Shown here in pieces: positions 1-51,827 of a stretch of 51,827 bases of DNA; the first letter of the stretch is position 1, and every line of letters begins with the position of its first letter. The notes beneath the pieces were generated by a model. That model ran no database searches, was not told the DNA's origin, and worked only from the letters and a program-made list of their open reading frames with translations. A program made the translations under genes and the position numbers. The stretch is from Candidatus Poribacteria bacterium (GTDB lineage: Bacteria; Poribacteria; WGA-4E; PCPOR2b). Where the stretch lies: the NCBI GenBank assembly GCA_022822005.1, contig JAJECO010000069.1, forward strand, positions 1 through 51,827, in the 5' to 3' direction.

Positions 1-999
1 TTTTCGAACCAATAGTGAGGTCCGGGTCAGCTTTAGGACGCGCGGATTTCCCCATAAAGCCCAGTCGTAGTCAGTATTACCGGCACCGTTACAATTGGTC
101 AGAAAGGCAACTTGGACCGTGCTACCCGCAAAATCGGAGAGGTCAATAAGGTACTCATCCCATCGGCACGCTTCGGAAACGGCTTCAAGACGACGTTGGC
201 CTGAAATTTCGATGGAAAACTGTACCCCATCAGGCTTTGTGTGCGGCAGTTCGAAATCGACGCCATCTCTCAACCCGATACTGAAATGCAAGATCAGGTT
301 TTCGTTAGACTCGACTTTCGGGAGTACCACCTCATATTGGATTCGCGCATCGCCTTCGACAGGAGGAGGTTCAAAGAGTGCTGCTTTCTTTACACCTCCA
401 GCGCTGTCCTGAGCGTTAGCGGAGGTCTGCCCAGCATCGTTTGATTGACTGTGCTGGAATTCATTGACAAAATTATATACCTCATCTATCACCCCAAAAC
501 TAAGCGGAATCTTAGGATCTTCAACTGCTTCCTCCTCGGAATCAGTTGAGTCTTCAGCCGCTGCTTCGTCTGCGGCACCTTGAACTCCTGCATCATCAAC
601 TGCAGCTGTTTCCGCGATCGGCTCCTCTGTGGAAACCCCAACAACAGCCTTCTCAGGAGATATCGTTACTTCCTCTGTACTTTCTGGGGCGGACTGGGCT
701 GCTCCGGTTGCCACACTGTCTTGAATATCGTCAGAATGTGATTCTTCATCTACTTCCACAGCTGGAGATGGTTGCGAATCCTTTTCCGCCGTTTCTTCGT
801 CGTCCTGTTGATCGCCAGTTGGCGTGCTTGTCAAATCTGAATCCTCAGCTTCATCGTCCTCGGAATCTGCGGTTGGCTCTTGTGTTTCTGCTGCTGCGTC
901 TTCTTGCGCAGCATCGTCGGGGGGATTTTCTTCAGTCCCCTCGGTATCTCCGGCATGAATAAGAGTCCATGCCAAGACGCTCTGAAAAGTTGCGAGCAT
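1..999 (-). CDS. Acidic linker plus beta-sandwich protein (3' end outside window)
   Basis: An open frame of 333 codons runs from ATG at 999 off the left edge of the window, so the C-terminus is missing. The start is fixed by a strong ribosome site, GGGAGGAG, 5 bases upstream. The N-terminus (MLATFQSVLAWTLIHAG) is only weakly hydrophobic. Residues 20 to about 165 are a low-complexity acidic stretch rich in Asp, Glu, Ala, Ser and Thr. From about residue 185 the composition becomes that of a beta-sandwich, with alternating strands and the segment NCNGAGNTDYDWALWGNPRV, which resembles galactose-binding or NPCBM-like jelly-roll modules. I do not recognise a family with certainty. A cell-surface or carbohydrate-associated role is inference from the fold impression and the neighbouring GH172 gene. 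Confidence 0.75.
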   Translation of the reverse strand, partial: MLATFQSVLAWTLIHAGDTEGTEENPPDDAAQEDAAAETQEPTADSEDDEAEDSDLTSTPTGDQQDDEETAEKDSQPSPAVEVDEESHSDDIQDSVATGAAQSAPESTEEVTISPEKAVVGVSTEEPIAETAAVDDAGVQGAADEAAAEDSTDSEEEAVEDPKIPLSFGVIDEVYNFVNEFQHSQSNDAGQTSANAQDSAGGVKKAALFEPPPVEGDARIQYEVVLPKVESNENLILHFSIGLRDGVDFELPHTKPDGVQFSIEISGQRRLEAVSEACRWDEYLIDLSDFAGSTVQVAFLTNCNGAGNTDYDWALWGNPRVLKLTRTSLLVRK

Positions 1000-1213
1000 T
1001 CAACTCCTCCCAAAGTTATATCAAATCAAAGGGTAGATGAGTAGATAAGTCCATTTGACGTTGAGTCTGTCATCGACTGTGAAATATAGCTTGGCGGGGT
1101 AACTTGCGTTTCGGACAGGTCGGGACAGCACCACATTCAGTCGGTTGCGCTGCTCTACTCTAAACCCTCATAGATAGTAGTTATTCATAAATCCAAAGAT
1201 CGGACATCGTGTG

Positions 1214-2371
1214 TTACGGCTTAGTTTTCTGCTTCTCCTCCCATTGCGCCTTTAACTGCTTCATTTCATCGTTCGGCACTGGTTCCACTTGTGGCGTTTG
1301 CGCGGTCTTATCGATAAGCCACGTTCCATCTTCAGCTTTAAGTATCGGTTTTCGTTGCTGCGCGGGCAGGATACCGAACGGTTTATGTGGCTCAAGTTGA
1401 TACCAGTAGGCGACTGAGGATGTTTCATTACGAAGGTGATTCCCATGTCCATGCTCAATGGTGGCACGAACTTCTTTTTCAAATCGAACCGGATTTTCGA
1501 GATGAAATACATAGGAGGTTTGGTAACCGTCGGTGTCTGACTCATAGATCGATGAGCCGTTGTGTTGAAATGCGTTGCGCTGCATCCCCCATGCTTGGTT
1601 GAGATAATCCTCCGAACCGGTACCGTGGAGATCGGGGGGCCATTTGTAACCATCGACCCAAATCATATCGTCCCCTTCGCCCCACCACGTCCCTTGAAAA
1701 TTGGTGATCGAAAGATTGCAGCCGATGTAGTGTCCATGTCCTTCTGCTTCAAGGATGAGGTAATTGTTGTCCCAAGCTAGCCTTTCTGCGTTGACAATGT
1801 TGGCTTCTGGTGTGTTGACTTGAATCTCGTGCCCCCATCCATCACACGGATTTTCTCGACGAAACTGCGCGTGGAAGTAAGCTACATCATCATCAAGCGG
1901 CTGGTCATAAAGTTCATAGTCGATGTAGAAGTATTGACGATGCATTTCATCGCCTTCGTTCACGAGTTCGATGCGCGCCGATTTGTTAAACGGCATCTGC
2001 ACGTAGGAATTCAGGGCACACCCGGTGTTGAATTGATTGTTCCCTGCGGTTGAAGCCGAGAACAGCAGTGACTGATAGGAATTTACAATTTCGCTGCCCA
2101 ATCCGAAAAAGTCACCGAGCGGGCAGAGGACACTGGGATGTTCCTCACCATCCCAAAATATTCGTAGTAGCACGTTCCGGTAACCATCGCGTTGGGTCAT
2201 CCAGATATGGTTGATACAGCCGGGCCCTTTGATATCAGCGAGAACGCGTGTTTCATTCGGTTCAATGTTCCAGGCATCGTTATTTCGTCCGGTTGGGTCC
2301 CACGAAGAGGCGCGCAGAGAACGTGCCCTCTTCACACGGGTTACCGAAGATAGAAGTCCCTCAACGTACAT
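1214..2371 (-). CDS. DUF2961 / glycoside hydrolase family 172 protein
   Basis: This 385-residue protein matches the DUF2961 family, now GH172, whose characterised members act on fructofuranose or arabinofuranose-containing glycans. Family hallmarks visible are WDPTGRNNDAW (residues 24-34), GPGCINHIWMT (49-59), the acidic GEGDDMIWVDG (231-241) and GTGSEDY (250-256), which contains a conserved catalytic-site Glu. No signal peptide is seen, so it is probably cytoplasmic. The start is ATG at 2371 with AAGGAG upstream. It lies 189 bases downstream of the AddB-like gene on the same strand. Substrate cannot be deduced; the length is typical of single-domain members. Confidence 0.88.
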   Translation of the reverse strand: MYVEGLLSSVTRVKRARSLRASSWDPTGRNNDAWNIEPNETRVLADIKGPGCINHIWMTQRDGYRNVLLRIFWDGEEHPSVLCPLGDFFGLGSEIVNSYQSLLFSASTAGNNQFNTGCALNSYVQMPFNKSARIELVNEGDEMHRQYFYIDYELYDQPLDDDVAYFHAQFRRENPCDGWGHEIQVNTPEANIVNAERLAWDNNYLILEAEGHGHYIGCNLSITNFQGTWWGEGDDMIWVDGYKWPPDLHGTGSEDYLNQAWGMQRNAFQHNGSSIYESDTDGYQTSYVFHLENPVRFEKEVRATIEHGHGNHLRNETSSVAYWYQLEPHKPFGILPAQQRKPILKAEDGTWLIDKTAQTPQVEPVPNDEMKQLKAQWEEKQKTKP

Positions 2372-2560
2372 AGATAATTTTGCTCCTTACCTTATAATCA
2401 ATGAGACGTGAAACACGAAAAACAGTTTGTCCATGGGTTCATTAACGTTCTCGGACCGGGTTGAACGTACAATATATCGTTGACACATCGCGTCTCGGAT
2501 AATTATAGCACATCAGTCACTGTTGTATCTACCGATGGAGATGTAAGAAATAGAGGTCTG

Positions 2561-5500
2561 TCAAGCGGGCATATCCTCCGCAATAACGCCGACACGGCAC
2601 ATACGCTTGAAGGAACAGTACCGGCAGACCTCTGTCTTGTCGTGGGAAGTCAGCGGAAAGTCTCCCTTTGCGATCGAACAGACGTAGTCGTTTGCATATC
2701 CGATACTCTTATTGATGACGGACCGGAATTCGTCAAAACTTGGCTCAGACTCCGCCTCCTCAGTTTGCGACTCGGCATTGGATAACAACTGACCGCTCCG
2801 GGACGATACGTCAAATGCGCTGCCGTTGTAATCTTCGCCGCCAATACCGAGTTCGACTTTGCTCTCCTCCTGCAAGACGTAATAGACACCTGCCACCCCC
2901 TCAACCAATTCAAGATCTCCCTCGAAACCCGGAATAGGGGATGACTGCTGCCTAAACAGCTGTTCGGCGATAGCGATGTATAGCGGCAGTTGTAGGCTAC
3001 GTCCTTCGCGGATGTCCCCCATCTTGGGGGTGTTGCGGCCTGTTTTGTAATCCCCAATGACGAATATCCCATTCCCCAATTCTACCCGATCGATTTTTCC
3101 TGACAAGAGGACCTCCCCAATCCTTATTGGTTCTTCGCTGCCGAGGAACGGGTCGGTAGACTCCATTCTATCACCGAATCCAAACCCAACTTCAAACAAA
3201 CAGGGCTGTACCTCAAGATCGCGCACTTTCTCGGCGTTAAGGAATGCGGGCAGGACGCCCGTCCTACCATGACCGCCGATCAACCGTTCGGCCTCCATTT
3301 CCCAAAACAGTTTGTCCGGCCCCTTGAGACCGAGTTCCGCTGCCCTGGCGTCAAGATGGCCCTGTGCAATCCGCTGGAGCACCGTAACAGCTTCCCCAAA
3401 CTCCGCGTCCGTACATTCAGAGATCGGCGATGCACCACGACGAGCATCGTAGAATTCAAACAGAATTTTGTGGGTTAGACTTCCTTTCTCCAAGCTGGTT
3501 AAGCCTGTTTCCTCATCTTCAAGAGACTCAATTTTCAATATTGCGCCAGAAAAATATCGAAACGGGCACTCGCCATAAGTCTCTAATCGAGTGACCGAAA
3601 AGGCTTTTTTACAATGTTGTTCGAGTGCAATGCGGCTTGTCTCGGTTAGGCAGTTCGGGTGGAGATGCCCCTCGTACTGCCGGAATTCATGCGTGGTAGT
3701 ACGACTCTTTTCCACACGAACGTTGTGCGCGATTAAATCGAGTCTCGGTAAGGTCACCGAAGGAACAGCGGGGGGCTCTACCCAATCCGTTTCCGAATGC
3801 CCCCAGACGTGCGTCCCATAATGTTTACGGAAACTCTCTGTACTGAAAAGCGTGTCATCGTCGTCCACAGCGGTGTTAATCTCAGCGACACGCTGCAGTT
3901 CTTCAGTGAACGCAGAAGGCGCCAGCTCAATGTTGTCGTCATACTGTGGACTCAGCAGATAGAGTTGTTTACGGTAGAGTGTGAGGGCTTGGTAAAAAAG
4001 GAAGCGGTCTTCTCGCAGACGATCCGATTCCATTCCCCTGTGTTCGGAAGGCAGAAAAGTGTCAGCCCGATAGACTGTAGGGAATTCGCCATCAACCAAA
4101 CCGCCTAAGACGACGATTTCAAAACAGAGATCTCTCGTCTGATCAAGTGGGAGAATACGAACCCCCTCATCGTTTGGATTTTCCCATTGAAAGACGGATT
4201 CTGAAGTCATCCATTTGAGCCAACGGATGTAGCTGTTGAGTGGATGCTGCACATTCGTTTCAGGGGTCATTTTCAGGAATTCAACCAACTCGTCAATGAG
4301 TCTGAGAAATTCGCGATAGGCGTTTATCTTGTGCACGGCGAATCTCGTCTTGAACTCCCAGCTACCCTTCAAAATCTGCTGAGGAACTTTTAAATTGTTC
4401 ATCAATCGACCACAGGATTCTCGAAATCCGTCTGGTGAAAGATCCGTGTTTAAACCGCAACTGCCAATCACGGAATCCAAATCATCTATCTGAAAATAGG
4501 GACTCCGCTCAACCCTCTTTCGAGTTTCGGGAAGTGTACTGCCTTGAAGCAGCTCAAATAACGTAAAGATTGACGCAATGACCGTAGACTTTTCAAGGCT
4601 CTCACTCCAGCCTAAAATGTAGGGAATACCGTGAAGCGGAAAGAGCTCGCGAATAAGCGGCACATAGATGTCTAGGCTATTAAAGGTGACGCATATTTGG
4701 TCTAGGGCGAGTGCGGGTTGGTCTAATGCCAGTCGCTTAATTAATCTGGCGATTTCCTCTACCTCTTGGACCCGGTTTGGTGGGGATAGTAAGGTGATCT
4801 GATCGGTAAGTGCCAGTTTGCCGATTGCAGAACCCTCTCCCAGATCCGTACGAAACAGATTGCCAGCGAAGTGCTGGTTACGGGGGACGCCAGAGTTTTC
4901 TACCTGCTCACTGTGTCCCTCAAATCCATAACCCAAGAATTGGTCGTAAGTGGTTTTGATATGCCCAAAAAGAGACTCGTTCTGTTCGTCGAAGTCAAGA
5001 AGAATCGCCACATTCACTGTCGGCAGGTTGGCAATCCTGCTCAGGATTAGATGATCGTGAGGAAGGAACACATCAAAACCAGTAACAACGACCAGATCGA
5101 GCTTGGGAAAAACTCGCCTCATCAACCTTTCTGCACGGTCTGGACTCTCCGCAAGTCCTTCGGCAACGGCGCTATGGATGCCGGCGCGATCGACCCACTG
5201 CGTGCCAAACCGTGCCTCGTACGCCCTATAAAACGCAATCAAATCAGCCAGTCTATTTGGAGCATCTCCATCGGCTGACTCCAAACTTTCGTTTAGCTGG
5301 TGCCACTCCACGCCAGTTGCCCTGAGTTGGTTGACTGCTCCCCGCAACTGCCTTGCAGTTCCTTGCGGGACACGAGTCTCCGACTGTGGGTTCAGAAACG
5401 GGAGTTGTTCCTGCTGCATGATGTCGTGTGTCCATACCGTTTGGATTCCCACACCGGTGTGTCTGCGTCCTGTGTCCAGGCGTACATACAATTGCCTGAC

Positions 5501-5701
5501 CAAATTTTCGAGGGTGTAGATGTTCAAACCTGTAATGGCTCGGTTTGGGGTATTGCTGAGGTATTCGCGGTGCCATTTGAGGCGGGCATGGTCTGTGGGA
5601 ACGATATGCAGAAACGTGTCCGCACAACCGGCCTCAAGGCGGGAACGGATCTCATGATCGATTGGTAGGGGTACGTGTCCTTTGGTCAGCGTGGTTATCA
5701 T
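2561..5701 (-). CDS. AddB-like PD-(D/E)XK nuclease with degenerate helicase fold
   Basis: This 1046-residue protein has the layout of AddB/RexB-type exonuclease subunits used in double-strand-break processing. Residues 1 to about 690 look like a UvrD-fold helicase region, with a UvrD-like C-terminal segment (VVLGGLVDGEFP near 530-541), but no GxxGxGK Walker A is present near the N-terminus. The C-terminal nuclease is complete: GxLxH-like GSLTHK (740-745), D871 in GKIDR, D884 and K886 in DYKTG, and Q904 in the QLPLY motif. Cys712, Cys1026, Cys1029 and Cys1035 (spacing C-X2-C-X5-C at the end) match an iron-sulfur staple. No AddA partner is in the window. A TTGATA-17-TATAAT promoter lies about 115 bases upstream. 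The symbol addB is plausible but orthology is unproven. Confidence 0.82.
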   Translation of the reverse strand: MITTLTKGHVPLPIDHEIRSRLEAGCADTFLHIVPTDHARLKWHREYLSNTPNRAITGLNIYTLENLVRQLYVRLDTGRRHTGVGIQTVWTHDIMQQEQLPFLNPQSETRVPQGTARQLRGAVNQLRATGVEWHQLNESLESADGDAPNRLADLIAFYRAYEARFGTQWVDRAGIHSAVAEGLAESPDRAERLMRRVFPKLDLVVVTGFDVFLPHDHLILSRIANLPTVNVAILLDFDEQNESLFGHIKTTYDQFLGYGFEGHSEQVENSGVPRNQHFAGNLFRTDLGEGSAIGKLALTDQITLLSPPNRVQEVEEIARLIKRLALDQPALALDQICVTFNSLDIYVPLIRELFPLHGIPYILGWSESLEKSTVIASIFTLFELLQGSTLPETRKRVERSPYFQIDDLDSVIGSCGLNTDLSPDGFRESCGRLMNNLKVPQQILKGSWEFKTRFAVHKINAYREFLRLIDELVEFLKMTPETNVQHPLNSYIRWLKWMTSESVFQWENPNDEGVRILPLDQTRDLCFEIVVLGGLVDGEFPTVYRADTFLPSEHRGMESDRLREDRFLFYQALTLYRKQLYLLSPQYDDNIELAPSAFTEELQRVAEINTAVDDDDTLFSTESFRKHYGTHVWGHSETDWVEPPAVPSVTLPRLDLIAHNVRVEKSRTTTHEFRQYEGHLHPNCLTETSRIALEQHCKKAFSVTRLETYGECPFRYFSGAILKIESLEDEETGLTSLEKGSLTHKILFEFYDARRGASPISECTDAEFGEAVTVLQRIAQGHLDARAAELGLKGPDKLFWEMEAERLIGGHGRTGVLPAFLNAEKVRDLEVQPCLFEVGFGFGDRMESTDPFLGSEEPIRIGEVLLSGKIDRVELGNGIFVIGDYKTGRNTPKMGDIREGRSLQLPLYIAIAEQLFRQQSSPIPGFEGDLELVEGVAGVYYVLQEESKVELGIGGEDYNGSAFDVSSRSGQLLSNAESQTEEAESEPSFDEFRSVINKSIGYANDYVCSIAKGDFPLTSHDKTEVCRYCSFKRMCRVGVIAEDMPA

Positions 5702-5814
5702 GCTCTCAGTCGGGATGTGAAGAAATATAGCGCTCGGATTATTATGATTTCATGAATTGGATTTCTCGTTGGCTTGCTGATGGATCTACACATTTGCAAC
5801 CTAAGTTGTTCAAC

Positions 5815-5843
5815 ATTATAGCATAACTCTCATGGTGTATCAA
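5815..5843 (-). promoter_or_regulatory. Sigma-70 promoter for the AddB-like gene
   Basis: On the minus strand TTGATA (5843-5838) and TATAAT (5820-5815) are separated by 17 bases. The -10 matches consensus exactly and the -35 matches 5 of 6. It would give a leader of about 110 bases before the start at 5701. The plus-strand gene at 5947 is divergent. Confidence 0.65.
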
Positions 5844-5946
5844 GAGACTCAGAAACTTGTAACATCGAAATTTGTGATGTGGTATTATAGTCGGTGGACT
5901 TCAAATGATAACTTCCTCGTAGCCAAAGCAATCGAAAGGATAGAAA

Positions 5947-6969
5947 ATGTCAAGAAAGTTGAAAGTAGCAGCAGTAGGATGTGGTGTAATTGGAAGGCGG
6001 CATCAGCTTGGGTACCTCGAACATCCCCAAGCGGAACTCGTTGCTGTTTGTGATATTGATGCAGAAAAAGCGAAAAGTCGCGCCCAAGAACTCGGTGTCC
6101 CGAATTGGTATCCGTCAATCCAAGAGATGGTGGCGAATGAAGAGTGTGATGCGATTGATGTTGTTACAGCAGACCACCTGCACTTTGAACCGGTCATCGA
6201 ATGCTTGGAAGCCGGGAAGCATGTGATGTGCGAGAAACCGTTGTCACTTAAAATTGGTGAAGCAGAACAGATGGTCGCAAAGGCAGAGGAGAAAGGTGTG
6301 CACCTCGCCATCGACTACAACCGCCGATTTGCACCGGGATATGCGAAGGCACGGGAATGGTTTGATAACGGCGAATGCGGACAGATTGCCTACATCGACA
6401 TGAAGTTGTCACAGGGCGGACCAGTCTCAACGTGGAAGGGTCCTTACTATCTGCTGTATGAACTTCAGACCCACGCCATTGATTTGTTACGCTGGTTTGG
6501 CGGTGAAATCGTAGCGGTCTGCGTACAGATGGCGCATCCGCGCATAAAAGATGCCAATCCCGATGAGGATCCGTGTTGGACGAGTATGGCAATCTCTGCA
6601 CGATATGAAACCGACGCTGTCGCTTCACTGCTCGCCAGCTGGGACAGTGATTTCACGCATCCCATCGAACGCTTGGAAATCTGTGGATCGGATGCAGAGA
6701 TTGTTGTAGATAATGTCCTCAGCCTTGCAACTCTGATGCGGCGCGAGGATTCGGTTGTAGAGGAATATCGTCCTTCCATTTTTCGGATGGAGGAGCTCGC
6801 TTTCGACGGCACCTTTGCGTGGCGCGTTAAAGCGTTTGTCGATGATCTCCTCGCCGACCGCCCACCGCTGCCATCGGGGCGGGATGGACTTCAGGCGTTG
6901 CGTGTTGTGGAAGCCATCGTGCAGTCTTGGGAGGAGAAACGGGAGGTTGCTGTCCAACGGGACGAATGA
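5947..6969 (+). CDS. Gfo/Idh/MocA family NAD(P)-dependent oxidoreductase
   Basis: A 340-residue oxidoreductase of the Gfo/Idh/MocA family, which oxidises or reduces sugars and cyclitols. The N-terminal Rossmann fold has GCGVIG at 11-16 and the acidic dinucleotide-ribose region VCDIDAEKA near 34-42. The family EKP motif is at 96-98, and the catalytic-type His176 and Asp179 lie in THAIDLLRW. Length is typical. The start is supported by GAAAGGATAG a few bases upstream. It stands alone between the divergent AddB-like gene and a kinase gene 49 bases downstream. The substrate cannot be assigned because this family is functionally very broad. Confidence 0.9.
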   Translation: MSRKLKVAAVGCGVIGRRHQLGYLEHPQAELVAVCDIDAEKAKSRAQELGVPNWYPSIQEMVANEECDAIDVVTADHLHFEPVIECLEAGKHVMCEKPLSLKIGEAEQMVAKAEEKGVHLAIDYNRRFAPGYAKAREWFDNGECGQIAYIDMKLSQGGPVSTWKGPYYLLYELQTHAIDLLRWFGGEIVAVCVQMAHPRIKDANPDEDPCWTSMAISARYETDAVASLLASWDSDFTHPIERLEICGSDAEIVVDNVLSLATLMRREDSVVEEYRPSIFRMEELAFDGTFAWRVKAFVDDLLADRPPLPSGRDGLQALRVVEAIVQSWEEKREVAVQRDE

Positions 6970-7018
6970 TGTTAGCATTAGCACCGCAAATTGTCCGAAT
7001 CAGGATTTTCAGAATTAG

Positions 7019-7702
7019 ATGAAAACCAAACTCCTCCTCTTCTACGGTCCCGGCTCCGGATCAGGGAAATCCACACTTTCCCGTCTCATCCATGATACAC
7101 TACAGGAAAAGGGGATAAGGATCAAGTATGTTGCCGAAAGCGATGTCCTACATTTAGACGCTTTTGCTCCCTACGTGGAGGAGGTCAAGCAGAACAACCC
7201 GGGTAACCTCAAGGCGTTGCTTTCGTCATGCAAGCACTTTATTGATGCGTGCACTCAATCCGACCAAGTGTATGTCGTGGATTCCATTCTTCCATGTACC
7301 GACTGGCTTGTTACCGCGGGGTGTACCAGAAGGCAAGTTCTACGGTTCCATACCCAACTCAACCAACTCATGGCACCGCTAAATCCAATCCAGATTTTTT
7401 TGACAGGCGATACGGAGATCCTTCTCACACGAGCCATAAAAGATCGAGGTGAGAACTGGGCGAAGTCCTTGGCGCAAGAAAGATGTAACAGTGACAATAT
7501 ACGAGACCTGATCACCTATTTCAATCAGATGGGTAAAGTCGCCTCTGAGTTGTTGACTGATTGGCCTTTCAAACAGATTGTGTTAGACACAACAGAACGT
7601 GACGTGCCAACCTGTGCCAAGGAAATACTGGAGCAGCTTGATCTCAATGAAAATTGTCACGCAGAACATCTGCAAAGCGCCCAACAGGGCACGGGTAGGT
7701 AA
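7019..7702 (+). CDS. P-loop kinase-like ATP-binding protein, function unknown
   Basis: A 227-residue P-loop NTPase. Walker A is GPGSGSGKST at residues 10-19, followed by an alpha/beta layout typical of small-molecule kinases. VYVVDSILPC in the middle could serve as Walker B, and an Arg-rich lid-like stretch (TRAIKDRGENW) follows. The size and arrangement resemble nucleoside or antibiotic kinases, but no substrate motif is recognisable. It ends one base before the acetyltransferase gene, so the two are almost certainly co-translated. No ribosome site is obvious just before the ATG, so the start is moderately sure. Confidence 0.75.
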   Translation: MKTKLLLFYGPGSGSGKSTLSRLIHDTLQEKGIRIKYVAESDVLHLDAFAPYVEEVKQNNPGNLKALLSSCKHFIDACTQSDQVYVVDSILPCTDWLVTAGCTRRQVLRFHTQLNQLMAPLNPIQIFLTGDTEILLTRAIKDRGENWAKSLAQERCNSDNIRDLITYFNQMGKVASELLTDWPFKQIVLDTTERDVPTCAKEILEQLDLNENCHAEHLQSAQQGTGR

Positions 7703-7703
7703 T

Positions 7704-8639
7704 ATGACCTCGCATCCGTTTGAAAGTAACAGGGATATGGAGAGGGTCATAGAACTATTGCTCACCTGCAAAGCGAACCAAAGTATTGACCATTTTCTGC
7801 CGTTTATGCTGAGGCACCTATTAACATCTAACTCCGCCCTGTCGTCAACTTCCATAAACCTCGCGACTGATGTGCGGATTTGGAAGGAAAGTAATGGAAC
7901 TGTATGCGGCTTTGCACTGGTTGATCTATCCGTTTGGGGGCTGTTTTACTTGGTGGGACCGAGTGAAGAAGGCGGAGAACTGGAACAAGAGATCTTGGCT
8001 TGGGCATGTGGCAGGGCAAGCCACATCCGTCGAGGCAAGCCTATCTCCTTTAGGTGCAGAAGAGTCCGAGAGGATAATCCCAAAAGGATTTCATCGCTTG
8101 AACGACAGGGATTTCGACGCGACAATGACAGACAGGGGCTGCGGATGATTCGACGCTTAGATGATGTCCCGCTTGATAGGTCTCTTGCTCCACAAGGATT
8201 TAAGATTCGTCATCTATCTGGATCAGATGAAATAGAGGCGTATGTCGCATTAGTGAATTCTGCTATCCCAAAGGCGACGTCGGTTGAAACACACCAGAAG
8301 TGGATGGAGACCCCCGAATACACCCCTGAATTAGATCTGATTGTTGTTGCTGATGATGGGACCTTCGCTGCCTTCTGCCAATGCTACTACGATCCACTGG
8401 ACCTGATGCACTCTGAGCGTAGGGAGGGATGGACAGATCCTATTGGGACCGCTCCAAGATACAGGGAAAAAGGGCTCGCTCGCGCTATTGTCTTAGAAGG
8501 TCTCTGGCGGTTAAAGAGCAGAGGGATTGAAGACGCTGTGTTAGGTGTTGCAGGTAGTAATGAAGTGGCGCGGAAACTGTACGAATCTATCGGCTATCGT
8601 ACAATCTACAAAATGTATGACTATGTGAAGGTGCTGTAA
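7704..8639 (+). CDS. Tandem GNAT-family N-acetyltransferase
   Basis: I start this gene at ATG 7704, one base after the upstream kinase stop, because GGGTAGG sits just before it and the kinase-overlapping upstream codons lack family character. The product is then 311 residues. Two GNAT-like halves are visible: a degenerate N-terminal half (to about 150) and a C-terminal half with the acetyl-CoA loop in IGTAPRYREKGLARAIV (R-x-x-G-L-A pattern), followed by GVAGSNEVARKLYESIGY, typical of the domain end. This layout resembles mycothiol-synthase-like double GNAT proteins. The acceptor is unknown; coupling to the kinase suggests they modify the same small molecule, which is inference. Confidence 0.82.
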   Translation: MTSHPFESNRDMERVIELLLTCKANQSIDHFLPFMLRHLLTSNSALSSTSINLATDVRIWKESNGTVCGFALVDLSVWGLFYLVGPSEEGGELEQEILAWACGRASHIRRGKPISFRCRRVREDNPKRISSLERQGFRRDNDRQGLRMIRRLDDVPLDRSLAPQGFKIRHLSGSDEIEAYVALVNSAIPKATSVETHQKWMETPEYTPELDLIVVADDGTFAAFCQCYYDPLDLMHSERREGWTDPIGTAPRYREKGLARAIVLEGLWRLKSRGIEDAVLGVAGSNEVARKLYESIGYRTIYKMYDYVKVL

Positions 8640-8744
8640 ATTGGCATTGCTTTCAGTTGAGAGTACTTTTGCTGTACATGTCTATGAAATCCAATTTTGT
8701 TGATATCAGCGTCCTCCAATTGTCGTAGAAACTGATGCTGTTTA

Positions 8745-10901
8745 TCAAAACTGATACTTCAGCCGGTACGGTTTCTGATAGCCGACCTTCAACGCCTTTC
8801 CATTGCGATAGATAAGGTAATCGCCGGGCATCTCCGTGAAGTCCGGTGGTTCGTGCATCGCTTCGTCTGATAAACCCGTGACGTGCAAGCAGAAACGTTC
8901 TGGGTTCATCGGATGTTCGCCGAGAGCGATTAAAGCTTGGTCGGTACTATCAATCATGGTTTCTCCCACGACGATTCGATCAGGACCAAAGGTAAGCGAG
9001 TCAAGCACACATTCCTTGATTAGTGGATTATTCTGCGGCGTTCCAATCAAAACAAGATTATGTACCCTCAACATTTCAGCATTGACTTCGTCAGGCGTGT
9101 GAATCTCCACAGGAACCGGAAACCGCTGGTTTCGATCAAAGTTCGGATCGTCACTGATAATCTGGGGCAAATTCCTGGCTCGCTTTTCCAGACAAGGTCG
9201 TAACCCTTCAGCAACAGATCTCAACTCTGATGGCGCTATCACGAGACGTTTCCCCTGACGGAACACCTCTGACCATTTAAACATGGTTTCTCCAAAAGGA
9301 ATCGAAAATCCAAGGTCAATGGGTTTAAGCCTATTCACTTCCGGAGCTTTGAAAACCTTCCCCTCCGGATCGATTTCTAACTCTAAAGGCTTTCCGTGGC
9401 ATTGGAACATGAGGTGATTCATCCGTTCACGAATAAAGATTCGGCGGCGAATTTCCTCCGTTTCGGTTCGCAGCAGTACCTCAAGCGGCACCTGATACAG
9501 AGCACCTGTCTGATTGAGCCATACCTCCACAGAGTAACCATCCTCGTGTTCCTTGGTGACCGTTTTCTCGAACCAAAACTGCATCGCACCAACCCCTTCG
9601 ACCCACTGCTCCCAAAACCAGTCGAACGGAACACCGGCTTCATCACTCGTCAATTGGTAGAAATCTTTCATTGTGAGCGGGCGATCCTGTGGCAGAGGTC
9701 CGGTACTCAGGCGAGCAAGGGAGCGATAAAACGCTTCATCGCCGATGATCTGATGCCACATCCACAAGATCCAAAGATCTCTTGTGCCAAGCAAATGTTC
9801 GCTATGTCCAAGCCATGGATCTCTGATTCGACACCTCAAATACTCACGAAAACGCGTTTCCAGATCTGCTGCTAACCAACCTTCTGGTGTCTCCTCTCGA
9901 CTCTCCTGAAACAGAAGATGGAGATAATTCCCAAGCAGCCATAGTCCTGCCAAATTGGCACCGGACAGCGACTCCCAATGCTGCAAAATTTCCTCTCTTG
10001 CAAACCATTGCTTAGTCAGCAACTCGCGTGGATAATCCTCTATCAGCTGTCGCGAGAAAAACTTGATGTACGGCATTGAGTGGTTGGGTTGGAAAAAGTG
10101 TGCCGTTTCTCCCAGTTGGATGTGACGTGGTATCGAAGCGGTGTTACCAATTTTATCTGTCCATCCTAACCATTCGTTCAAGAGATTAAGGAACCTATCA
10201 GTGGCTGTTCCAGCTTTGTCAAGACTGAAGAACGTTAGTTGGTGGTTGTTGATCTTCTGCTCAATTTTATGGTACTTCCCGCCGATAAGTGTTATTCCCC
10301 AATTTGCTCCCGGTCGCCGGTGTGGTTGACGTGAATCCCAACGGTAAGTCACCTGACCATTCTGTTCAGCCACCTCCGGATCGCCTGGATATAAAAACAG
10401 CAGCCATCCTGATGGGGCACGCATCTCTAAAAGGTAGGGAACGTCAGGATAGTAATTGCGCACAGGACCATATACGCAGTATGGATACCAACCAGCGTGT
10501 GGACTGATGAAGACACCCTCTTCACCAATATATCCGTCGTAACGTGAATCCACACCAACGATGAATTCACCTTGATAGGTGAGTGTAAATGTGAGTTCAT
10601 CGTCACGCTGTAAAGGGCGTTTCAGATGAATATTCAGGACACTTCCGTTACCATGCTGATCAATACCTTTTGTGTCCCGATCGAAAGCCAGCGATTCGCC
10701 TGCTGCTGTCACCGCAGAAACTTCCAGCGTTGGGTGTAGGGCGAATGTCACTTTGCCCAACCCCCTCATCAGACTGCGAATGGTTGCATCAACCTGACAG
10801 GCCAAACGGTGCTCTTCAGGAAAGAGTTCTCCTTTGATATCGTAGAAAATGATGTCGAATATGCCGTCACAGCGGACGATCGGTGCATCTTTTAGAATCA
10901 T
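8745..10901 (-). CDS. M1 aminopeptidase-like protein lacking the zinc motif
   Basis: A 718-residue protein resembling peptidase family M1 across much of its length. The N-terminal beta-saddle domain is visible (LTFTLTYQGEF, ISPHAGWYPYC, EMRAPSGWLLF), as is an M1-like helical region ending in DWFWEQWVEGVGAMQFW, followed by an Ig-like strand region. However there is no HExxH anywhere in the sequence and no GxMEN motif, so the zinc site of active M1 enzymes is absent. An extra C-terminal module of about 170 residues follows. The start is ATG with AAAGGAG upstream. It is the third gene of an operon with an ECF sigma factor and a small protein, 15 bases after the latter. Likely a binding or regulatory protein rather than a peptidase. 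Confidence 0.72.
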   Translation of the reverse strand: MILKDAPIVRCDGIFDIIFYDIKGELFPEEHRLACQVDATIRSLMRGLGKVTFALHPTLEVSAVTAAGESLAFDRDTKGIDQHGNGSVLNIHLKRPLQRDDELTFTLTYQGEFIVGVDSRYDGYIGEEGVFISPHAGWYPYCVYGPVRNYYPDVPYLLEMRAPSGWLLFLYPGDPEVAEQNGQVTYRWDSRQPHRRPGANWGITLIGGKYHKIEQKINNHQLTFFSLDKAGTATDRFLNLLNEWLGWTDKIGNTASIPRHIQLGETAHFFQPNHSMPYIKFFSRQLIEDYPRELLTKQWFAREEILQHWESLSGANLAGLWLLGNYLHLLFQESREETPEGWLAADLETRFREYLRCRIRDPWLGHSEHLLGTRDLWILWMWHQIIGDEAFYRSLARLSTGPLPQDRPLTMKDFYQLTSDEAGVPFDWFWEQWVEGVGAMQFWFEKTVTKEHEDGYSVEVWLNQTGALYQVPLEVLLRTETEEIRRRIFIRERMNHLMFQCHGKPLELEIDPEGKVFKAPEVNRLKPIDLGFSIPFGETMFKWSEVFRQGKRLVIAPSELRSVAEGLRPCLEKRARNLPQIISDDPNFDRNQRFPVPVEIHTPDEVNAEMLRVHNLVLIGTPQNNPLIKECVLDSLTFGPDRIVVGETMIDSTDQALIALGEHPMNPERFCLHVTGLSDEAMHEPPDFTEMPGDYLIYRNGKALKVGYQKPYRLKYQF

Positions 10902-10916
10902 GATATGTTTCTCCTT

Positions 10917-11204
10917 TCATGGACTGAATTTGGTGAACTGATAAATGTCGGAAGATGACTCTTTTTGCATCACCGGTGCTGGATAAAGGTTGGCATCGAT
11001 CTGTGTAAACTCTGCCTCTTCCTGCATATCCGATTGGACCGGTTCAAACCATCCGGGCTCAAGTAGAAATAGATCTGGATTGGTTATAGGCAGCGCATGT
11101 GCTAGGGTGCCTGCACCGCGAATCTGTCCGAAAAGCCTATCCATAAAATCAGCATCGGGGGCTTTTCGGGGCAGACGCAAGAGCATCTGATCTAAAGTCG
11201 CCAT
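10917..11204 (-). CDS. Small protein following an ECF sigma factor, possible regulator
   Basis: A 95-residue protein of unknown family. The open frame extends upstream, but the start at ATG 11204 is preferred because GAGGAG lies 8 bases before it and it falls 4 bases after the sigma-factor stop. The N-terminus, LRLPRKAPDADFMDRLFGQI, resembles the short amphipathic start of some anti-sigma factors. There is no zinc-binding HxxxCxxC motif and no membrane segment, so a classical anti-sigma identity is not supported. Position directly between the sigma gene and the M1-like gene makes a regulatory or partner role the simplest guess. Confidence 0.6.
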   Translation of the reverse strand: MATLDQMLLRLPRKAPDADFMDRLFGQIRGAGTLAHALPITNPDLFLLEPGWFEPVQSDMQEEAEFTQIDANLYPAPVMQKESSSDIYQFTKFSP

Positions 11205-11208
11205 GTTT

Positions 11209-11757
11209 TCACTCCTCGACAAAAGGTTGAAGTTTTCGCTGCAACAGTTGACGGGCGGTGTTAATTCGTGAAGCAATCGTTCCGATTGGACATCCTATAA
11301 TTTCCGAAATCTCCTGGTAGGGAAGCCCCTCCAGAAAATAGAAAATTACGACCTCTTTCAAGTGATCTGGCAGCGCATCAACCGCTTGTTCGACCCTTTC
11401 TCGGATTTCGCGTTCACAAAGATTTTTGTCCGGCTGCGTCGTCAAACGGTCTTCGTGAATCTCCAGATCATTGATCGGTTCACTTTCGGGGGGACGGCTG
11501 CCAATCTGTTTGTAGGCACAACGCCGGGCAATCTGATAGAGCCAAGTCGAAAAACGGGACCGTCCTTCAAAACTACCAAGTCCTCGATAACACGCTAAGA
11601 ATGTGTCCATCGCAGCTTCCTCGGCATCCTGATCGTTTCCAACAATCCGGAAGCAGATGTTGATAACCCGCTCGTTGTATCGCTGGACCAACTGCCTGAA
11701 GGCGCGTTCAACCCCCTGTTGTGCGTGTTGCACTAAGATTTCGTCGGAACTTTCCAT
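11209..11757 (-). CDS. ECF-type RNA polymerase sigma factor
   Basis: A compact sigma-70 family factor of the extracytoplasmic-function type, with only regions 2 and 4. Region 2 is visible as AFRQLVQRYNERVINICFRI, then DAEEAAMDTFLACYRGL and FSTWLYQIARRCAY. Region 4 is VDALPDHLKEVVIFYFLEGL followed by the helix-turn-helix YQEISEIIGCPIGTIASRI. The frame can begin at GTG 11763, but GGAG has proper 5-base spacing only to ATG 11757, which gives 182 residues. It heads an operon with the small protein and the M1-like protein. ECF factors usually answer to envelope or stress signals. Confidence 0.9.
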   Translation of the reverse strand: MESSDEILVQHAQQGVERAFRQLVQRYNERVINICFRIVGNDQDAEEAAMDTFLACYRGLGSFEGRSRFSTWLYQIARRCAYKQIGSRPPESEPINDLEIHEDRLTTQPDKNLCEREIRERVEQAVDALPDHLKEVVIFYFLEGLPYQEISEIIGCPIGTIASRINTARQLLQRKLQPFVEE

Positions 11758-12100
11758 ATTCACTCCACTAAAGCAACGAGGTTTCTTTATGATCTAATAG
11801 AGGCAAATTTCTTGGAAGTTCTTCGCACTTTTTTTTAATACTCGGAGAATCTATGCGGATATGACTGTGAAGAGACTGTAAGAACGGAGACTGATACTAA
11901 GATCTTAATTGAAGCGAAGGGTTACCACGGTGCAGCCATTTTGGTAATATCTGGATTGAGTATAACATAACAAAAAAGCCCAGAGGCGATATCGCCTCTG
12001 GGCTTGAAAAAGTGCTACAACCCCTCCGGGGGGAAGGGCACAATTACTGAACCTTGTTCATCATACAATAGACATAAAAAAAATCGTATACGTTTCGAGG
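11758..12100. other. Intergenic region between ileS and the ECF sigma operon
   Basis: Apart from the ileS terminator at 11972-12005, this stretch holds the promoter region of the sigma operon. A GAACTT box lies on the minus strand near 11820 with an AT-rich candidate -10 about 16 bases later, vaguely like an autoregulated ECF promoter, but the match is weak. No further gene is seen. Confidence 0.4.
11972..12005 (-). terminator. Intrinsic terminator of ileS
   Basis: A perfect 30-base palindrome, arms 11976-11990 and 11991-12005, has a GC-rich stem (GCCCAGAGGCGAT). On the minus strand it is followed by six T residues. It lies about 95 bases past the ileS stop. On the plus strand no T-run follows, so it acts only for minus-strand transcripts. 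Confidence 0.9.
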
Positions 12101-15100
12101 TTATTTTTCTACCTGCTTCACACCAATCGTTGCATCTTCCCCGTTCACCTTCTGTGACTTCAGAAAAGCGTCTGGGCTTAATGATTCGACCACATGCAGC
12201 GTCAAGGTCTCGTGTGTGATGTAGTCGCGGTGGCGATCAAACGCTTCGTGGACAATCGGCGTCGACTCCAAACTGAGCGAGATCCGGTCAGACACATTGA
12301 AATCCGCTTCCTTACGAATCTGCTGAATCTTGTTGACCAACTCCCGCGCGAAACCTTCGAGGATGAGTTCGTGTGTCAGTTCTGTTGAGAGAGCGACAAA
12401 CTTGTGGGCGTCTGCTTCGACGGCATACCCCCCCCGATTCTCCGACTGCACATCAACCTCTGCCCTCTCTAGGGTGTAACTCACACCGTCCGCCTGAATC
12501 TCTAATTCACCATTTCCATCAAGTTCCTGTTTGAGGGTGAGCGCATCAGCCGATGCCATTGCCTTCGCAATTGCTTGGACATTCTTTCCGTATTTCGGAC
12601 CTAGCAGCTTGAAATTCGGCTTGATTGTGTAACTTGCAAACTCGTCAATCCCCTCGTGGTAAGAGATCTCCTTGACATTTAATTCGTCCAAAACAAGTGC
12701 GGACAGACGATTGACGGCAGCCTGTTGCTTTTCGGATATACCACCAATCCCGATGCGCCCAATCGGTTGCCGCGTTTTGATCCCCGACTGATTCCGAGCA
12801 GCACGTCCCAAACCGATGAGGTCTCGTGCGAGACGCATGTCATCTTCCAGTGAAATGTCAACGAGTTCCTCATCCACAGTGGGGTAATCGGAGAGATGGA
12901 CGCTTTCAGGGGCATCTGGATCCACCGAACCCACCAAGTTCTGGAAGATTGACTCCGTAACGAAGGGGATAAACGGTGCGAGCAGACGACTGGTCGTCAC
13001 CATCACTTGATACAGGGTCTGATAGGCGGCTTCCTTATCGGTATCCGCTTCTGACTTCCAAAAACGACGACGACTTCGCCGCAGATACCAGTTCGACAGG
13101 TCATCCAGAAAATCCTCAACGACACGGCAGGCACCATCCGGGGAATATTCGTCCAGACGTTCCATTACCGAGCGAACCGTGCTTTGCAGACGGGATAAAA
13201 TCCACCGGTCAAGAAGATTTTCAGACGCTTCCGGCTTTTCCTTCCAGAGCCCTGTGGACGGCTGCCAACCATCAAGGTTTGCATAGGTAGCGAGGAAGCT
13301 ATACACATTCCAGAACGGAATGAGGACTTGGCGTCGAACCTCATCCGAATGGCTGTAACCGAAAAGTAGATTCTGTTCCGGTTTCGCGGCGGAGTACATC
13401 CAGCGCATCACATCCACGCCCATCGATTCGGCAGCGTCGTCGAACCAGATAGCGTTTCCCCAAGATTTGTGCATTGCCCGTCCGTCTTCCGCAAACAGTG
13501 TCGCATAGCTGAAGTTGTGCTTAAACGGGGCACGGCGCTCCATTACCGTGCTCATCGCTATCAGTGAATAGAACCAGTTCCGAAATTGTCCGGGGAAGCT
13601 TTCGCTAATCAGATCAGCGGGGAACCATTGGCTCCAGTAGTCGCGGTCGGTGCGATACTGCATTGTGCTAAAGCTGACAATACCTGCATCCAACCACGGA
13701 TTCCCAACGTCCGGGATGCGCGAAGCAGCCGCACCGCAACTTGGACAGGCAATTTTCACCGCATCAATCCACGGACGATGTGGTGTATGCCCCTCAAACT
13801 CATCCCAGCCCTCGACAGCAAGTTCCTCTAATTCCTCAAGGCTCCCGACAACATGAAAATGGTCGCACTCGTCGCATTCGTAGATGGGGAGTGCCAAGCC
13901 CCAGTAGCGTTTCTTCGATATCATCCAATCGTGCATGTTGCGCAGCCAGTCGAGTTCGCGGGCAAGCCCGAAGGAAGGATACCACTTGGTGTCATTGTGG
14001 ACAACCTCCATCATCTGGTAGCGCAGATTCTGTTCCTTCTCTTCTTCCGTTACTTGCTCGTAAGGTTTATCAAGCTGCTCACCCATTGAAATGAACCATT
14101 CATCCACAAGACGGAAAACCAGTTCCTCTTCGCAGCGCCAACACACCGGGTAGCGGTGGGTGTAGTCTTCGAGGCGATAGACAATCCCTTTCTCCTTCAG
14201 ATTTTCAAAGATGTCCTCCGCAACGGTGTGGACTTGACGACCTGTCAGCCAATCAAATCCGTCGAGATAGATCCCCTCTGCTCCAAGCGGCGCGATAACA
14301 GGAATGCCTTGTTCTTTGCTCAACTCAAAGTCCTCTGCACCGCAGCCGGGCGCGGTGTGGACAATCCCCGTACCTTCCGCCTCACCGACCTCGTCCCACA
14401 GAATAATGCGGTGCCCTTCAGCGGCCCCGGAGGTCTGTTGGGCTGGCAGTTCATCGAAGGGACCATCATAAGCCCAACCTTCCAATTCACCGCCCGACTT
14501 CTCCTCCAGAGTCTTATAATCGCCCCGGATGGCGTTTTCCAGTGCACCCTTGCTCAACCAGAAACGATGCTCGTCCTGCTCCACCAACACGTAGGTAAGG
14601 TCTGGGTGGACTGCCGCTGCCACGTTGCTTGTCAGCGTCCACGGCGTCGTCGTCCAGACCAGTAGACTCTCGCCGGGACGGTCGCGCAGCGGGAAGCGGA
14701 GGAAAATACTGGTATGCGTCAGCTCTCGGTAGCCGTCGGTGACAATCTCGTGCTGGCTGATGCCGGTATCACACCGCGAACACCACGGCATTACATCGGT
14801 GCCCTTATAGATCCAGCCGCGATCAAAACACTTCTTCAGCATTGTCCAAATCGTGTAGTTGTTTTCATTGGAGAATGTGAAATAAGACCCACCCAACTCC
14901 GGTAATCCGAGCCTTCCGACAAGTTGCTCAACCGTATCCGTAACGGGACCATTTGGACCCTCTACAGTGAGGGTCTGTGAAGGATCTTCTTCCATTTTTT
15001 TCTCCAACTCGCGCAGGAGATTTGGATCGTTCCAGTCCATCCAGTAGCCGAGCCGTACAGACTGTTCTGTCTGTGTTGCTGCATGCCTTAGCACCTGTCG

Positions 15101-15463
15101 TTTGCAAGCGTTCACAAACTTATCCAAGCCGTAGGATTCAATGTCCTTTTTTGCCTTAAAACCCATGTCGCGCTCGACATTGACCTCAATCCAGAGCCCT
15201 TGGCAGTCAAACCCGTTCTGGTATCGCGTCTGATAGCCTTGCATGGCTTTGAATCGTTGGAAGAGGTCCTTGTAGGTCCGTCCCCATGCGTGATGAACAC
15301 CCATCGGGTTGTTGGCGGTGATGGGTCCATCAATGAAACTCCAGCGTGGTGCATCCTGCCGCTGCTCTCGAAGTTTGTGGAAGACCTCGCTGTCGCGCCA
15401 GAAATCTAAAATTTGATGTTCTTGGGCGACGAAGTCTATAGTATTGGGTACATCTTTAAACAT
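12101..15463 (-). CDS. ileS: Isoleucyl-tRNA synthetase with swapped HIGH motif
   Basis: A class I synthetase of 1120 residues that charges tRNA-Ile. The sequence fits type-2 (eukaryote-like) IleRS: N-terminal catalytic segment, CP1 editing domain with LLVWTTTPWTLTSN (267-280) and GTGIVHTAPGCG (364-375), and a C-terminal anticodon-binding region. Two features are unusual. The HIGH signature reads GVHH (55-58, in NPMGVHHAWG), so the first and third residues are exchanged. The KMSKS loop reads AMHKS (663-667), keeping the second Lys. Cys pairs at 228/231, 441/444, 530/533 and 573/576 could bind zinc. ATG at 15463 has AGGAG upstream. The gene is preceded by an Ile-codon leader and attenuator and followed by an intrinsic terminator. 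Confidence 0.95.
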   Translation of the reverse strand: MFKDVPNTIDFVAQEHQILDFWRDSEVFHKLREQRQDAPRWSFIDGPITANNPMGVHHAWGRTYKDLFQRFKAMQGYQTRYQNGFDCQGLWIEVNVERDMGFKAKKDIESYGLDKFVNACKRQVLRHAATQTEQSVRLGYWMDWNDPNLLRELEKKMEEDPSQTLTVEGPNGPVTDTVEQLVGRLGLPELGGSYFTFSNENNYTIWTMLKKCFDRGWIYKGTDVMPWCSRCDTGISQHEIVTDGYRELTHTSIFLRFPLRDRPGESLLVWTTTPWTLTSNVAAAVHPDLTYVLVEQDEHRFWLSKGALENAIRGDYKTLEEKSGGELEGWAYDGPFDELPAQQTSGAAEGHRIILWDEVGEAEGTGIVHTAPGCGAEDFELSKEQGIPVIAPLGAEGIYLDGFDWLTGRQVHTVAEDIFENLKEKGIVYRLEDYTHRYPVCWRCEEELVFRLVDEWFISMGEQLDKPYEQVTEEEKEQNLRYQMMEVVHNDTKWYPSFGLARELDWLRNMHDWMISKKRYWGLALPIYECDECDHFHVVGSLEELEELAVEGWDEFEGHTPHRPWIDAVKIACPSCGAAASRIPDVGNPWLDAGIVSFSTMQYRTDRDYWSQWFPADLISESFPGQFRNWFYSLIAMSTVMERRAPFKHNFSYATLFAEDGRAMHKSWGNAIWFDDAAESMGVDVMRWMYSAAKPEQNLLFGYSHSDEVRRQVLIPFWNVYSFLATYANLDGWQPSTGLWKEKPEASENLLDRWILSRLQSTVRSVMERLDEYSPDGACRVVEDFLDDLSNWYLRRSRRRFWKSEADTDKEAAYQTLYQVMVTTSRLLAPFIPFVTESIFQNLVGSVDPDAPESVHLSDYPTVDEELVDISLEDDMRLARDLIGLGRAARNQSGIKTRQPIGRIGIGGISEKQQAAVNRLSALVLDELNVKEISYHEGIDEFASYTIKPNFKLLGPKYGKNVQAIAKAMASADALTLKQELDGNGELEIQADGVSYTLERAEVDVQSENRGGYAVEADAHKFVALSTELTHELILEGFARELVNKIQQIRKEADFNVSDRISLSLESTPIVHEAFDRHRDYITHETLTLHVVESLSPDAFLKSQKVNGEDATIGVKQVEK

Positions 15464-15521
15464 GCTTTTCTCCTGTGCGCAACTTGAACGAGCTAATGAG
15501 TTTATACACTTCCTTGCAAAT

Positions 15522-15559
15522 AAAAAAGCCCACCACCGAAATCGTTTCCGATGATGGGC
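15522..15559 (-). terminator. Attenuator terminator in the ileS leader
   Basis: On the minus strand GCCCATCATCG (15559-15549) pairs with CGGTGGTGGGC (15538-15528). This gives 11 continuous pairs (two G-U) with a 10-base loop, and TTTTTT follows at 15527-15522. It lies about 60 bases before the ileS start, after the leader peptide stop, so it would end transcription before ileS unless the 5' arm is captured by the antiterminator segment at 15608-15617. Confidence 0.88.
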
Positions 15560-15590
15560 GTTTGTATTGTTATGACTGCTGTGATCGAGT

Positions 15591-15719
15591 TTACGTCGTT
15601 TGCATCAGCCCACCATCGCGAGACGGAATAATAATAATAGAAATAATCCCAATAGAAAGACGTATATTTTGACTTTCAGTCTCGCGTGTTGATCTGTGGG
15701 GTGATGGTGAGTATGACAC
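15591..15719 (-). CDS. Isoleucine-rich leader peptide controlling ileS
   Basis: A 42-codon open frame starts at GTG 15719 and stops at TAA 15593-15591. AAGGAG lies 9 bases upstream (15734-15729), and a promoter sits 42 bases before the GTG. The striking part is codons 23-31 (15653-15627), which read Ile-Gly-Ile-Ile-Ser-Ile-Ile-Ile-Ile, with all seven Ile as ATT; another Ile (ATA) is codon 19. The first 22 codons are ordinary and polar. The peptide itself probably has no function; its translation reports isoleucyl-tRNA supply. Pairing segments flank the Ile run: CGCGAGAC at 15686-15679 before it and GTCTCGCG at 15624-15617 after it. No homologue is recognised; the call rests on layout. Confidence 0.85.
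   Translation of the reverse strand: MSYSPSPHRSTRETESQNIRLSIGIISIIIIPSRDGGLMQTT
15608..15709 (-). promoter_or_regulatory. Antiterminator and 1:2 stem segments of the ileS attenuator
   Basis: Segment 1 has CACCATC (15709-15703) and CGCGAGAC (15686-15679). Segment 2 has GTCTCGCG (15624-15617) joined to GATGGTGGGC (15617-15608). They can pair in nested fashion, with the Ile codons in the loop. GATGGTGGGC can instead pair with the terminator 5' arm GCCCATCATC (15559-15550), 10 pairs with one G-U, forming an antiterminator. The stems are therefore mutually exclusive in the classical 1:2, 2:3, 3:4 way. Confidence 0.75.
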
Positions 15720-15760
15720 GGTGTAAATCTCCTTATTTGATAATTATCCGACACAGAAAT

Positions 15761-15789
15761 ATGGTAACAGACGTTTGCAGGGATGTCAA
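15761..15789 (-). promoter_or_regulatory. Promoter of the ileS leader transcript
   Basis: On the minus strand a perfect TTGACA (15789-15784) and TACCAT (15766-15761) are separated by 17 bases. Transcription would start near 15754, about 20 bases before the leader peptide ribosome site. Confidence 0.75.
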
Positions 15790-15813
15790 GATTTTTTTGT
15801 GTTTTGTTTGCGC

Positions 15814-15842
15814 TTGCAATGGCACCTTGATTTTGATATAAT
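15814..15842 (+). promoter_or_regulatory. Promoter of the zinc alcohol dehydrogenase gene
   Basis: TTGCAA (15814-15819), a 17-base spacer and TATAAT (15837-15842) form a good sigma-70 promoter facing right. It is back to back with the ileS leader promoter and gives a leader of about 140 bases that carries a palindromic repeat. Confidence 0.7.
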
Positions 15843-15904
15843 GCCGGTTGAGAGGCAATCATAATTTTACTACCTTGCGAGACCAACTGAGCGAATAACA
15901 AGTA

Positions 15905-15965
15905 TAGGACTTACGCAAAACCACCTGTAGGCGGGGCATCTTGCCCCGCAACTGCGTAACTCCTA
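15905..15965. repeat. Palindromic dispersed repeat, copy 1 (TAGGACTTACGCA type)
   Basis: The outer arms TAGGACTTACGCA and TGCGTAACTCCTA are inverted repeats. They enclose CTGTAGG and an inner hairpin GGGGCATCTTGCCCC. A second copy with the same inner hairpin and variant arms lies at 40366-40428. No coding potential is seen. Confidence 0.85.
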
Positions 15966-15991
15966 AAATAAACACACTCAGGAGACCATAG

Positions 15992-17011
15992 ATGAAGAAA
16001 GCAGTCATACTTGGAGAACGCCAAGCGGGCATTGCTGAGGTGCCAGATCCGCAACCTAAAGAGGATTGGGTCGTCGTCAAAGTACACGCGGCACCCATGT
16101 GCACCGAGTACAAGAACTATGTGTCGGGAGGAAAATCAGAATCGCTCGGACACGAAGCAGCAGGCGAAGTTGTGGAAGTGGCACAACCGGGAAAGGTCAA
16201 AGAGGGAGATCGGGTGGTCGTAATGCCACAGTACCCGTGTGGCAAATGCCATCTGTGCGTTGATGGTGACTATATTCACTGCGAAAGCGCTCACGATTTT
16301 GAAGCCTTCACCGGTTCGCCTGAAGGGCGGGCAACGATGGCGCAATATCTTCTGAAGCCGTCTTGGATCCTACCAAAAATTCCAGATGGCGTGTCCTATG
16401 AACATGCAGGACTTGCTTGCTGCGCGCTGGGACCTTCATTTGGCGCATTCCAGACGATGGGTCTGAGTGCCTATGATACCGTGCTGATTACTGGCATCGG
16501 TCCTGTCGGATTTGGCGCGGTGGTCAACGCTCGTTTTCGTGGCGCGCGGGTCATCGCTGTGGAGTCGGTCCCGTGGCGCGCTGAACGCGTGAAGCAGATG
16601 GGTGCCGCGGAAGTCCTCGACCCAAGCGATCCGGACATCCTTCAGAAAATCAAAGACTTAACGGACGGGATCGGTGTGGATTATGCGTTAGACTGCTCTG
16701 GAACCGTTCAAGCCGAACGACTCTGCATTGACGCAGCACGGCGCAAAGGAAAGGTTGCTTATGTTGGAGAGTGTGGTCAAGATTTGCCGATCCGCGTCAG
16801 TCCAGATCTTATTCGCAAGGGACTTACCATCATCGGCAACTGGCACTATAATCTCAGCGATTTTCCTGGGATTATGAAAGTAATCCAAGAATCGCCGTTG
16901 ATTGACGATCTGCTTATCAGCCACATTATTCCGATGAGTGAGATTCAGAGGGCGTTTGAGATCTCGTCCTCCCATCAGAATAGTAAAATGATCCTGAAAC
17001 CGTGGGAGTGA
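15992..17011 (+). CDS. Zinc-dependent medium-chain alcohol/threonine-type dehydrogenase
   Basis: A 339-residue MDR-superfamily dehydrogenase that would oxidise a secondary alcohol or polyol with NAD(P). Catalytic-zinc ligands are Cys in PMCTEYKNY and His/Glu in LGHEAAGEV. The structural-zinc loop is intact, with four Cys in CGKCHLCVDGDYIHC. The Rossmann motif GIGPVGFGAV lies near the middle, and the dinucleotide-binding acidic residue follows in VIAVES. The start is fixed by CAGGAG just upstream. It is a single-gene unit between its own promoter and a repeat-containing spacer. Substrate is not predictable; threonine, sorbitol or other polyols are all possible. Confidence 0.9.
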   Translation: MKKAVILGERQAGIAEVPDPQPKEDWVVVKVHAAPMCTEYKNYVSGGKSESLGHEAAGEVVEVAQPGKVKEGDRVVVMPQYPCGKCHLCVDGDYIHCESAHDFEAFTGSPEGRATMAQYLLKPSWILPKIPDGVSYEHAGLACCALGPSFGAFQTMGLSAYDTVLITGIGPVGFGAVVNARFRGARVIAVESVPWRAERVKQMGAAEVLDPSDPDILQKIKDLTDGIGVDYALDCSGTVQAERLCIDAARRKGKVAYVGECGQDLPIRVSPDLIRKGLTIIGNWHYNLSDFPGIMKVIQESPLIDDLLISHIIPMSEIQRAFEISSSHQNSKMILKPWE

Positions 17012-17032
17012 AACGTGAAAACATGGCGCAGT

Positions 17033-17138
17033 GATGTAGGTTGGGTTGAACGGCTAAACCGAATCTCTATCAAGCACAATAGAGGTACTACCTTTCAATA
17101 CCACCCTCACTATAGATGGATACAGTGAAACCCAACAC
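17033..17138. repeat. Inverted-repeat spacer element
   Basis: GTAGGTTGGGTTGAA near 17035-17050 is matched by the inverted CAGTGAAACCCAAC near 17123-17136, so the spacer after the dehydrogenase gene can fold on itself. It looks like a dispersed non-coding repeat, but no second copy is in the window. Confidence 0.5.
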
Positions 17139-17146
17139 GCAGTCTA

Positions 17147-17572
17147 TCAACAATTTTCTCGCAAATAATCGACGATGTGTTGACTAAACGTCTCAAAATC
17201 GGTAACGCACCTTTGCAGAAATTGGTAGATTAACTCATCGTCGACCGTCATATACCGATGCACAATCACGTTCCTTAACCCCGACATGCCAGCGAGCCCC
17301 TGTGCAAAATCTTGAGGCAGAATGCCGTATCTACCAAGTCCGAGTATTGCAGACCTGCTGTCAGACGGTTGTTCCAAGTCGCCGCCGATAAGCAGATGAT
17401 TCGCAATATCAATTACACACTGGATTGCCGTTTGCAGCGCGTAACGAATCATCGATTGATAATTGCGGTCTGCTATCACATCATCATGATTTAACCGCTG
17501 ATAGGTGCGGAGATCCTCGGTATATTCCGAAAGCGATTGTAACAAGGCTTGGACAGCTTGTGGGTCAATCAT
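17147..17572 (-). CDS. hepT: HepT-like (DUF86) HEPN toxin
   Basis: A 141-residue HEPN-domain protein of the HepT/DUF86 family, an RNase toxin of the MNT-HEPN system. The catalytic RX4HXY motif is intact in LRNVIVHRYM (Arg100, His105, Tyr107 from this start). In the studied Shewanella system this Tyr is modified by the MntA antitoxin. I start at ATG 17572, two bases after the mntA stop, rather than the longer frame that overlaps mntA. It is all-helical with no signal peptide. The antitoxin gene comes first, as usual. Confidence 0.88.
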   Translation of the reverse strand: MIDPQAVQALLQSLSEYTEDLRTYQRLNHDDVIADRNYQSMIRYALQTAIQCVIDIANHLLIGGDLEQPSDSRSAILGLGRYGILPQDFAQGLAGMSGLRNVIVHRYMTVDDELIYQFLQRCVTDFETFSQHIVDYLRENC

Positions 17573-17574
17573 AC

Positions 17575-18012
17575 TTAACCGATCTCGTTTCGGGGATTTT
17601 GGGATTTGGCACCCTGTCTTTTGAGGTAGTATTGCCATTGGAGGTCACGCAAAGGTTGAGTATCGGCATAACGATTGAAGGTGTCAATATAGAATGAGAC
17701 ATACCGCTGATCTGGATCATAGATAACAACGCCGTGACGTACAACTTGAAAAGCCAGGAGCGGTGGGGCGGTGTTCAGCAGTGCAACGTCAATTGCATCC
17801 CGTTGGAAAATACCGATAAGCTCGGTATTGAGATTTACTATTCGTTGACCGTATTCCGCTTCTGGAACCCGATCGGATAACAGAACAGCGATGTCGATAT
17901 CAGATTCACGGTTGGCAGTGCCTTTCGCCTCCGATCCAAAAAGGTAGGCGAGTACAACATCGCTTGTATGAAAGAAAGATGTCAACTGTGGCTTGTATTC
18001 GTTAATATTCAC
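17575..18012 (-). CDS. mntA: MntA-like nucleotidyltransferase antitoxin
   Basis: A 145-residue minimal nucleotidyltransferase. The signature is GSEAKGTANRESDIDIAV (26-43), with Asp38 and Asp40 as metal ligands, and the third acidic residue is Asp75 in RDAIDVALL. Family members adenylylate the partner HEPN toxin and so neutralise it. The start is GTG 18012 with AAGGA upstream. It is immediately followed by hepT. The C-terminal tail after about residue 115 is Arg/Gln/Tyr-rich and less conserved. Confidence 0.88.
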   Translation of the reverse strand: MNINEYKPQLTSFFHTSDVVLAYLFGSEAKGTANRESDIDIAVLLSDRVPEAEYGQRIVNLNTELIGIFQRDAIDVALLNTAPPLLAFQVVRHGVVIYDPDQRYVSFYIDTFNRYADTQPLRDLQWQYYLKRQGAKSQNPRNEIG

Positions 18013-18198
18013 AGATTTGTTCCTTTGATATCAGCCATTCTTCAAAAAATATAATAACACATCCAATGGCGAACTGACAAATGAATCAAGCTGTTTGCAC
18101 ACAGTAGATTTGATTGTCAATTTGCACCTTGTTATCAACCTTCCGCAAGTTATTTTTTACGTTTCACGTTTCACGCATCACGTTTTAAGTGCAAACTC

Positions 18199-20289
18199 AT
18201 GAAACTTACTACCTTAGCAACGTGCAACCTCACCCAATGGGCACTCGATTTCGAAGGGAATCTGGGGCGGATTGTCGAGTCGATTCGGATAGCCAAGGAA
18301 AGTGGGGCACGCTATCGGCTTGGTCCCGAACTTGAGATACCGGGGTATGGTTGTGAGGATCATTTCTTGGAGGGAGATACTTTTCTCCATTCGTGGGAAT
18401 GCCTTGCTGAAATCCTCAAGGGCGATTTGACAACCGACATTTTGTGCGATATCGGGATGCCGGTTATGCACAAAAATGTGCGGTATAACTGTCGCATCTT
18501 CGCACTGAATGGTAAGATTCTCCTCATCCGTCCCAAGCTGATTCTGGCCGCTGACGGCAACTATCGGGAAACACGGTGGTTTGCCGCATGGCAACATCCA
18601 CGCCAGGTGGAAGAATATCACCTGCCGCGTATGCTCCGAGAGGTAACGGGACAGGAAACGGTTCCCTTCGGCGATGCAGCACTTGCGACACGGGATACTG
18701 CCTTAGCCGCTGAAACCTGTGAGGAGCTTTTCGCACCGAGTAGTCCACATATCTATCTCGGCTTGGACGGGATTGAAATTATCGCGAACGGTTCCGGTTC
18801 ACACCACGAACTTCGGAAGCTGAATACACGGGTCGATCTCATCCGCAATGCCACATCGAAAAGTGGTGGCGTCTACCTCTACGCGAATCAGCAGGGGTGT
18901 GATGGAGGACGACTTTACTATGATGGATGCGCGCTCATCGCCGTCAACGGAGAGATTGTGGCGCAGGGCTCCCAATTTTCGCTGAATGAGGTTGAAGTTG
19001 TAACAGCAACTGTAAATCTGGAAGATGTGCGCTCGAAGCGGGGCGCGGTTATAAGTCGAATGGTCCAAGCCAGCCAATCAGATCCGGTGCCCAGAATAAG
19101 CGCGGATTTTGAACTTACTGCTGAAAATTTCGCGGATTCTCCCTCCTCTCCAATTGAGGTGATCTATCATATACCGGCAGAAGAGATAGCCTACGGTCCG
19201 GCTTGTTGGCTGTGGGACTACCTGAGACGTTCTGGTGTGGCGGGATACTTCTTACCGATCTCCGGCGGGGCGGATAGCTCATCGGTAGCAACGATCGTCG
19301 GCTCAATGTGTCAGATGGTCGCACATGCGGCGCACGCGGGTAACCAGCAGGTCATCCGCGATGCCCGTCGAATTGTGGGGGAAAGCCAAGATAGTGCGTA
19401 CCTGCCGACCGACCCACGCGAATTTGCTAACCGAATCTTTTATACCTGTTACATGGCAACGCGGAATAGCTCAAAGGCGACACGAAATCGTGCGAAACAG
19501 TTGACCGATCAGATTGGTTCTTATCACCTGAACGTAAATATCGATTCGGTCGTCGCTGCGCTCTACTCTCTTTTTGTGGGCATCACCGGGAAAACCCCGA
19601 AGTTCAAGGTGGAGGGCGGAACGGCTGAGGAAAATAATGCCCTGCAGAATATTCAGGCGCGTATTCGTATGACCCTTGCTTATCTCATGGCGCAGTTGCT
19701 GCCCTGGACGCGCGGCAGGGGTGGAGCACTGCTGGTTCTGGGCAGTGCCAATGTGGATGAGAGCCTGCGAGGATATGTGACCAAATATGATTGCAGCAGT
19801 GCAGATCTGAACCCAATCGGCGGAATCAGTAAGACCGACCTCCGCCGGTTTTTGAGATGGGCAGCGGACCATCTGGGCTACGACGCCCTTATTGAAGTGG
19901 TCGAAGCGCCACCGACAGCAGAACTGGAACCGATCACTGAAACATACACACAAGAGGATGAGGCGGATATGGGCATGACCTACGATGAGCTCAGTCGTTT
20001 CGGGAGGTTACGGAAGATTGATCGATGCGGTCCCGTAAGTATGTTTGAGAAACTGGTGCACGAATGGAATCATCTGCCACCCCAAGAGGTAGCCGAGAAG
20101 GTCAAACGCTTCTTTTACTACTATTCTGTGAACCGTCATAAGATGACGACACTGACGCCATCGTATCACGCCGAGTCGTATTCGCCCGACGATAACCGGT
20201 TTGATCTGCGGCAGTTCCTCTACAATGTTCGGTGGGGCTGGCAGTTTCGGCAGCTTGACCGGCGTGTTGAGGAGATGAACAGCAAATAA
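18199..20289 (+). CDS. nadE: Glutamine-dependent NAD+ synthase, eukaryote-like type
   Basis: A 696-residue two-domain enzyme that makes NAD from deamido-NAD, ATP and glutamine. The N-terminal nitrilase-type glutaminase has its triad in [15 protein letters not shown] (Glu), [14 protein letters not shown] (Lys) and [10 protein letters not shown] (Cys). The synthetase domain starts near residue 320 with the PP-loop [11 protein letters not shown]. The long DSA-type insertions and the length match the eukaryotic NADSYN1-like subgroup rather than short ammonia-dependent NadE. No clear ribosome site precedes the ATG. The convergent aminopeptidase gene ends only 4 bases downstream. Confidence 0.93.
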
Positions 20290-20293
20290 AGCG

Positions 20294-21427
20294 TCAATCC
20301 GTTCCCGATGCTGACAGCAGACTCTCGGGATTAAGTCCCTCTAACTCGGGGAGGACAAACCTTCCATCCTTCCGAATCAACGTCCCATCGAAAGAGATTT
20401 CCCCACCACCATACTCAGGCGTTTGGATCATCACCATGTCCCAATGGACGCTTGAGCGCACCCCGTTATCCGCGTCTTCATACGCCTGTCCGGGTGTGAA
20501 ATGGAATGACCCCGCGATCTTCTCGTCGAACAAAATATCGAGCATCGGGTTGTTGATATATGGGTTAAACCCGATAGCAAACTCGCCGATATATCGTGCA
20601 CCTGGATCTGTGTCGAGGATGTCGTTGAGTTTTTCGCTGTTATTGGCAGACGCATTGACGATCTTACCGTTCTCAAAGTGGAGGCAAATATCGTTAAACA
20701 CCGTTCCTTGATAGAGCGTTGGGGTATTAAAATGGATAACGCCGTTGACCGATTCGCGGACGGGGGCGGTAAAACATTCGCCATCCGGGATATTCCTTTC
20801 ACCGGTGCAGGGGATCACGGGGATATCCTTGATGCTGAATTTCAGATCCGTCTCCGGCCCAACGATGTGAACTTCATCTGTTCCCTCCATCATGGCTTTG
20901 AGCGGTGATATTGCCTTTTCCATATGGCTGTAGTCGAGGGTGCATACGTCAAAATAGAAGTCCTCGAACGCTTCGGTGCTCATTTTTGCGCTTTGTGCCA
21001 TTGACGGTGAGGGCCAACGCAGGACAACCCATTTCGTCTTGGAGACGCGGATATCGAAGTGGACAGGGGTCAGCCAGTGCTTTTCGTATGCCCGCATCCC
21101 CTCCGTTGGCACATCGGACATCTCGGCGATGTTCTGACTGCCACGGATGCCAATATACGCTTGTACCTGTTTCATCCGGTACCCTTCGTATTCACCAATC
21201 AGTTTCAATCCTTCCTCATCGGCGTTTCGGAGCAGTTCACGCTGGATGCGATTCTGCTTAATCTCAACGAGTGGTACGCCGCCAGCCTCCCGCACTGTGC
21301 GAATTAAAGCGATAATCATCTCTTCTGGAATATCAAACCCTTCAATCAGAACATACTCACCGGGTTGTACCTTGGTTGAGTGGGTTGTCAGTACATCTGC
21401 AAGTTTCTCCAACCGTGAATCGTGCAT
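20294..21427 (-). CDS. M29-family (PepS/AmpS-like) metalloaminopeptidase
   Basis: A 377-residue protein of the M29 thermophilic aminopeptidase family. Metal-ligand regions are visible: a Glu in NIPDGECFTAP, a Glu in YIGEFAIGFN, and His residues in SFHFTPGQAY and SSVHWDMV, which ends with the family Asp. The frame could begin at TTG 21430, but GGAGG is properly spaced (5 bases) only to ATG 21427. It is convergent with nadE, 4 bases apart, and has no operon partner. Cytoplasmic peptide turnover is the expected role. Confidence 0.87.
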   Translation of the reverse strand: MHDSRLEKLADVLTTHSTKVQPGEYVLIEGFDIPEEMIIALIRTVREAGGVPLVEIKQNRIQRELLRNADEEGLKLIGEYEGYRMKQVQAYIGIRGSQNIAEMSDVPTEGMRAYEKHWLTPVHFDIRVSKTKWVVLRWPSPSMAQSAKMSTEAFEDFYFDVCTLDYSHMEKAISPLKAMMEGTDEVHIVGPETDLKFSIKDIPVIPCTGERNIPDGECFTAPVRESVNGVIHFNTPTLYQGTVFNDICLHFENGKIVNASANNSEKLNDILDTDPGARYIGEFAIGFNPYINNPMLDILFDEKIAGSFHFTPGQAYEDADNGVRSSVHWDMVMIQTPEYGGGEISFDGTLIRKDGRFVLPELEGLNPESLLSASGTD

Positions 21428-21591
21428 CAAATCCTCCGAATACGTGATATGAAATTTATGTTGTCATAATATCTCTATGATGGATGCTATTTTCCAGTGA
21501 ACTATTATGCACATCCCTCAAATCAAATGCAAGTTTTTTGGAACAATGTGGCGGGACGGGAGAGGGGAAGATAACCGAGCATTTTTTGCTC

Positions 21592-21620
21592 TGGACATCA
21601 ATTGGGGGCAATGATAGTAT
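21592..21620 (+). promoter_or_regulatory. Candidate promoter of the SDR gene
   Basis: TGGACA (21592-21597), a 17-base spacer and TAGTAT (21615-21620) lie 55 bases before the SDR start. The -35 matches 5 of 6 and the -10 matches 4 of 6. Confidence 0.5.
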
Positions 21621-21674
21621 GATTAAGACACTAATCTATTGAAAAACATCTAAACAGAAATGAGGGAAACTACA

Positions 21675-22391
21675 ATGCAAAAGACTGCTGTAATTACAGG
21701 TGTTGGTCCGGGACTTGGCGCATCACTCGTCAGGAAATTCGCATCTGAAGGGTATCAGGTAGGACTACTTGCCCGCTCATCGGGCTATATCCAAACGCTC
21801 ACGGCAGAGATAGAGGCATCAGGCACAAAGGCGATCGCGTTGCCGACCGACATCGCAGATTCTCAAATGGTTGAAACCAGTTTTAACACAATCCGCGAGG
21901 AGTTGGGAGGGGTTGATGTTCTTATCAATCATGCCGGTAACGCAGCGTGGGGTGAGTTTGACGAATTGACTGCCGAAGATTTTCGACGCTCATGGGAGGT
22001 CTGCACCTTCGGATCGTTCGTCTGCACTCAACAGGTAGTGCCGGATATGGTTGAAAAGGGGAGTGGTGCGATCCTCTTCACGGGAGCGACTTCGGCTATC
22101 CGTGGCAGAGCGGGTGCGATTGCGTTTTCCAGTGCGAAATTCGCTGTGCGAGGGTTGGCATGGGCATTGGCGCGGGAAATGGGACCAAAAGGGATTCACG
22201 TCGCCCATATTATCATTGATGGTGTTATCGACACACCAAGCGTCCGTGAGCGTTACCAATTATCGGAGGATGAACCGTTATTGCTGCCCGATGATATCGC
22301 TGAAGCGTACTGGAGTTTGGTACAACAACCTAAGAGCGCGTGGGCATTTGAGTTGGATCTGCGTCCGCATAATGAGGAATTTTTCACGTAG
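21675..22391 (+). CDS. Short-chain dehydrogenase/reductase with Phe in place of catalytic Tyr
   Basis: A 238-residue SDR-fold protein. The cofactor motif is TGVGPGLG near the N-terminus, NHAG follows near residue 85, and a Ser is present in TGATSAIRG. The usual YxxxK active-site motif reads FSSAK (in AIAFSSAKFAVRG), so the proton-donating Tyr is Phe while Lys is kept. The segment PKGIHVAHIIIDGVIDTP is typical of a known SDR subgroup with this change. I choose ATG 21675 because GAGGG lies 9 bases upstream; an in-frame ATG at 21660 has no ribosome site. The catalytic mechanism is uncertain. Confidence 0.87.
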   Translation: MQKTAVITGVGPGLGASLVRKFASEGYQVGLLARSSGYIQTLTAEIEASGTKAIALPTDIADSQMVETSFNTIREELGGVDVLINHAGNAAWGEFDELTAEDFRRSWEVCTFGSFVCTQQVVPDMVEKGSGAILFTGATSAIRGRAGAIAFSSAKFAVRGLAWALAREMGPKGIHVAHIIIDGVIDTPSVRERYQLSEDEPLLLPDDIAEAYWSLVQQPKSAWAFELDLRPHNEEFFT

Positions 22392-22477
22392 CGGATCGGT
22401 GTTTAAGGCTCAACGATATGCGTAGGCACATTCTGGTAGAAATAGTGCATCAAGAAACGTTTAGGCGCGGAGCAGCA

Positions 22478-23518
22478 CTAGACCTCTTCTCTTGTAGCCG
22501 TAGATTTATTAGAGCGGGACTCAAGCAGCAGAAACTCCCATACCAAGAACAGCAGCGCGAACGCCAAGAAATACTGAAATCGATCTTCATACTGAGTAAA
22601 CTCTCGTTCCTCGATTTTGCGTTTTTCGATCGCACCAAGTTCTGCAAACAGACGATCCATTTCTGCTGCGCCCGGTGTGGCTTGGTAATAATTCCCGTTC
22701 GTTAGTTGGGCAATTTCCCGCAATAGCGCGTCCTCCAGTTTTGTCACGACAGGTTTACCGTTTCGATCATGTTTGTATCCTCGAAATTCACCGTCCGAGT
22801 GACGGAGCGGAATTGGCGTTCCTTGATTCGGCAAACCTACACCGATGCAATAGATACGTACCCCTTGGTTGGCTGCCGCTTCTGCCGCTTCAATCGCCTT
22901 TTCCCCATGGTCTTCGCCATCTGTGAAGAAGAGCAGAACCTTGTACTTATGCTCCGCTTGATTAAAACTGGAGACGGCTATCTCAATGGCGTGGCTAACC
23001 TCCGTGCCGCTTTGCGAAATTGTATCAACACTTAAGGCAGCCAATAGGAGCTTTGCTGCGTCGTAGTCGGTAGTCAACGGGCATTGAACGAAACTATCCC
23101 CCGCAAACGCAATGAGCCCCACCCGATCACCCTCCAGTCGATCAATAAACGAAGAGATGGCGTGTTTTGCCTTGAGCAGCCGATTCGGTTTGATATCCTC
23201 CGCCAACATGCTCGCCGAAATGTCTAACCCAATCATAATATCCAACCCACTCCGCTTGACTATCTCAAGGGTTGTCCCGATTTGGGGACGCGAGAGGGCG
23301 AGGACAAGAAAGGTGTAGCTAAGGGAGATCAGGATTGCTTTTCCCTTTTGCCTTCCAAAGTGCACAGATCTTGTCAGCCGCTGGAAAAAATGGTGACTGC
23401 TGAAGCGTTGATACGCCTTCCGTTTTTGCCGAAATGCGTAGATGTATAGCAAGAGAAAGGCGGGGGTGCCCCATAGAAGATATAGGAAGTGTGGGTGTCC
23501 AAAACGTATCCAGTCCAT
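22478..23518 (-). CDS. BatA-like von Willebrand factor A membrane protein
   Basis: A 346-residue protein with the Bat/aerotolerance layout: two N-terminal membrane segments (about 9-27 and 58-75), a periplasmic-type VWA domain, and a C-terminal membrane segment near 318-336. The MIDAS metal site is complete: DISASM (DxSxS), Thr in CPLTTDYD and Asp in FFTDGEDHG. The gene starts 9 bases after the PEGA-domain gene and has only a weak ribosome site, so the pair is co-transcribed. No MoxR ATPase or DUF58 gene, the usual companions, is in view. Confidence 0.9.
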   Translation of the reverse strand: MDWIRFGHPHFLYLLWGTPAFLLLYIYAFRQKRKAYQRFSSHHFFQRLTRSVHFGRQKGKAILISLSYTFLVLALSRPQIGTTLEIVKRSGLDIMIGLDISASMLAEDIKPNRLLKAKHAISSFIDRLEGDRVGLIAFAGDSFVQCPLTTDYDAAKLLLAALSVDTISQSGTEVSHAIEIAVSSFNQAEHKYKVLLFFTDGEDHGEKAIEAAEAAANQGVRIYCIGVGLPNQGTPIPLRHSDGEFRGYKHDRNGKPVVTKLEDALLREIAQLTNGNYYQATPGAAEMDRLFAELGAIEKRKIEEREFTQYEDRFQYFLAFALLFLVWEFLLLESRSNKSTATREEV

Positions 23519-23527
23519 GCCGCTCGG

Positions 23528-23926
23528 TCATCGTGTAGGTCGCAAATAAATTTCTACGGTTTGGGAAATTGTTTTCCCTGTAATCTCAACGGTCTCCGTC
23601 CGATCAGCGTACCCCTGTTTCTTTACTGTAACCTGATATGTATTCGGTGGAAGGTTGAATAGCATCGCTTTATGCTCGGTATCAGAAACTAACGCTTTCT
23701 GCTGGTCGTTCAGGTAGACCTCCGCCCCACCAATGTTAGATTGGACAATGAGATTGACCTTTGGGATGCGCGGTGTGGGTCCCGGTACCGGCAAAGGCTT
23801 CTCTTTTTCGGTGGAACTGATAATAATACCCACAAGGACGACTAACACACCGACACCGAGAATAATCCAAGGAAGGAATTCACGCGGGATTTTATTCTTT
23901 TGAGTAGGTTGGTTCTGTTGTTGCAC
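23528..23926 (-). CDS. Membrane-anchored PEGA-domain protein
   Basis: A 132-residue protein. It has a polar Gln-rich N-terminus, one membrane segment (about 17-37, WIILGVGVLVVLVGIII), a Pro-rich linker and a single PEGA domain (about 58-132), with the typical turn LPPNTYQVTVKKQGY. The start is GTG 23926 with AAGGG 8 bases upstream. It is the first gene of a two-gene unit with the BatA-like protein. PEGA domains are short beta modules of bacterial surface proteins; the precise role here is unknown. Confidence 0.87.
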   Translation of the reverse strand: MQQQNQPTQKNKIPREFLPWIILGVGVLVVLVGIIISSTEKEKPLPVPGPTPRIPKVNLIVQSNIGGAEVYLNDQQKALVSDTEHKAMLFNLPPNTYQVTVKKQGYADRTETVEITGKTISQTVEIYLRPTR

Positions 23927-24014
23927 ACGAATACCCTTTCTATTTTTGGTATTGTTTCATTATATCAGGTTCCGTGAACTGTGTCTATACCCAAAGCTAG
24001 GGTCATTTAGTTTT

Positions 24015-24075
24015 ACTGTAGGAGGGATCTCCGAATCCCGACATCTCACTGTAGGCGTGATCTTCCGGTTGCGCC
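24015..24075. repeat. Two imperfect CTGTAGG-type repeats
   Basis: Units at 24015-24042 and 24048-24075 both begin ACTGTAGG, share GATCT in the centre and can form small hairpins (GGGAT/ATCCC in the first, GGCG/CGCC in the second). They also share CTGTAGG with the palindromic repeat at 15905 and 40366. Confidence 0.6.
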
Positions 24076-24177
24076 TTTCCAAACAAAATGAGTAATAAGC
24101 CTAAAACTGAATAGCCCTATACCCAAAACGTAGGCTTCACACATAGTACAGGGGAAATCCATTTGGCAAAAAGAGGC

Positions 24178-24206
24178 TTGCCTTTTCAGCCCAAATGGGT
24201 TATATT
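24178..24206 (+). promoter_or_regulatory. Candidate promoter of the radical SAM gene
   Basis: TTGCCT (24178-24183), a 17-base spacer and TATATT (24201-24206) lie about 100 bases before the AmrS-type gene. The -10 matches 5 of 6. Confidence 0.55.
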
Positions 24207-24307
24207 TACACAACTCCGCAACAGCGCAAAAAGCGCATCAAAGATTTGATCGGTGACGCTACCGAAACGTTTCTATGTTGCGCGTTGAAAGCGAGAGGTG
24301 AGACAAG

Positions 24308-25429
24308 ATGGCGAAGCAACAACCAGAAGAAGTCATGACACTCAAACGGACTCTCACCGCACGAGCTCAGGAAGGTTTTCTATACGAAAAACTGTCCGAC
24401 AAAAAGGATTGGGTTCACTGTTACGCATGTGGTCACAACTGCAAAATCCCGCCGGGACGGGACGGTATATGTCGCGTAAGGTTTAACGAAGGGGGGGTGC
24501 TCTACGTCCCGTGGGGTTATGTGGGTGCGTTGCAGCTCGATCCAATTGAGAAGAAGCCCTTCTTCCACGCATTTCCCGGCGCATTGGCAATGAGTTTCGG
24601 GATGTTAGGTTGCGATTATCACTGTGCTTACTGCCAGAACTGGATTACTTCCCAAGCACTCCGGGACAAGAATGCTGGTGCACCGCTGGAAGATATTTCA
24701 CCGGAATCGCTCGTATCGCTGGCACGTCAACACAGCGCCCAAGTTGTCACGAGCACCTATAATGAACCGTTGATTACCAGCGAATGGGCGATTGCTATCT
24801 TCAAGGAGGCGAGGAAGTACGGACTCGTCACCTCGTATGTGTCCAATGGAAACGCTACGTCCGAAGTTCTGGACGCCCTTGGTCCATGGGTTGATCTCTA
24901 CAAAGTAGATCTCAAGGACTTCAACGACAGAAATTATCGCAAACTCGGCGGAGTATTGCAGCATGTCCTTGACACAATTAAAATGTTGTATGAACGCAAT
25001 TTCTGGGTTGAGATTGTCACGCTGATTGTGCCGGGTTTCAATGATTCCGATGAAGTGCTAAAAGATATTGCTAATTTCCTTGTGTCGATTTCGCGGGATA
25101 TTCCGTGGCACGTGACGGCTTTCCATCAAGACTATAAACTGACCGAGCCAGATAACACCTCTGTCTCCACGCTGATCCGTGCAGCGGAGATTGGTTACGA
25201 TGCCGGCCTCCATTACGTATACGCCGGCAACCGGCCCGGCTCCGTTGGACGCTACGAAAACACGTACTGTCCGGGTTGTAATGAACTTCTCATTGAGCGA
25301 TGGGGATTTAGGGTACTGAAGCACCGGGTGATAGACAGCAGCTGCCCAAAATGTAAAACAGCGATTGCTGGTGTTTGGGGCGGAAAGGAATTGAAGGCGA
25401 TGCGAGCTGCGAAACTCAACTCGACATAG
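24308..25429 (+). CDS. amrS: AmmeMemoRadiSam-type radical SAM enzyme
   Basis: A 373-residue radical SAM protein matching the AmrS family. The N-terminal zinc-like Cys set is Cys38, Cys41, Cys45 and Cys55, the SAM-cluster motif CDYHCAYC is at 102-109, and the family segments WHVTAFHQDYKL and YVYAGNRPG are present. A C-terminal zinc ribbon follows (CPGC and CPKC). A purine-rich GAGAGGTGAG precedes the ATG. Family members are often next to Memo and AMMECR1 genes; neither is present here, so this is an orphan copy. The reaction catalysed is not deducible from sequence. Confidence 0.9.
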   Translation: MAKQQPEEVMTLKRTLTARAQEGFLYEKLSDKKDWVHCYACGHNCKIPPGRDGICRVRFNEGGVLYVPWGYVGALQLDPIEKKPFFHAFPGALAMSFGMLGCDYHCAYCQNWITSQALRDKNAGAPLEDISPESLVSLARQHSAQVVTSTYNEPLITSEWAIAIFKEARKYGLVTSYVSNGNATSEVLDALGPWVDLYKVDLKDFNDRNYRKLGGVLQHVLDTIKMLYERNFWVEIVTLIVPGFNDSDEVLKDIANFLVSISRDIPWHVTAFHQDYKLTEPDNTSVSTLIRAAEIGYDAGLHYVYAGNRPGSVGRYENTYCPGCNELLIERWGFRVLKHRVIDSSCPKCKTAIAGVWGGKELKAMRAAKLNST

Positions 25430-25536
25430 TTGTGCGCCTCTTTTGAGATAAATTGAAGGAAATCGTCATTTAGTTTCTGTCATTGATAAGAGCGGGATTT
25501 CCTCGCCCGATGGGTTGAAAAAAGGGATAACATTGT

Positions 25537-27471
25537 ATGAAACGAGCACAACAGCTGCTCTCCGAAACATTTGGCTTTAACCAATTTCTGCCGGGGCAAG
25601 CAGAAGTCATCGAACATCTGCTTACTGGACGCTCCACCTTGGCAATTTTTCCGACTGGTGGAGGGAAATCACTTTGTTACCAATTACCAGCACTCACCTT
25701 CGACGGCGTGACAATCGTAATTTCGCCTCTGATTGCACTGATGAAAGATCAGATCGATGTCCTCAAGAGCCAGGGTGTTCCAGCCGAGCGGCTCGATTCA
25801 ACCCTGTCGATCGATGAAACTCGGTCTGTTATGCTAGCCTTGCGGTCTGGGGAATTACGCCTGCTGTATGTAGCACCAGAGCGTTTTAACAACGAACGCT
25901 TTTTGCAAGCAATTATGCACACGAAGGTATCAATGTTCGCGGTTGACGAGGCACACTGTATCTCGGAATGGGGTCATAACTTCCGACCGGATTATCTGAA
26001 ACTCGCTCGTTTTGCGCGAGCGTGTCGTGCAGAGCGGCTGTTTGCATTGACAGCGACAGCGACGCCTAAGGTGGCTAAAGACATCTGTGAGGGATTCGGC
26101 ATACCTGACAATTGCGTAGTTCGGACCGGTTTTTACCGAAAGAATCTCACTGTACTAACAACGCCTATCATTGCTACGGACCGCGATGGACTTTTGCTAG
26201 ACAAACTGAAGGGACGTTCTGTGGGTCCTACAATCGTCTACGTTACACTACAAAAAACGGCGGAGGAAGTGGCAGCGCATCTCGCTTCGACAGGACTACC
26301 AGCCCGAGCCTATCATGCAGGGATGAAAGATGAGCAGCGGACTGAAGTACAAGATTGGTTCATGAACTCAAACGATGGGATCGTCGTGGCGACTATCGCG
26401 TTCGGCATGGGAATTGACAAGTCCAACATCCGGTACATATACCACTATAATCTGCCAAAGAGTCTTGAGAACTTCTCACAGGAGATCGGGCGCGCCGGGC
26501 GAGACGGAGAGATATCCACTTGTGAAATGCTCATCTGCTTGGATGATGTTTGCACACTTGAGAATTTTGCCTATGGGGATACCCCAAGTCGAAACGCAAT
26601 CCGGGATTTAGTCGAGGAGATTTTTTCCTTTTCTGGACAGTTTGATGTTAGCCTTTATGAACTGTCGAGCCGTCATGATATTCGTCAACTAGTGATACGG
26701 ACATTGTTAGTGCAAATGGTAATTAGTGGTTACCTCCAAGAACTGACCCCGTTTTACAGCCGTTACCAATTTCAGCCACTTACTTCGTCGTCCGAAATTT
26801 TATCAAGGTTTGAGAATGAACGTCGTCAATTTCTGATGGCAGTTTTCAAACATGTCCACAAAGCCAAAACTTGGTTTCGTATTAATCTTGATGAAGCAAC
26901 AGAAGCAATTGATTGTTCCCGTGATCGAATAGTGCGCGCGTTGGACTACCTCGCCGAGCAGGGGTTGTTGGAAGTGAGAGCCGAAGGCGTTCGGAATCGC
27001 TTCTCGATCCTGCGGCGACCCGACGACCTCGATCGGCTCACCGATACACTATTTCAAAACACACTTGAACTTGAGGTACGCGAAATTGAACGGATAGAGC
27101 AAGTTATTAAGTTAGCATCACATAATGGATGTCAAGTAGCACACCTAACGGCCCATTTTGGTGAAAAACTTCCTCATCGTTGTGGACATTGTAGTTGGTG
27201 TTTGAATGGTCATCAACCTGCGCGACTGATACCCACGGAACCAGAAACAATTGATGAAAAACTTTGGGAGCAACTCCTTGATGCTTGGCAAGATCAAGAT
27301 GAGCCGATCGATGATACCCGGGCATTGGCCCGATTCGGATGTGGTATAACCTCGCCCCGCCTGACACGGACTGGCCTGTCAAAACATCCGCTTTTTGGTT
27401 GTTTCGCCCACGTCCAGTTTAAGAAGGTTCATAGACGTGCACAAACGGTAGCACAAGATTCAATTTTGTAA
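25537..27471 (+). CDS. RecQ-family ATP-dependent DNA helicase, divergent domain order
   Basis: A 644-residue superfamily 2 helicase. Motifs seen are Walker A (FPTGGGKSLCYQLPA), DEAH in VDEAHCISEWGHNFR, ALTATATP, and motif VI QEIGRAGRDG. The four-Cys zinc site that canonical RecQ has right after the helicase core is missing there. A C-X16-C-X2-C-X2-C cluster (Cys532, 549, 552, 555) appears instead after a winged-helix-like region. The last 85 residues end with KHPLFGCFAHVQF, a segment seen in other such divergent RecQ proteins. The role is DNA unwinding in repair. The gene follows the radical SAM gene by 107 bases. Confidence 0.9.
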   Translation: MKRAQQLLSETFGFNQFLPGQAEVIEHLLTGRSTLAIFPTGGGKSLCYQLPALTFDGVTIVISPLIALMKDQIDVLKSQGVPAERLDSTLSIDETRSVMLALRSGELRLLYVAPERFNNERFLQAIMHTKVSMFAVDEAHCISEWGHNFRPDYLKLARFARACRAERLFALTATATPKVAKDICEGFGIPDNCVVRTGFYRKNLTVLTTPIIATDRDGLLLDKLKGRSVGPTIVYVTLQKTAEEVAAHLASTGLPARAYHAGMKDEQRTEVQDWFMNSNDGIVVATIAFGMGIDKSNIRYIYHYNLPKSLENFSQEIGRAGRDGEISTCEMLICLDDVCTLENFAYGDTPSRNAIRDLVEEIFSFSGQFDVSLYELSSRHDIRQLVIRTLLVQMVISGYLQELTPFYSRYQFQPLTSSSEILSRFENERRQFLMAVFKHVHKAKTWFRINLDEATEAIDCSRDRIVRALDYLAEQGLLEVRAEGVRNRFSILRRPDDLDRLTDTLFQNTLELEVREIERIEQVIKLASHNGCQVAHLTAHFGEKLPHRCGHCSWCLNGHQPARLIPTEPETIDEKLWEQLLDAWQDQDEPIDDTRALARFGCGITSPRLTRTGLSKHPLFGCFAHVQFKKVHRRAQTVAQDSIL

Positions 27472-27500
27472 GCTACACCAGGAGTTCAGCGCATAAAAAG

Positions 27501-28772
27501 TTGGATGCGACAGTGACAGAAAAAATCTTCCCGAAACGAATACTCCTCACAGCGGTTTCGATCGCCTTGGCAGGCAGCTTCCTGCTGTGCGGCTATGAGT
27601 TTATTCGGGCGGTGTCAACCTCGTTGTTCATCGAAGCGTACGGTGCTAAAAACCTGCCCCGTGCGATGGTAGCAGTGCCACCCAGTGTGTTTTTGCTGCT
27701 CTATCTCTACGGCAGGCTGTTGTCGTGGCTGGGGGCGAAACGCGCGTTATTGTTGACATCAATTGTCTCCACCTGCCTGATTGCGGGTGCCTATCAATTG
27801 ATTATCATGGGCTATCCCATTGCAGCAGCGATGATCTATGTCTTCCGTGAAGCCTACATTGTAATAATCATTGAACAGTACTGGTCACTTGTTAATAGCA
27901 CGCTAACTCCAAAGCAGGCGCGTTGGATCAATGGCCCTTTTTGTGCGATTGCAACAATCGGTTCAGTCACCGGGGGTTCTCTTGTGGCACACCTCGCCCC
28001 ATCTTTGGGTTCTGAAGTGCTGTTACTGTTTGCGGCAGGTTCGCTGCTACCTGCCGCCCTGTTTGCGATGTTCGCTTATGCCGCTGCTGGTGAACCACAA
28101 CCCGCGGTCGCAGAGCAAGGAGGACAGCAGGGACACACAGGGTTGAAGGTACTTTCACGCTCCCGTTACCTGGTTTTTCTATTTCTGCTCATTCTGACGA
28201 CGCAGGTGGTTTCGACGGTATTAGATTTACGATTTAATGGATTGGTTGAAGCTGACATTACTGATAAAGATATGCGAACCGCTTTCTACGGACGGTTTTA
28301 TGGACAGTGGCTCGGTATATCTGCTTTTGTTCTGCAACTTTGCGCCGGTGTTGTTTTACGATTTATACCGATTCGCATCTTACATCCGGCAATTCCACTG
28401 GTTCATCTAATTGCGGGTGCTGCCCTAACTATAGCACCTTCCCTACGGAGTGGGGCAACTGCATTCCTGCTTTTCAAGGCGTTCGATTACTCCCTTTTTC
28501 GGGCTGCGAAAGAGATACTCTACATCCCTTTGTCGTTCGATGCGCGCTACCGAGCGAAACAGGTGATTGACTCGTTCGGTTATAGATTTGCTAAAGGTGG
28601 CAGTGCCGGCGTGATTACCGTGATTGGTTTTGTTATGGTAATACCGGGGGCCGCATTTTCAATCACCGCGATGGTGATGGCAATCCTCTGGTCAGGAATT
28701 GTGTTAAACTTAACAAAGCAGTATCAGAATCTGGGAACAGGTAATAATGGAAGAGAAGAGATAGATAAATAG
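27501..28772 (+). CDS. Polytopic carrier, NTT (ADP/ATP translocase)-like or MFS
   Basis: A 423-residue membrane protein with 10 to 12 predicted hydrophobic helices. The opening segment (CGYEFIRAVSTSLFIEAYGA) and the pattern of an early Arg-rich, Tyr-rich loop resemble Npt1/Npt2-family nucleotide transporters or related MFS carriers, but I see no substrate-defining motif. The frame begins at TTG 27501; AGGAG is 16 bases upstream, which is too far for a confident start, and GTG 27513 is possible. It follows the helicase gene by 29 bases on the same strand. Substrate is unknown. Confidence 0.75.
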   Translation: MDATVTEKIFPKRILLTAVSIALAGSFLLCGYEFIRAVSTSLFIEAYGAKNLPRAMVAVPPSVFLLLYLYGRLLSWLGAKRALLLTSIVSTCLIAGAYQLIIMGYPIAAAMIYVFREAYIVIIIEQYWSLVNSTLTPKQARWINGPFCAIATIGSVTGGSLVAHLAPSLGSEVLLLFAAGSLLPAALFAMFAYAAAGEPQPAVAEQGGQQGHTGLKVLSRSRYLVFLFLLILTTQVVSTVLDLRFNGLVEADITDKDMRTAFYGRFYGQWLGISAFVLQLCAGVVLRFIPIRILHPAIPLVHLIAGAALTIAPSLRSGATAFLLFKAFDYSLFRAAKEILYIPLSFDARYRAKQVIDSFGYRFAKGGSAGVITVIGFVMVIPGAAFSITAMVMAILWSGIVLNLTKQYQNLGTGNNGREEIDK

Positions 28773-28868
28773 AGACAATGAATTTCTCGACGCATTCGTT
28801 CCGTCCACTGTCAGAGTAATTGACTTTTTTCGACTTATGATTGATGTCTCACGTTAAGGAGATCATTG

Positions 28869-29693
28869 ATGGCTACCGTTGATACACACGCCCATATCTA
28901 TTCCGAAGATACCGAAACGTACCCGCAAATCCCTGAACCCTTTCTGCCGTCGTCCGGTCGCGGAACCATCACAGACCTGAAAAACGAAGTTAAGGCAAAC
29001 AGCATTGACCGTGTTGTCGTGGTACAAACTTTCACCGTTTATGCACATGATAACAGGCTTACACTTGATACGGTGCGAGACAACCAAGACTGGACAACCG
29101 GTGTATTGAACCTGGATCCCTTTGACGATGGAGCGGTAGATCTGATGGAGGAGGCACTCGCCATAGGCGTCCGTGGAAATCGTGTCTCCGTCGGCTGGGA
29201 GACGGATGGCTCTGTCCTTCCAGAACATCGACGGCTATGGGAAGCAGCACAGCGGTTGGGGGTGGTACTCTGTGCCTTGTTTAATCCGCCCAACTGCCAC
29301 TCATTGGCAAATCTGCTTAAAACGTTCCCTGATGTTCCCGTGGTGCTCGACCACTGCGCCAATTTGAGCGTCGGTGATTTTCCGGCGTCTGACAATCTCA
29401 AAACGGTTCTAGATATGGCAGAATTTAAGAATTTATATGCCAAACTCTCATTTATTGTCACCGGATCCGAAGAGGAATTTCCGTGCAGCGATATGTTTGG
29501 TGGGATCCGGCAGATCATCGACGCCTACACACCGGACCGGTGTATATGGGGAAGCGACTTTCCGACATCGCTCTGGATTCCCAAAGTAACGTATCAACAG
29601 CATCTCGCAATTTTTCAGGAACATTTGGGATTATCCGAAGCTGAAAAAGTGGCTATCTTAGGTGAGACTCCGATGAACCTCTGGTTTTCGTGA
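28869..29693 (+). CDS. TIM-barrel amidohydrolase family protein
   Basis: A 274-residue amidohydrolase of the amidohydrolase-2 type (COG3618-like). The metal motif is THAHIY (HxH) near the N-terminus, further ligand candidates are His in VVLDHCAN and Asp in WGSDFPTS, and the chain ends in a typical helix with GETPMNLW. I start at ATG 28869 because AAGGAG is 7 bases upstream; a TTG three bases earlier is less likely. It resembles the second amidohydrolase of the window at 36803. Substrate is probably a lactone or carboxylated small molecule, by family. Confidence 0.88.
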   Translation: MATVDTHAHIYSEDTETYPQIPEPFLPSSGRGTITDLKNEVKANSIDRVVVVQTFTVYAHDNRLTLDTVRDNQDWTTGVLNLDPFDDGAVDLMEEALAIGVRGNRVSVGWETDGSVLPEHRRLWEAAQRLGVVLCALFNPPNCHSLANLLKTFPDVPVVLDHCANLSVGDFPASDNLKTVLDMAEFKNLYAKLSFIVTGSEEEFPCSDMFGGIRQIIDAYTPDRCIWGSDFPTSLWIPKVTYQQHLAIFQEHLGLSEAEKVAILGETPMNLWFS

Positions 29694-29754
29694 CACGATC
29701 TTTGAAAGTTTTGAACGACGAAAAAAAATAATTCAACAAAGGTTAATTAAAGCA

Positions 29755-31161
29755 ATGAATCCGAAAAGTCCAACCAAAACAGAGTTACCATTATACAAAG
29801 CATCACCGGCGTTGGAAGCTATTGATATCGCACAGCAAGCACAGAACGATCAGCGGGTCTATATTGAAACTTACGGTTGTCAGATGAATGTGAGTGATAG
29901 CGAATTGATGTCGGGTATTTTAACCCGAAACGGTTATGAAATGGTGGATCGAGTCGACGATGCCAACGTTGTACTGTTGAATACCTGCGCCATCCGCGAA
30001 AATGCTGAAGAGAAGGTGCTCAACCGCCTCGTACACCTGCATCATCGAAAACGGAGACAATCAGACCTGGTTCTCGGTGTGTGCGGTTGTATGGCGCAGC
30101 ACATGAAGACAAAACTGATCGATGCCGCACCGTATGTGGATTTCGTATTGGGTCCCGACGCCTACCGGAACCTGCCGATGGCGATCAGTTCCGTAACCAC
30201 AGGCGACCCATTTCTGGGGTTAAAGTTAGACAGAGGTGAGGACTATGCGGACATCGCTCCCATTCGGAAGGAAGGGATTCGGGCGTGGTTGACCATACAA
30301 CGTGGGTGCGACAAGATGTGTACCTTTTGCATCGTACCGTTTGTGCGTGGACGCGAACGGAGCATCCCGATGCATCTGCTGGTTGACGATGTAAAAAGAC
30401 TTGCTGATGAGGGTTTCAAAGAGGTCGTCCTCCTCGGTCAGACGGTAAACTCTTATGACGACGGAACGCATAATTTCGGTGACCTCCTGTTTGGGATGAG
30501 CGAAGTTGAAGGGATCGATCGGATACGATTCACTTCGCCCCATCCGAGTGATGCCACTGACGCCCTCATCGAGGCGATGGCGAGTTGCGATAAGGTATGT
30601 AACCAGATTCATCTGCCGCTGCAGTCCGGCTCGACGAGGGTGCTAGAAACGATGCGGCGGACATACACAGCAGAGGCGTACCGAGAACTTGTGGCTAAGA
30701 TGCGAGCGCACATCCCGGATCTTTCAATCTCTACAGATGTAATCGTCGGTTTCTGTGGCGAAACGGAGCAGGACTTTATGGAGACGTACGACCTGATGGC
30801 TGAAATTCGCTACGACTCGGCGTTTATGTTCAAGTATTCGTCCCGCGACGGCACACTTGCTCACAAAACGCTTGACGACGATGTAAGCGAGGAAGAAAAG
30901 GGACGTCGTTTGAAGGAGATTATTGCGTTGCAGGAGAACATCTCGCACGAAATCAATCAGGAACTGATTGGTGAGACCGTAGAGGTTTTAGTCGAAGGAG
31001 AATCGCGGCGCGATCCGGACAACTTCCAAGGAAAGACTGACGGCTTCAAAACTGCTGTTTTTCCGAAGGAGAGCTCAGAGATTGGTGATCTCGTGGGTGT
31101 GAAAGTCGAATCTGTGACAGCACACACGTTGATTGGATCGATGGTCGCAGCGCCGGAGTAA
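29755..31161 (+). CDS. miaB: tRNA (i6A37) methylthiotransferase MiaB
   Basis: A 468-residue methylthiotransferase that converts i6A37 of tRNA to ms2i6A. The N-terminal UPF0004 domain has its three cluster Cys in YGCQMNVSDSE (42), LNTCAIREN (78) and GCMAQ (112). The radical SAM motif is GCDKMCTFC, followed by PFVRGRERS, the usual MiaB signature. A C-terminal TRAM domain occupies about the last 65 residues. The first 34 residues are a non-conserved extension. Length and motif order separate it from MtaB and RimO with good confidence. Confidence 0.94.
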   Translation: MNPKSPTKTELPLYKASPALEAIDIAQQAQNDQRVYIETYGCQMNVSDSELMSGILTRNGYEMVDRVDDANVVLLNTCAIRENAEEKVLNRLVHLHHRKRRQSDLVLGVCGCMAQHMKTKLIDAAPYVDFVLGPDAYRNLPMAISSVTTGDPFLGLKLDRGEDYADIAPIRKEGIRAWLTIQRGCDKMCTFCIVPFVRGRERSIPMHLLVDDVKRLADEGFKEVVLLGQTVNSYDDGTHNFGDLLFGMSEVEGIDRIRFTSPHPSDATDALIEAMASCDKVCNQIHLPLQSGSTRVLETMRRTYTAEAYRELVAKMRAHIPDLSISTDVIVGFCGETEQDFMETYDLMAEIRYDSAFMFKYSSRDGTLAHKTLDDDVSEEEKGRRLKEIIALQENISHEINQELIGETVEVLVEGESRRDPDNFQGKTDGFKTAVFPKESSEIGDLVGVKVESVTAHTLIGSMVAAPE

Positions 31162-31199
31162 AGTCAATTTTACGGATCCTCGCATTGAGGAGGGACCCG

Positions 31200-31925
31200 A
31201 TGGCTAAACCGAATCTGTTACTGATTAGCGCAACGGAACTGGAATCCGGTACAATCCAAAGCGAACTTGGGGACGGTAAGACCACCCAGCACGCCGGCAA
31301 AACCGTAATTGTTGGGGATTTATGTGGCTGGCGATGTACCCTGATTCACACCGGAATCGGCGCTGTCAACGCGGCGCATGCATTGACTTGCCAACTTGAA
31401 CGGCAAACGCCGGATCTGGTCCTCCAATTTGGGATCGGCGGGGCGTATGTGCCGACGGGCATACCGATTCGATCCGTCGTGCTCGCAACAGAGGAGGTTT
31501 ACGGCGATGTCGGCGTGGTGACGCCCGAAGGTTGGAAGCCAGCGGACGAGATCGGCATTCCCTTGGTGCACGGTGATCCACCTCACTTCAACCGTTTTCC
31601 ACTGGATCCACAACTGGTTTCAACTGCAGCTGAGATTTGCGGAGCGAGATGTGGCGTGTTTGTAACCGTTTCGCAGTGCAGCGGCGTTCAGGCGGTCGGG
31701 GATACCCTCCACGCACGCTTCGATGGGCTGTGTGAAAATATGGAAGGTGCTGCCGCCGCCCATATTTGCAGACTATACGGAATCCCGTTTCTAGAAGTGC
31801 GCGGCATCAGCAATCTGGTCGAGGATCGCCAACCTGCCCGATGGGATATATCGGGCGCAGCGGACGCCGCACAATCCGCTCTCATAAAAATTATTAGCGA
31901 TAAAAGAACAGTACGCAATATGTAA
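31200..31925 (+). CDS. mqnB: Futalosine hydrolase
   Basis: A 241-residue nucleoside-phosphorylase-fold protein. The segments GIGAVNAAHAL, FGIGGAY and GLCENMEGAAAAHI fit the family, and GISNLVEDRQPARWDI matches the futalosine hydrolase signature. It removes hypoxanthine from futalosine in the alternative menaquinone pathway, implying that the organism makes menaquinone this way; the other mqn genes are not in the window. The start is ATG 31200 with GAGGAGGG just upstream; the frame extends 5 codons further to a TTG without support. Confidence 0.88.
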   Translation: MAKPNLLLISATELESGTIQSELGDGKTTQHAGKTVIVGDLCGWRCTLIHTGIGAVNAAHALTCQLERQTPDLVLQFGIGGAYVPTGIPIRSVVLATEEVYGDVGVVTPEGWKPADEIGIPLVHGDPPHFNRFPLDPQLVSTAAEICGARCGVFVTVSQCSGVQAVGDTLHARFDGLCENMEGAAAAHICRLYGIPFLEVRGISNLVEDRQPARWDISGAADAAQSALIKIISDKRTVRNM

Positions 31926-31964
31926 GGATCACCTATACACATTACGAGTTACAAATTGTAAGTT

Positions 31965-34072
<2,108 letters not shown>

Positions 34073-34116
34073 TAAGGTAGGCACCAACCGGCAGTAGAAG
34101 AAGGGAGCTCATTCGC

Positions 34117-34500
34117 GTGGGGAAGATACTCTGGGTCGGATTCGGTGGATTCCTCGGGTCAGTCGGCAGATACCTCCTAAGCGGGTATGTTCAACATCTG
34201 ATGAGAGCCACCGGATTTCCCTACGGGACATTGGTGGTCAATCTCGTCGGATGCTTGTTAATTGGATTCCTTTCTCAATGGGTAGGAGTACGCGGATTCC
34301 TGAGTCCGGAAACTCGCTTATTCGTTTTTATGGGACTACTGGGCGGGTTCACGACCTTCTCGACTTTTAGCAATGAAACGATGAATCTGTGGCAAGCTGG
34401 AGCGAGTGCTGCTGCGCTTACCAATGTCGCTCTGCATGTCGTGCTTGGCTTGGGCGCTGCTTGGCTGGGCAATTTGGTCGCTTACGGGATTTGGCGATAA
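34117..34500 (+). CDS. crcB: Fluoride channel CrcB/Fluc
   Basis: A 127-residue membrane protein with four hydrophobic helices. The Fluc signatures are visible: GGFLGSVGRYLLS, PYGTLVVNLVGCLLIG and GLLGGFTTFSTFSNE, which contains the Phe residues of the pore. It exports fluoride as an antiparallel dimer. The start is GTG 34117 with AAGGGAG upstream. The 44-base gap after eno is too short for a fluoride riboswitch, and none is seen. Confidence 0.94.
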   Translation: MGKILWVGFGGFLGSVGRYLLSGYVQHLMRATGFPYGTLVVNLVGCLLIGFLSQWVGVRGFLSPETRLFVFMGLLGGFTTFSTFSNETMNLWQAGASAAALTNVALHVVLGLGAAWLGNLVAYGIWR

Positions 34501-34799
34501 GGTGGTTTTTCCACGCTTCGCGAGTTCTTTCGTCTTGCGTTTATTCGGCACAGAAACCGATCGAACCTCAAAACGGCTTAGATACGTTTTATATAGATTG
34601 AAAAGGGCATTTATGGTGAACAATATAAATATGTAGACGTTCACCAATAGTCCCCCTTATCGAAGTCTCATGAAGTCCCCCTGACAAGTTTCCCCCCTGA
34701 CAAGGGGGGCTAGGGGGGTTGGGGGATTTAGGGGGGTTGTGTATCGAAAGTGTATAAGTAATTATAGAATTCACCATAATAACAGAAAGAGAGAGATTA
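34501..34799. other. Intergenic region holding a MITE-like element
   Basis: This 299-base spacer between crcB and the dehydrogenase is mostly occupied by the terminal-inverted-repeat element at 34611-34780. A short open frame in the crcB-proximal part has no gene character. Confidence 0.6.
34611..34780. mobile_element. MITE-like element, copy 1
   Basis: AT-rich ends form terminal inverted repeats: TTATGGTGAA at the left and TTCACCATAAT at the right, with further matching in the adjacent 20 bases. The centre is C- then G-rich (CCCCCTGACAAG, GGGGGATTTAGGGGGGTT). It is 170 bases long with no coding capacity. Related copies lie at 42624, 43365 and 51658. Confidence 0.7.
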
Positions 34800-35840
34800 A
34801 TGGCGAATGACAAATTCCGTGTTGGATTGACCCCCGGTTTCCTTGGGGATGATGGTAAAGTCCGATTCAAGGATGTTGGATTAGATCTCTTAGACAAAGA
34901 ATCGCATATCGAATATACATTTATTGCAACCGAGCGTCCGTATGTTCCCCCGGACGAGATACACGGTTTAGACGCTTTCATAGCGCTTGGAGGGAAGTAT
35001 CCCCGCGAGACATTTGAGGGGGCAGATCGGTTGACCCTGATCGCGAGGCACGGGGTCGGCTACGATAATGTCGACCTTAAAGCAGCGACCGAAGCAGATG
35101 TGATGATTGCTATCGCGCCAAGCGGTGTGCGCCGTCCTGTGGCGGAAGGTATTATCGGGTTGATGTTCGCGCTTTCAAAAAACTTTTTTTCGTATGACCG
35201 CGCAACACGCGCCGGAACTTGGCGCGAAGGATTGGAAACAGGAGTGGATCTCATCGGGCGCACTCTGGGATCAGTCGGGCTTGGAAACATTGGCACCGAA
35301 CTGTTCCGCTTACTGCAGCCGTTCGGCATGCGATTCCTGACGTTTGACCCGTATGTTTCGCCGGAGGTCGCCAAATCGCTGAACGTGGAGGTGGTTGATC
35401 TCACCACGGTGATGCGCGAATCCGATTACGTGTGTGTTACGTGCCCCCTGACCGATGAAACCCGCGGATTGATAGGCGAAAAGGAGTTCGCACTCATGAA
35501 ACCGACAGCATTCTTTATCAACACTGCGCGTGGACCTATTGTGGATCAACGTGTCTTAACGCAGGTGTTGCAGGAAAAGCGGATCCGGGCTGCGGGTATT
35601 GATGTGTTTGAAGAGGAACCGGTAGATCCCAATGAACCGATACTCAAATTGGATAACGTCATTGTATCGCCTCACGCCATCGCGCTGACGGAGGAGTGTT
35701 ACCGAGACATCGGTCGGATGAACTGTCAGAAGGCGATTCAGGTGTCACGGGGCGAGATTCCGGACAACGTGGTGAATCGCGAGGTTCTTGAGAAGAAGTC
35801 GTTTCAGGAAAAGTTAGCGCGATATCGGGAAGGAGCGTAG
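34800..35840 (+). CDS. D-isomer-specific 2-hydroxyacid dehydrogenase
   Basis: A 346-residue NAD-dependent dehydrogenase of the SerA/D-lactate type without an ACT domain. The Rossmann motif is GLGNIG in TLGSVGLGNIGTELF. The catalytic triad is visible as Arg in NTARGPIVD, Glu in FEEEPVDP and His in SPHAIALT. A purine-rich AGAGAGAG precedes the ATG. It is separated by a single base from the DapA-like gene, so both are translated from one message. Substrate is unknown; the next genes suggest a sugar-acid or keto-acid pathway. Confidence 0.92.
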   Translation: MANDKFRVGLTPGFLGDDGKVRFKDVGLDLLDKESHIEYTFIATERPYVPPDEIHGLDAFIALGGKYPRETFEGADRLTLIARHGVGYDNVDLKAATEADVMIAIAPSGVRRPVAEGIIGLMFALSKNFFSYDRATRAGTWREGLETGVDLIGRTLGSVGLGNIGTELFRLLQPFGMRFLTFDPYVSPEVAKSLNVEVVDLTTVMRESDYVCVTCPLTDETRGLIGEKEFALMKPTAFFINTARGPIVDQRVLTQVLQEKRIRAAGIDVFEEEPVDPNEPILKLDNVIVSPHAIALTEECYRDIGRMNCQKAIQVSRGEIPDNVVNREVLEKKSFQEKLARYREGA

Positions 35841-35841
35841 A

Positions 35842-36762
35842 ATGGGTAAACAGGGGTTAGATAGAGAGGCGTGCCGCAGCGTTTTGGTGGTTGCTATTAC
35901 ACCACGGCAGGAAGACCGGCAGATAGATTTGGAAGGTGTACGCAAGAACGTACAGTACCTTATTCAGCACGGTGTGGACTTTATCATGCCGGAGTGCGGT
36001 ACCGGTATGGTCTATGATGCGAGCTTAGAGGAGTACGAAGCCGTGGTCGGTGCATTTCTGGATGCGGCTGGAGATTCGGCGTATATTGTGCCGGGCATCG
36101 GTCCGGGGTTTGGGAGATCCATAGAGATGGGACACATCGCCCGATCACTGGGTGTCGCAGGGGTGATGATTATGCCGGTGGTCGGTCCCGGTTCTGCCAA
36201 TGGCGTCTACAACGGACTGAGAGAGATTACAAAGGTAGTACAACTGCCCACAGTCCTCTATCAGCGACGGTTAGACATTATGCCGGTGCGCGATGTGATA
36301 AATCTCTGTGAATTGGATGAGGTGGTCGGTCTAAAGTATGCGGTGGAGGACATCGACGCGTTTGATCGCATTGTAGAAAGAGCAGGGGAACGCGCAGCGA
36401 TGGTGTGTGGCATGGCAGAAGATCCTTGCATCGATTACATGTCACACGGCGCAGTAGGTTTCAGTTCCGGCATGGCGAATTTCGTGCCACGAATGAGCTT
36501 GACGCTGCTTAACAGATTCTCAACCGGTGATACAGTCGAGGCGGAACGGCTTCGCGCATTGATGGTCCCGTTTGAGGACTTTCGCGGTGAAAATGGAGCG
36601 CGGTACAGTGGTTCGGCGTTACATGCCGCTATGGATTACGCCGGATTGGCCGGCGGACCTGTCATCCCCTTTGCCGAGGATGTGGGACCGCAGGATTTAC
36701 CCCGTGTTCATGCTATGATGGACACGTTAATGAAAGAAGAAACAACGTTGCGCGTAAAGTAG
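35842..36762 (+). CDS. DapA/NanA-family aldolase or dehydratase
   Basis: A 306-residue TIM-barrel protein of the dihydrodipicolinate synthase family. The Schiff-base Lys is in VVGLKYAVED and the catalytic Tyr is in TVLYQRR. The usual GTTGE loop reads ECGTGM, so it is not a straightforward lysine-pathway DapA. The family also covers N-acetylneuraminate lyase and keto-deoxy sugar acid aldolases. It begins 1 base after the dehydrogenase stop and precedes an amidohydrolase, which favours a catabolic role. Confidence 0.9.
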   Translation: MGKQGLDREACRSVLVVAITPRQEDRQIDLEGVRKNVQYLIQHGVDFIMPECGTGMVYDASLEEYEAVVGAFLDAAGDSAYIVPGIGPGFGRSIEMGHIARSLGVAGVMIMPVVGPGSANGVYNGLREITKVVQLPTVLYQRRLDIMPVRDVINLCELDEVVGLKYAVEDIDAFDRIVERAGERAAMVCGMAEDPCIDYMSHGAVGFSSGMANFVPRMSLTLLNRFSTGDTVEAERLRALMVPFEDFRGENGARYSGSALHAAMDYAGLAGGPVIPFAEDVGPQDLPRVHAMMDTLMKEETTLRVK

Positions 36763-36782
36763 GGAACGCAGATCTGCGTTCC
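36763..36782. repeat. Perfect 20-base palindrome between operon genes
   Basis: GGAACGCAGATCTGCGTTCC lies directly after the aldolase stop codon. Flanking bases GTA and TAC extend the symmetry with one mismatch. No T-run follows, so it is not a standard terminator; it may be a REP-like element or an mRNA-processing hairpin. Confidence 0.8.
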
Positions 36783-36802
36783 TTACGAAAGGGGAACCTT
36801 TG

Positions 36803-37645
36803 ATGATTGTTGACACGCACGTCCACGTATGGGAGATTGATCCCCCCAAATATCCTGTCGGTCCGACCGCGCCCACCTGGAACTCCTATCCGGACGAACC
36901 GGGGACAGCCGACGAACTGTTGGCAGAGATGGACACACATGGCGTGGATTGGACGGTGCTGGTGCAGACCAGTTGGTCCACATGGGACAACGGCTACATC
37001 GCTGATTCCGTAGAACGTTTCCCAGGCCGCTTCATCGGGCATGGACTGATCGACCCGCAGTACCCAGGCAACGCGGAACAGGTGCGCTACTGGATAAAGG
37101 ATCGGGGGTTGGCTGGCTTTCGTCTACATCCAATGTATTACCCTGACGAAAAGATACTGTTGACCCGTCAGAACGAACCGATGTGGGAGGAGATCGCTTC
37201 ACTGGATGCGATTATCCAATTCCATCTGCGGGCAGCGTTCGCAGATCAGGTAGCGGTAATTGCGGATCGACACCCATCGCTGAAACTGATTCTTGACCAC
37301 ATGGGTTATCCTGAAGTAGGCGCGGACGCAGCGGAATTTCAACCGATCGTTGATCTCGCCCAGCACGATAACATCTATCTGAAGCTGTCGGATGTCGCCG
37401 GGCGCTCCAGCCAAGATTTCCCCTATACAGACGTGCATCCCTTCATTGAGAAGCTGGTAGGCGCGTTTGGAGCCGAGCGGATGGTGTGGGGAACGGGATA
37501 TCCGGGGCATCACCGTCTCAAGCATAATTGGCCGACCTTAGATCAGGAGTTGCACCTTGTCCAAGAGGGGCTGCCTTTCCTGAACGATGCACAGCGCGAA
37601 AAGATTTTAGGTGGCACAGCGGCGGAGATTTGGGAATTGACATAG
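36803..37645 (+). CDS. TIM-barrel amidohydrolase (lactonase-like)
   Basis: A 280-residue amidohydrolase of the same broad type as that at 28869. Metal ligands are in VDTHVHVW (HxH), LILDHMGY and WGTGYPGHH, where the usual WGSD Asp is replaced by Gly. Family relatives hydrolyse lactones such as 2-pyrone-4,6-dicarboxylate. The start is ATG 36803, with AAGGGG 8 bases upstream; the frame could also start at TTG 36800. It is the third gene of a catabolic unit, separated from the second by the palindrome. Confidence 0.88.
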   Translation: MIVDTHVHVWEIDPPKYPVGPTAPTWNSYPDEPGTADELLAEMDTHGVDWTVLVQTSWSTWDNGYIADSVERFPGRFIGHGLIDPQYPGNAEQVRYWIKDRGLAGFRLHPMYYPDEKILLTRQNEPMWEEIASLDAIIQFHLRAAFADQVAVIADRHPSLKLILDHMGYPEVGADAAEFQPIVDLAQHDNIYLKLSDVAGRSSQDFPYTDVHPFIEKLVGAFGAERMVWGTGYPGHHRLKHNWPTLDQELHLVQEGLPFLNDAQREKILGGTAAEIWELT

Positions 37646-37739
37646 CATTGTCTTACACAAATGACCTTTGATGTAAACCCGCTTCTGAATATCTGAATAA
37701 TTGTGTCGCATCATTCGGGGAAACTTACAAGCAGCTACA

Positions 37740-37812
37740 GTTGTTCATCAGTTCACTGGTTCATTAGTTCAGTAATTACCCAATGAACCAATTACCCAAT
37801 AAACTGATTTAC
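37740..37812. repeat. Low-complexity GTTCA-type repeat tract
   Basis: A spacer tract with recurring TTCATCAGTTCA, TGGTTCATTAGTTCAG, then inverted ATGAACCAATTACC units. It lies between the amidohydrolase and the PfkB gene and has no coding character. Confidence 0.5.
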
Positions 37813-37852
37813 GTTTCACTCTCGTTCTATACTTGATAATCGGGGGTTTCCC

Positions 37853-38782
37853 ATGAACCAAGATAACTCTCCAGATGTCATTGGGATTGGCACATGCACA
37901 GCCGATATGCTCTTTGTCGTTTCTCAACCACCGACCTATGGACGATCATGGCGCGCTTCTCAATACTTGCGCCAGGGTGGTGGACCTGTTTCAACGGCAC
38001 TCGTTACCCTTGCCCGGTTGGGGATCTCCACCCGTTTCATCGGAAGAGCCGGCGCTGATCCCGAAGGTGTGTTCATCCGGGAAGAATTTCAGAAGGACGG
38101 GGTAGATGTCAGCCGATTCATGCTTGAACCGAATGTCTTCTCCCGTGCTGTTCTGGTTCTCGTGGATCAGACCACCGGTGAACGCTGCTTCACGTCCCGC
38201 AGGGAGACCCACACTCCCTTGAGTGTATCAGATCTCGATCGCCAAGAGATTGAATCTGCCAAGGTCCTGCACTTAGATGATGCTGACGAAGCATCGGTCC
38301 AAGCGGCAGAGTGGGCAAAAGCAGCGGGGGTGACTGTGACGTTGGACGGCACGTGGCACAGTGAAGAACTTGTGGATCTGCTCCTGCCTTTGGTCGATAT
38401 GCCTATCGTATCGGAGGTCTTTGCACAAGGCTGGATGCCCGACGCGCCGCCTGAAGCGGTTGTAGAGCGACTGTGCGAATTGGGTGCCCGCATCGCGGCG
38501 GTGACACTCGGCGAACAGGGCTGTGTTGCGCAATGGGAAGGTGGCACCTTCACGCTTCCAGCCTTTCCGGTTGAGGTGGTGGATACCACCGGTGCGGGAG
38601 ATGCGTTTCACGGTGGGTTCATCTACGGTGTGCTGCAAGACTGGGACGCAGCAGAAATAATCAGATTCGCCTCGGCTGTTGCTTCGCTCAACTGCCGTCA
38701 ACTCGGCGGGCGCACGGGCCTGCCAACGGTGGGAGAGGTCCATCAATTCTTGGCGCAGTTTCCCGGAACGGACAGCCAATGA
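37853..38782 (+). CDS. PfkB-family carbohydrate kinase
   Basis: A 309-residue ribokinase-fold enzyme. The first signature lies in LRQGGGPVSTALVTLARLG near residues 43-61. The second, with the catalytic Asp and anion hole, is VDTTGAGDAFHGGF in the C-terminal part. Family members phosphorylate sugars, nucleosides or keto-deoxy acids. It is 207 bases after the amidohydrolase and may serve the same catabolic pathway, for example as a 2-keto-3-deoxygluconate-type kinase, though no specificity motif is clear. The gene is convergent with hslU. Confidence 0.92.
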   Translation: MNQDNSPDVIGIGTCTADMLFVVSQPPTYGRSWRASQYLRQGGGPVSTALVTLARLGISTRFIGRAGADPEGVFIREEFQKDGVDVSRFMLEPNVFSRAVLVLVDQTTGERCFTSRRETHTPLSVSDLDRQEIESAKVLHLDDADEASVQAAEWAKAAGVTVTLDGTWHSEELVDLLLPLVDMPIVSEVFAQGWMPDAPPEAVVERLCELGARIAAVTLGEQGCVAQWEGGTFTLPAFPVEVVDTTGAGDAFHGGFIYGVLQDWDAAEIIRFASAVASLNCRQLGGRTGLPTVGEVHQFLAQFPGTDSQ

Positions 38783-38844
38783 ATTAAGTTCGGTTTCGTG
38801 CGAATCTGTTTATTGCACAGGTGTTGTTGGGCTGCACAGACGTA

Positions 38845-40341
38845 TCAGAGAATATACTTGCTGATGTCTTCGTCCTTCACAATTTCGGATAGCTGACCGG
38901 TGACGTACGCAGCATCGACTATGATCGCTTTTTCCGCCAAGTCTGGTGCGTCGAAGGAGAGTTCATCAAAGAGTTTTTCCATGATGGTGTGGAGACGGCG
39001 CGCTCCGATATCCTCTACCGATTCATTCACCTGAAAAGCTAAGGCAGCAATCTCATCAATTGCATCCTCCGTGATGGTCACATCGATACCTTCCGTTTTC
39101 AGCATGGCGATATATTGCTTCTCCAACGCGTTCTTCGGTTCGGTGAGGATACGTTTGAAGTCTGCCTCATTTAGGCTCTTCAGTTCTACGCGAATTGGGA
39201 ACCGTCCCTGCAATTCTGGAATGAGATCCGATGGCTTGGACACGTGAAATGCGCCGGAGGCGACAAATAAGATGTGATCGGTGCGAACCATACCGTGTTT
39301 TGTCATCACGGTGCTTCCCTCGATAATCGGTAAGATATCGCGTTGGACGCCTTCTCGCGAAACATCGGGCCCCGCCTTCGACTCACGTCCTGCAATTTTA
39401 TCAATCTCATCCAGAAAAACGATGCCTGAGTTTTCGACACGGGCAACGGCGTCGCTAATCACATTGTCCATATCGATCAGTTTTTCTGCCTCTTCTTGTG
39501 CGAGGATCTGACGTGCTTCAGAGATCGGTACGCGACGTTTTTTCTCCTGCTTGGGCAGAATACTACCAAACATATCCTTTAGGTTGATATCCATCTCCTC
39601 AATACCACTTGGAGAAAAGATTTCGACAAAAGGAACGGTTCGGTTACTTACATTGATTTCAATGGGTTTATCCTCTAATTTCCCATCTCTCAGGCGTTGA
39701 CGAAACTTTTCCCGTGTCCGCAGGTATCTTTCCTGTTCCTGCTCACTAATCTCCGTTCTTTCAGCTGCATCGAACTGCTGCATCGCTATCGCCAGTGGAT
39801 CCACTTCGCCCGGGGTCTGGCTCTCTCCATCTTCATCGGTAAGTCCAGCATCCTTTTCACCAGAATCGGGACTCATCTGTGACCGGGGCGGCGGTATCAA
39901 GAAATCTAAGAGACGTTCCTCGGTGAGTTCAAGCGCTTTCTCTTTGACTATCTCTGCCTGTTCAGATTTCACCATATTAACTGCGAGGTCTGCAAGATCT
40001 CGAATCATCGATTCCACGTCGCGCCCAACATAGCCAACTTCCGTATATTTTGAAGCCTCTACCTTGATAAATGGTGCTTCTACCAGACGCGCAAGTCGCC
40101 TCGCAATTTCGGTCTTTCCAACCCCTGTCGTTCCAATCATGATGATATTCTTGGGGGCGACCTCATCCCGCATGTCGTCCTCAAGCATCTGGCGACGCGC
40201 CCGGTTGCGAAGTGCGATAGCGACCGAACGTTTCGCCTCCGCTTGACCGATAATATATTTATCGAGTTCTTCAACAATTTGTCTGGGGGTTAATGCGTCC
40301 GCCAACGTCTTTTGGTTCGAAAAAGAACTGAGTGTTGACAA
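38845..40341 (-). CDS. hslU: ATP-dependent protease ATPase subunit HslU
   Basis: A 498-residue AAA+ unfoldase of the HslUV protease. Walker A is GTTGVGKTE, Walker B is [11 protein letters not shown], the pore loop is in [12 protein letters not shown], and [19 protein letters not shown] is the N-terminal family signature. The C-terminus ends in DISKYIL, which would dock into HslV. It is about 50 residues longer than typical, mostly in the I domain. The frame begins at TTG 40341, supported by GGAGG 6 bases upstream. It follows hslV after a spacer holding a palindromic repeat. Confidence 0.95.
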
Positions 40342-40365
40342 TGTGTGCCTCCGTTTTCTACACTC

Positions 40366-40428
40366 TAGGACTTACGCAGCCAACTGTAGGTGGGGCATCT
40401 TGCCCCGCGTTGAAATGCGCACGTCCTA
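40366..40428. repeat. Palindromic dispersed repeat, copy 2, inside the hslVU operon
   Basis: TAGGACTTACGCA at the left and TGCGCACGTCCTA at the right form imperfect inverted arms around CTGTAGGTGGGGCATCTTGC and its hairpin partner. It matches the copy at 15905-15965 in both arms and in the inner hairpin GGGGCATCTTGCCCC. It occupies most of the 118-base hslV-hslU gap. Confidence 0.85.
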
Positions 40429-40459
40429 TATTCGTTATTGAGTAGCGATAATTCCGAGT

Positions 40460-40993
40460 CTAAATTTCAAGCGTGTCGATTTGAATGCTGTCATTGGTAT
40501 AAACGCAAATTTCGCTCGTTATTTTTAGCGATTCTTCGACAACTTCTTTGGCAGTGAGCGAGGAATGTTTCAATAAGGCTCTCGCTGAAGATAGGGCGAT
40601 AGAACCGCCGGATCCAATACTGAGGATCCCATCGTCCGGCTCAAGCACATCACCGGTCCCAGAGAGGAGATAACCGCTTTCCGCATCCACTGCAACTATC
40701 AGTGCCTCTGACCGTCGGAGTACGCGATCGCTTCGCCAATCCCTTGCGAACTCGACAGCCGATCTTTGAAGATTTCCGCGATATTCATCTAATTTTTTTT
40801 CAAGGTTTTCAAATAGAGTGAGCGCGTCCGCAGCTGAGCCGGCAAATCCTAACAACACCTGATCGTCATAGGCACGCCGAATTTTCTTCGCTCCGTGTTT
40901 AATTGCCGTATCTCCCAGAGTGACCTGTCCATCGCCGCCAATAGCAATCTGATTGTCACGCCGTACAGAGAGAATTGTTGTTGATCTGATCAT
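40460..40993 (-). CDS. hslV: ATP-dependent protease peptidase subunit HslV
   Basis: A 177-residue proteasome-like threonine peptidase. The N-terminus MIRSTTILSVRRDN is expected to be processed before the Thr pair so that Thr5 becomes the nucleophile. GGDGQVTLG and Lys in HGAKKIRR follow, and LLGFAGSAADALTLFE, the conserved HslV signature, lies near residue 48. ATG 40993 has AAGGGG just upstream. It is the first subunit gene, transcribed before hslU on the minus strand. Confidence 0.96.
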   Translation of the reverse strand: MIRSTTILSVRRDNQIAIGGDGQVTLGDTAIKHGAKKIRRAYDDQVLLGFAGSAADALTLFENLEKKLDEYRGNLQRSAVEFARDWRSDRVLRRSEALIVAVDAESGYLLSGTGDVLEPDDGILSIGSGGSIALSSARALLKHSSLTAKEVVEESLKITSEICVYTNDSIQIDTLEI

Positions 40994-41043
40994 TAGAACC
41001 CCTTACACATAAAACGTACAATAAACATAAAGATGATGAGTCC

Positions 41044-41715
41044 TCAATATAATATCCCGATAAAGTGAAACACCAGAAAGCAGAGAAATTGCATAATCCC
41101 GATAAAGAGCCCGCACCGGATACCTCCCACAATGATGTGGTATCTGCGAAGATAATACGGGGAGAATAGAAAGGTCAGCGCAAGCCCTATAGGAACGGAA
41201 ATAGGAACTGAGCCGATATAGGGGAAATAGGAGAAGCGGATTGCGTTCCAGTTCCATAGCCGTGCAGATCCCAGTTGGTCAAAGATAGTGCTGCTGGCGA
41301 ACGCGATACCTCCAACGATCAATGCGGGGATGTAGGGCCGTTCCCAAACTTCGTCAAGGCGATGATAGATGTAGATGATTATTGTTACCCCAACTACCCA
41401 AGTTAGGAGCAGGCTCAAGGGCACAGCGGCTACCGGGATATCACGCAGACTCAGATAGGATAACAATCCCACATTTTTCGAAAACAGCCAATCCAGGGGA
41501 ATATAGGTAACTGACGCAATAACCCCGACAATCACACTACGCGACAGATGTGAAGAGTGGTCCCATGGTCGGCTGACATAGCCAAACAGGGATCCCACCA
41601 CAAGAACGTTCAGATAAAGCAGCCGAATTGAACCGAGTTTGGCATTTATCAAGAATGTCAAGAGAGTGGTAATACTCGCAATAATGACAGCTTTATCGGT
41701 TCGGCTGATGGTCAT
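41044..41715 (-). CDS. Integral membrane protein of unknown function
   Basis: A 223-residue protein with about six hydrophobic helices and short polar loops; no signal peptide or soluble domain. Loops contain RPWDHSSHLSR and SARLWNWNAIRFSYFP, which may mark a conserved family, but I do not recognise it. It lies 50 bases before hslV and 62 after the metallophosphoesterase on the same strand, so all four genes could share a transcript. Confidence 0.7.
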   Translation of the reverse strand: MTISRTDKAVIIASITTLLTFLINAKLGSIRLLYLNVLVVGSLFGYVSRPWDHSSHLSRSVIVGVIASVTYIPLDWLFSKNVGLLSYLSLRDIPVAAVPLSLLLTWVVGVTIIIYIYHRLDEVWERPYIPALIVGGIAFASSTIFDQLGSARLWNWNAIRFSYFPYIGSVPISVPIGLALTFLFSPYYLRRYHIIVGGIRCGLFIGIMQFLCFLVFHFIGILY

Positions 41716-41777
41716 TGAAGATCAGGGATTAAGGATTCAGGGTTAGCGGTCAGAATTTGAGAGTTAGTTAATATCAC

Positions 41778-42515
41778 TTAGCGCCCAGTTGCCAATCGGT
41801 CGGCGTGCCATGTGGGCAGACCAGCTTCGCGAATTTTGCGCTGTGCAGCCTGAATGTCGTATTCAACCCGCTTTATACAGATCATGTTCTCGTCGGTGTC
41901 AAGGAGAGCAAAACTGGCTTGGGGATTGAGATCGCGTGGCTGACCAACGGATCCGGGATTAATTAGATACTGCTTGTCTTCTGAGAGGCTGTAGTAAAAT
42001 TCATCATCTTCTGGGTAGCACTGGGCGAATTTCGATTCTGTTGAGTAGATCATCGGAAGATGTGTATGTCCATAAAACACAATCCAACTCTGATTTCGAT
42101 ACAAGATTGGTCGCGCATCCCAGTGGCCCATGATATAGAAATCCTCGTCATGAGGACTCCCGTGCGCTATTTGAATCTCCTCCTCAAGTGTTATCGGTCC
42201 TTGAGGCATACGTTGCAGATAGTCTCTATTATCGGGCCGTATCTGAACGCGTGCCCACATCGCACTGGCATGAGCGAGATTTTGAAAGCTTCTGCCGTCC
42301 TCAATACCAGCAATAACCTTGTCGTGATTCCCACGAACCATGGCGTCAGGCTTGAGCTCTTTCAGTCGGTCAACAGTCTCATTTGGCTGGGCGCCGTAGC
42401 CAACAATATCACCTAGAAAAACAATTCTATCAACTCGCTCCTCAGCAATTGCCGATAGGACGGCATTAAATGCGTCAAGGTTTGCATGAACATCGCTGAA
42501 AATAAAGTATCGCAT
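41778..42515 (-). CDS. YfcE/MJ0936-type metallophosphoesterase
   Basis: A 245-residue calcineurin-like phosphoesterase. All family motifs are present: DVHAN near the N-terminus, FLGDIVGYG, VRGNHDK, IAHGSP and YGHTHLPM. These bind two metal ions. The family includes phosphodiesterases and protein phosphatases; substrate cannot be stated. It starts at ATG 42515 and heads the minus-strand group with the membrane protein and hslVU. Confidence 0.93.
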   Translation of the reverse strand: MRYFIFSDVHANLDAFNAVLSAIAEERVDRIVFLGDIVGYGAQPNETVDRLKELKPDAMVRGNHDKVIAGIEDGRSFQNLAHASAMWARVQIRPDNRDYLQRMPQGPITLEEEIQIAHGSPHDEDFYIMGHWDARPILYRNQSWIVFYGHTHLPMIYSTESKFAQCYPEDDEFYYSLSEDKQYLINPGSVGQPRDLNPQASFALLDTDENMICIKRVEYDIQAAQRKIREAGLPTWHADRLATGR

Positions 42516-42623
42516 TCGTTTATCCCGAAGATAGCCACATTATAGCGTCTCCCCCGTAGTGCCGTAAAACCAACAGTCAATCCACAAAACTACTGTGAAC
42601 TAACGCGGGATAATCGCTATAAT

Positions 42624-42851
42624 TTATGATGAATTAGAGAAATAAGTAGACATTTGCCAACAATGCCCATTTTTGCGAAGTTCCCAAAGTCCCCCTGACA
42701 ATGGTTTCCCCCCTGATAAGTCCCGATCCATCTTTCCCCCCTGACAAGTGGCACATCCCGATAAAATCGGGGGAGGGGCTAAGGGGGTTGGGGATTTAGG
42801 GGGTTGGCTGTGCATTGGGAGTGTCTAAGTAATTCTAAAATCTACCATAAT
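42624..42851. mobile_element. MITE-like element, copy 2
   Basis: The left end (TTATGATGAATTAGAGAAAT then AAGTAGACATT) and the right end (GTGTCTAAGTAATTC then CTACCATAA) are inverted relative to each other. The core has CCCCCTGACAATGG, a duplicated CCCCCCTGA stretch and GGGGGATTTAGGGGGTT-like runs. At 228 bases it is the longest copy, apparently through an internal duplication. Confidence 0.7.
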
Positions 42852-43150
42852 TGCAAAAACTCATACCAAAAACTTACTTGGAGCAGAACTTGAGTCACTG
42901 AATGTATCTTCTTATTCGCTTTGCTTTTCCAACCATCTTTCTAAGAATCGGATATCTTCGTTGATGAAAGGGCGCCCCCTTTCAAAAACTTGATCGCTAT
43001 ATTGCGGAAATGGTCAATCGATCCTTCGTTTGTTGTCGGAAAAATCGCAAGCCGAAGCTAAGTTGATTATAACAGGGATTTGAATTATCCGCAAGTGAAA
43101 TTAGAAAAAGGACGGGGGCATTTAGTTTTACTGAATGTGCATTTGCTGTT

Positions 43151-43223
43151 AGCCCCGGAGGGGCGACATGTTTATAGAATATCGGACCCACCATACACAA
43201 AAGCCCCAGCGGGGCGACATGTG
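43151..43223. repeat. Pair of GCCCC-hairpin GGGGCGACATG repeats
   Basis: AGCCCCGGAGGGGCGACATG at 43151-43170 and AGCCCCAGCGGGGCGACATG at 43202-43221 share 18 of 20 bases. Each can form a GCCCC/GGGGC hairpin. They are direct repeats 51 bases apart. Confidence 0.75.
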
Positions 43224-43364
43224 AGAACGTAAGCGTGATACGTAATAGGTACAGCATCGGAGGTAAGGATGCAGATTAACGCTGATTCACACAGATAGAA
43301 ACTGCGAAGGGCAAACATCTGTGAGAGGGGCCTCCCCGATGAATCGGAATTCAAAGCAACTTGT

Positions 43365-43460
43365 CTTTCCCCCTTATCAGAGGGGTTCAGGAGGACTTTG
43401 GAAACTTTGCGAAGGTTGGAGTTATTGGTAATGTCCACTTATTTCTATAATTCACCATAG
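43365..43460. mobile_element. Partial MITE-like element, inverted orientation
   Basis: Read on the minus strand, this begins ATGGTGAATTATAGAAATAA, continues with a GTGGACATT box, and reaches the AAAGTCC and AGGGGGAAAG core, matching the left half of the other copies. The far terminal repeat is missing, so it is a truncated or decayed copy. It lies just downstream of the subtilase stop. Confidence 0.6.
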
Positions 43461-43469
43461 TATGCCCTC

Positions 43470-46400
43470 TCACTTGATTATCGCAATCTTGCCAGTCTTT
43501 CTCAGCTCCTCAAATTCCATAACATAGACATAAACTCCGCTTGTTACCTCTGTTGCCATCTGGTTGAGCAGCAACCACTCGCCACGACCAGCATCGGAAG
43601 CGGTAACAGTCAATCTGTTAAGACGTTCTCCGTTGGTATTATAAATTTCAATCGTTGTTCCAGTAGGAAGACGATCAAACGTAACAGCAGCCTTGTGAAA
43701 TTCGCCAGGGCGCACGGGATTTGGGTAGACTCTCGCCTTTGAAAAATCCTTAAAATCATCGAAATCCGTTTTGAGAGGCACATCGAATGTCTGCGTTGCC
43801 TCTAGGAGGTTTATCGGATTCCGATCTGTATCCCGCACGTCCGAAACGGTGATCTCATAGGTGCGACCGGGAACGAGATCGGCCGCTCGGAAGGTGAGGA
43901 TGGCTCGCGTTCCCATCCGATCTCGAATTACGGATACAGGATTAATGCCAGCGAGTTGCTTTGGCTCCCGCAACAGATAGAGGCGCGAATTACCTGCGGA
44001 AGACCCCATCTGTTTGTCATAGGTAACAGTAACTTGATTATGTTGGATGTATGCAGCAGCAATCAGTTTGGGCGGGGTACGAGGCGTAACGGAAACCGGT
44101 TCAGCTTGGGCGGATTCGACTCCAGCCTCATTCTTTGCGGAGACAGTATACCAATAGGTTACGTCCTTCGTCACTTTTCGATCGAGGAAACCAACATAAT
44201 CCAAGTCTTCGGCTATTGCTTCAAAGCGGGTGGGTGTTTCATCTGGATCCCCCACGGCTCGATAGACAGTATAAGATACCGCCTCCTCCGGTGTTTCCCA
44301 GTCGATCCGAACTGCCCGTGCACTGAGTGGTGTGGCAGATAGTTCATAGGGCTGGATGCTCACAACGCTATTTGGATCGCTGGCATGGATGTGCGTGAAT
44401 GTAAGCAGGTTCTCCTCGCTGTTAAGATAGAGTTCGCTAAAGTTGTCTTTATCCAAGTCAACAAGGAATAGGGATGGTGTTTCCCAAGCATCATGATGCC
44501 AGATCGGAACGAAGTGTGGCGAAGTACCATCCACACTTGAACCGGGCATCCATTTGAACGCATAGACGCTTGGATTCGCAACTATTACCAGTTCGTTCCG
44601 TGAGTCGCCATCGACATCACCAGCCGCGATACTATTCCCTTTCAGATTGAATGGCGTGATCGCCTGCGACCATATTAACTGATAGCGCGAGCCACCCCTA
44701 CCCTCGGTTTGGGGAGTGGTGCCTGCGGGCGGGAAAGCGGTGAACACATGATATTTCCAACGCGGCAGCATCGACGGCAGATCTGCCCGCACTACCGTCC
44801 CTCCGACAATGAACTCAGGAATCCCGTCCCCGGTAAGGTCGCCTGCCGCAAGCTGAAAGGCATCTTCGACATCGAGTTTCAGCCGCCACGTTTCAACCAG
44901 CAGATTGTCGCCGACAGATTCGTAGATGAAGAGTTCACCCTCACTATCTCCTACCATTAACTCCAAGATCCCATTCGCATCGAAATCACCAATTGCAAAT
45001 CGTTTGCCGAAAACATTGGAACCCTCTGTCTCATTCTTGATGATGAGAATCTCATCATAAGTGTCGTTTCCACGGTTTTCAAAGATACGGATATTGTCGT
45101 TGAAATTGTCTGCTCCGATAATCTCTATCCTACCGTCATTGTCTAAGTCAGCAATCTGACCCGACGAGAGAAAGGTGGATTCCCAGATAATTTTTTCCGG
45201 ATAGCCGTTTTGGGTCACACTTTCGATGAGGAAGAGTCGGTCCCGTGTGCCAGATAGAATCTCTAACAACCCGTCTCCGTCGGTGTCTCCAACCGCTAAC
45301 GGCTTAGAATCAATCGCACCGGCATGTCGAAGCTGATAGCCGGCACCCGTCCGTTCATGGATCTCAATCCCTTGGGCTCCGCCGTCGGCGATTGGCAGTC
45401 CGACGATTTCAAGCATACCGTCCCGATCAAAATCTGCGGTGACACCGCCGAGATGCATCGGTGGAAGTGTAGTTAATGTCTCGACAAATCCGTTGGGTGA
45501 GACGGATCCGCTCGTAATCTCCGCCCGATAGAATTTTCCGCCGTTGTCGTCGACCGTCTCCAATCCGACATCGTTACGGGAGGTGATGAACAGATCGTAG
45601 CTCCCTGTATCGAGTGATAGCGAAAAGAAATGTTCCCGGCTTGCAGCGTTTTCCTCAATCGGTCTGAACGGAGCGGTCGCTTCACGCGCACGCTGGCTCA
45701 ATGTATTGATGGTGAAATCGTCGGTCGACCAAGAGACAGATGTGGCGTAGCTGCCCCTTGTGAGCTGGTTTTGAACCGTTACATTCCGCACTTGGGGTGC
45801 GGTGCGATCCACGGAGACGACAACTTCATCACGCAGAACCTTCCCCTCCAAGTTAGTGACCTCAAGGCGAAGGGTGTAGATACCTTCCGTTACCGCAGAC
45901 GTTTCCCAAATGAGCAGTGTTTCATTTATCTTTTGCTCCGAAGACGGCGCATTGATGGATTGAAACGTTGTTGGGACAGCCGATGGTCCATATAGTAGCT
46001 GCCACGTATTAAATTTGAATCCACCTGCGGTCCCAACAATCTCGATCTGATCTGAGCCGCCGCTGTGAGTTTCCGGCGAAAGAATATTTGCTTGTAAGGA
46101 AGCACTCGCCATCAGTGCCCGTGCCGCATTCAGATTTCCGGCACCAACGAGTTCCGGACTCTCTGTAATCGGATCAACGGTTGAAAGCAGAATCTGTCGG
46201 GTCTCGCGATGTGTCAGGCTCGGACGCTTCGATATAATCAGTCCAGCCACCCCAGACACATGTGCCGTTGCCATTGACGTGCCGGAGAGGGGACGGTATC
46301 GGTTATTGATATGCGTACTTAAGATGACATTGCCCGGCGCCCCGATGTCGATAGAGGCACCAAAGTTGGACTGATAAAACTTCTGTTTGTGTTGTTCAGT

Positions 46401-47579
46401 TGCAGCGACGGAGATGACTTTGCGATAACCGGCGGGGAAAATGGAGGCACCCTCCGACTCATTGCCTGATGCAGCGACCATCAGGACCCCTCTCGCGTAG
46501 GCGTAATCCACGGCATCACGCAGTACGAAAGAACGCTCGCGCCCACCCCAACTCATGTTGATAACCCGTGCGCCGTTGTCCACGGCATAGATGATTGCCG
46601 CTGACGATCGGTCATCCCGTATTCCTTCCACACCCGCCCCCCGGATGGGCATCAGCGTGCAGTTCCAAGCGATGCCAGCAATACCCACATCGTTGTCTAC
46701 CGCGGCTCCAATTATCCCGGCAACATGTGTTCCGTGCCCTGATTCATCAATCGGATCGTTGTCGCCGTTCCGGGAACCTCCATTTCCATCACCACTTCTT
46801 GGCTCTGAAAAATCCCAGCCGTGTACGTCGTCAATGTATCCATTATTGTCGTCATCAATTCCGTTGTCGGGGATTTCATCAAGGTTGATCCAGGTTTGCG
46901 AGGCAAGATCTTCGTGGGTATAATCGAAACCTGTGTCCACAACTGCGATAATGACTTCGGGATCCCCTTTCTCAATCCCCCATGCCCCCGGCATATCGAT
47001 TAACGCCAAGTTCCATTGTTCTTCGAAAAGTGGGTCGTTCGGGATAACGTCGGATGCCTGAGTTTGGCGAATGTAATTGAATTCGGCCTCCTCGATCAAC
47101 GGGTGTGCCGCGTAATGTGCCCTAACGGTATGAAGATCAGTAGGGATTTGAAAGCGTAGAAGATAGATACGTGCAAGGTTTGGGTTGGATTCCGGATGAG
47201 CAACATGTGGAAAGAGGGGGTAGACTGAGCGAACGCCCATCTGATCGTGCAGTTCTTGTAGAGGAGACTCGTTGTGAAACCGTTCCAATTCTGTTTGCGC
47301 TTTGGGCGTCACACGAATCAGGAGCTCTCCCCGTGTGAATTGGGCATTATCGGCAATTGGAAGGGGAGCCGCATACTGGGCGCCAATGGCTGCTGGAAGG
47401 GCAAGGATTAAGAACGTCAGAAGTAGGGTACGGACTAATGCTAGAGATAGCGAGGGGGCGAGGCGGCAAGGCAGCGAGAAATCATTTAGATCTATTTGGT
47501 TGCAGTAACCATTGATCGGGATTATTTTCCATCGTGACCAGTTTGCCAATGACGTTGTTATATAGTTGGAAAAGTTCAC
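43470..47579 (-). CDS. Large secreted subtilisin-like (S8) protease with FG-GAP and FnIII-type modules
   Basis: About 1369 residues from GTG 47579, chosen because AAGGAGG lies 6 bases upstream; the frame extends to TTG 47612. A signal-peptide-like segment (LALVRTLLLTFLILALPAA) comes only after some 45 odd residues encoded across the neighbouring four-helix-bundle gene. The catalytic triad is clear: Asp in VVDTGFDYTHEDL, His in SGHGTHVAGI and Ser in LSGTSMATAHVSG. A Ca-binding-like DNGIDDDNNGYIDD loop is inserted. Then come beta-sandwich domains, a propeller of FG-GAP/VCBS-like repeats (DTDGDGLLEI, DLDNDGRIEI, DFDANGILEL and more), an FnIII-type domain and a C-terminal segment with YPNPVRPGE that resembles secretion-sorting tails. 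Probably an extracellular protease. Confidence 0.88.
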   Translation of the reverse strand: MNFSNYITTSLANWSRWKIIPINGYCNQIDLNDFSLPCRLAPSLSLALVRTLLLTFLILALPAAIGAQYAAPLPIADNAQFTRGELLIRVTPKAQTELERFHNESPLQELHDQMGVRSVYPLFPHVAHPESNPNLARIYLLRFQIPTDLHTVRAHYAAHPLIEEAEFNYIRQTQASDVIPNDPLFEEQWNLALIDMPGAWGIEKGDPEVIIAVVDTGFDYTHEDLASQTWINLDEIPDNGIDDDNNGYIDDVHGWDFSEPRSGDGNGGSRNGDNDPIDESGHGTHVAGIIGAAVDNDVGIAGIAWNCTLMPIRGAGVEGIRDDRSSAAIIYAVDNGARVINMSWGGRERSFVLRDAVDYAYARGVLMVAASGNESEGASIFPAGYRKVISVAATEQHKQKFYQSNFGASIDIGAPGNVILSTHINNRYRPLSGTSMATAHVSGVAGLIISKRPSLTHRETRQILLSTVDPITESPELVGAGNLNAARALMASASLQANILSPETHSGGSDQIEIVGTAGGFKFNTWQLLYGPSAVPTTFQSINAPSSEQKINETLLIWETSAVTEGIYTLRLEVTNLEGKVLRDEVVVSVDRTAPQVRNVTVQNQLTRGSYATSVSWSTDDFTINTLSQRAREATAPFRPIEENAASREHFFSLSLDTGSYDLFITSRNDVGLETVDDNGGKFYRAEITSGSVSPNGFVETLTTLPPMHLGGVTADFDRDGMLEIVGLPIADGGAQGIEIHERTGAGYQLRHAGAIDSKPLAVGDTDGDGLLEILSGTRDRLFLIESVTQNGYPEKIIWESTFLSSGQIADLDNDGRIEIIGADNFNDNIRIFENRGNDTYDEILIIKNETEGSNVFGKRFAIGDFDANGILELMVGDSEGELFIYESVGDNLLVETWRLKLDVEDAFQLAAGDLTGDGIPEFIVGGTVVRADLPSMLPRWKYHVFTAFPPAGTTPQTEGRGGSRYQLIWSQAITPFNLKGNSIAAGDVDGDSRNELVIVANPSVYAFKWMPGSSVDGTSPHFVPIWHHDAWETPSLFLVDLDKDNFSELYLNSEENLLTFTHIHASDPNSVVSIQPYELSATPLSARAVRIDWETPEEAVSYTVYRAVGDPDETPTRFEAIAEDLDYVGFLDRKVTKDVTYWYTVSAKNEAGVESAQAEPVSVTPRTPPKLIAAAYIQHNQVTVTYDKQMGSSAGNSRLYLLREPKQLAGINPVSVIRDRMGTRAILTFRAADLVPGRTYEITVSDVRDTDRNPINLLEATQTFDVPLKTDFDDFKDFSKARVYPNPVRPGEFHKAAVTFDRLPTGTTIEIYNTNGERLNRLTVTASDAGRGEWLLLNQMATEVTSGVYVYVMEFEELRKTGKIAIIK
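47446..47480. repeat. GA/GC-rich flank of the four-helix-bundle cassette (3' side)
   Basis: The plus strand reads GCGAGGGGGCGAGGCGGC and similar GCGAG units directly after the four-helix-bundle stop. The matching flank at 47875-47921 is its inverted counterpart, built from CTCGC units. Confidence 0.65.
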
Positions 47580-47868
47580 CACCAACCTCCTTCGTAAGGT
47601 ATTCACATTCAACAGTAGTTTCTAACCAAGACTGCGTTTCCCGCGCCTCACTTTCAGCCATGTTTAGTTTATTGATAAAGTCCGCACGGTAAAGCCTTCT
47701 TCCCTACGCCTCAGTGATTTGAGCACAGACCGATCGTGACGATCGACGGATTTGATCGGTTAAGCTATACATCTCCTCTTTTGGGAAACGACAGCTCAGT
47801 TCAAAAATTCGTTGTCTTCCTTCCCTAGCAAGTTTATAAACATCAAGTTCCCAATAGTTTGATACCAT
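47482..47868 (-). pseudogene. Four-helix-bundle (S23-like) protein gene with internal amber codon
   Basis: From ATG 47868 (with GGGGAGGA upstream) the frame reads MVSNYWELDVYKLAREG, then FPKEEMYSLTDQIRRSSRSV, the classic start of the four-helix-bundle/23S intervening-sequence family. After codon 54 it meets TAG at 47706-47704, then continues in frame as GRRLYRADFINKL and ETQSWLETTV to a TGA at 47482, giving a full family length of 128 codons. Relatives have Trp (TGG) at this position in AEAWGRRRY-like sequence, so a single change explains the stop. The coding character persists beyond it, so the event is recent or the codon is read through. Its 3' part overlaps the 5' end of the subtilase frame. 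Confidence 0.82.
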
Positions 47869-47874
47869 TCTCAA

Positions 47875-47921
47875 TCCTCCCCGCCTCCTCGCCTCCTCGC
47901 TCCCTCGCTCCCTCATCCCTC
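47875..47921. repeat. GA/GC-rich flank of the four-helix-bundle cassette (5' side)
   Basis: The plus strand has tandem CCTCCTCGCCTCCTCGC and TCCCTCGCTCCCTC units just upstream of the minus-strand gene start. The purine-rich complement also supplies the ribosome site. It mirrors the flank at 47446-47480. Confidence 0.7.
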
Positions 47922-47935
47922 TGATTAAATCGAGA

Positions 47936-47964
47936 TTTACATACATCCGCCCAAGTGGTATAAT
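47936..47964 (+). promoter_or_regulatory. Promoter of purB
   Basis: TTTACA (47936-47941), a 17-base spacer and a perfect TATAAT (47959-47964) lie 45 bases before the purB start and directly after the cassette flank. Confidence 0.75.
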
Positions 47965-48008
47965 TTAACATATCATAATAAGAATTAGCAAAGGGAGATA
48001 TAGATATT

Positions 48009-49418
48009 ATGGAATTGTACGAAGCAGTCAGTCCTCTTGATTTCAGATATTACGGGGGCAGTGAGGCGGTTATGAAAAAACTGCTGCCCTACGTCTCGGA
48101 AGCCGCCTACGTCAAATACCAAGCCAAAGTTGAAGCTGCATTGGTGCGAACGCTTGCCAAGCACAACATCTGTTCCCATGAGATTGCAGATGAAGTTGAA
48201 CGGGCAGCGGAAGAAGTAACAGCAGCAGAGGTTTACGAAGAACAGTCCCGTATTCGACACAACATCCGTTCACTCGTGAACGTGATGAGACGGAAGATTA
48301 GTCCAGACGCACGTCCGTATGTCCACCTGTTTGCAACATCCGCGGATATCCTTGATACCGCAACTGCGCTGCGCTTTAAGGAGTTGACCCAAAACGTGGT
48401 CATTCCGGATCTCATCGAACTTGAAAATCGATTCATAGATCTCGCGCGTGAGCACGCAGAAACGGTGCAGATTGGTCGGACGCATGGGCAACATGCCGAA
48501 CCGATTACCTTTGGTTACGCCATGGCACTTTATGTCAGTCGGATCGGGAATCGGATCGAACTGATAGACCGTGCAAGCCAAAACCTGCGCGGACAATTCT
48601 CGGGTGCAGTGGGAGCGTTCAACGGACTTGCATTGATAGTGGAGCAGCCCGAGCAGATGGAGGCAGATCTACTCGCGGAACTCGGATTGAAACCGTCCGA
48701 TACACATACTTCGACGCAGTGCGTTGAACCTGAGTTTATCACCGACCTCGCTTACGCAATTACTTCCACTTACACTATCCTCGCAAACTTTGCAGATGAT
48801 ATCCGGCATCTCTATCGGACAGAAATCGCTGAGATCAGCAAGCAGTATGACCCCCAACTGGTTGGCTCATCCACAATGCCGCACAAGATCAATCCCGAAA
48901 CGTTTGAGACGGTGAAGGGACTCTGGAAAGCGTATGTGCCGCGCATGACCACAGTGTTTATGGACCAAATTTTGGAGCATCAACGGGATCTGACCAATTC
49001 GGCATCGAGCCGTTTCCTGACGGAACTTTTCACGGCGTTTGACTATTCAATTTATCGTTTGATTCGCGCATTAGGGGAGATGGATGTGAAGGCAGATAAC
49101 ATGGAGCGGAATCTTGAAGCGAGTGCCGGTGACACGGTCGCGGAACCGATCTATCTGTTGATGGCGTATTACGGATTCCCTGATGCTTACGACCACACCC
49201 GCAAACTGGTCGCTCAGGTGCATCAGACGGGACGCCAGTTGACAGAGCTGCTATGGGAGGATGAGACATTGCAGCCGTTCCTCGAAAATCTAACCCCGAT
49301 ACAGCAGGAAGCACTTCGCGATCCAAAGAAATATATTGGGGTGTCTGTACAGCGGACACATGCGACCTGTGACGAGTGGGAAAAACGGGTGGAGCAGGTC
49401 ATGGCAAGCTGTGGATAG
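48009..49418 (+). CDS. purB: Adenylosuccinate lyase
   Basis: A 469-residue member of the fumarase/aspartase superfamily. The signature loop GSSTMPHKINPETFE is intact, the catalytic His region is GRTHGQHAEPITFG, and ILEHQRDLTNSASSRF is typical of PurB. The enzyme acts twice in purine synthesis, on SAICAR and on adenylosuccinate. GGGAG precedes the ATG. It has its own good promoter and no purine-gene neighbours. Argininosuccinate lyase is less likely because of the STMPHK-plus-NPE context and the start MELYEAVSPLDFRY. Confidence 0.93.
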   Translation: MELYEAVSPLDFRYYGGSEAVMKKLLPYVSEAAYVKYQAKVEAALVRTLAKHNICSHEIADEVERAAEEVTAAEVYEEQSRIRHNIRSLVNVMRRKISPDARPYVHLFATSADILDTATALRFKELTQNVVIPDLIELENRFIDLAREHAETVQIGRTHGQHAEPITFGYAMALYVSRIGNRIELIDRASQNLRGQFSGAVGAFNGLALIVEQPEQMEADLLAELGLKPSDTHTSTQCVEPEFITDLAYAITSTYTILANFADDIRHLYRTEIAEISKQYDPQLVGSSTMPHKINPETFETVKGLWKAYVPRMTTVFMDQILEHQRDLTNSASSRFLTELFTAFDYSIYRLIRALGEMDVKADNMERNLEASAGDTVAEPIYLLMAYYGFPDAYDHTRKLVAQVHQTGRQLTELLWEDETLQPFLENLTPIQQEALRDPKKYIGVSVQRTHATCDEWEKRVEQVMASCG

Positions 49419-49527
49419 AAGCGTTTTATTCGTAGCAGATGCTCGTCACTTAGTAGTCGATAAGAAATAGGTTTGGCTATATTCACACCAACCGCCAAAA
49501 GAGTAGTTCTCAGAGAGGAATACAGTC

Positions 49528-50592
49528 ATGTCAAACACACTATTTCCCACAACCGTCATCGGCAGCCTGCCCCGACCGGCGTGGATACGGGAGCTAATCC
49601 TTGACCGCAAGGATGGAAAAATATCGGAGGAGGAAACGGATCGGCTACTTGACCCGGCGATTGAAACGGCGCTGCACCTTCAAGAACGGGCAGGGATGGA
49701 TGAGCTTACCGATGGCGAATGGCGGCGAGAAAGTTATGTCAAGGTCTTCGCGGACCGGGTACGCGGTTTCCAAGCAGACCTCAATCCCAGCGGTGGGCTG
49801 CCCTACCCGGCGGTGGTGGAACCGATTGAGGCCTACCGGCCGTTGGTGGTCGATGAGATCCGCTACATCCGATGGCGCACACAGCGACGTATCAAGGCAA
49901 CCTTGCCCGCCCCCTATATCATCGGTCGGCGGATGTGGCATCCCGAACACTCAAAGGCCGCCTATCCGACCCGCGAGAAATTAATGGCTGATTGTGTGCC
50001 GATTCTACGGCAAGAAATCGAGCTGCTCCGTGAAGCAGGGGCGGATACGATACAACTCGATGAGCCGTGGCTCAGTACCATGGTGGATCCCGCCTTTCGA
50101 GAACGGGAGGGTGTTACCGATGTTCAGTATGAGATGGATCAGTGTGTAGATTTTATTAACCAAACACTGGACGGAATTGAGGGGGTTGAGACAGGAATGC
50201 ATCTGTGTCACGCACACTTTGATCGCGAACACGGCACAGAGGGACCCTACGACCTAATCATGCCCGCTTTAGCGAAGGTTCAGGTTGGCACAATCTCGAT
50301 GGAATATGCCACTCCTGATGCAGGTGGTTTAGCATCGCTGGCTCAGTTCCCTGAGAATGTCCGATTGGGGCTGGGGTGCATCGACCATTGTGATCGGCAG
50401 GTGGAAACGCCTGAAGATGTGATCGCCCGCGTAGAGGAGGCTATGCAGTACGTTGACAAGGAACGTATCACGCTGCATCCGGATTGCGGATTCTCGCCAT
50501 CGGTTCAGAACCCCATGGATTTAGACGAAGCGTATCTGAAGCTAAAGTCGATGTGTCAGGCAGCACAGCTGCTCCGTGAAAAGTATGCCTGA
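49528..50592 (+). CDS. MetE C-terminal-like cobalamin-independent methionine synthase family protein
   Basis: A 354-residue TIM-barrel protein matching the catalytic half of MetE. The opening TTVIGSLPRPAW is characteristic. Zinc-ligand positions are visible: His and Cys in MHLCHAHFD, Glu in ISMEYATPD and Cys in LHPDCGF. The N-terminal MetE duplicate is absent, as in archaeal-type core methionine synthases and other short methyltransferases of this group. IQLDEPWLS is the family substrate motif. GAGAGGAA precedes the ATG. Whether it makes methionine or transfers another methyl group is open. Confidence 0.87.
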   Translation: MSNTLFPTTVIGSLPRPAWIRELILDRKDGKISEEETDRLLDPAIETALHLQERAGMDELTDGEWRRESYVKVFADRVRGFQADLNPSGGLPYPAVVEPIEAYRPLVVDEIRYIRWRTQRRIKATLPAPYIIGRRMWHPEHSKAAYPTREKLMADCVPILRQEIELLREAGADTIQLDEPWLSTMVDPAFREREGVTDVQYEMDQCVDFINQTLDGIEGVETGMHLCHAHFDREHGTEGPYDLIMPALAKVQVGTISMEYATPDAGGLASLAQFPENVRLGLGCIDHCDRQVETPEDVIARVEEAMQYVDKERITLHPDCGFSPSVQNPMDLDEAYLKLKSMCQAAQLLREKYA

Positions 50593-50616
50593 TAGCAACG
50601 CTGAAGGGAGACCGAA

Positions 50617-51639
50617 ATGACAATGCCAGAGGTAGACGCTGCAAATCAGCTTTATAAGGAAGCGGTTGTAATCGATTGCCTGAATGTGAGCAATTGGGAG
50701 AGTCCGGCTGTGTTCCAGAGTTTACACGCCGGCGGTGTAACAGCCATCAACGCCACCGTTGCGACGTGGGAAAATTATCAGGAGACATTGGACAACATCG
50801 CTGCTTGGTTTCGTCGGCTCCGGGAATACAGCGACATCCTTGTACAGGTAAAGACCGTAGATCAACTCCTCCAAGCCAAACAAGATGACAAGGTCGGTAT
50901 AATTTTTGGGTCTCAGAACGCTTCTCCTATCGAGAACGATCTTGACCGGCTCGCGTTGTTTCATGCGTTGGGGATGCGAGTCATCCAAGTGACCTACCAC
51001 GAACGCAATCTGCTGGGAAATGGGTGTTGGGAGCGTAGAGACGACGGTTTGAGTAACTTTGGGGTTGATGCGGTTCGGGAGATGAATGCACTCGGCATCG
51101 TGATTGACCTTTCTCATGTCGGCGACCGTACCACGCTGGAGGCAATCGAGGTATCGGAAAAACCTGTCGCGATCACCCATGCAAACGCCCGTTCCTATTT
51201 CAATCATCCCCGAAACAAGACGGACGATGCGCTGAAATTGTTGGTGGAGCGTAATGGGGTAATCGGTGCAACGTCCATCACCTCCTTCCTGCCCACCCAA
51301 TTTGAATCCACCTTAGAGGATTATGTGGATGCGATAGACGACATGGTGGAACGGGTGGGAATTGACCATGTGGGTGTGGGGACAGACTTTACGCAGGATC
51401 AACCGGTCACTTTCTGGGAATATATTGGTGCGCAGCAAGGGACAAAATATCCGTCTACTTTTGTAGATCCAGCGGTGCGTTACGATCTGTTGCCCATGTC
51501 TCCCAAAGGCTTTGAAACACCCGACAAATTTCCGGACTTGGGAGCAGCACTCCTAAAACGAGGTTACAAACCTGACGAGGTTGCTAAAATCCTCGGTGGA
51601 AACTGGCTCCGGCTCTTTCGGGAAGTGTGGGTAGAATAG
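50617..51639 (+). CDS. M19 (renal dipeptidase-like) protein lacking part of the metal site
   Basis: A 340-residue protein of the membrane dipeptidase family M19. Later motifs fit well: VIDLSHVGDRTTLEA, AITHANARSYFNHPRNK, HVGVGTDF and ILGGNWLRLF. However the N-terminal HxD (normally DGHND-like) reads VIDCLNVSNW, and the bridging Glu region (IEG) reads IIFGSQN, so three usual metal ligands are replaced. This is a recurrent subfamily, so the change is unlikely to be a sequencing error. It begins 24 bases after the MetE-like gene, with GAAGGGAG before the ATG. Function is uncertain: one-metal enzyme or non-peptidase. Confidence 0.87.
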   Translation: MTMPEVDAANQLYKEAVVIDCLNVSNWESPAVFQSLHAGGVTAINATVATWENYQETLDNIAAWFRRLREYSDILVQVKTVDQLLQAKQDDKVGIIFGSQNASPIENDLDRLALFHALGMRVIQVTYHERNLLGNGCWERRDDGLSNFGVDAVREMNALGIVIDLSHVGDRTTLEAIEVSEKPVAITHANARSYFNHPRNKTDDALKLLVERNGVIGATSITSFLPTQFESTLEDYVDAIDDMVERVGIDHVGVGTDFTQDQPVTFWEYIGAQQGTKYPSTFVDPAVRYDLLPMSPKGFETPDKFPDLGAALLKRGYKPDEVAKILGGNWLRLFREVWVE

Positions 51640-51657
51640 GCGATAGCGAGAATATAA

Positions 51658-51785
51658 TAATCCATAGTGACTTCTAAAAATTAAGTAGACATTTATCAAT
51701 AACTTCAAACCTGCGCGAGAGCTGCAAAGTCCCCCTGACAAGGGGGATTTAGGGGGTTATTAGAAATGTCTAAATACCCAATAGT
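51658..51785. mobile_element. MITE-like element, copy 4
   Basis: The left end reads ATCCATAGTGACTTC and AAGTAGACATTTATCAATAAC; the core has CCCCCTGACAAGGGGG followed by ATTTAGGGGGTT, and the right end is AATGTCTAAATACCCAATAG. It is the shortest and simplest copy, about 128 bases, directly after the M19 gene. The right terminal repeat is the more degenerate one. Confidence 0.6.
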
Positions 51786-51827
51786 GCTAGTACATTGTCA
51801 GAAAAATGTAGCACAAACTGTATAAGG

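Follow-up and report, generated by a model that had tools for sequence, protein, structure and literature searches.

Why should the gene for isoleucyl-tRNA synthetase be preceded by a short reading frame crowded with isoleucine codons? The question is raised by the window, as we call the whole stretch of Candidatus Poribacteria DNA that was analysed (51,827 nt). On its minus strand, as all features given here, ileS (12101-15463) encodes an isoleucyl-tRNA synthetase (IleRS) of 1120 amino acids, identified by TIGR00392 (698 bits against a cut-off of 621). A sequence-only reading of the region upstream had proposed that a translated leader controls this gene by attenuation.

The arrangement of the leader is confirmed to the base, from promoter and ribosome site through the leader frame and T6 to ileS. 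A sigma-70-type promoter (15761-15789) consists of TTGACA (15789-15784), a 17-nt spacer and, preceded by TG, TACCAT (15766-15761), so that 10 of 12 hexamer positions match; a TTGACAT-type -35 plus a -10 is also present upstream of most relatives' leaders. The Shine-Dalgarno sequence AAGGAG (15729-15734) is followed by a leader ORF (15591-15719) that begins with GTG (15719-15717), runs for 42 sense codons, MSYSPSPHRSTRETESQNIRLSIGIISIIIIPSRDGGLMQTT, and stops at TAA (15593-15591). With its start codon and Shine-Dalgarno sequence, this short ORF between promoter and terminator is putatively translated, and homologous leaders occur in relatives. Codons 23-31 (15627-15653) read I G I I S I I I I, that is, seven ATT codons in nine as had been noticed, and an eighth Ile codon (ATA) is codon 19.

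Four segments around and behind these codons can pair in alternative ways. Segment 2 (GTCTCGCGATGGTGGGC, 15608-15624) overlaps the 3' part of the leader ORF. Segment 3 (GCCCATCATCG, 15549-15559) is common to an antiterminator with segment 2 and a terminator with segment 4 (CGGTGGTGGGC, 15528-15538). Segment 1 comes from the predicted fold of the window: its first part, CACCATC (15703-15709), could pair with GATGGTG of segment 2, and its second part, CGCGAGAC (15679-15686), with GTCTCGCG. Segment 2, both parts of segment 1 and the 5' arm of the terminator lie where the sequence-only reading had put them. It was also right about a hairpin tailed by six T residues (15522-15527), although the whole terminator stem (15559-15528) has 14 bp rather than the 11 pairs claimed. 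This intrinsic terminator precedes the structural gene, with 58 nt from the end of T6 to the ileS ATG (15463) and an AGGAG in between (15474-15470) as the Shine-Dalgarno sequence of ileS.

We infer from this anatomy how transcription would start and end, where the ribosome would stall and how the ileS leader would respond to Ile-tRNA. RNA polymerase would start near 15753, followed by a ribosome that translates the leader ORF. Given ample charged tRNA-Ile, this ribosome would pass the ATT codons, reach the stop codon and cover segment 2; segment 3 would then pair with segment 4, and transcription would end at T6. When charged tRNA-Ile is scarce, either from lack of isoleucine or from too little IleRS, the ribosome would stall on the ATT run before segment 2, which could then pair with segment 3 ahead of the synthesis of segment 4, so that transcription would continue into ileS. 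If the leader is not translated, segment 1 could capture segment 2, which would favor termination.

Folding computations agree with the expectation that stalling on Ile codons lets the antiterminator form. In masked folding of the window transcript as far as the start of segment 4, the predicted probability of 2:3 pairing is 0.98-0.99 when the A site holds Ile codon 29 or 30, 0.69 when it holds Ile codon 31, 0.36 without a ribosome and 0.008 with the ribosome on the stop codon. If the ribosome stalls early in the Ile run, 1:2 can still form in these folds (P(2:3) 0.35-0.47), and the codons at the end of the run should therefore carry the most weight. The final Ile codon of most ileS leaders begins 9-13 nt ahead of segment 2, and a ribosome stalled there therefore reaches the edge of that segment. 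Across 81 leaders, the median predicted P(2:3) is 0.42 averaged over cognate codons versus 0.00 at the stop. Ribosome position is thus predicted to decide the pairing in the window and in most of the 81, and several paralogues of the element, such as the aroG copy in the window's own genome (L191), have no stalled/stop contrast. In the full-length window transcript the terminator prevails whatever the ribosome state (0.999), which means that the switch has to be decided kinetically.

The sequence-only reading would have been contradicted by relatives lacking Ile enrichment or pairing upstream of ileS. Instead, Ile-rich leaders with alternative 2:3 and 3:4 helices precede ileS in eight Poribacteria families (f1, f2, f3, f4, f5, f7, f8 and f10), one of which, f10, belongs to another class of the phylum than the window's, and their sequences diverge. 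Within the same genus the N-terminal half of the leader varies, and LSIG-I/T-ISIII and the hairpins are kept. In f3, whose IleRS shares only some 42% identity with that of the window, most leaders end in (I)3-4 A I R R A V V G and a stop, followed by segment 2 (GTGGTGGGC), segment 3 (GCCCATCAC) and the terminator; differences in the length of the Ile run within this family amount to whole codons. The leaders of f4 (MLTITVIISSVLISIIILIDGGQKA), f8 (..LLGIIIGLLRAGGG..) and f10 (..LNDDIIIIRLLQTMVG..) extend the series. A covariance model, R1, was trained on 25 leaders and detects the element in 61 of 85 Poribacteria genomes, a sample made up mostly of metagenome assemblies.

The cognate codons are conserved along with the structure. 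Across 46 ileS leaders, isoleucine accounts for 28% of the last 15 codons ahead of segment 2, and the 22 non-redundant leaders hold 69 Ile, a count reached by 16 of 100,000 samples. The Ile run is weak in the ileS leaders of G009, G030 and G069, those of G061 and G062 are aromatic-rich, and that of G014 is out of frame and looks frame-shifted. The leader is lost in G001 (L005/L033) and G046 (L115), where the promoter is followed almost directly by ileS, and the terminator alone remains in G006 (L111); these three are natural deletions of the attenuator. An IleRS of this type was not found in G005, G007 and G071, where the best matches resemble other class-I synthetases; either these assemblies lack the gene or a different type has taken its place.

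Both alternative helices covary. RNAalifold, given 25 leaders, chooses the 2:3 antiterminator. Among 23 diverse cores upstream of ileS, DAHP synthase and tyrS genes, 97.2% of the 2:3 positions and 95.2% of the 3:4 positions are paired, compared to 27-63% when the partners are slid by 1-3 columns, and two-sided changes occur at three pairs of 2:3 and five pairs of 3:4. Segment 3 is constrained by two partners, and changes can be followed through all three strands, as in CAATGG / CATTG / CAATG of G060 versus CGATGG / CATCG / CGGTG of the window's own genome (G000). Since relatedness alone can exceed a shuffle control, our case for covariation is built on the slid control and the triple changes. 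Of the proposed 1:2, 2:3 and 3:4 logic, then, the last two helices recur in relatives with covariation, and the first is a candidate anti-antiterminator predicted in the fold of the window.

The element is not confined to ileS. Its core terminator occurs in zero to two copies in each of 14 genomes, and the core copies away from ileS lie before DAHP synthase or tyrS genes and have Tyr-rich leaders. The window's own genome has such a second core (L191, G000:C58:113958-114065; site 114025) before a class-I aroFGH-type DAHP synthase gene, with a Tyr/Phe/Leu-rich (TLYFFYLYLFLLYL) leader, MKSVYLQPYIANQTTLYFFYLYLFLLYLRCDGGRVDPASKM. A second covariance model, R2, was made from the 2-3-4 core of 23 cores from ileS, DAHP-synthase and tyrS leaders, and gene identities at its sites were checked with NCBIfam on representatives. 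Outside the training set, R2 finds leuS with leaders LALRLRLLGLLRLKS, DVVLVRLRLALAVLS and TLLDLVLLRLRGLVG, citramalate synthase with AVIAIIIIIRIAAPC and YTGLIISLIILLLLY, tyrS with PYFYYTYQYVYSLLS and RSNFYYYYCG, an f3 DAHP synthase with LGLYLYLYLYLYSYA and argD with ISFIRVRRSRSG. The argD case (L300, G008:C692:49455-49561), which combines an Arg-rich leader, RISQISFIRVRRSRSG, with a terminator, is the only Arg case seen.

The leader codons match the gene that follows: Leu for leuS, Tyr for tyrS and the DAHP synthases, Ile for citramalate synthase and Arg for argD. In a set of 49 leaders, from which near-duplicates were removed and in which frames were picked blind to residue type, 172 residues are cognate versus 86.6 +/- 13.0 with gene labels shuffled (0 of 200,000 shuffles as high), a figure that is optimistic because it treats the leaders as independent; the match itself is repeated over several gene types and families. 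For L024 and L027 the automatic choice settled on a different frame, and for L025 and L128 it gave no leader. Since misread rows were kept, the statistics are conservative in this respect.

Searches around these cases mark the reach of the family. With neither a cognate leader nor a cognate gene, the weak R2 matches L301, L302 and L313 are attributed to chance. Among 30 genomes found by way of Chloroflexi-type ileS loci, R2 gives no credible match; its one weak match (E 0.0015) is a plain terminator that follows another gene. A His run was not found before hisS in G014 (L315), nor a terminator in the valS upstream regions of nine genomes, nor a cognate leader with terminator within 420 nt of tyrS or trpS beyond the listed cases. 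At leuS in the window's own genome (L295) the terminator is kept and the leader is degenerate. For the weakest paralogues (citramalate synthase, argD and f3 DAHP synthase), the resemblance could have arisen by convergence, the hairpin being simple.

Three side observations concern other genes. A conserved terminator of the CGCCTGTCACTTTC..GTGATAGGCG type lies just upstream of pheS in f1 and f2 (L325-L328, L332-L334), where a Phe-rich ORF was not found. Upstream of trpS in L244 (G009) and L247 (G012), an unrelated terminator (AAGCCGCAGGTA..TACC.GCGGCTT, with a T tract) comes after a short frame in which Trp is encoded twice (AVWRCDWRIE / AEWRCDWRIE), possibly a Trp attenuator of trpS. In genus g8 of f3 (L161-L175), a related core with a leader (..LGVVLIGISMCRAVVG..) that has no single-residue run precedes a gene with DUF5916 and CBM9_1 domains (Pfam), and perhaps the ileS attenuator was copied to this unrelated gene.

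The make-up of the leader and its recurrence in relatives, together with the covariation of both alternative helices and with leader codons that fit the gene downstream in related switches, make us confident that the element is a ribosome-mediated transcription attenuator of ileS that would respond to charged tRNA-Ile. The strongest competitor, which we nonetheless consider improbable, is that the leader ORF senses a general slowing of translation, for example by ribosome-targeting drugs, or controls translation of ileS, and that the Ile codons only tune it. Drug-sensing uORF attenuators do exist, such as that of bmrCD (PMC4191407), and some ileS leaders have few Ile codons. However, the leader amino acid tracks the downstream gene across seven gene types, which speaks against a general sensor, and control of translation does not fit a classical terminator with a T tract that leaves the ileS Shine-Dalgarno sequence uninvolved.

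A T-box, or another riboswitch that binds tRNA or a metabolite with the short ORF as an incidental feature, deserves mention because ileS is commonly a T-box gene. The T-box family RF00230 lies upstream of ileS at 8 of 20 Anaerolineae/Chloroflexi loci (L043, L070, L089, L062, L040, L100, L039 and L048), those with the closest IleRS, and ileS is reported with T-boxes in Actinobacteria (PMC1262725). Nevertheless, this explanation is very unlikely for the window, which at the gathering score matches no Rfam family, including RF00230 and the amino-acid leader families. Furthermore, the conserved trait is codon identity matched to the gene, and not a T-box bulge or specifier loop. That an ordinary terminator happens to stand behind a random ATT-rich stretch is just as hard to credit: slippage can create ATT tracts and two relatives keep ileS without the leader, but in 5000 dinucleotide shuffles a run of 7 Ile in 9 codons in any frame of the region came up once, such a run occurs only at the leader among 103,602 nine-codon windows on either strand of the contig, the leader folds with z = -3.64 (0 of 200 shuffles as good), the reversed core pattern occurs 0 times in the 14 genomes, where inspected sites of the core precede ileS, tyrS or DAHP-synthase genes, and conservation across the phylum with compensatory changes makes a chance origin untenable.

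The attenuator may have a history apart from that of the enzyme. The IleRS of f1, f2 and f8 (L001-L008, L202) groups with Chloroflexi, at up to 64% identity in an outside sample made up of matches of the f1 query only, and shares 36-42% identity with the IleRS of all other sampled Poribacteria; the leader looks alike in both sets. From the sequences, the IleRS gene was likely exchanged under a retained switch, or the switch was re-attached. On balance we favor a broader model, in which one homologous switch module was copied before many Poribacteria amino-acid genes and re-tuned by exchange of its control codons (Ile for ileS and citramalate synthase, Leu for leuS, Tyr for tyrS and two kinds of DAHP synthase, Arg for argD), as a ribosome-read counterpart of the T-box regulon. 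In this model the ileS switch persisted, or was re-attached, when f1, f2 and f8 took on the Chloroflexi-like IleRS.

Since related switches with swapped codons stand before the matching genes across the phylum, leader-peptide attenuation seems to be the way in which Poribacteria sense amino-acid shortage, a task that falls to T-boxes in other phyla. Leader-peptide attenuation is known mainly from Proteobacteria and later from Actinobacteria and a few Firmicutes, mostly for biosynthetic operons. If our model is right, it covers synthetase as well as biosynthesis genes across an uncultured phylum and does the work of T-boxes there. The intact, codon-swapped, degenerate and deleted leaders would form a natural series for the origin, movement and re-tuning of a switch, and the leader codons would tell which amino acids Poribacteria regulate. 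A covariance model is now available for an element family absent from Rfam.

The classical attenuators of amino-acid operons (trp, his, leu, ilv, thr and pheA) and of pheST in gamma-proteobacteria combine a short, codon-rich ORF with 1:2, 2:3 and 3:4 pairing and an intrinsic terminator. The Poribacteria element shares the codon-rich short ORF, the alternative 2:3 and 3:4 pairing and the terminator before the gene, but it belongs to another phylum, targets ileS, places segment 2 within the ORF's 3' end or right at it and has a recognizable 2-3-4 core common to switches for different amino acids. The principle itself is classical, as summarized in PMC2659441. As far as the papers searched show, what is new is the ileS target, the phylum and the codon-swapped family: the open-licence literature yielded no paper on attenuators in Poribacteria, in keeping with the sequence-only reading, which knew of no description for this lineage, and the titles, abstracts and passages found there name no ileS leader peptide.

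Synthetase genes under leader-peptide control have precedents in the predicted attenuators of Streptomyces trpS and leuS (PMC1262725) and in the His leader peptide upstream of hisS*/hisZ of bacilli (PMC2965389). These are isolated cases in Actinobacteria and Firmicutes and do not include ileS, for which PMC1262725 reports (translational) T-boxes in Actinobacteria. The T-box RF00230 is alike in that it serves the same kinds of target genes and that a codon sets the amino acid sensed by a common switch. However, a T-box binds tRNA directly, whereas in the Poribacteria leader a translating ribosome would read the tRNA. With a translatable short ORF, cognate codons conserved in relatives, a terminator before the structural gene and a predicted antiterminator that excludes it, the ileS element works like a leader-peptide attenuator and, by these testable criteria, is one.
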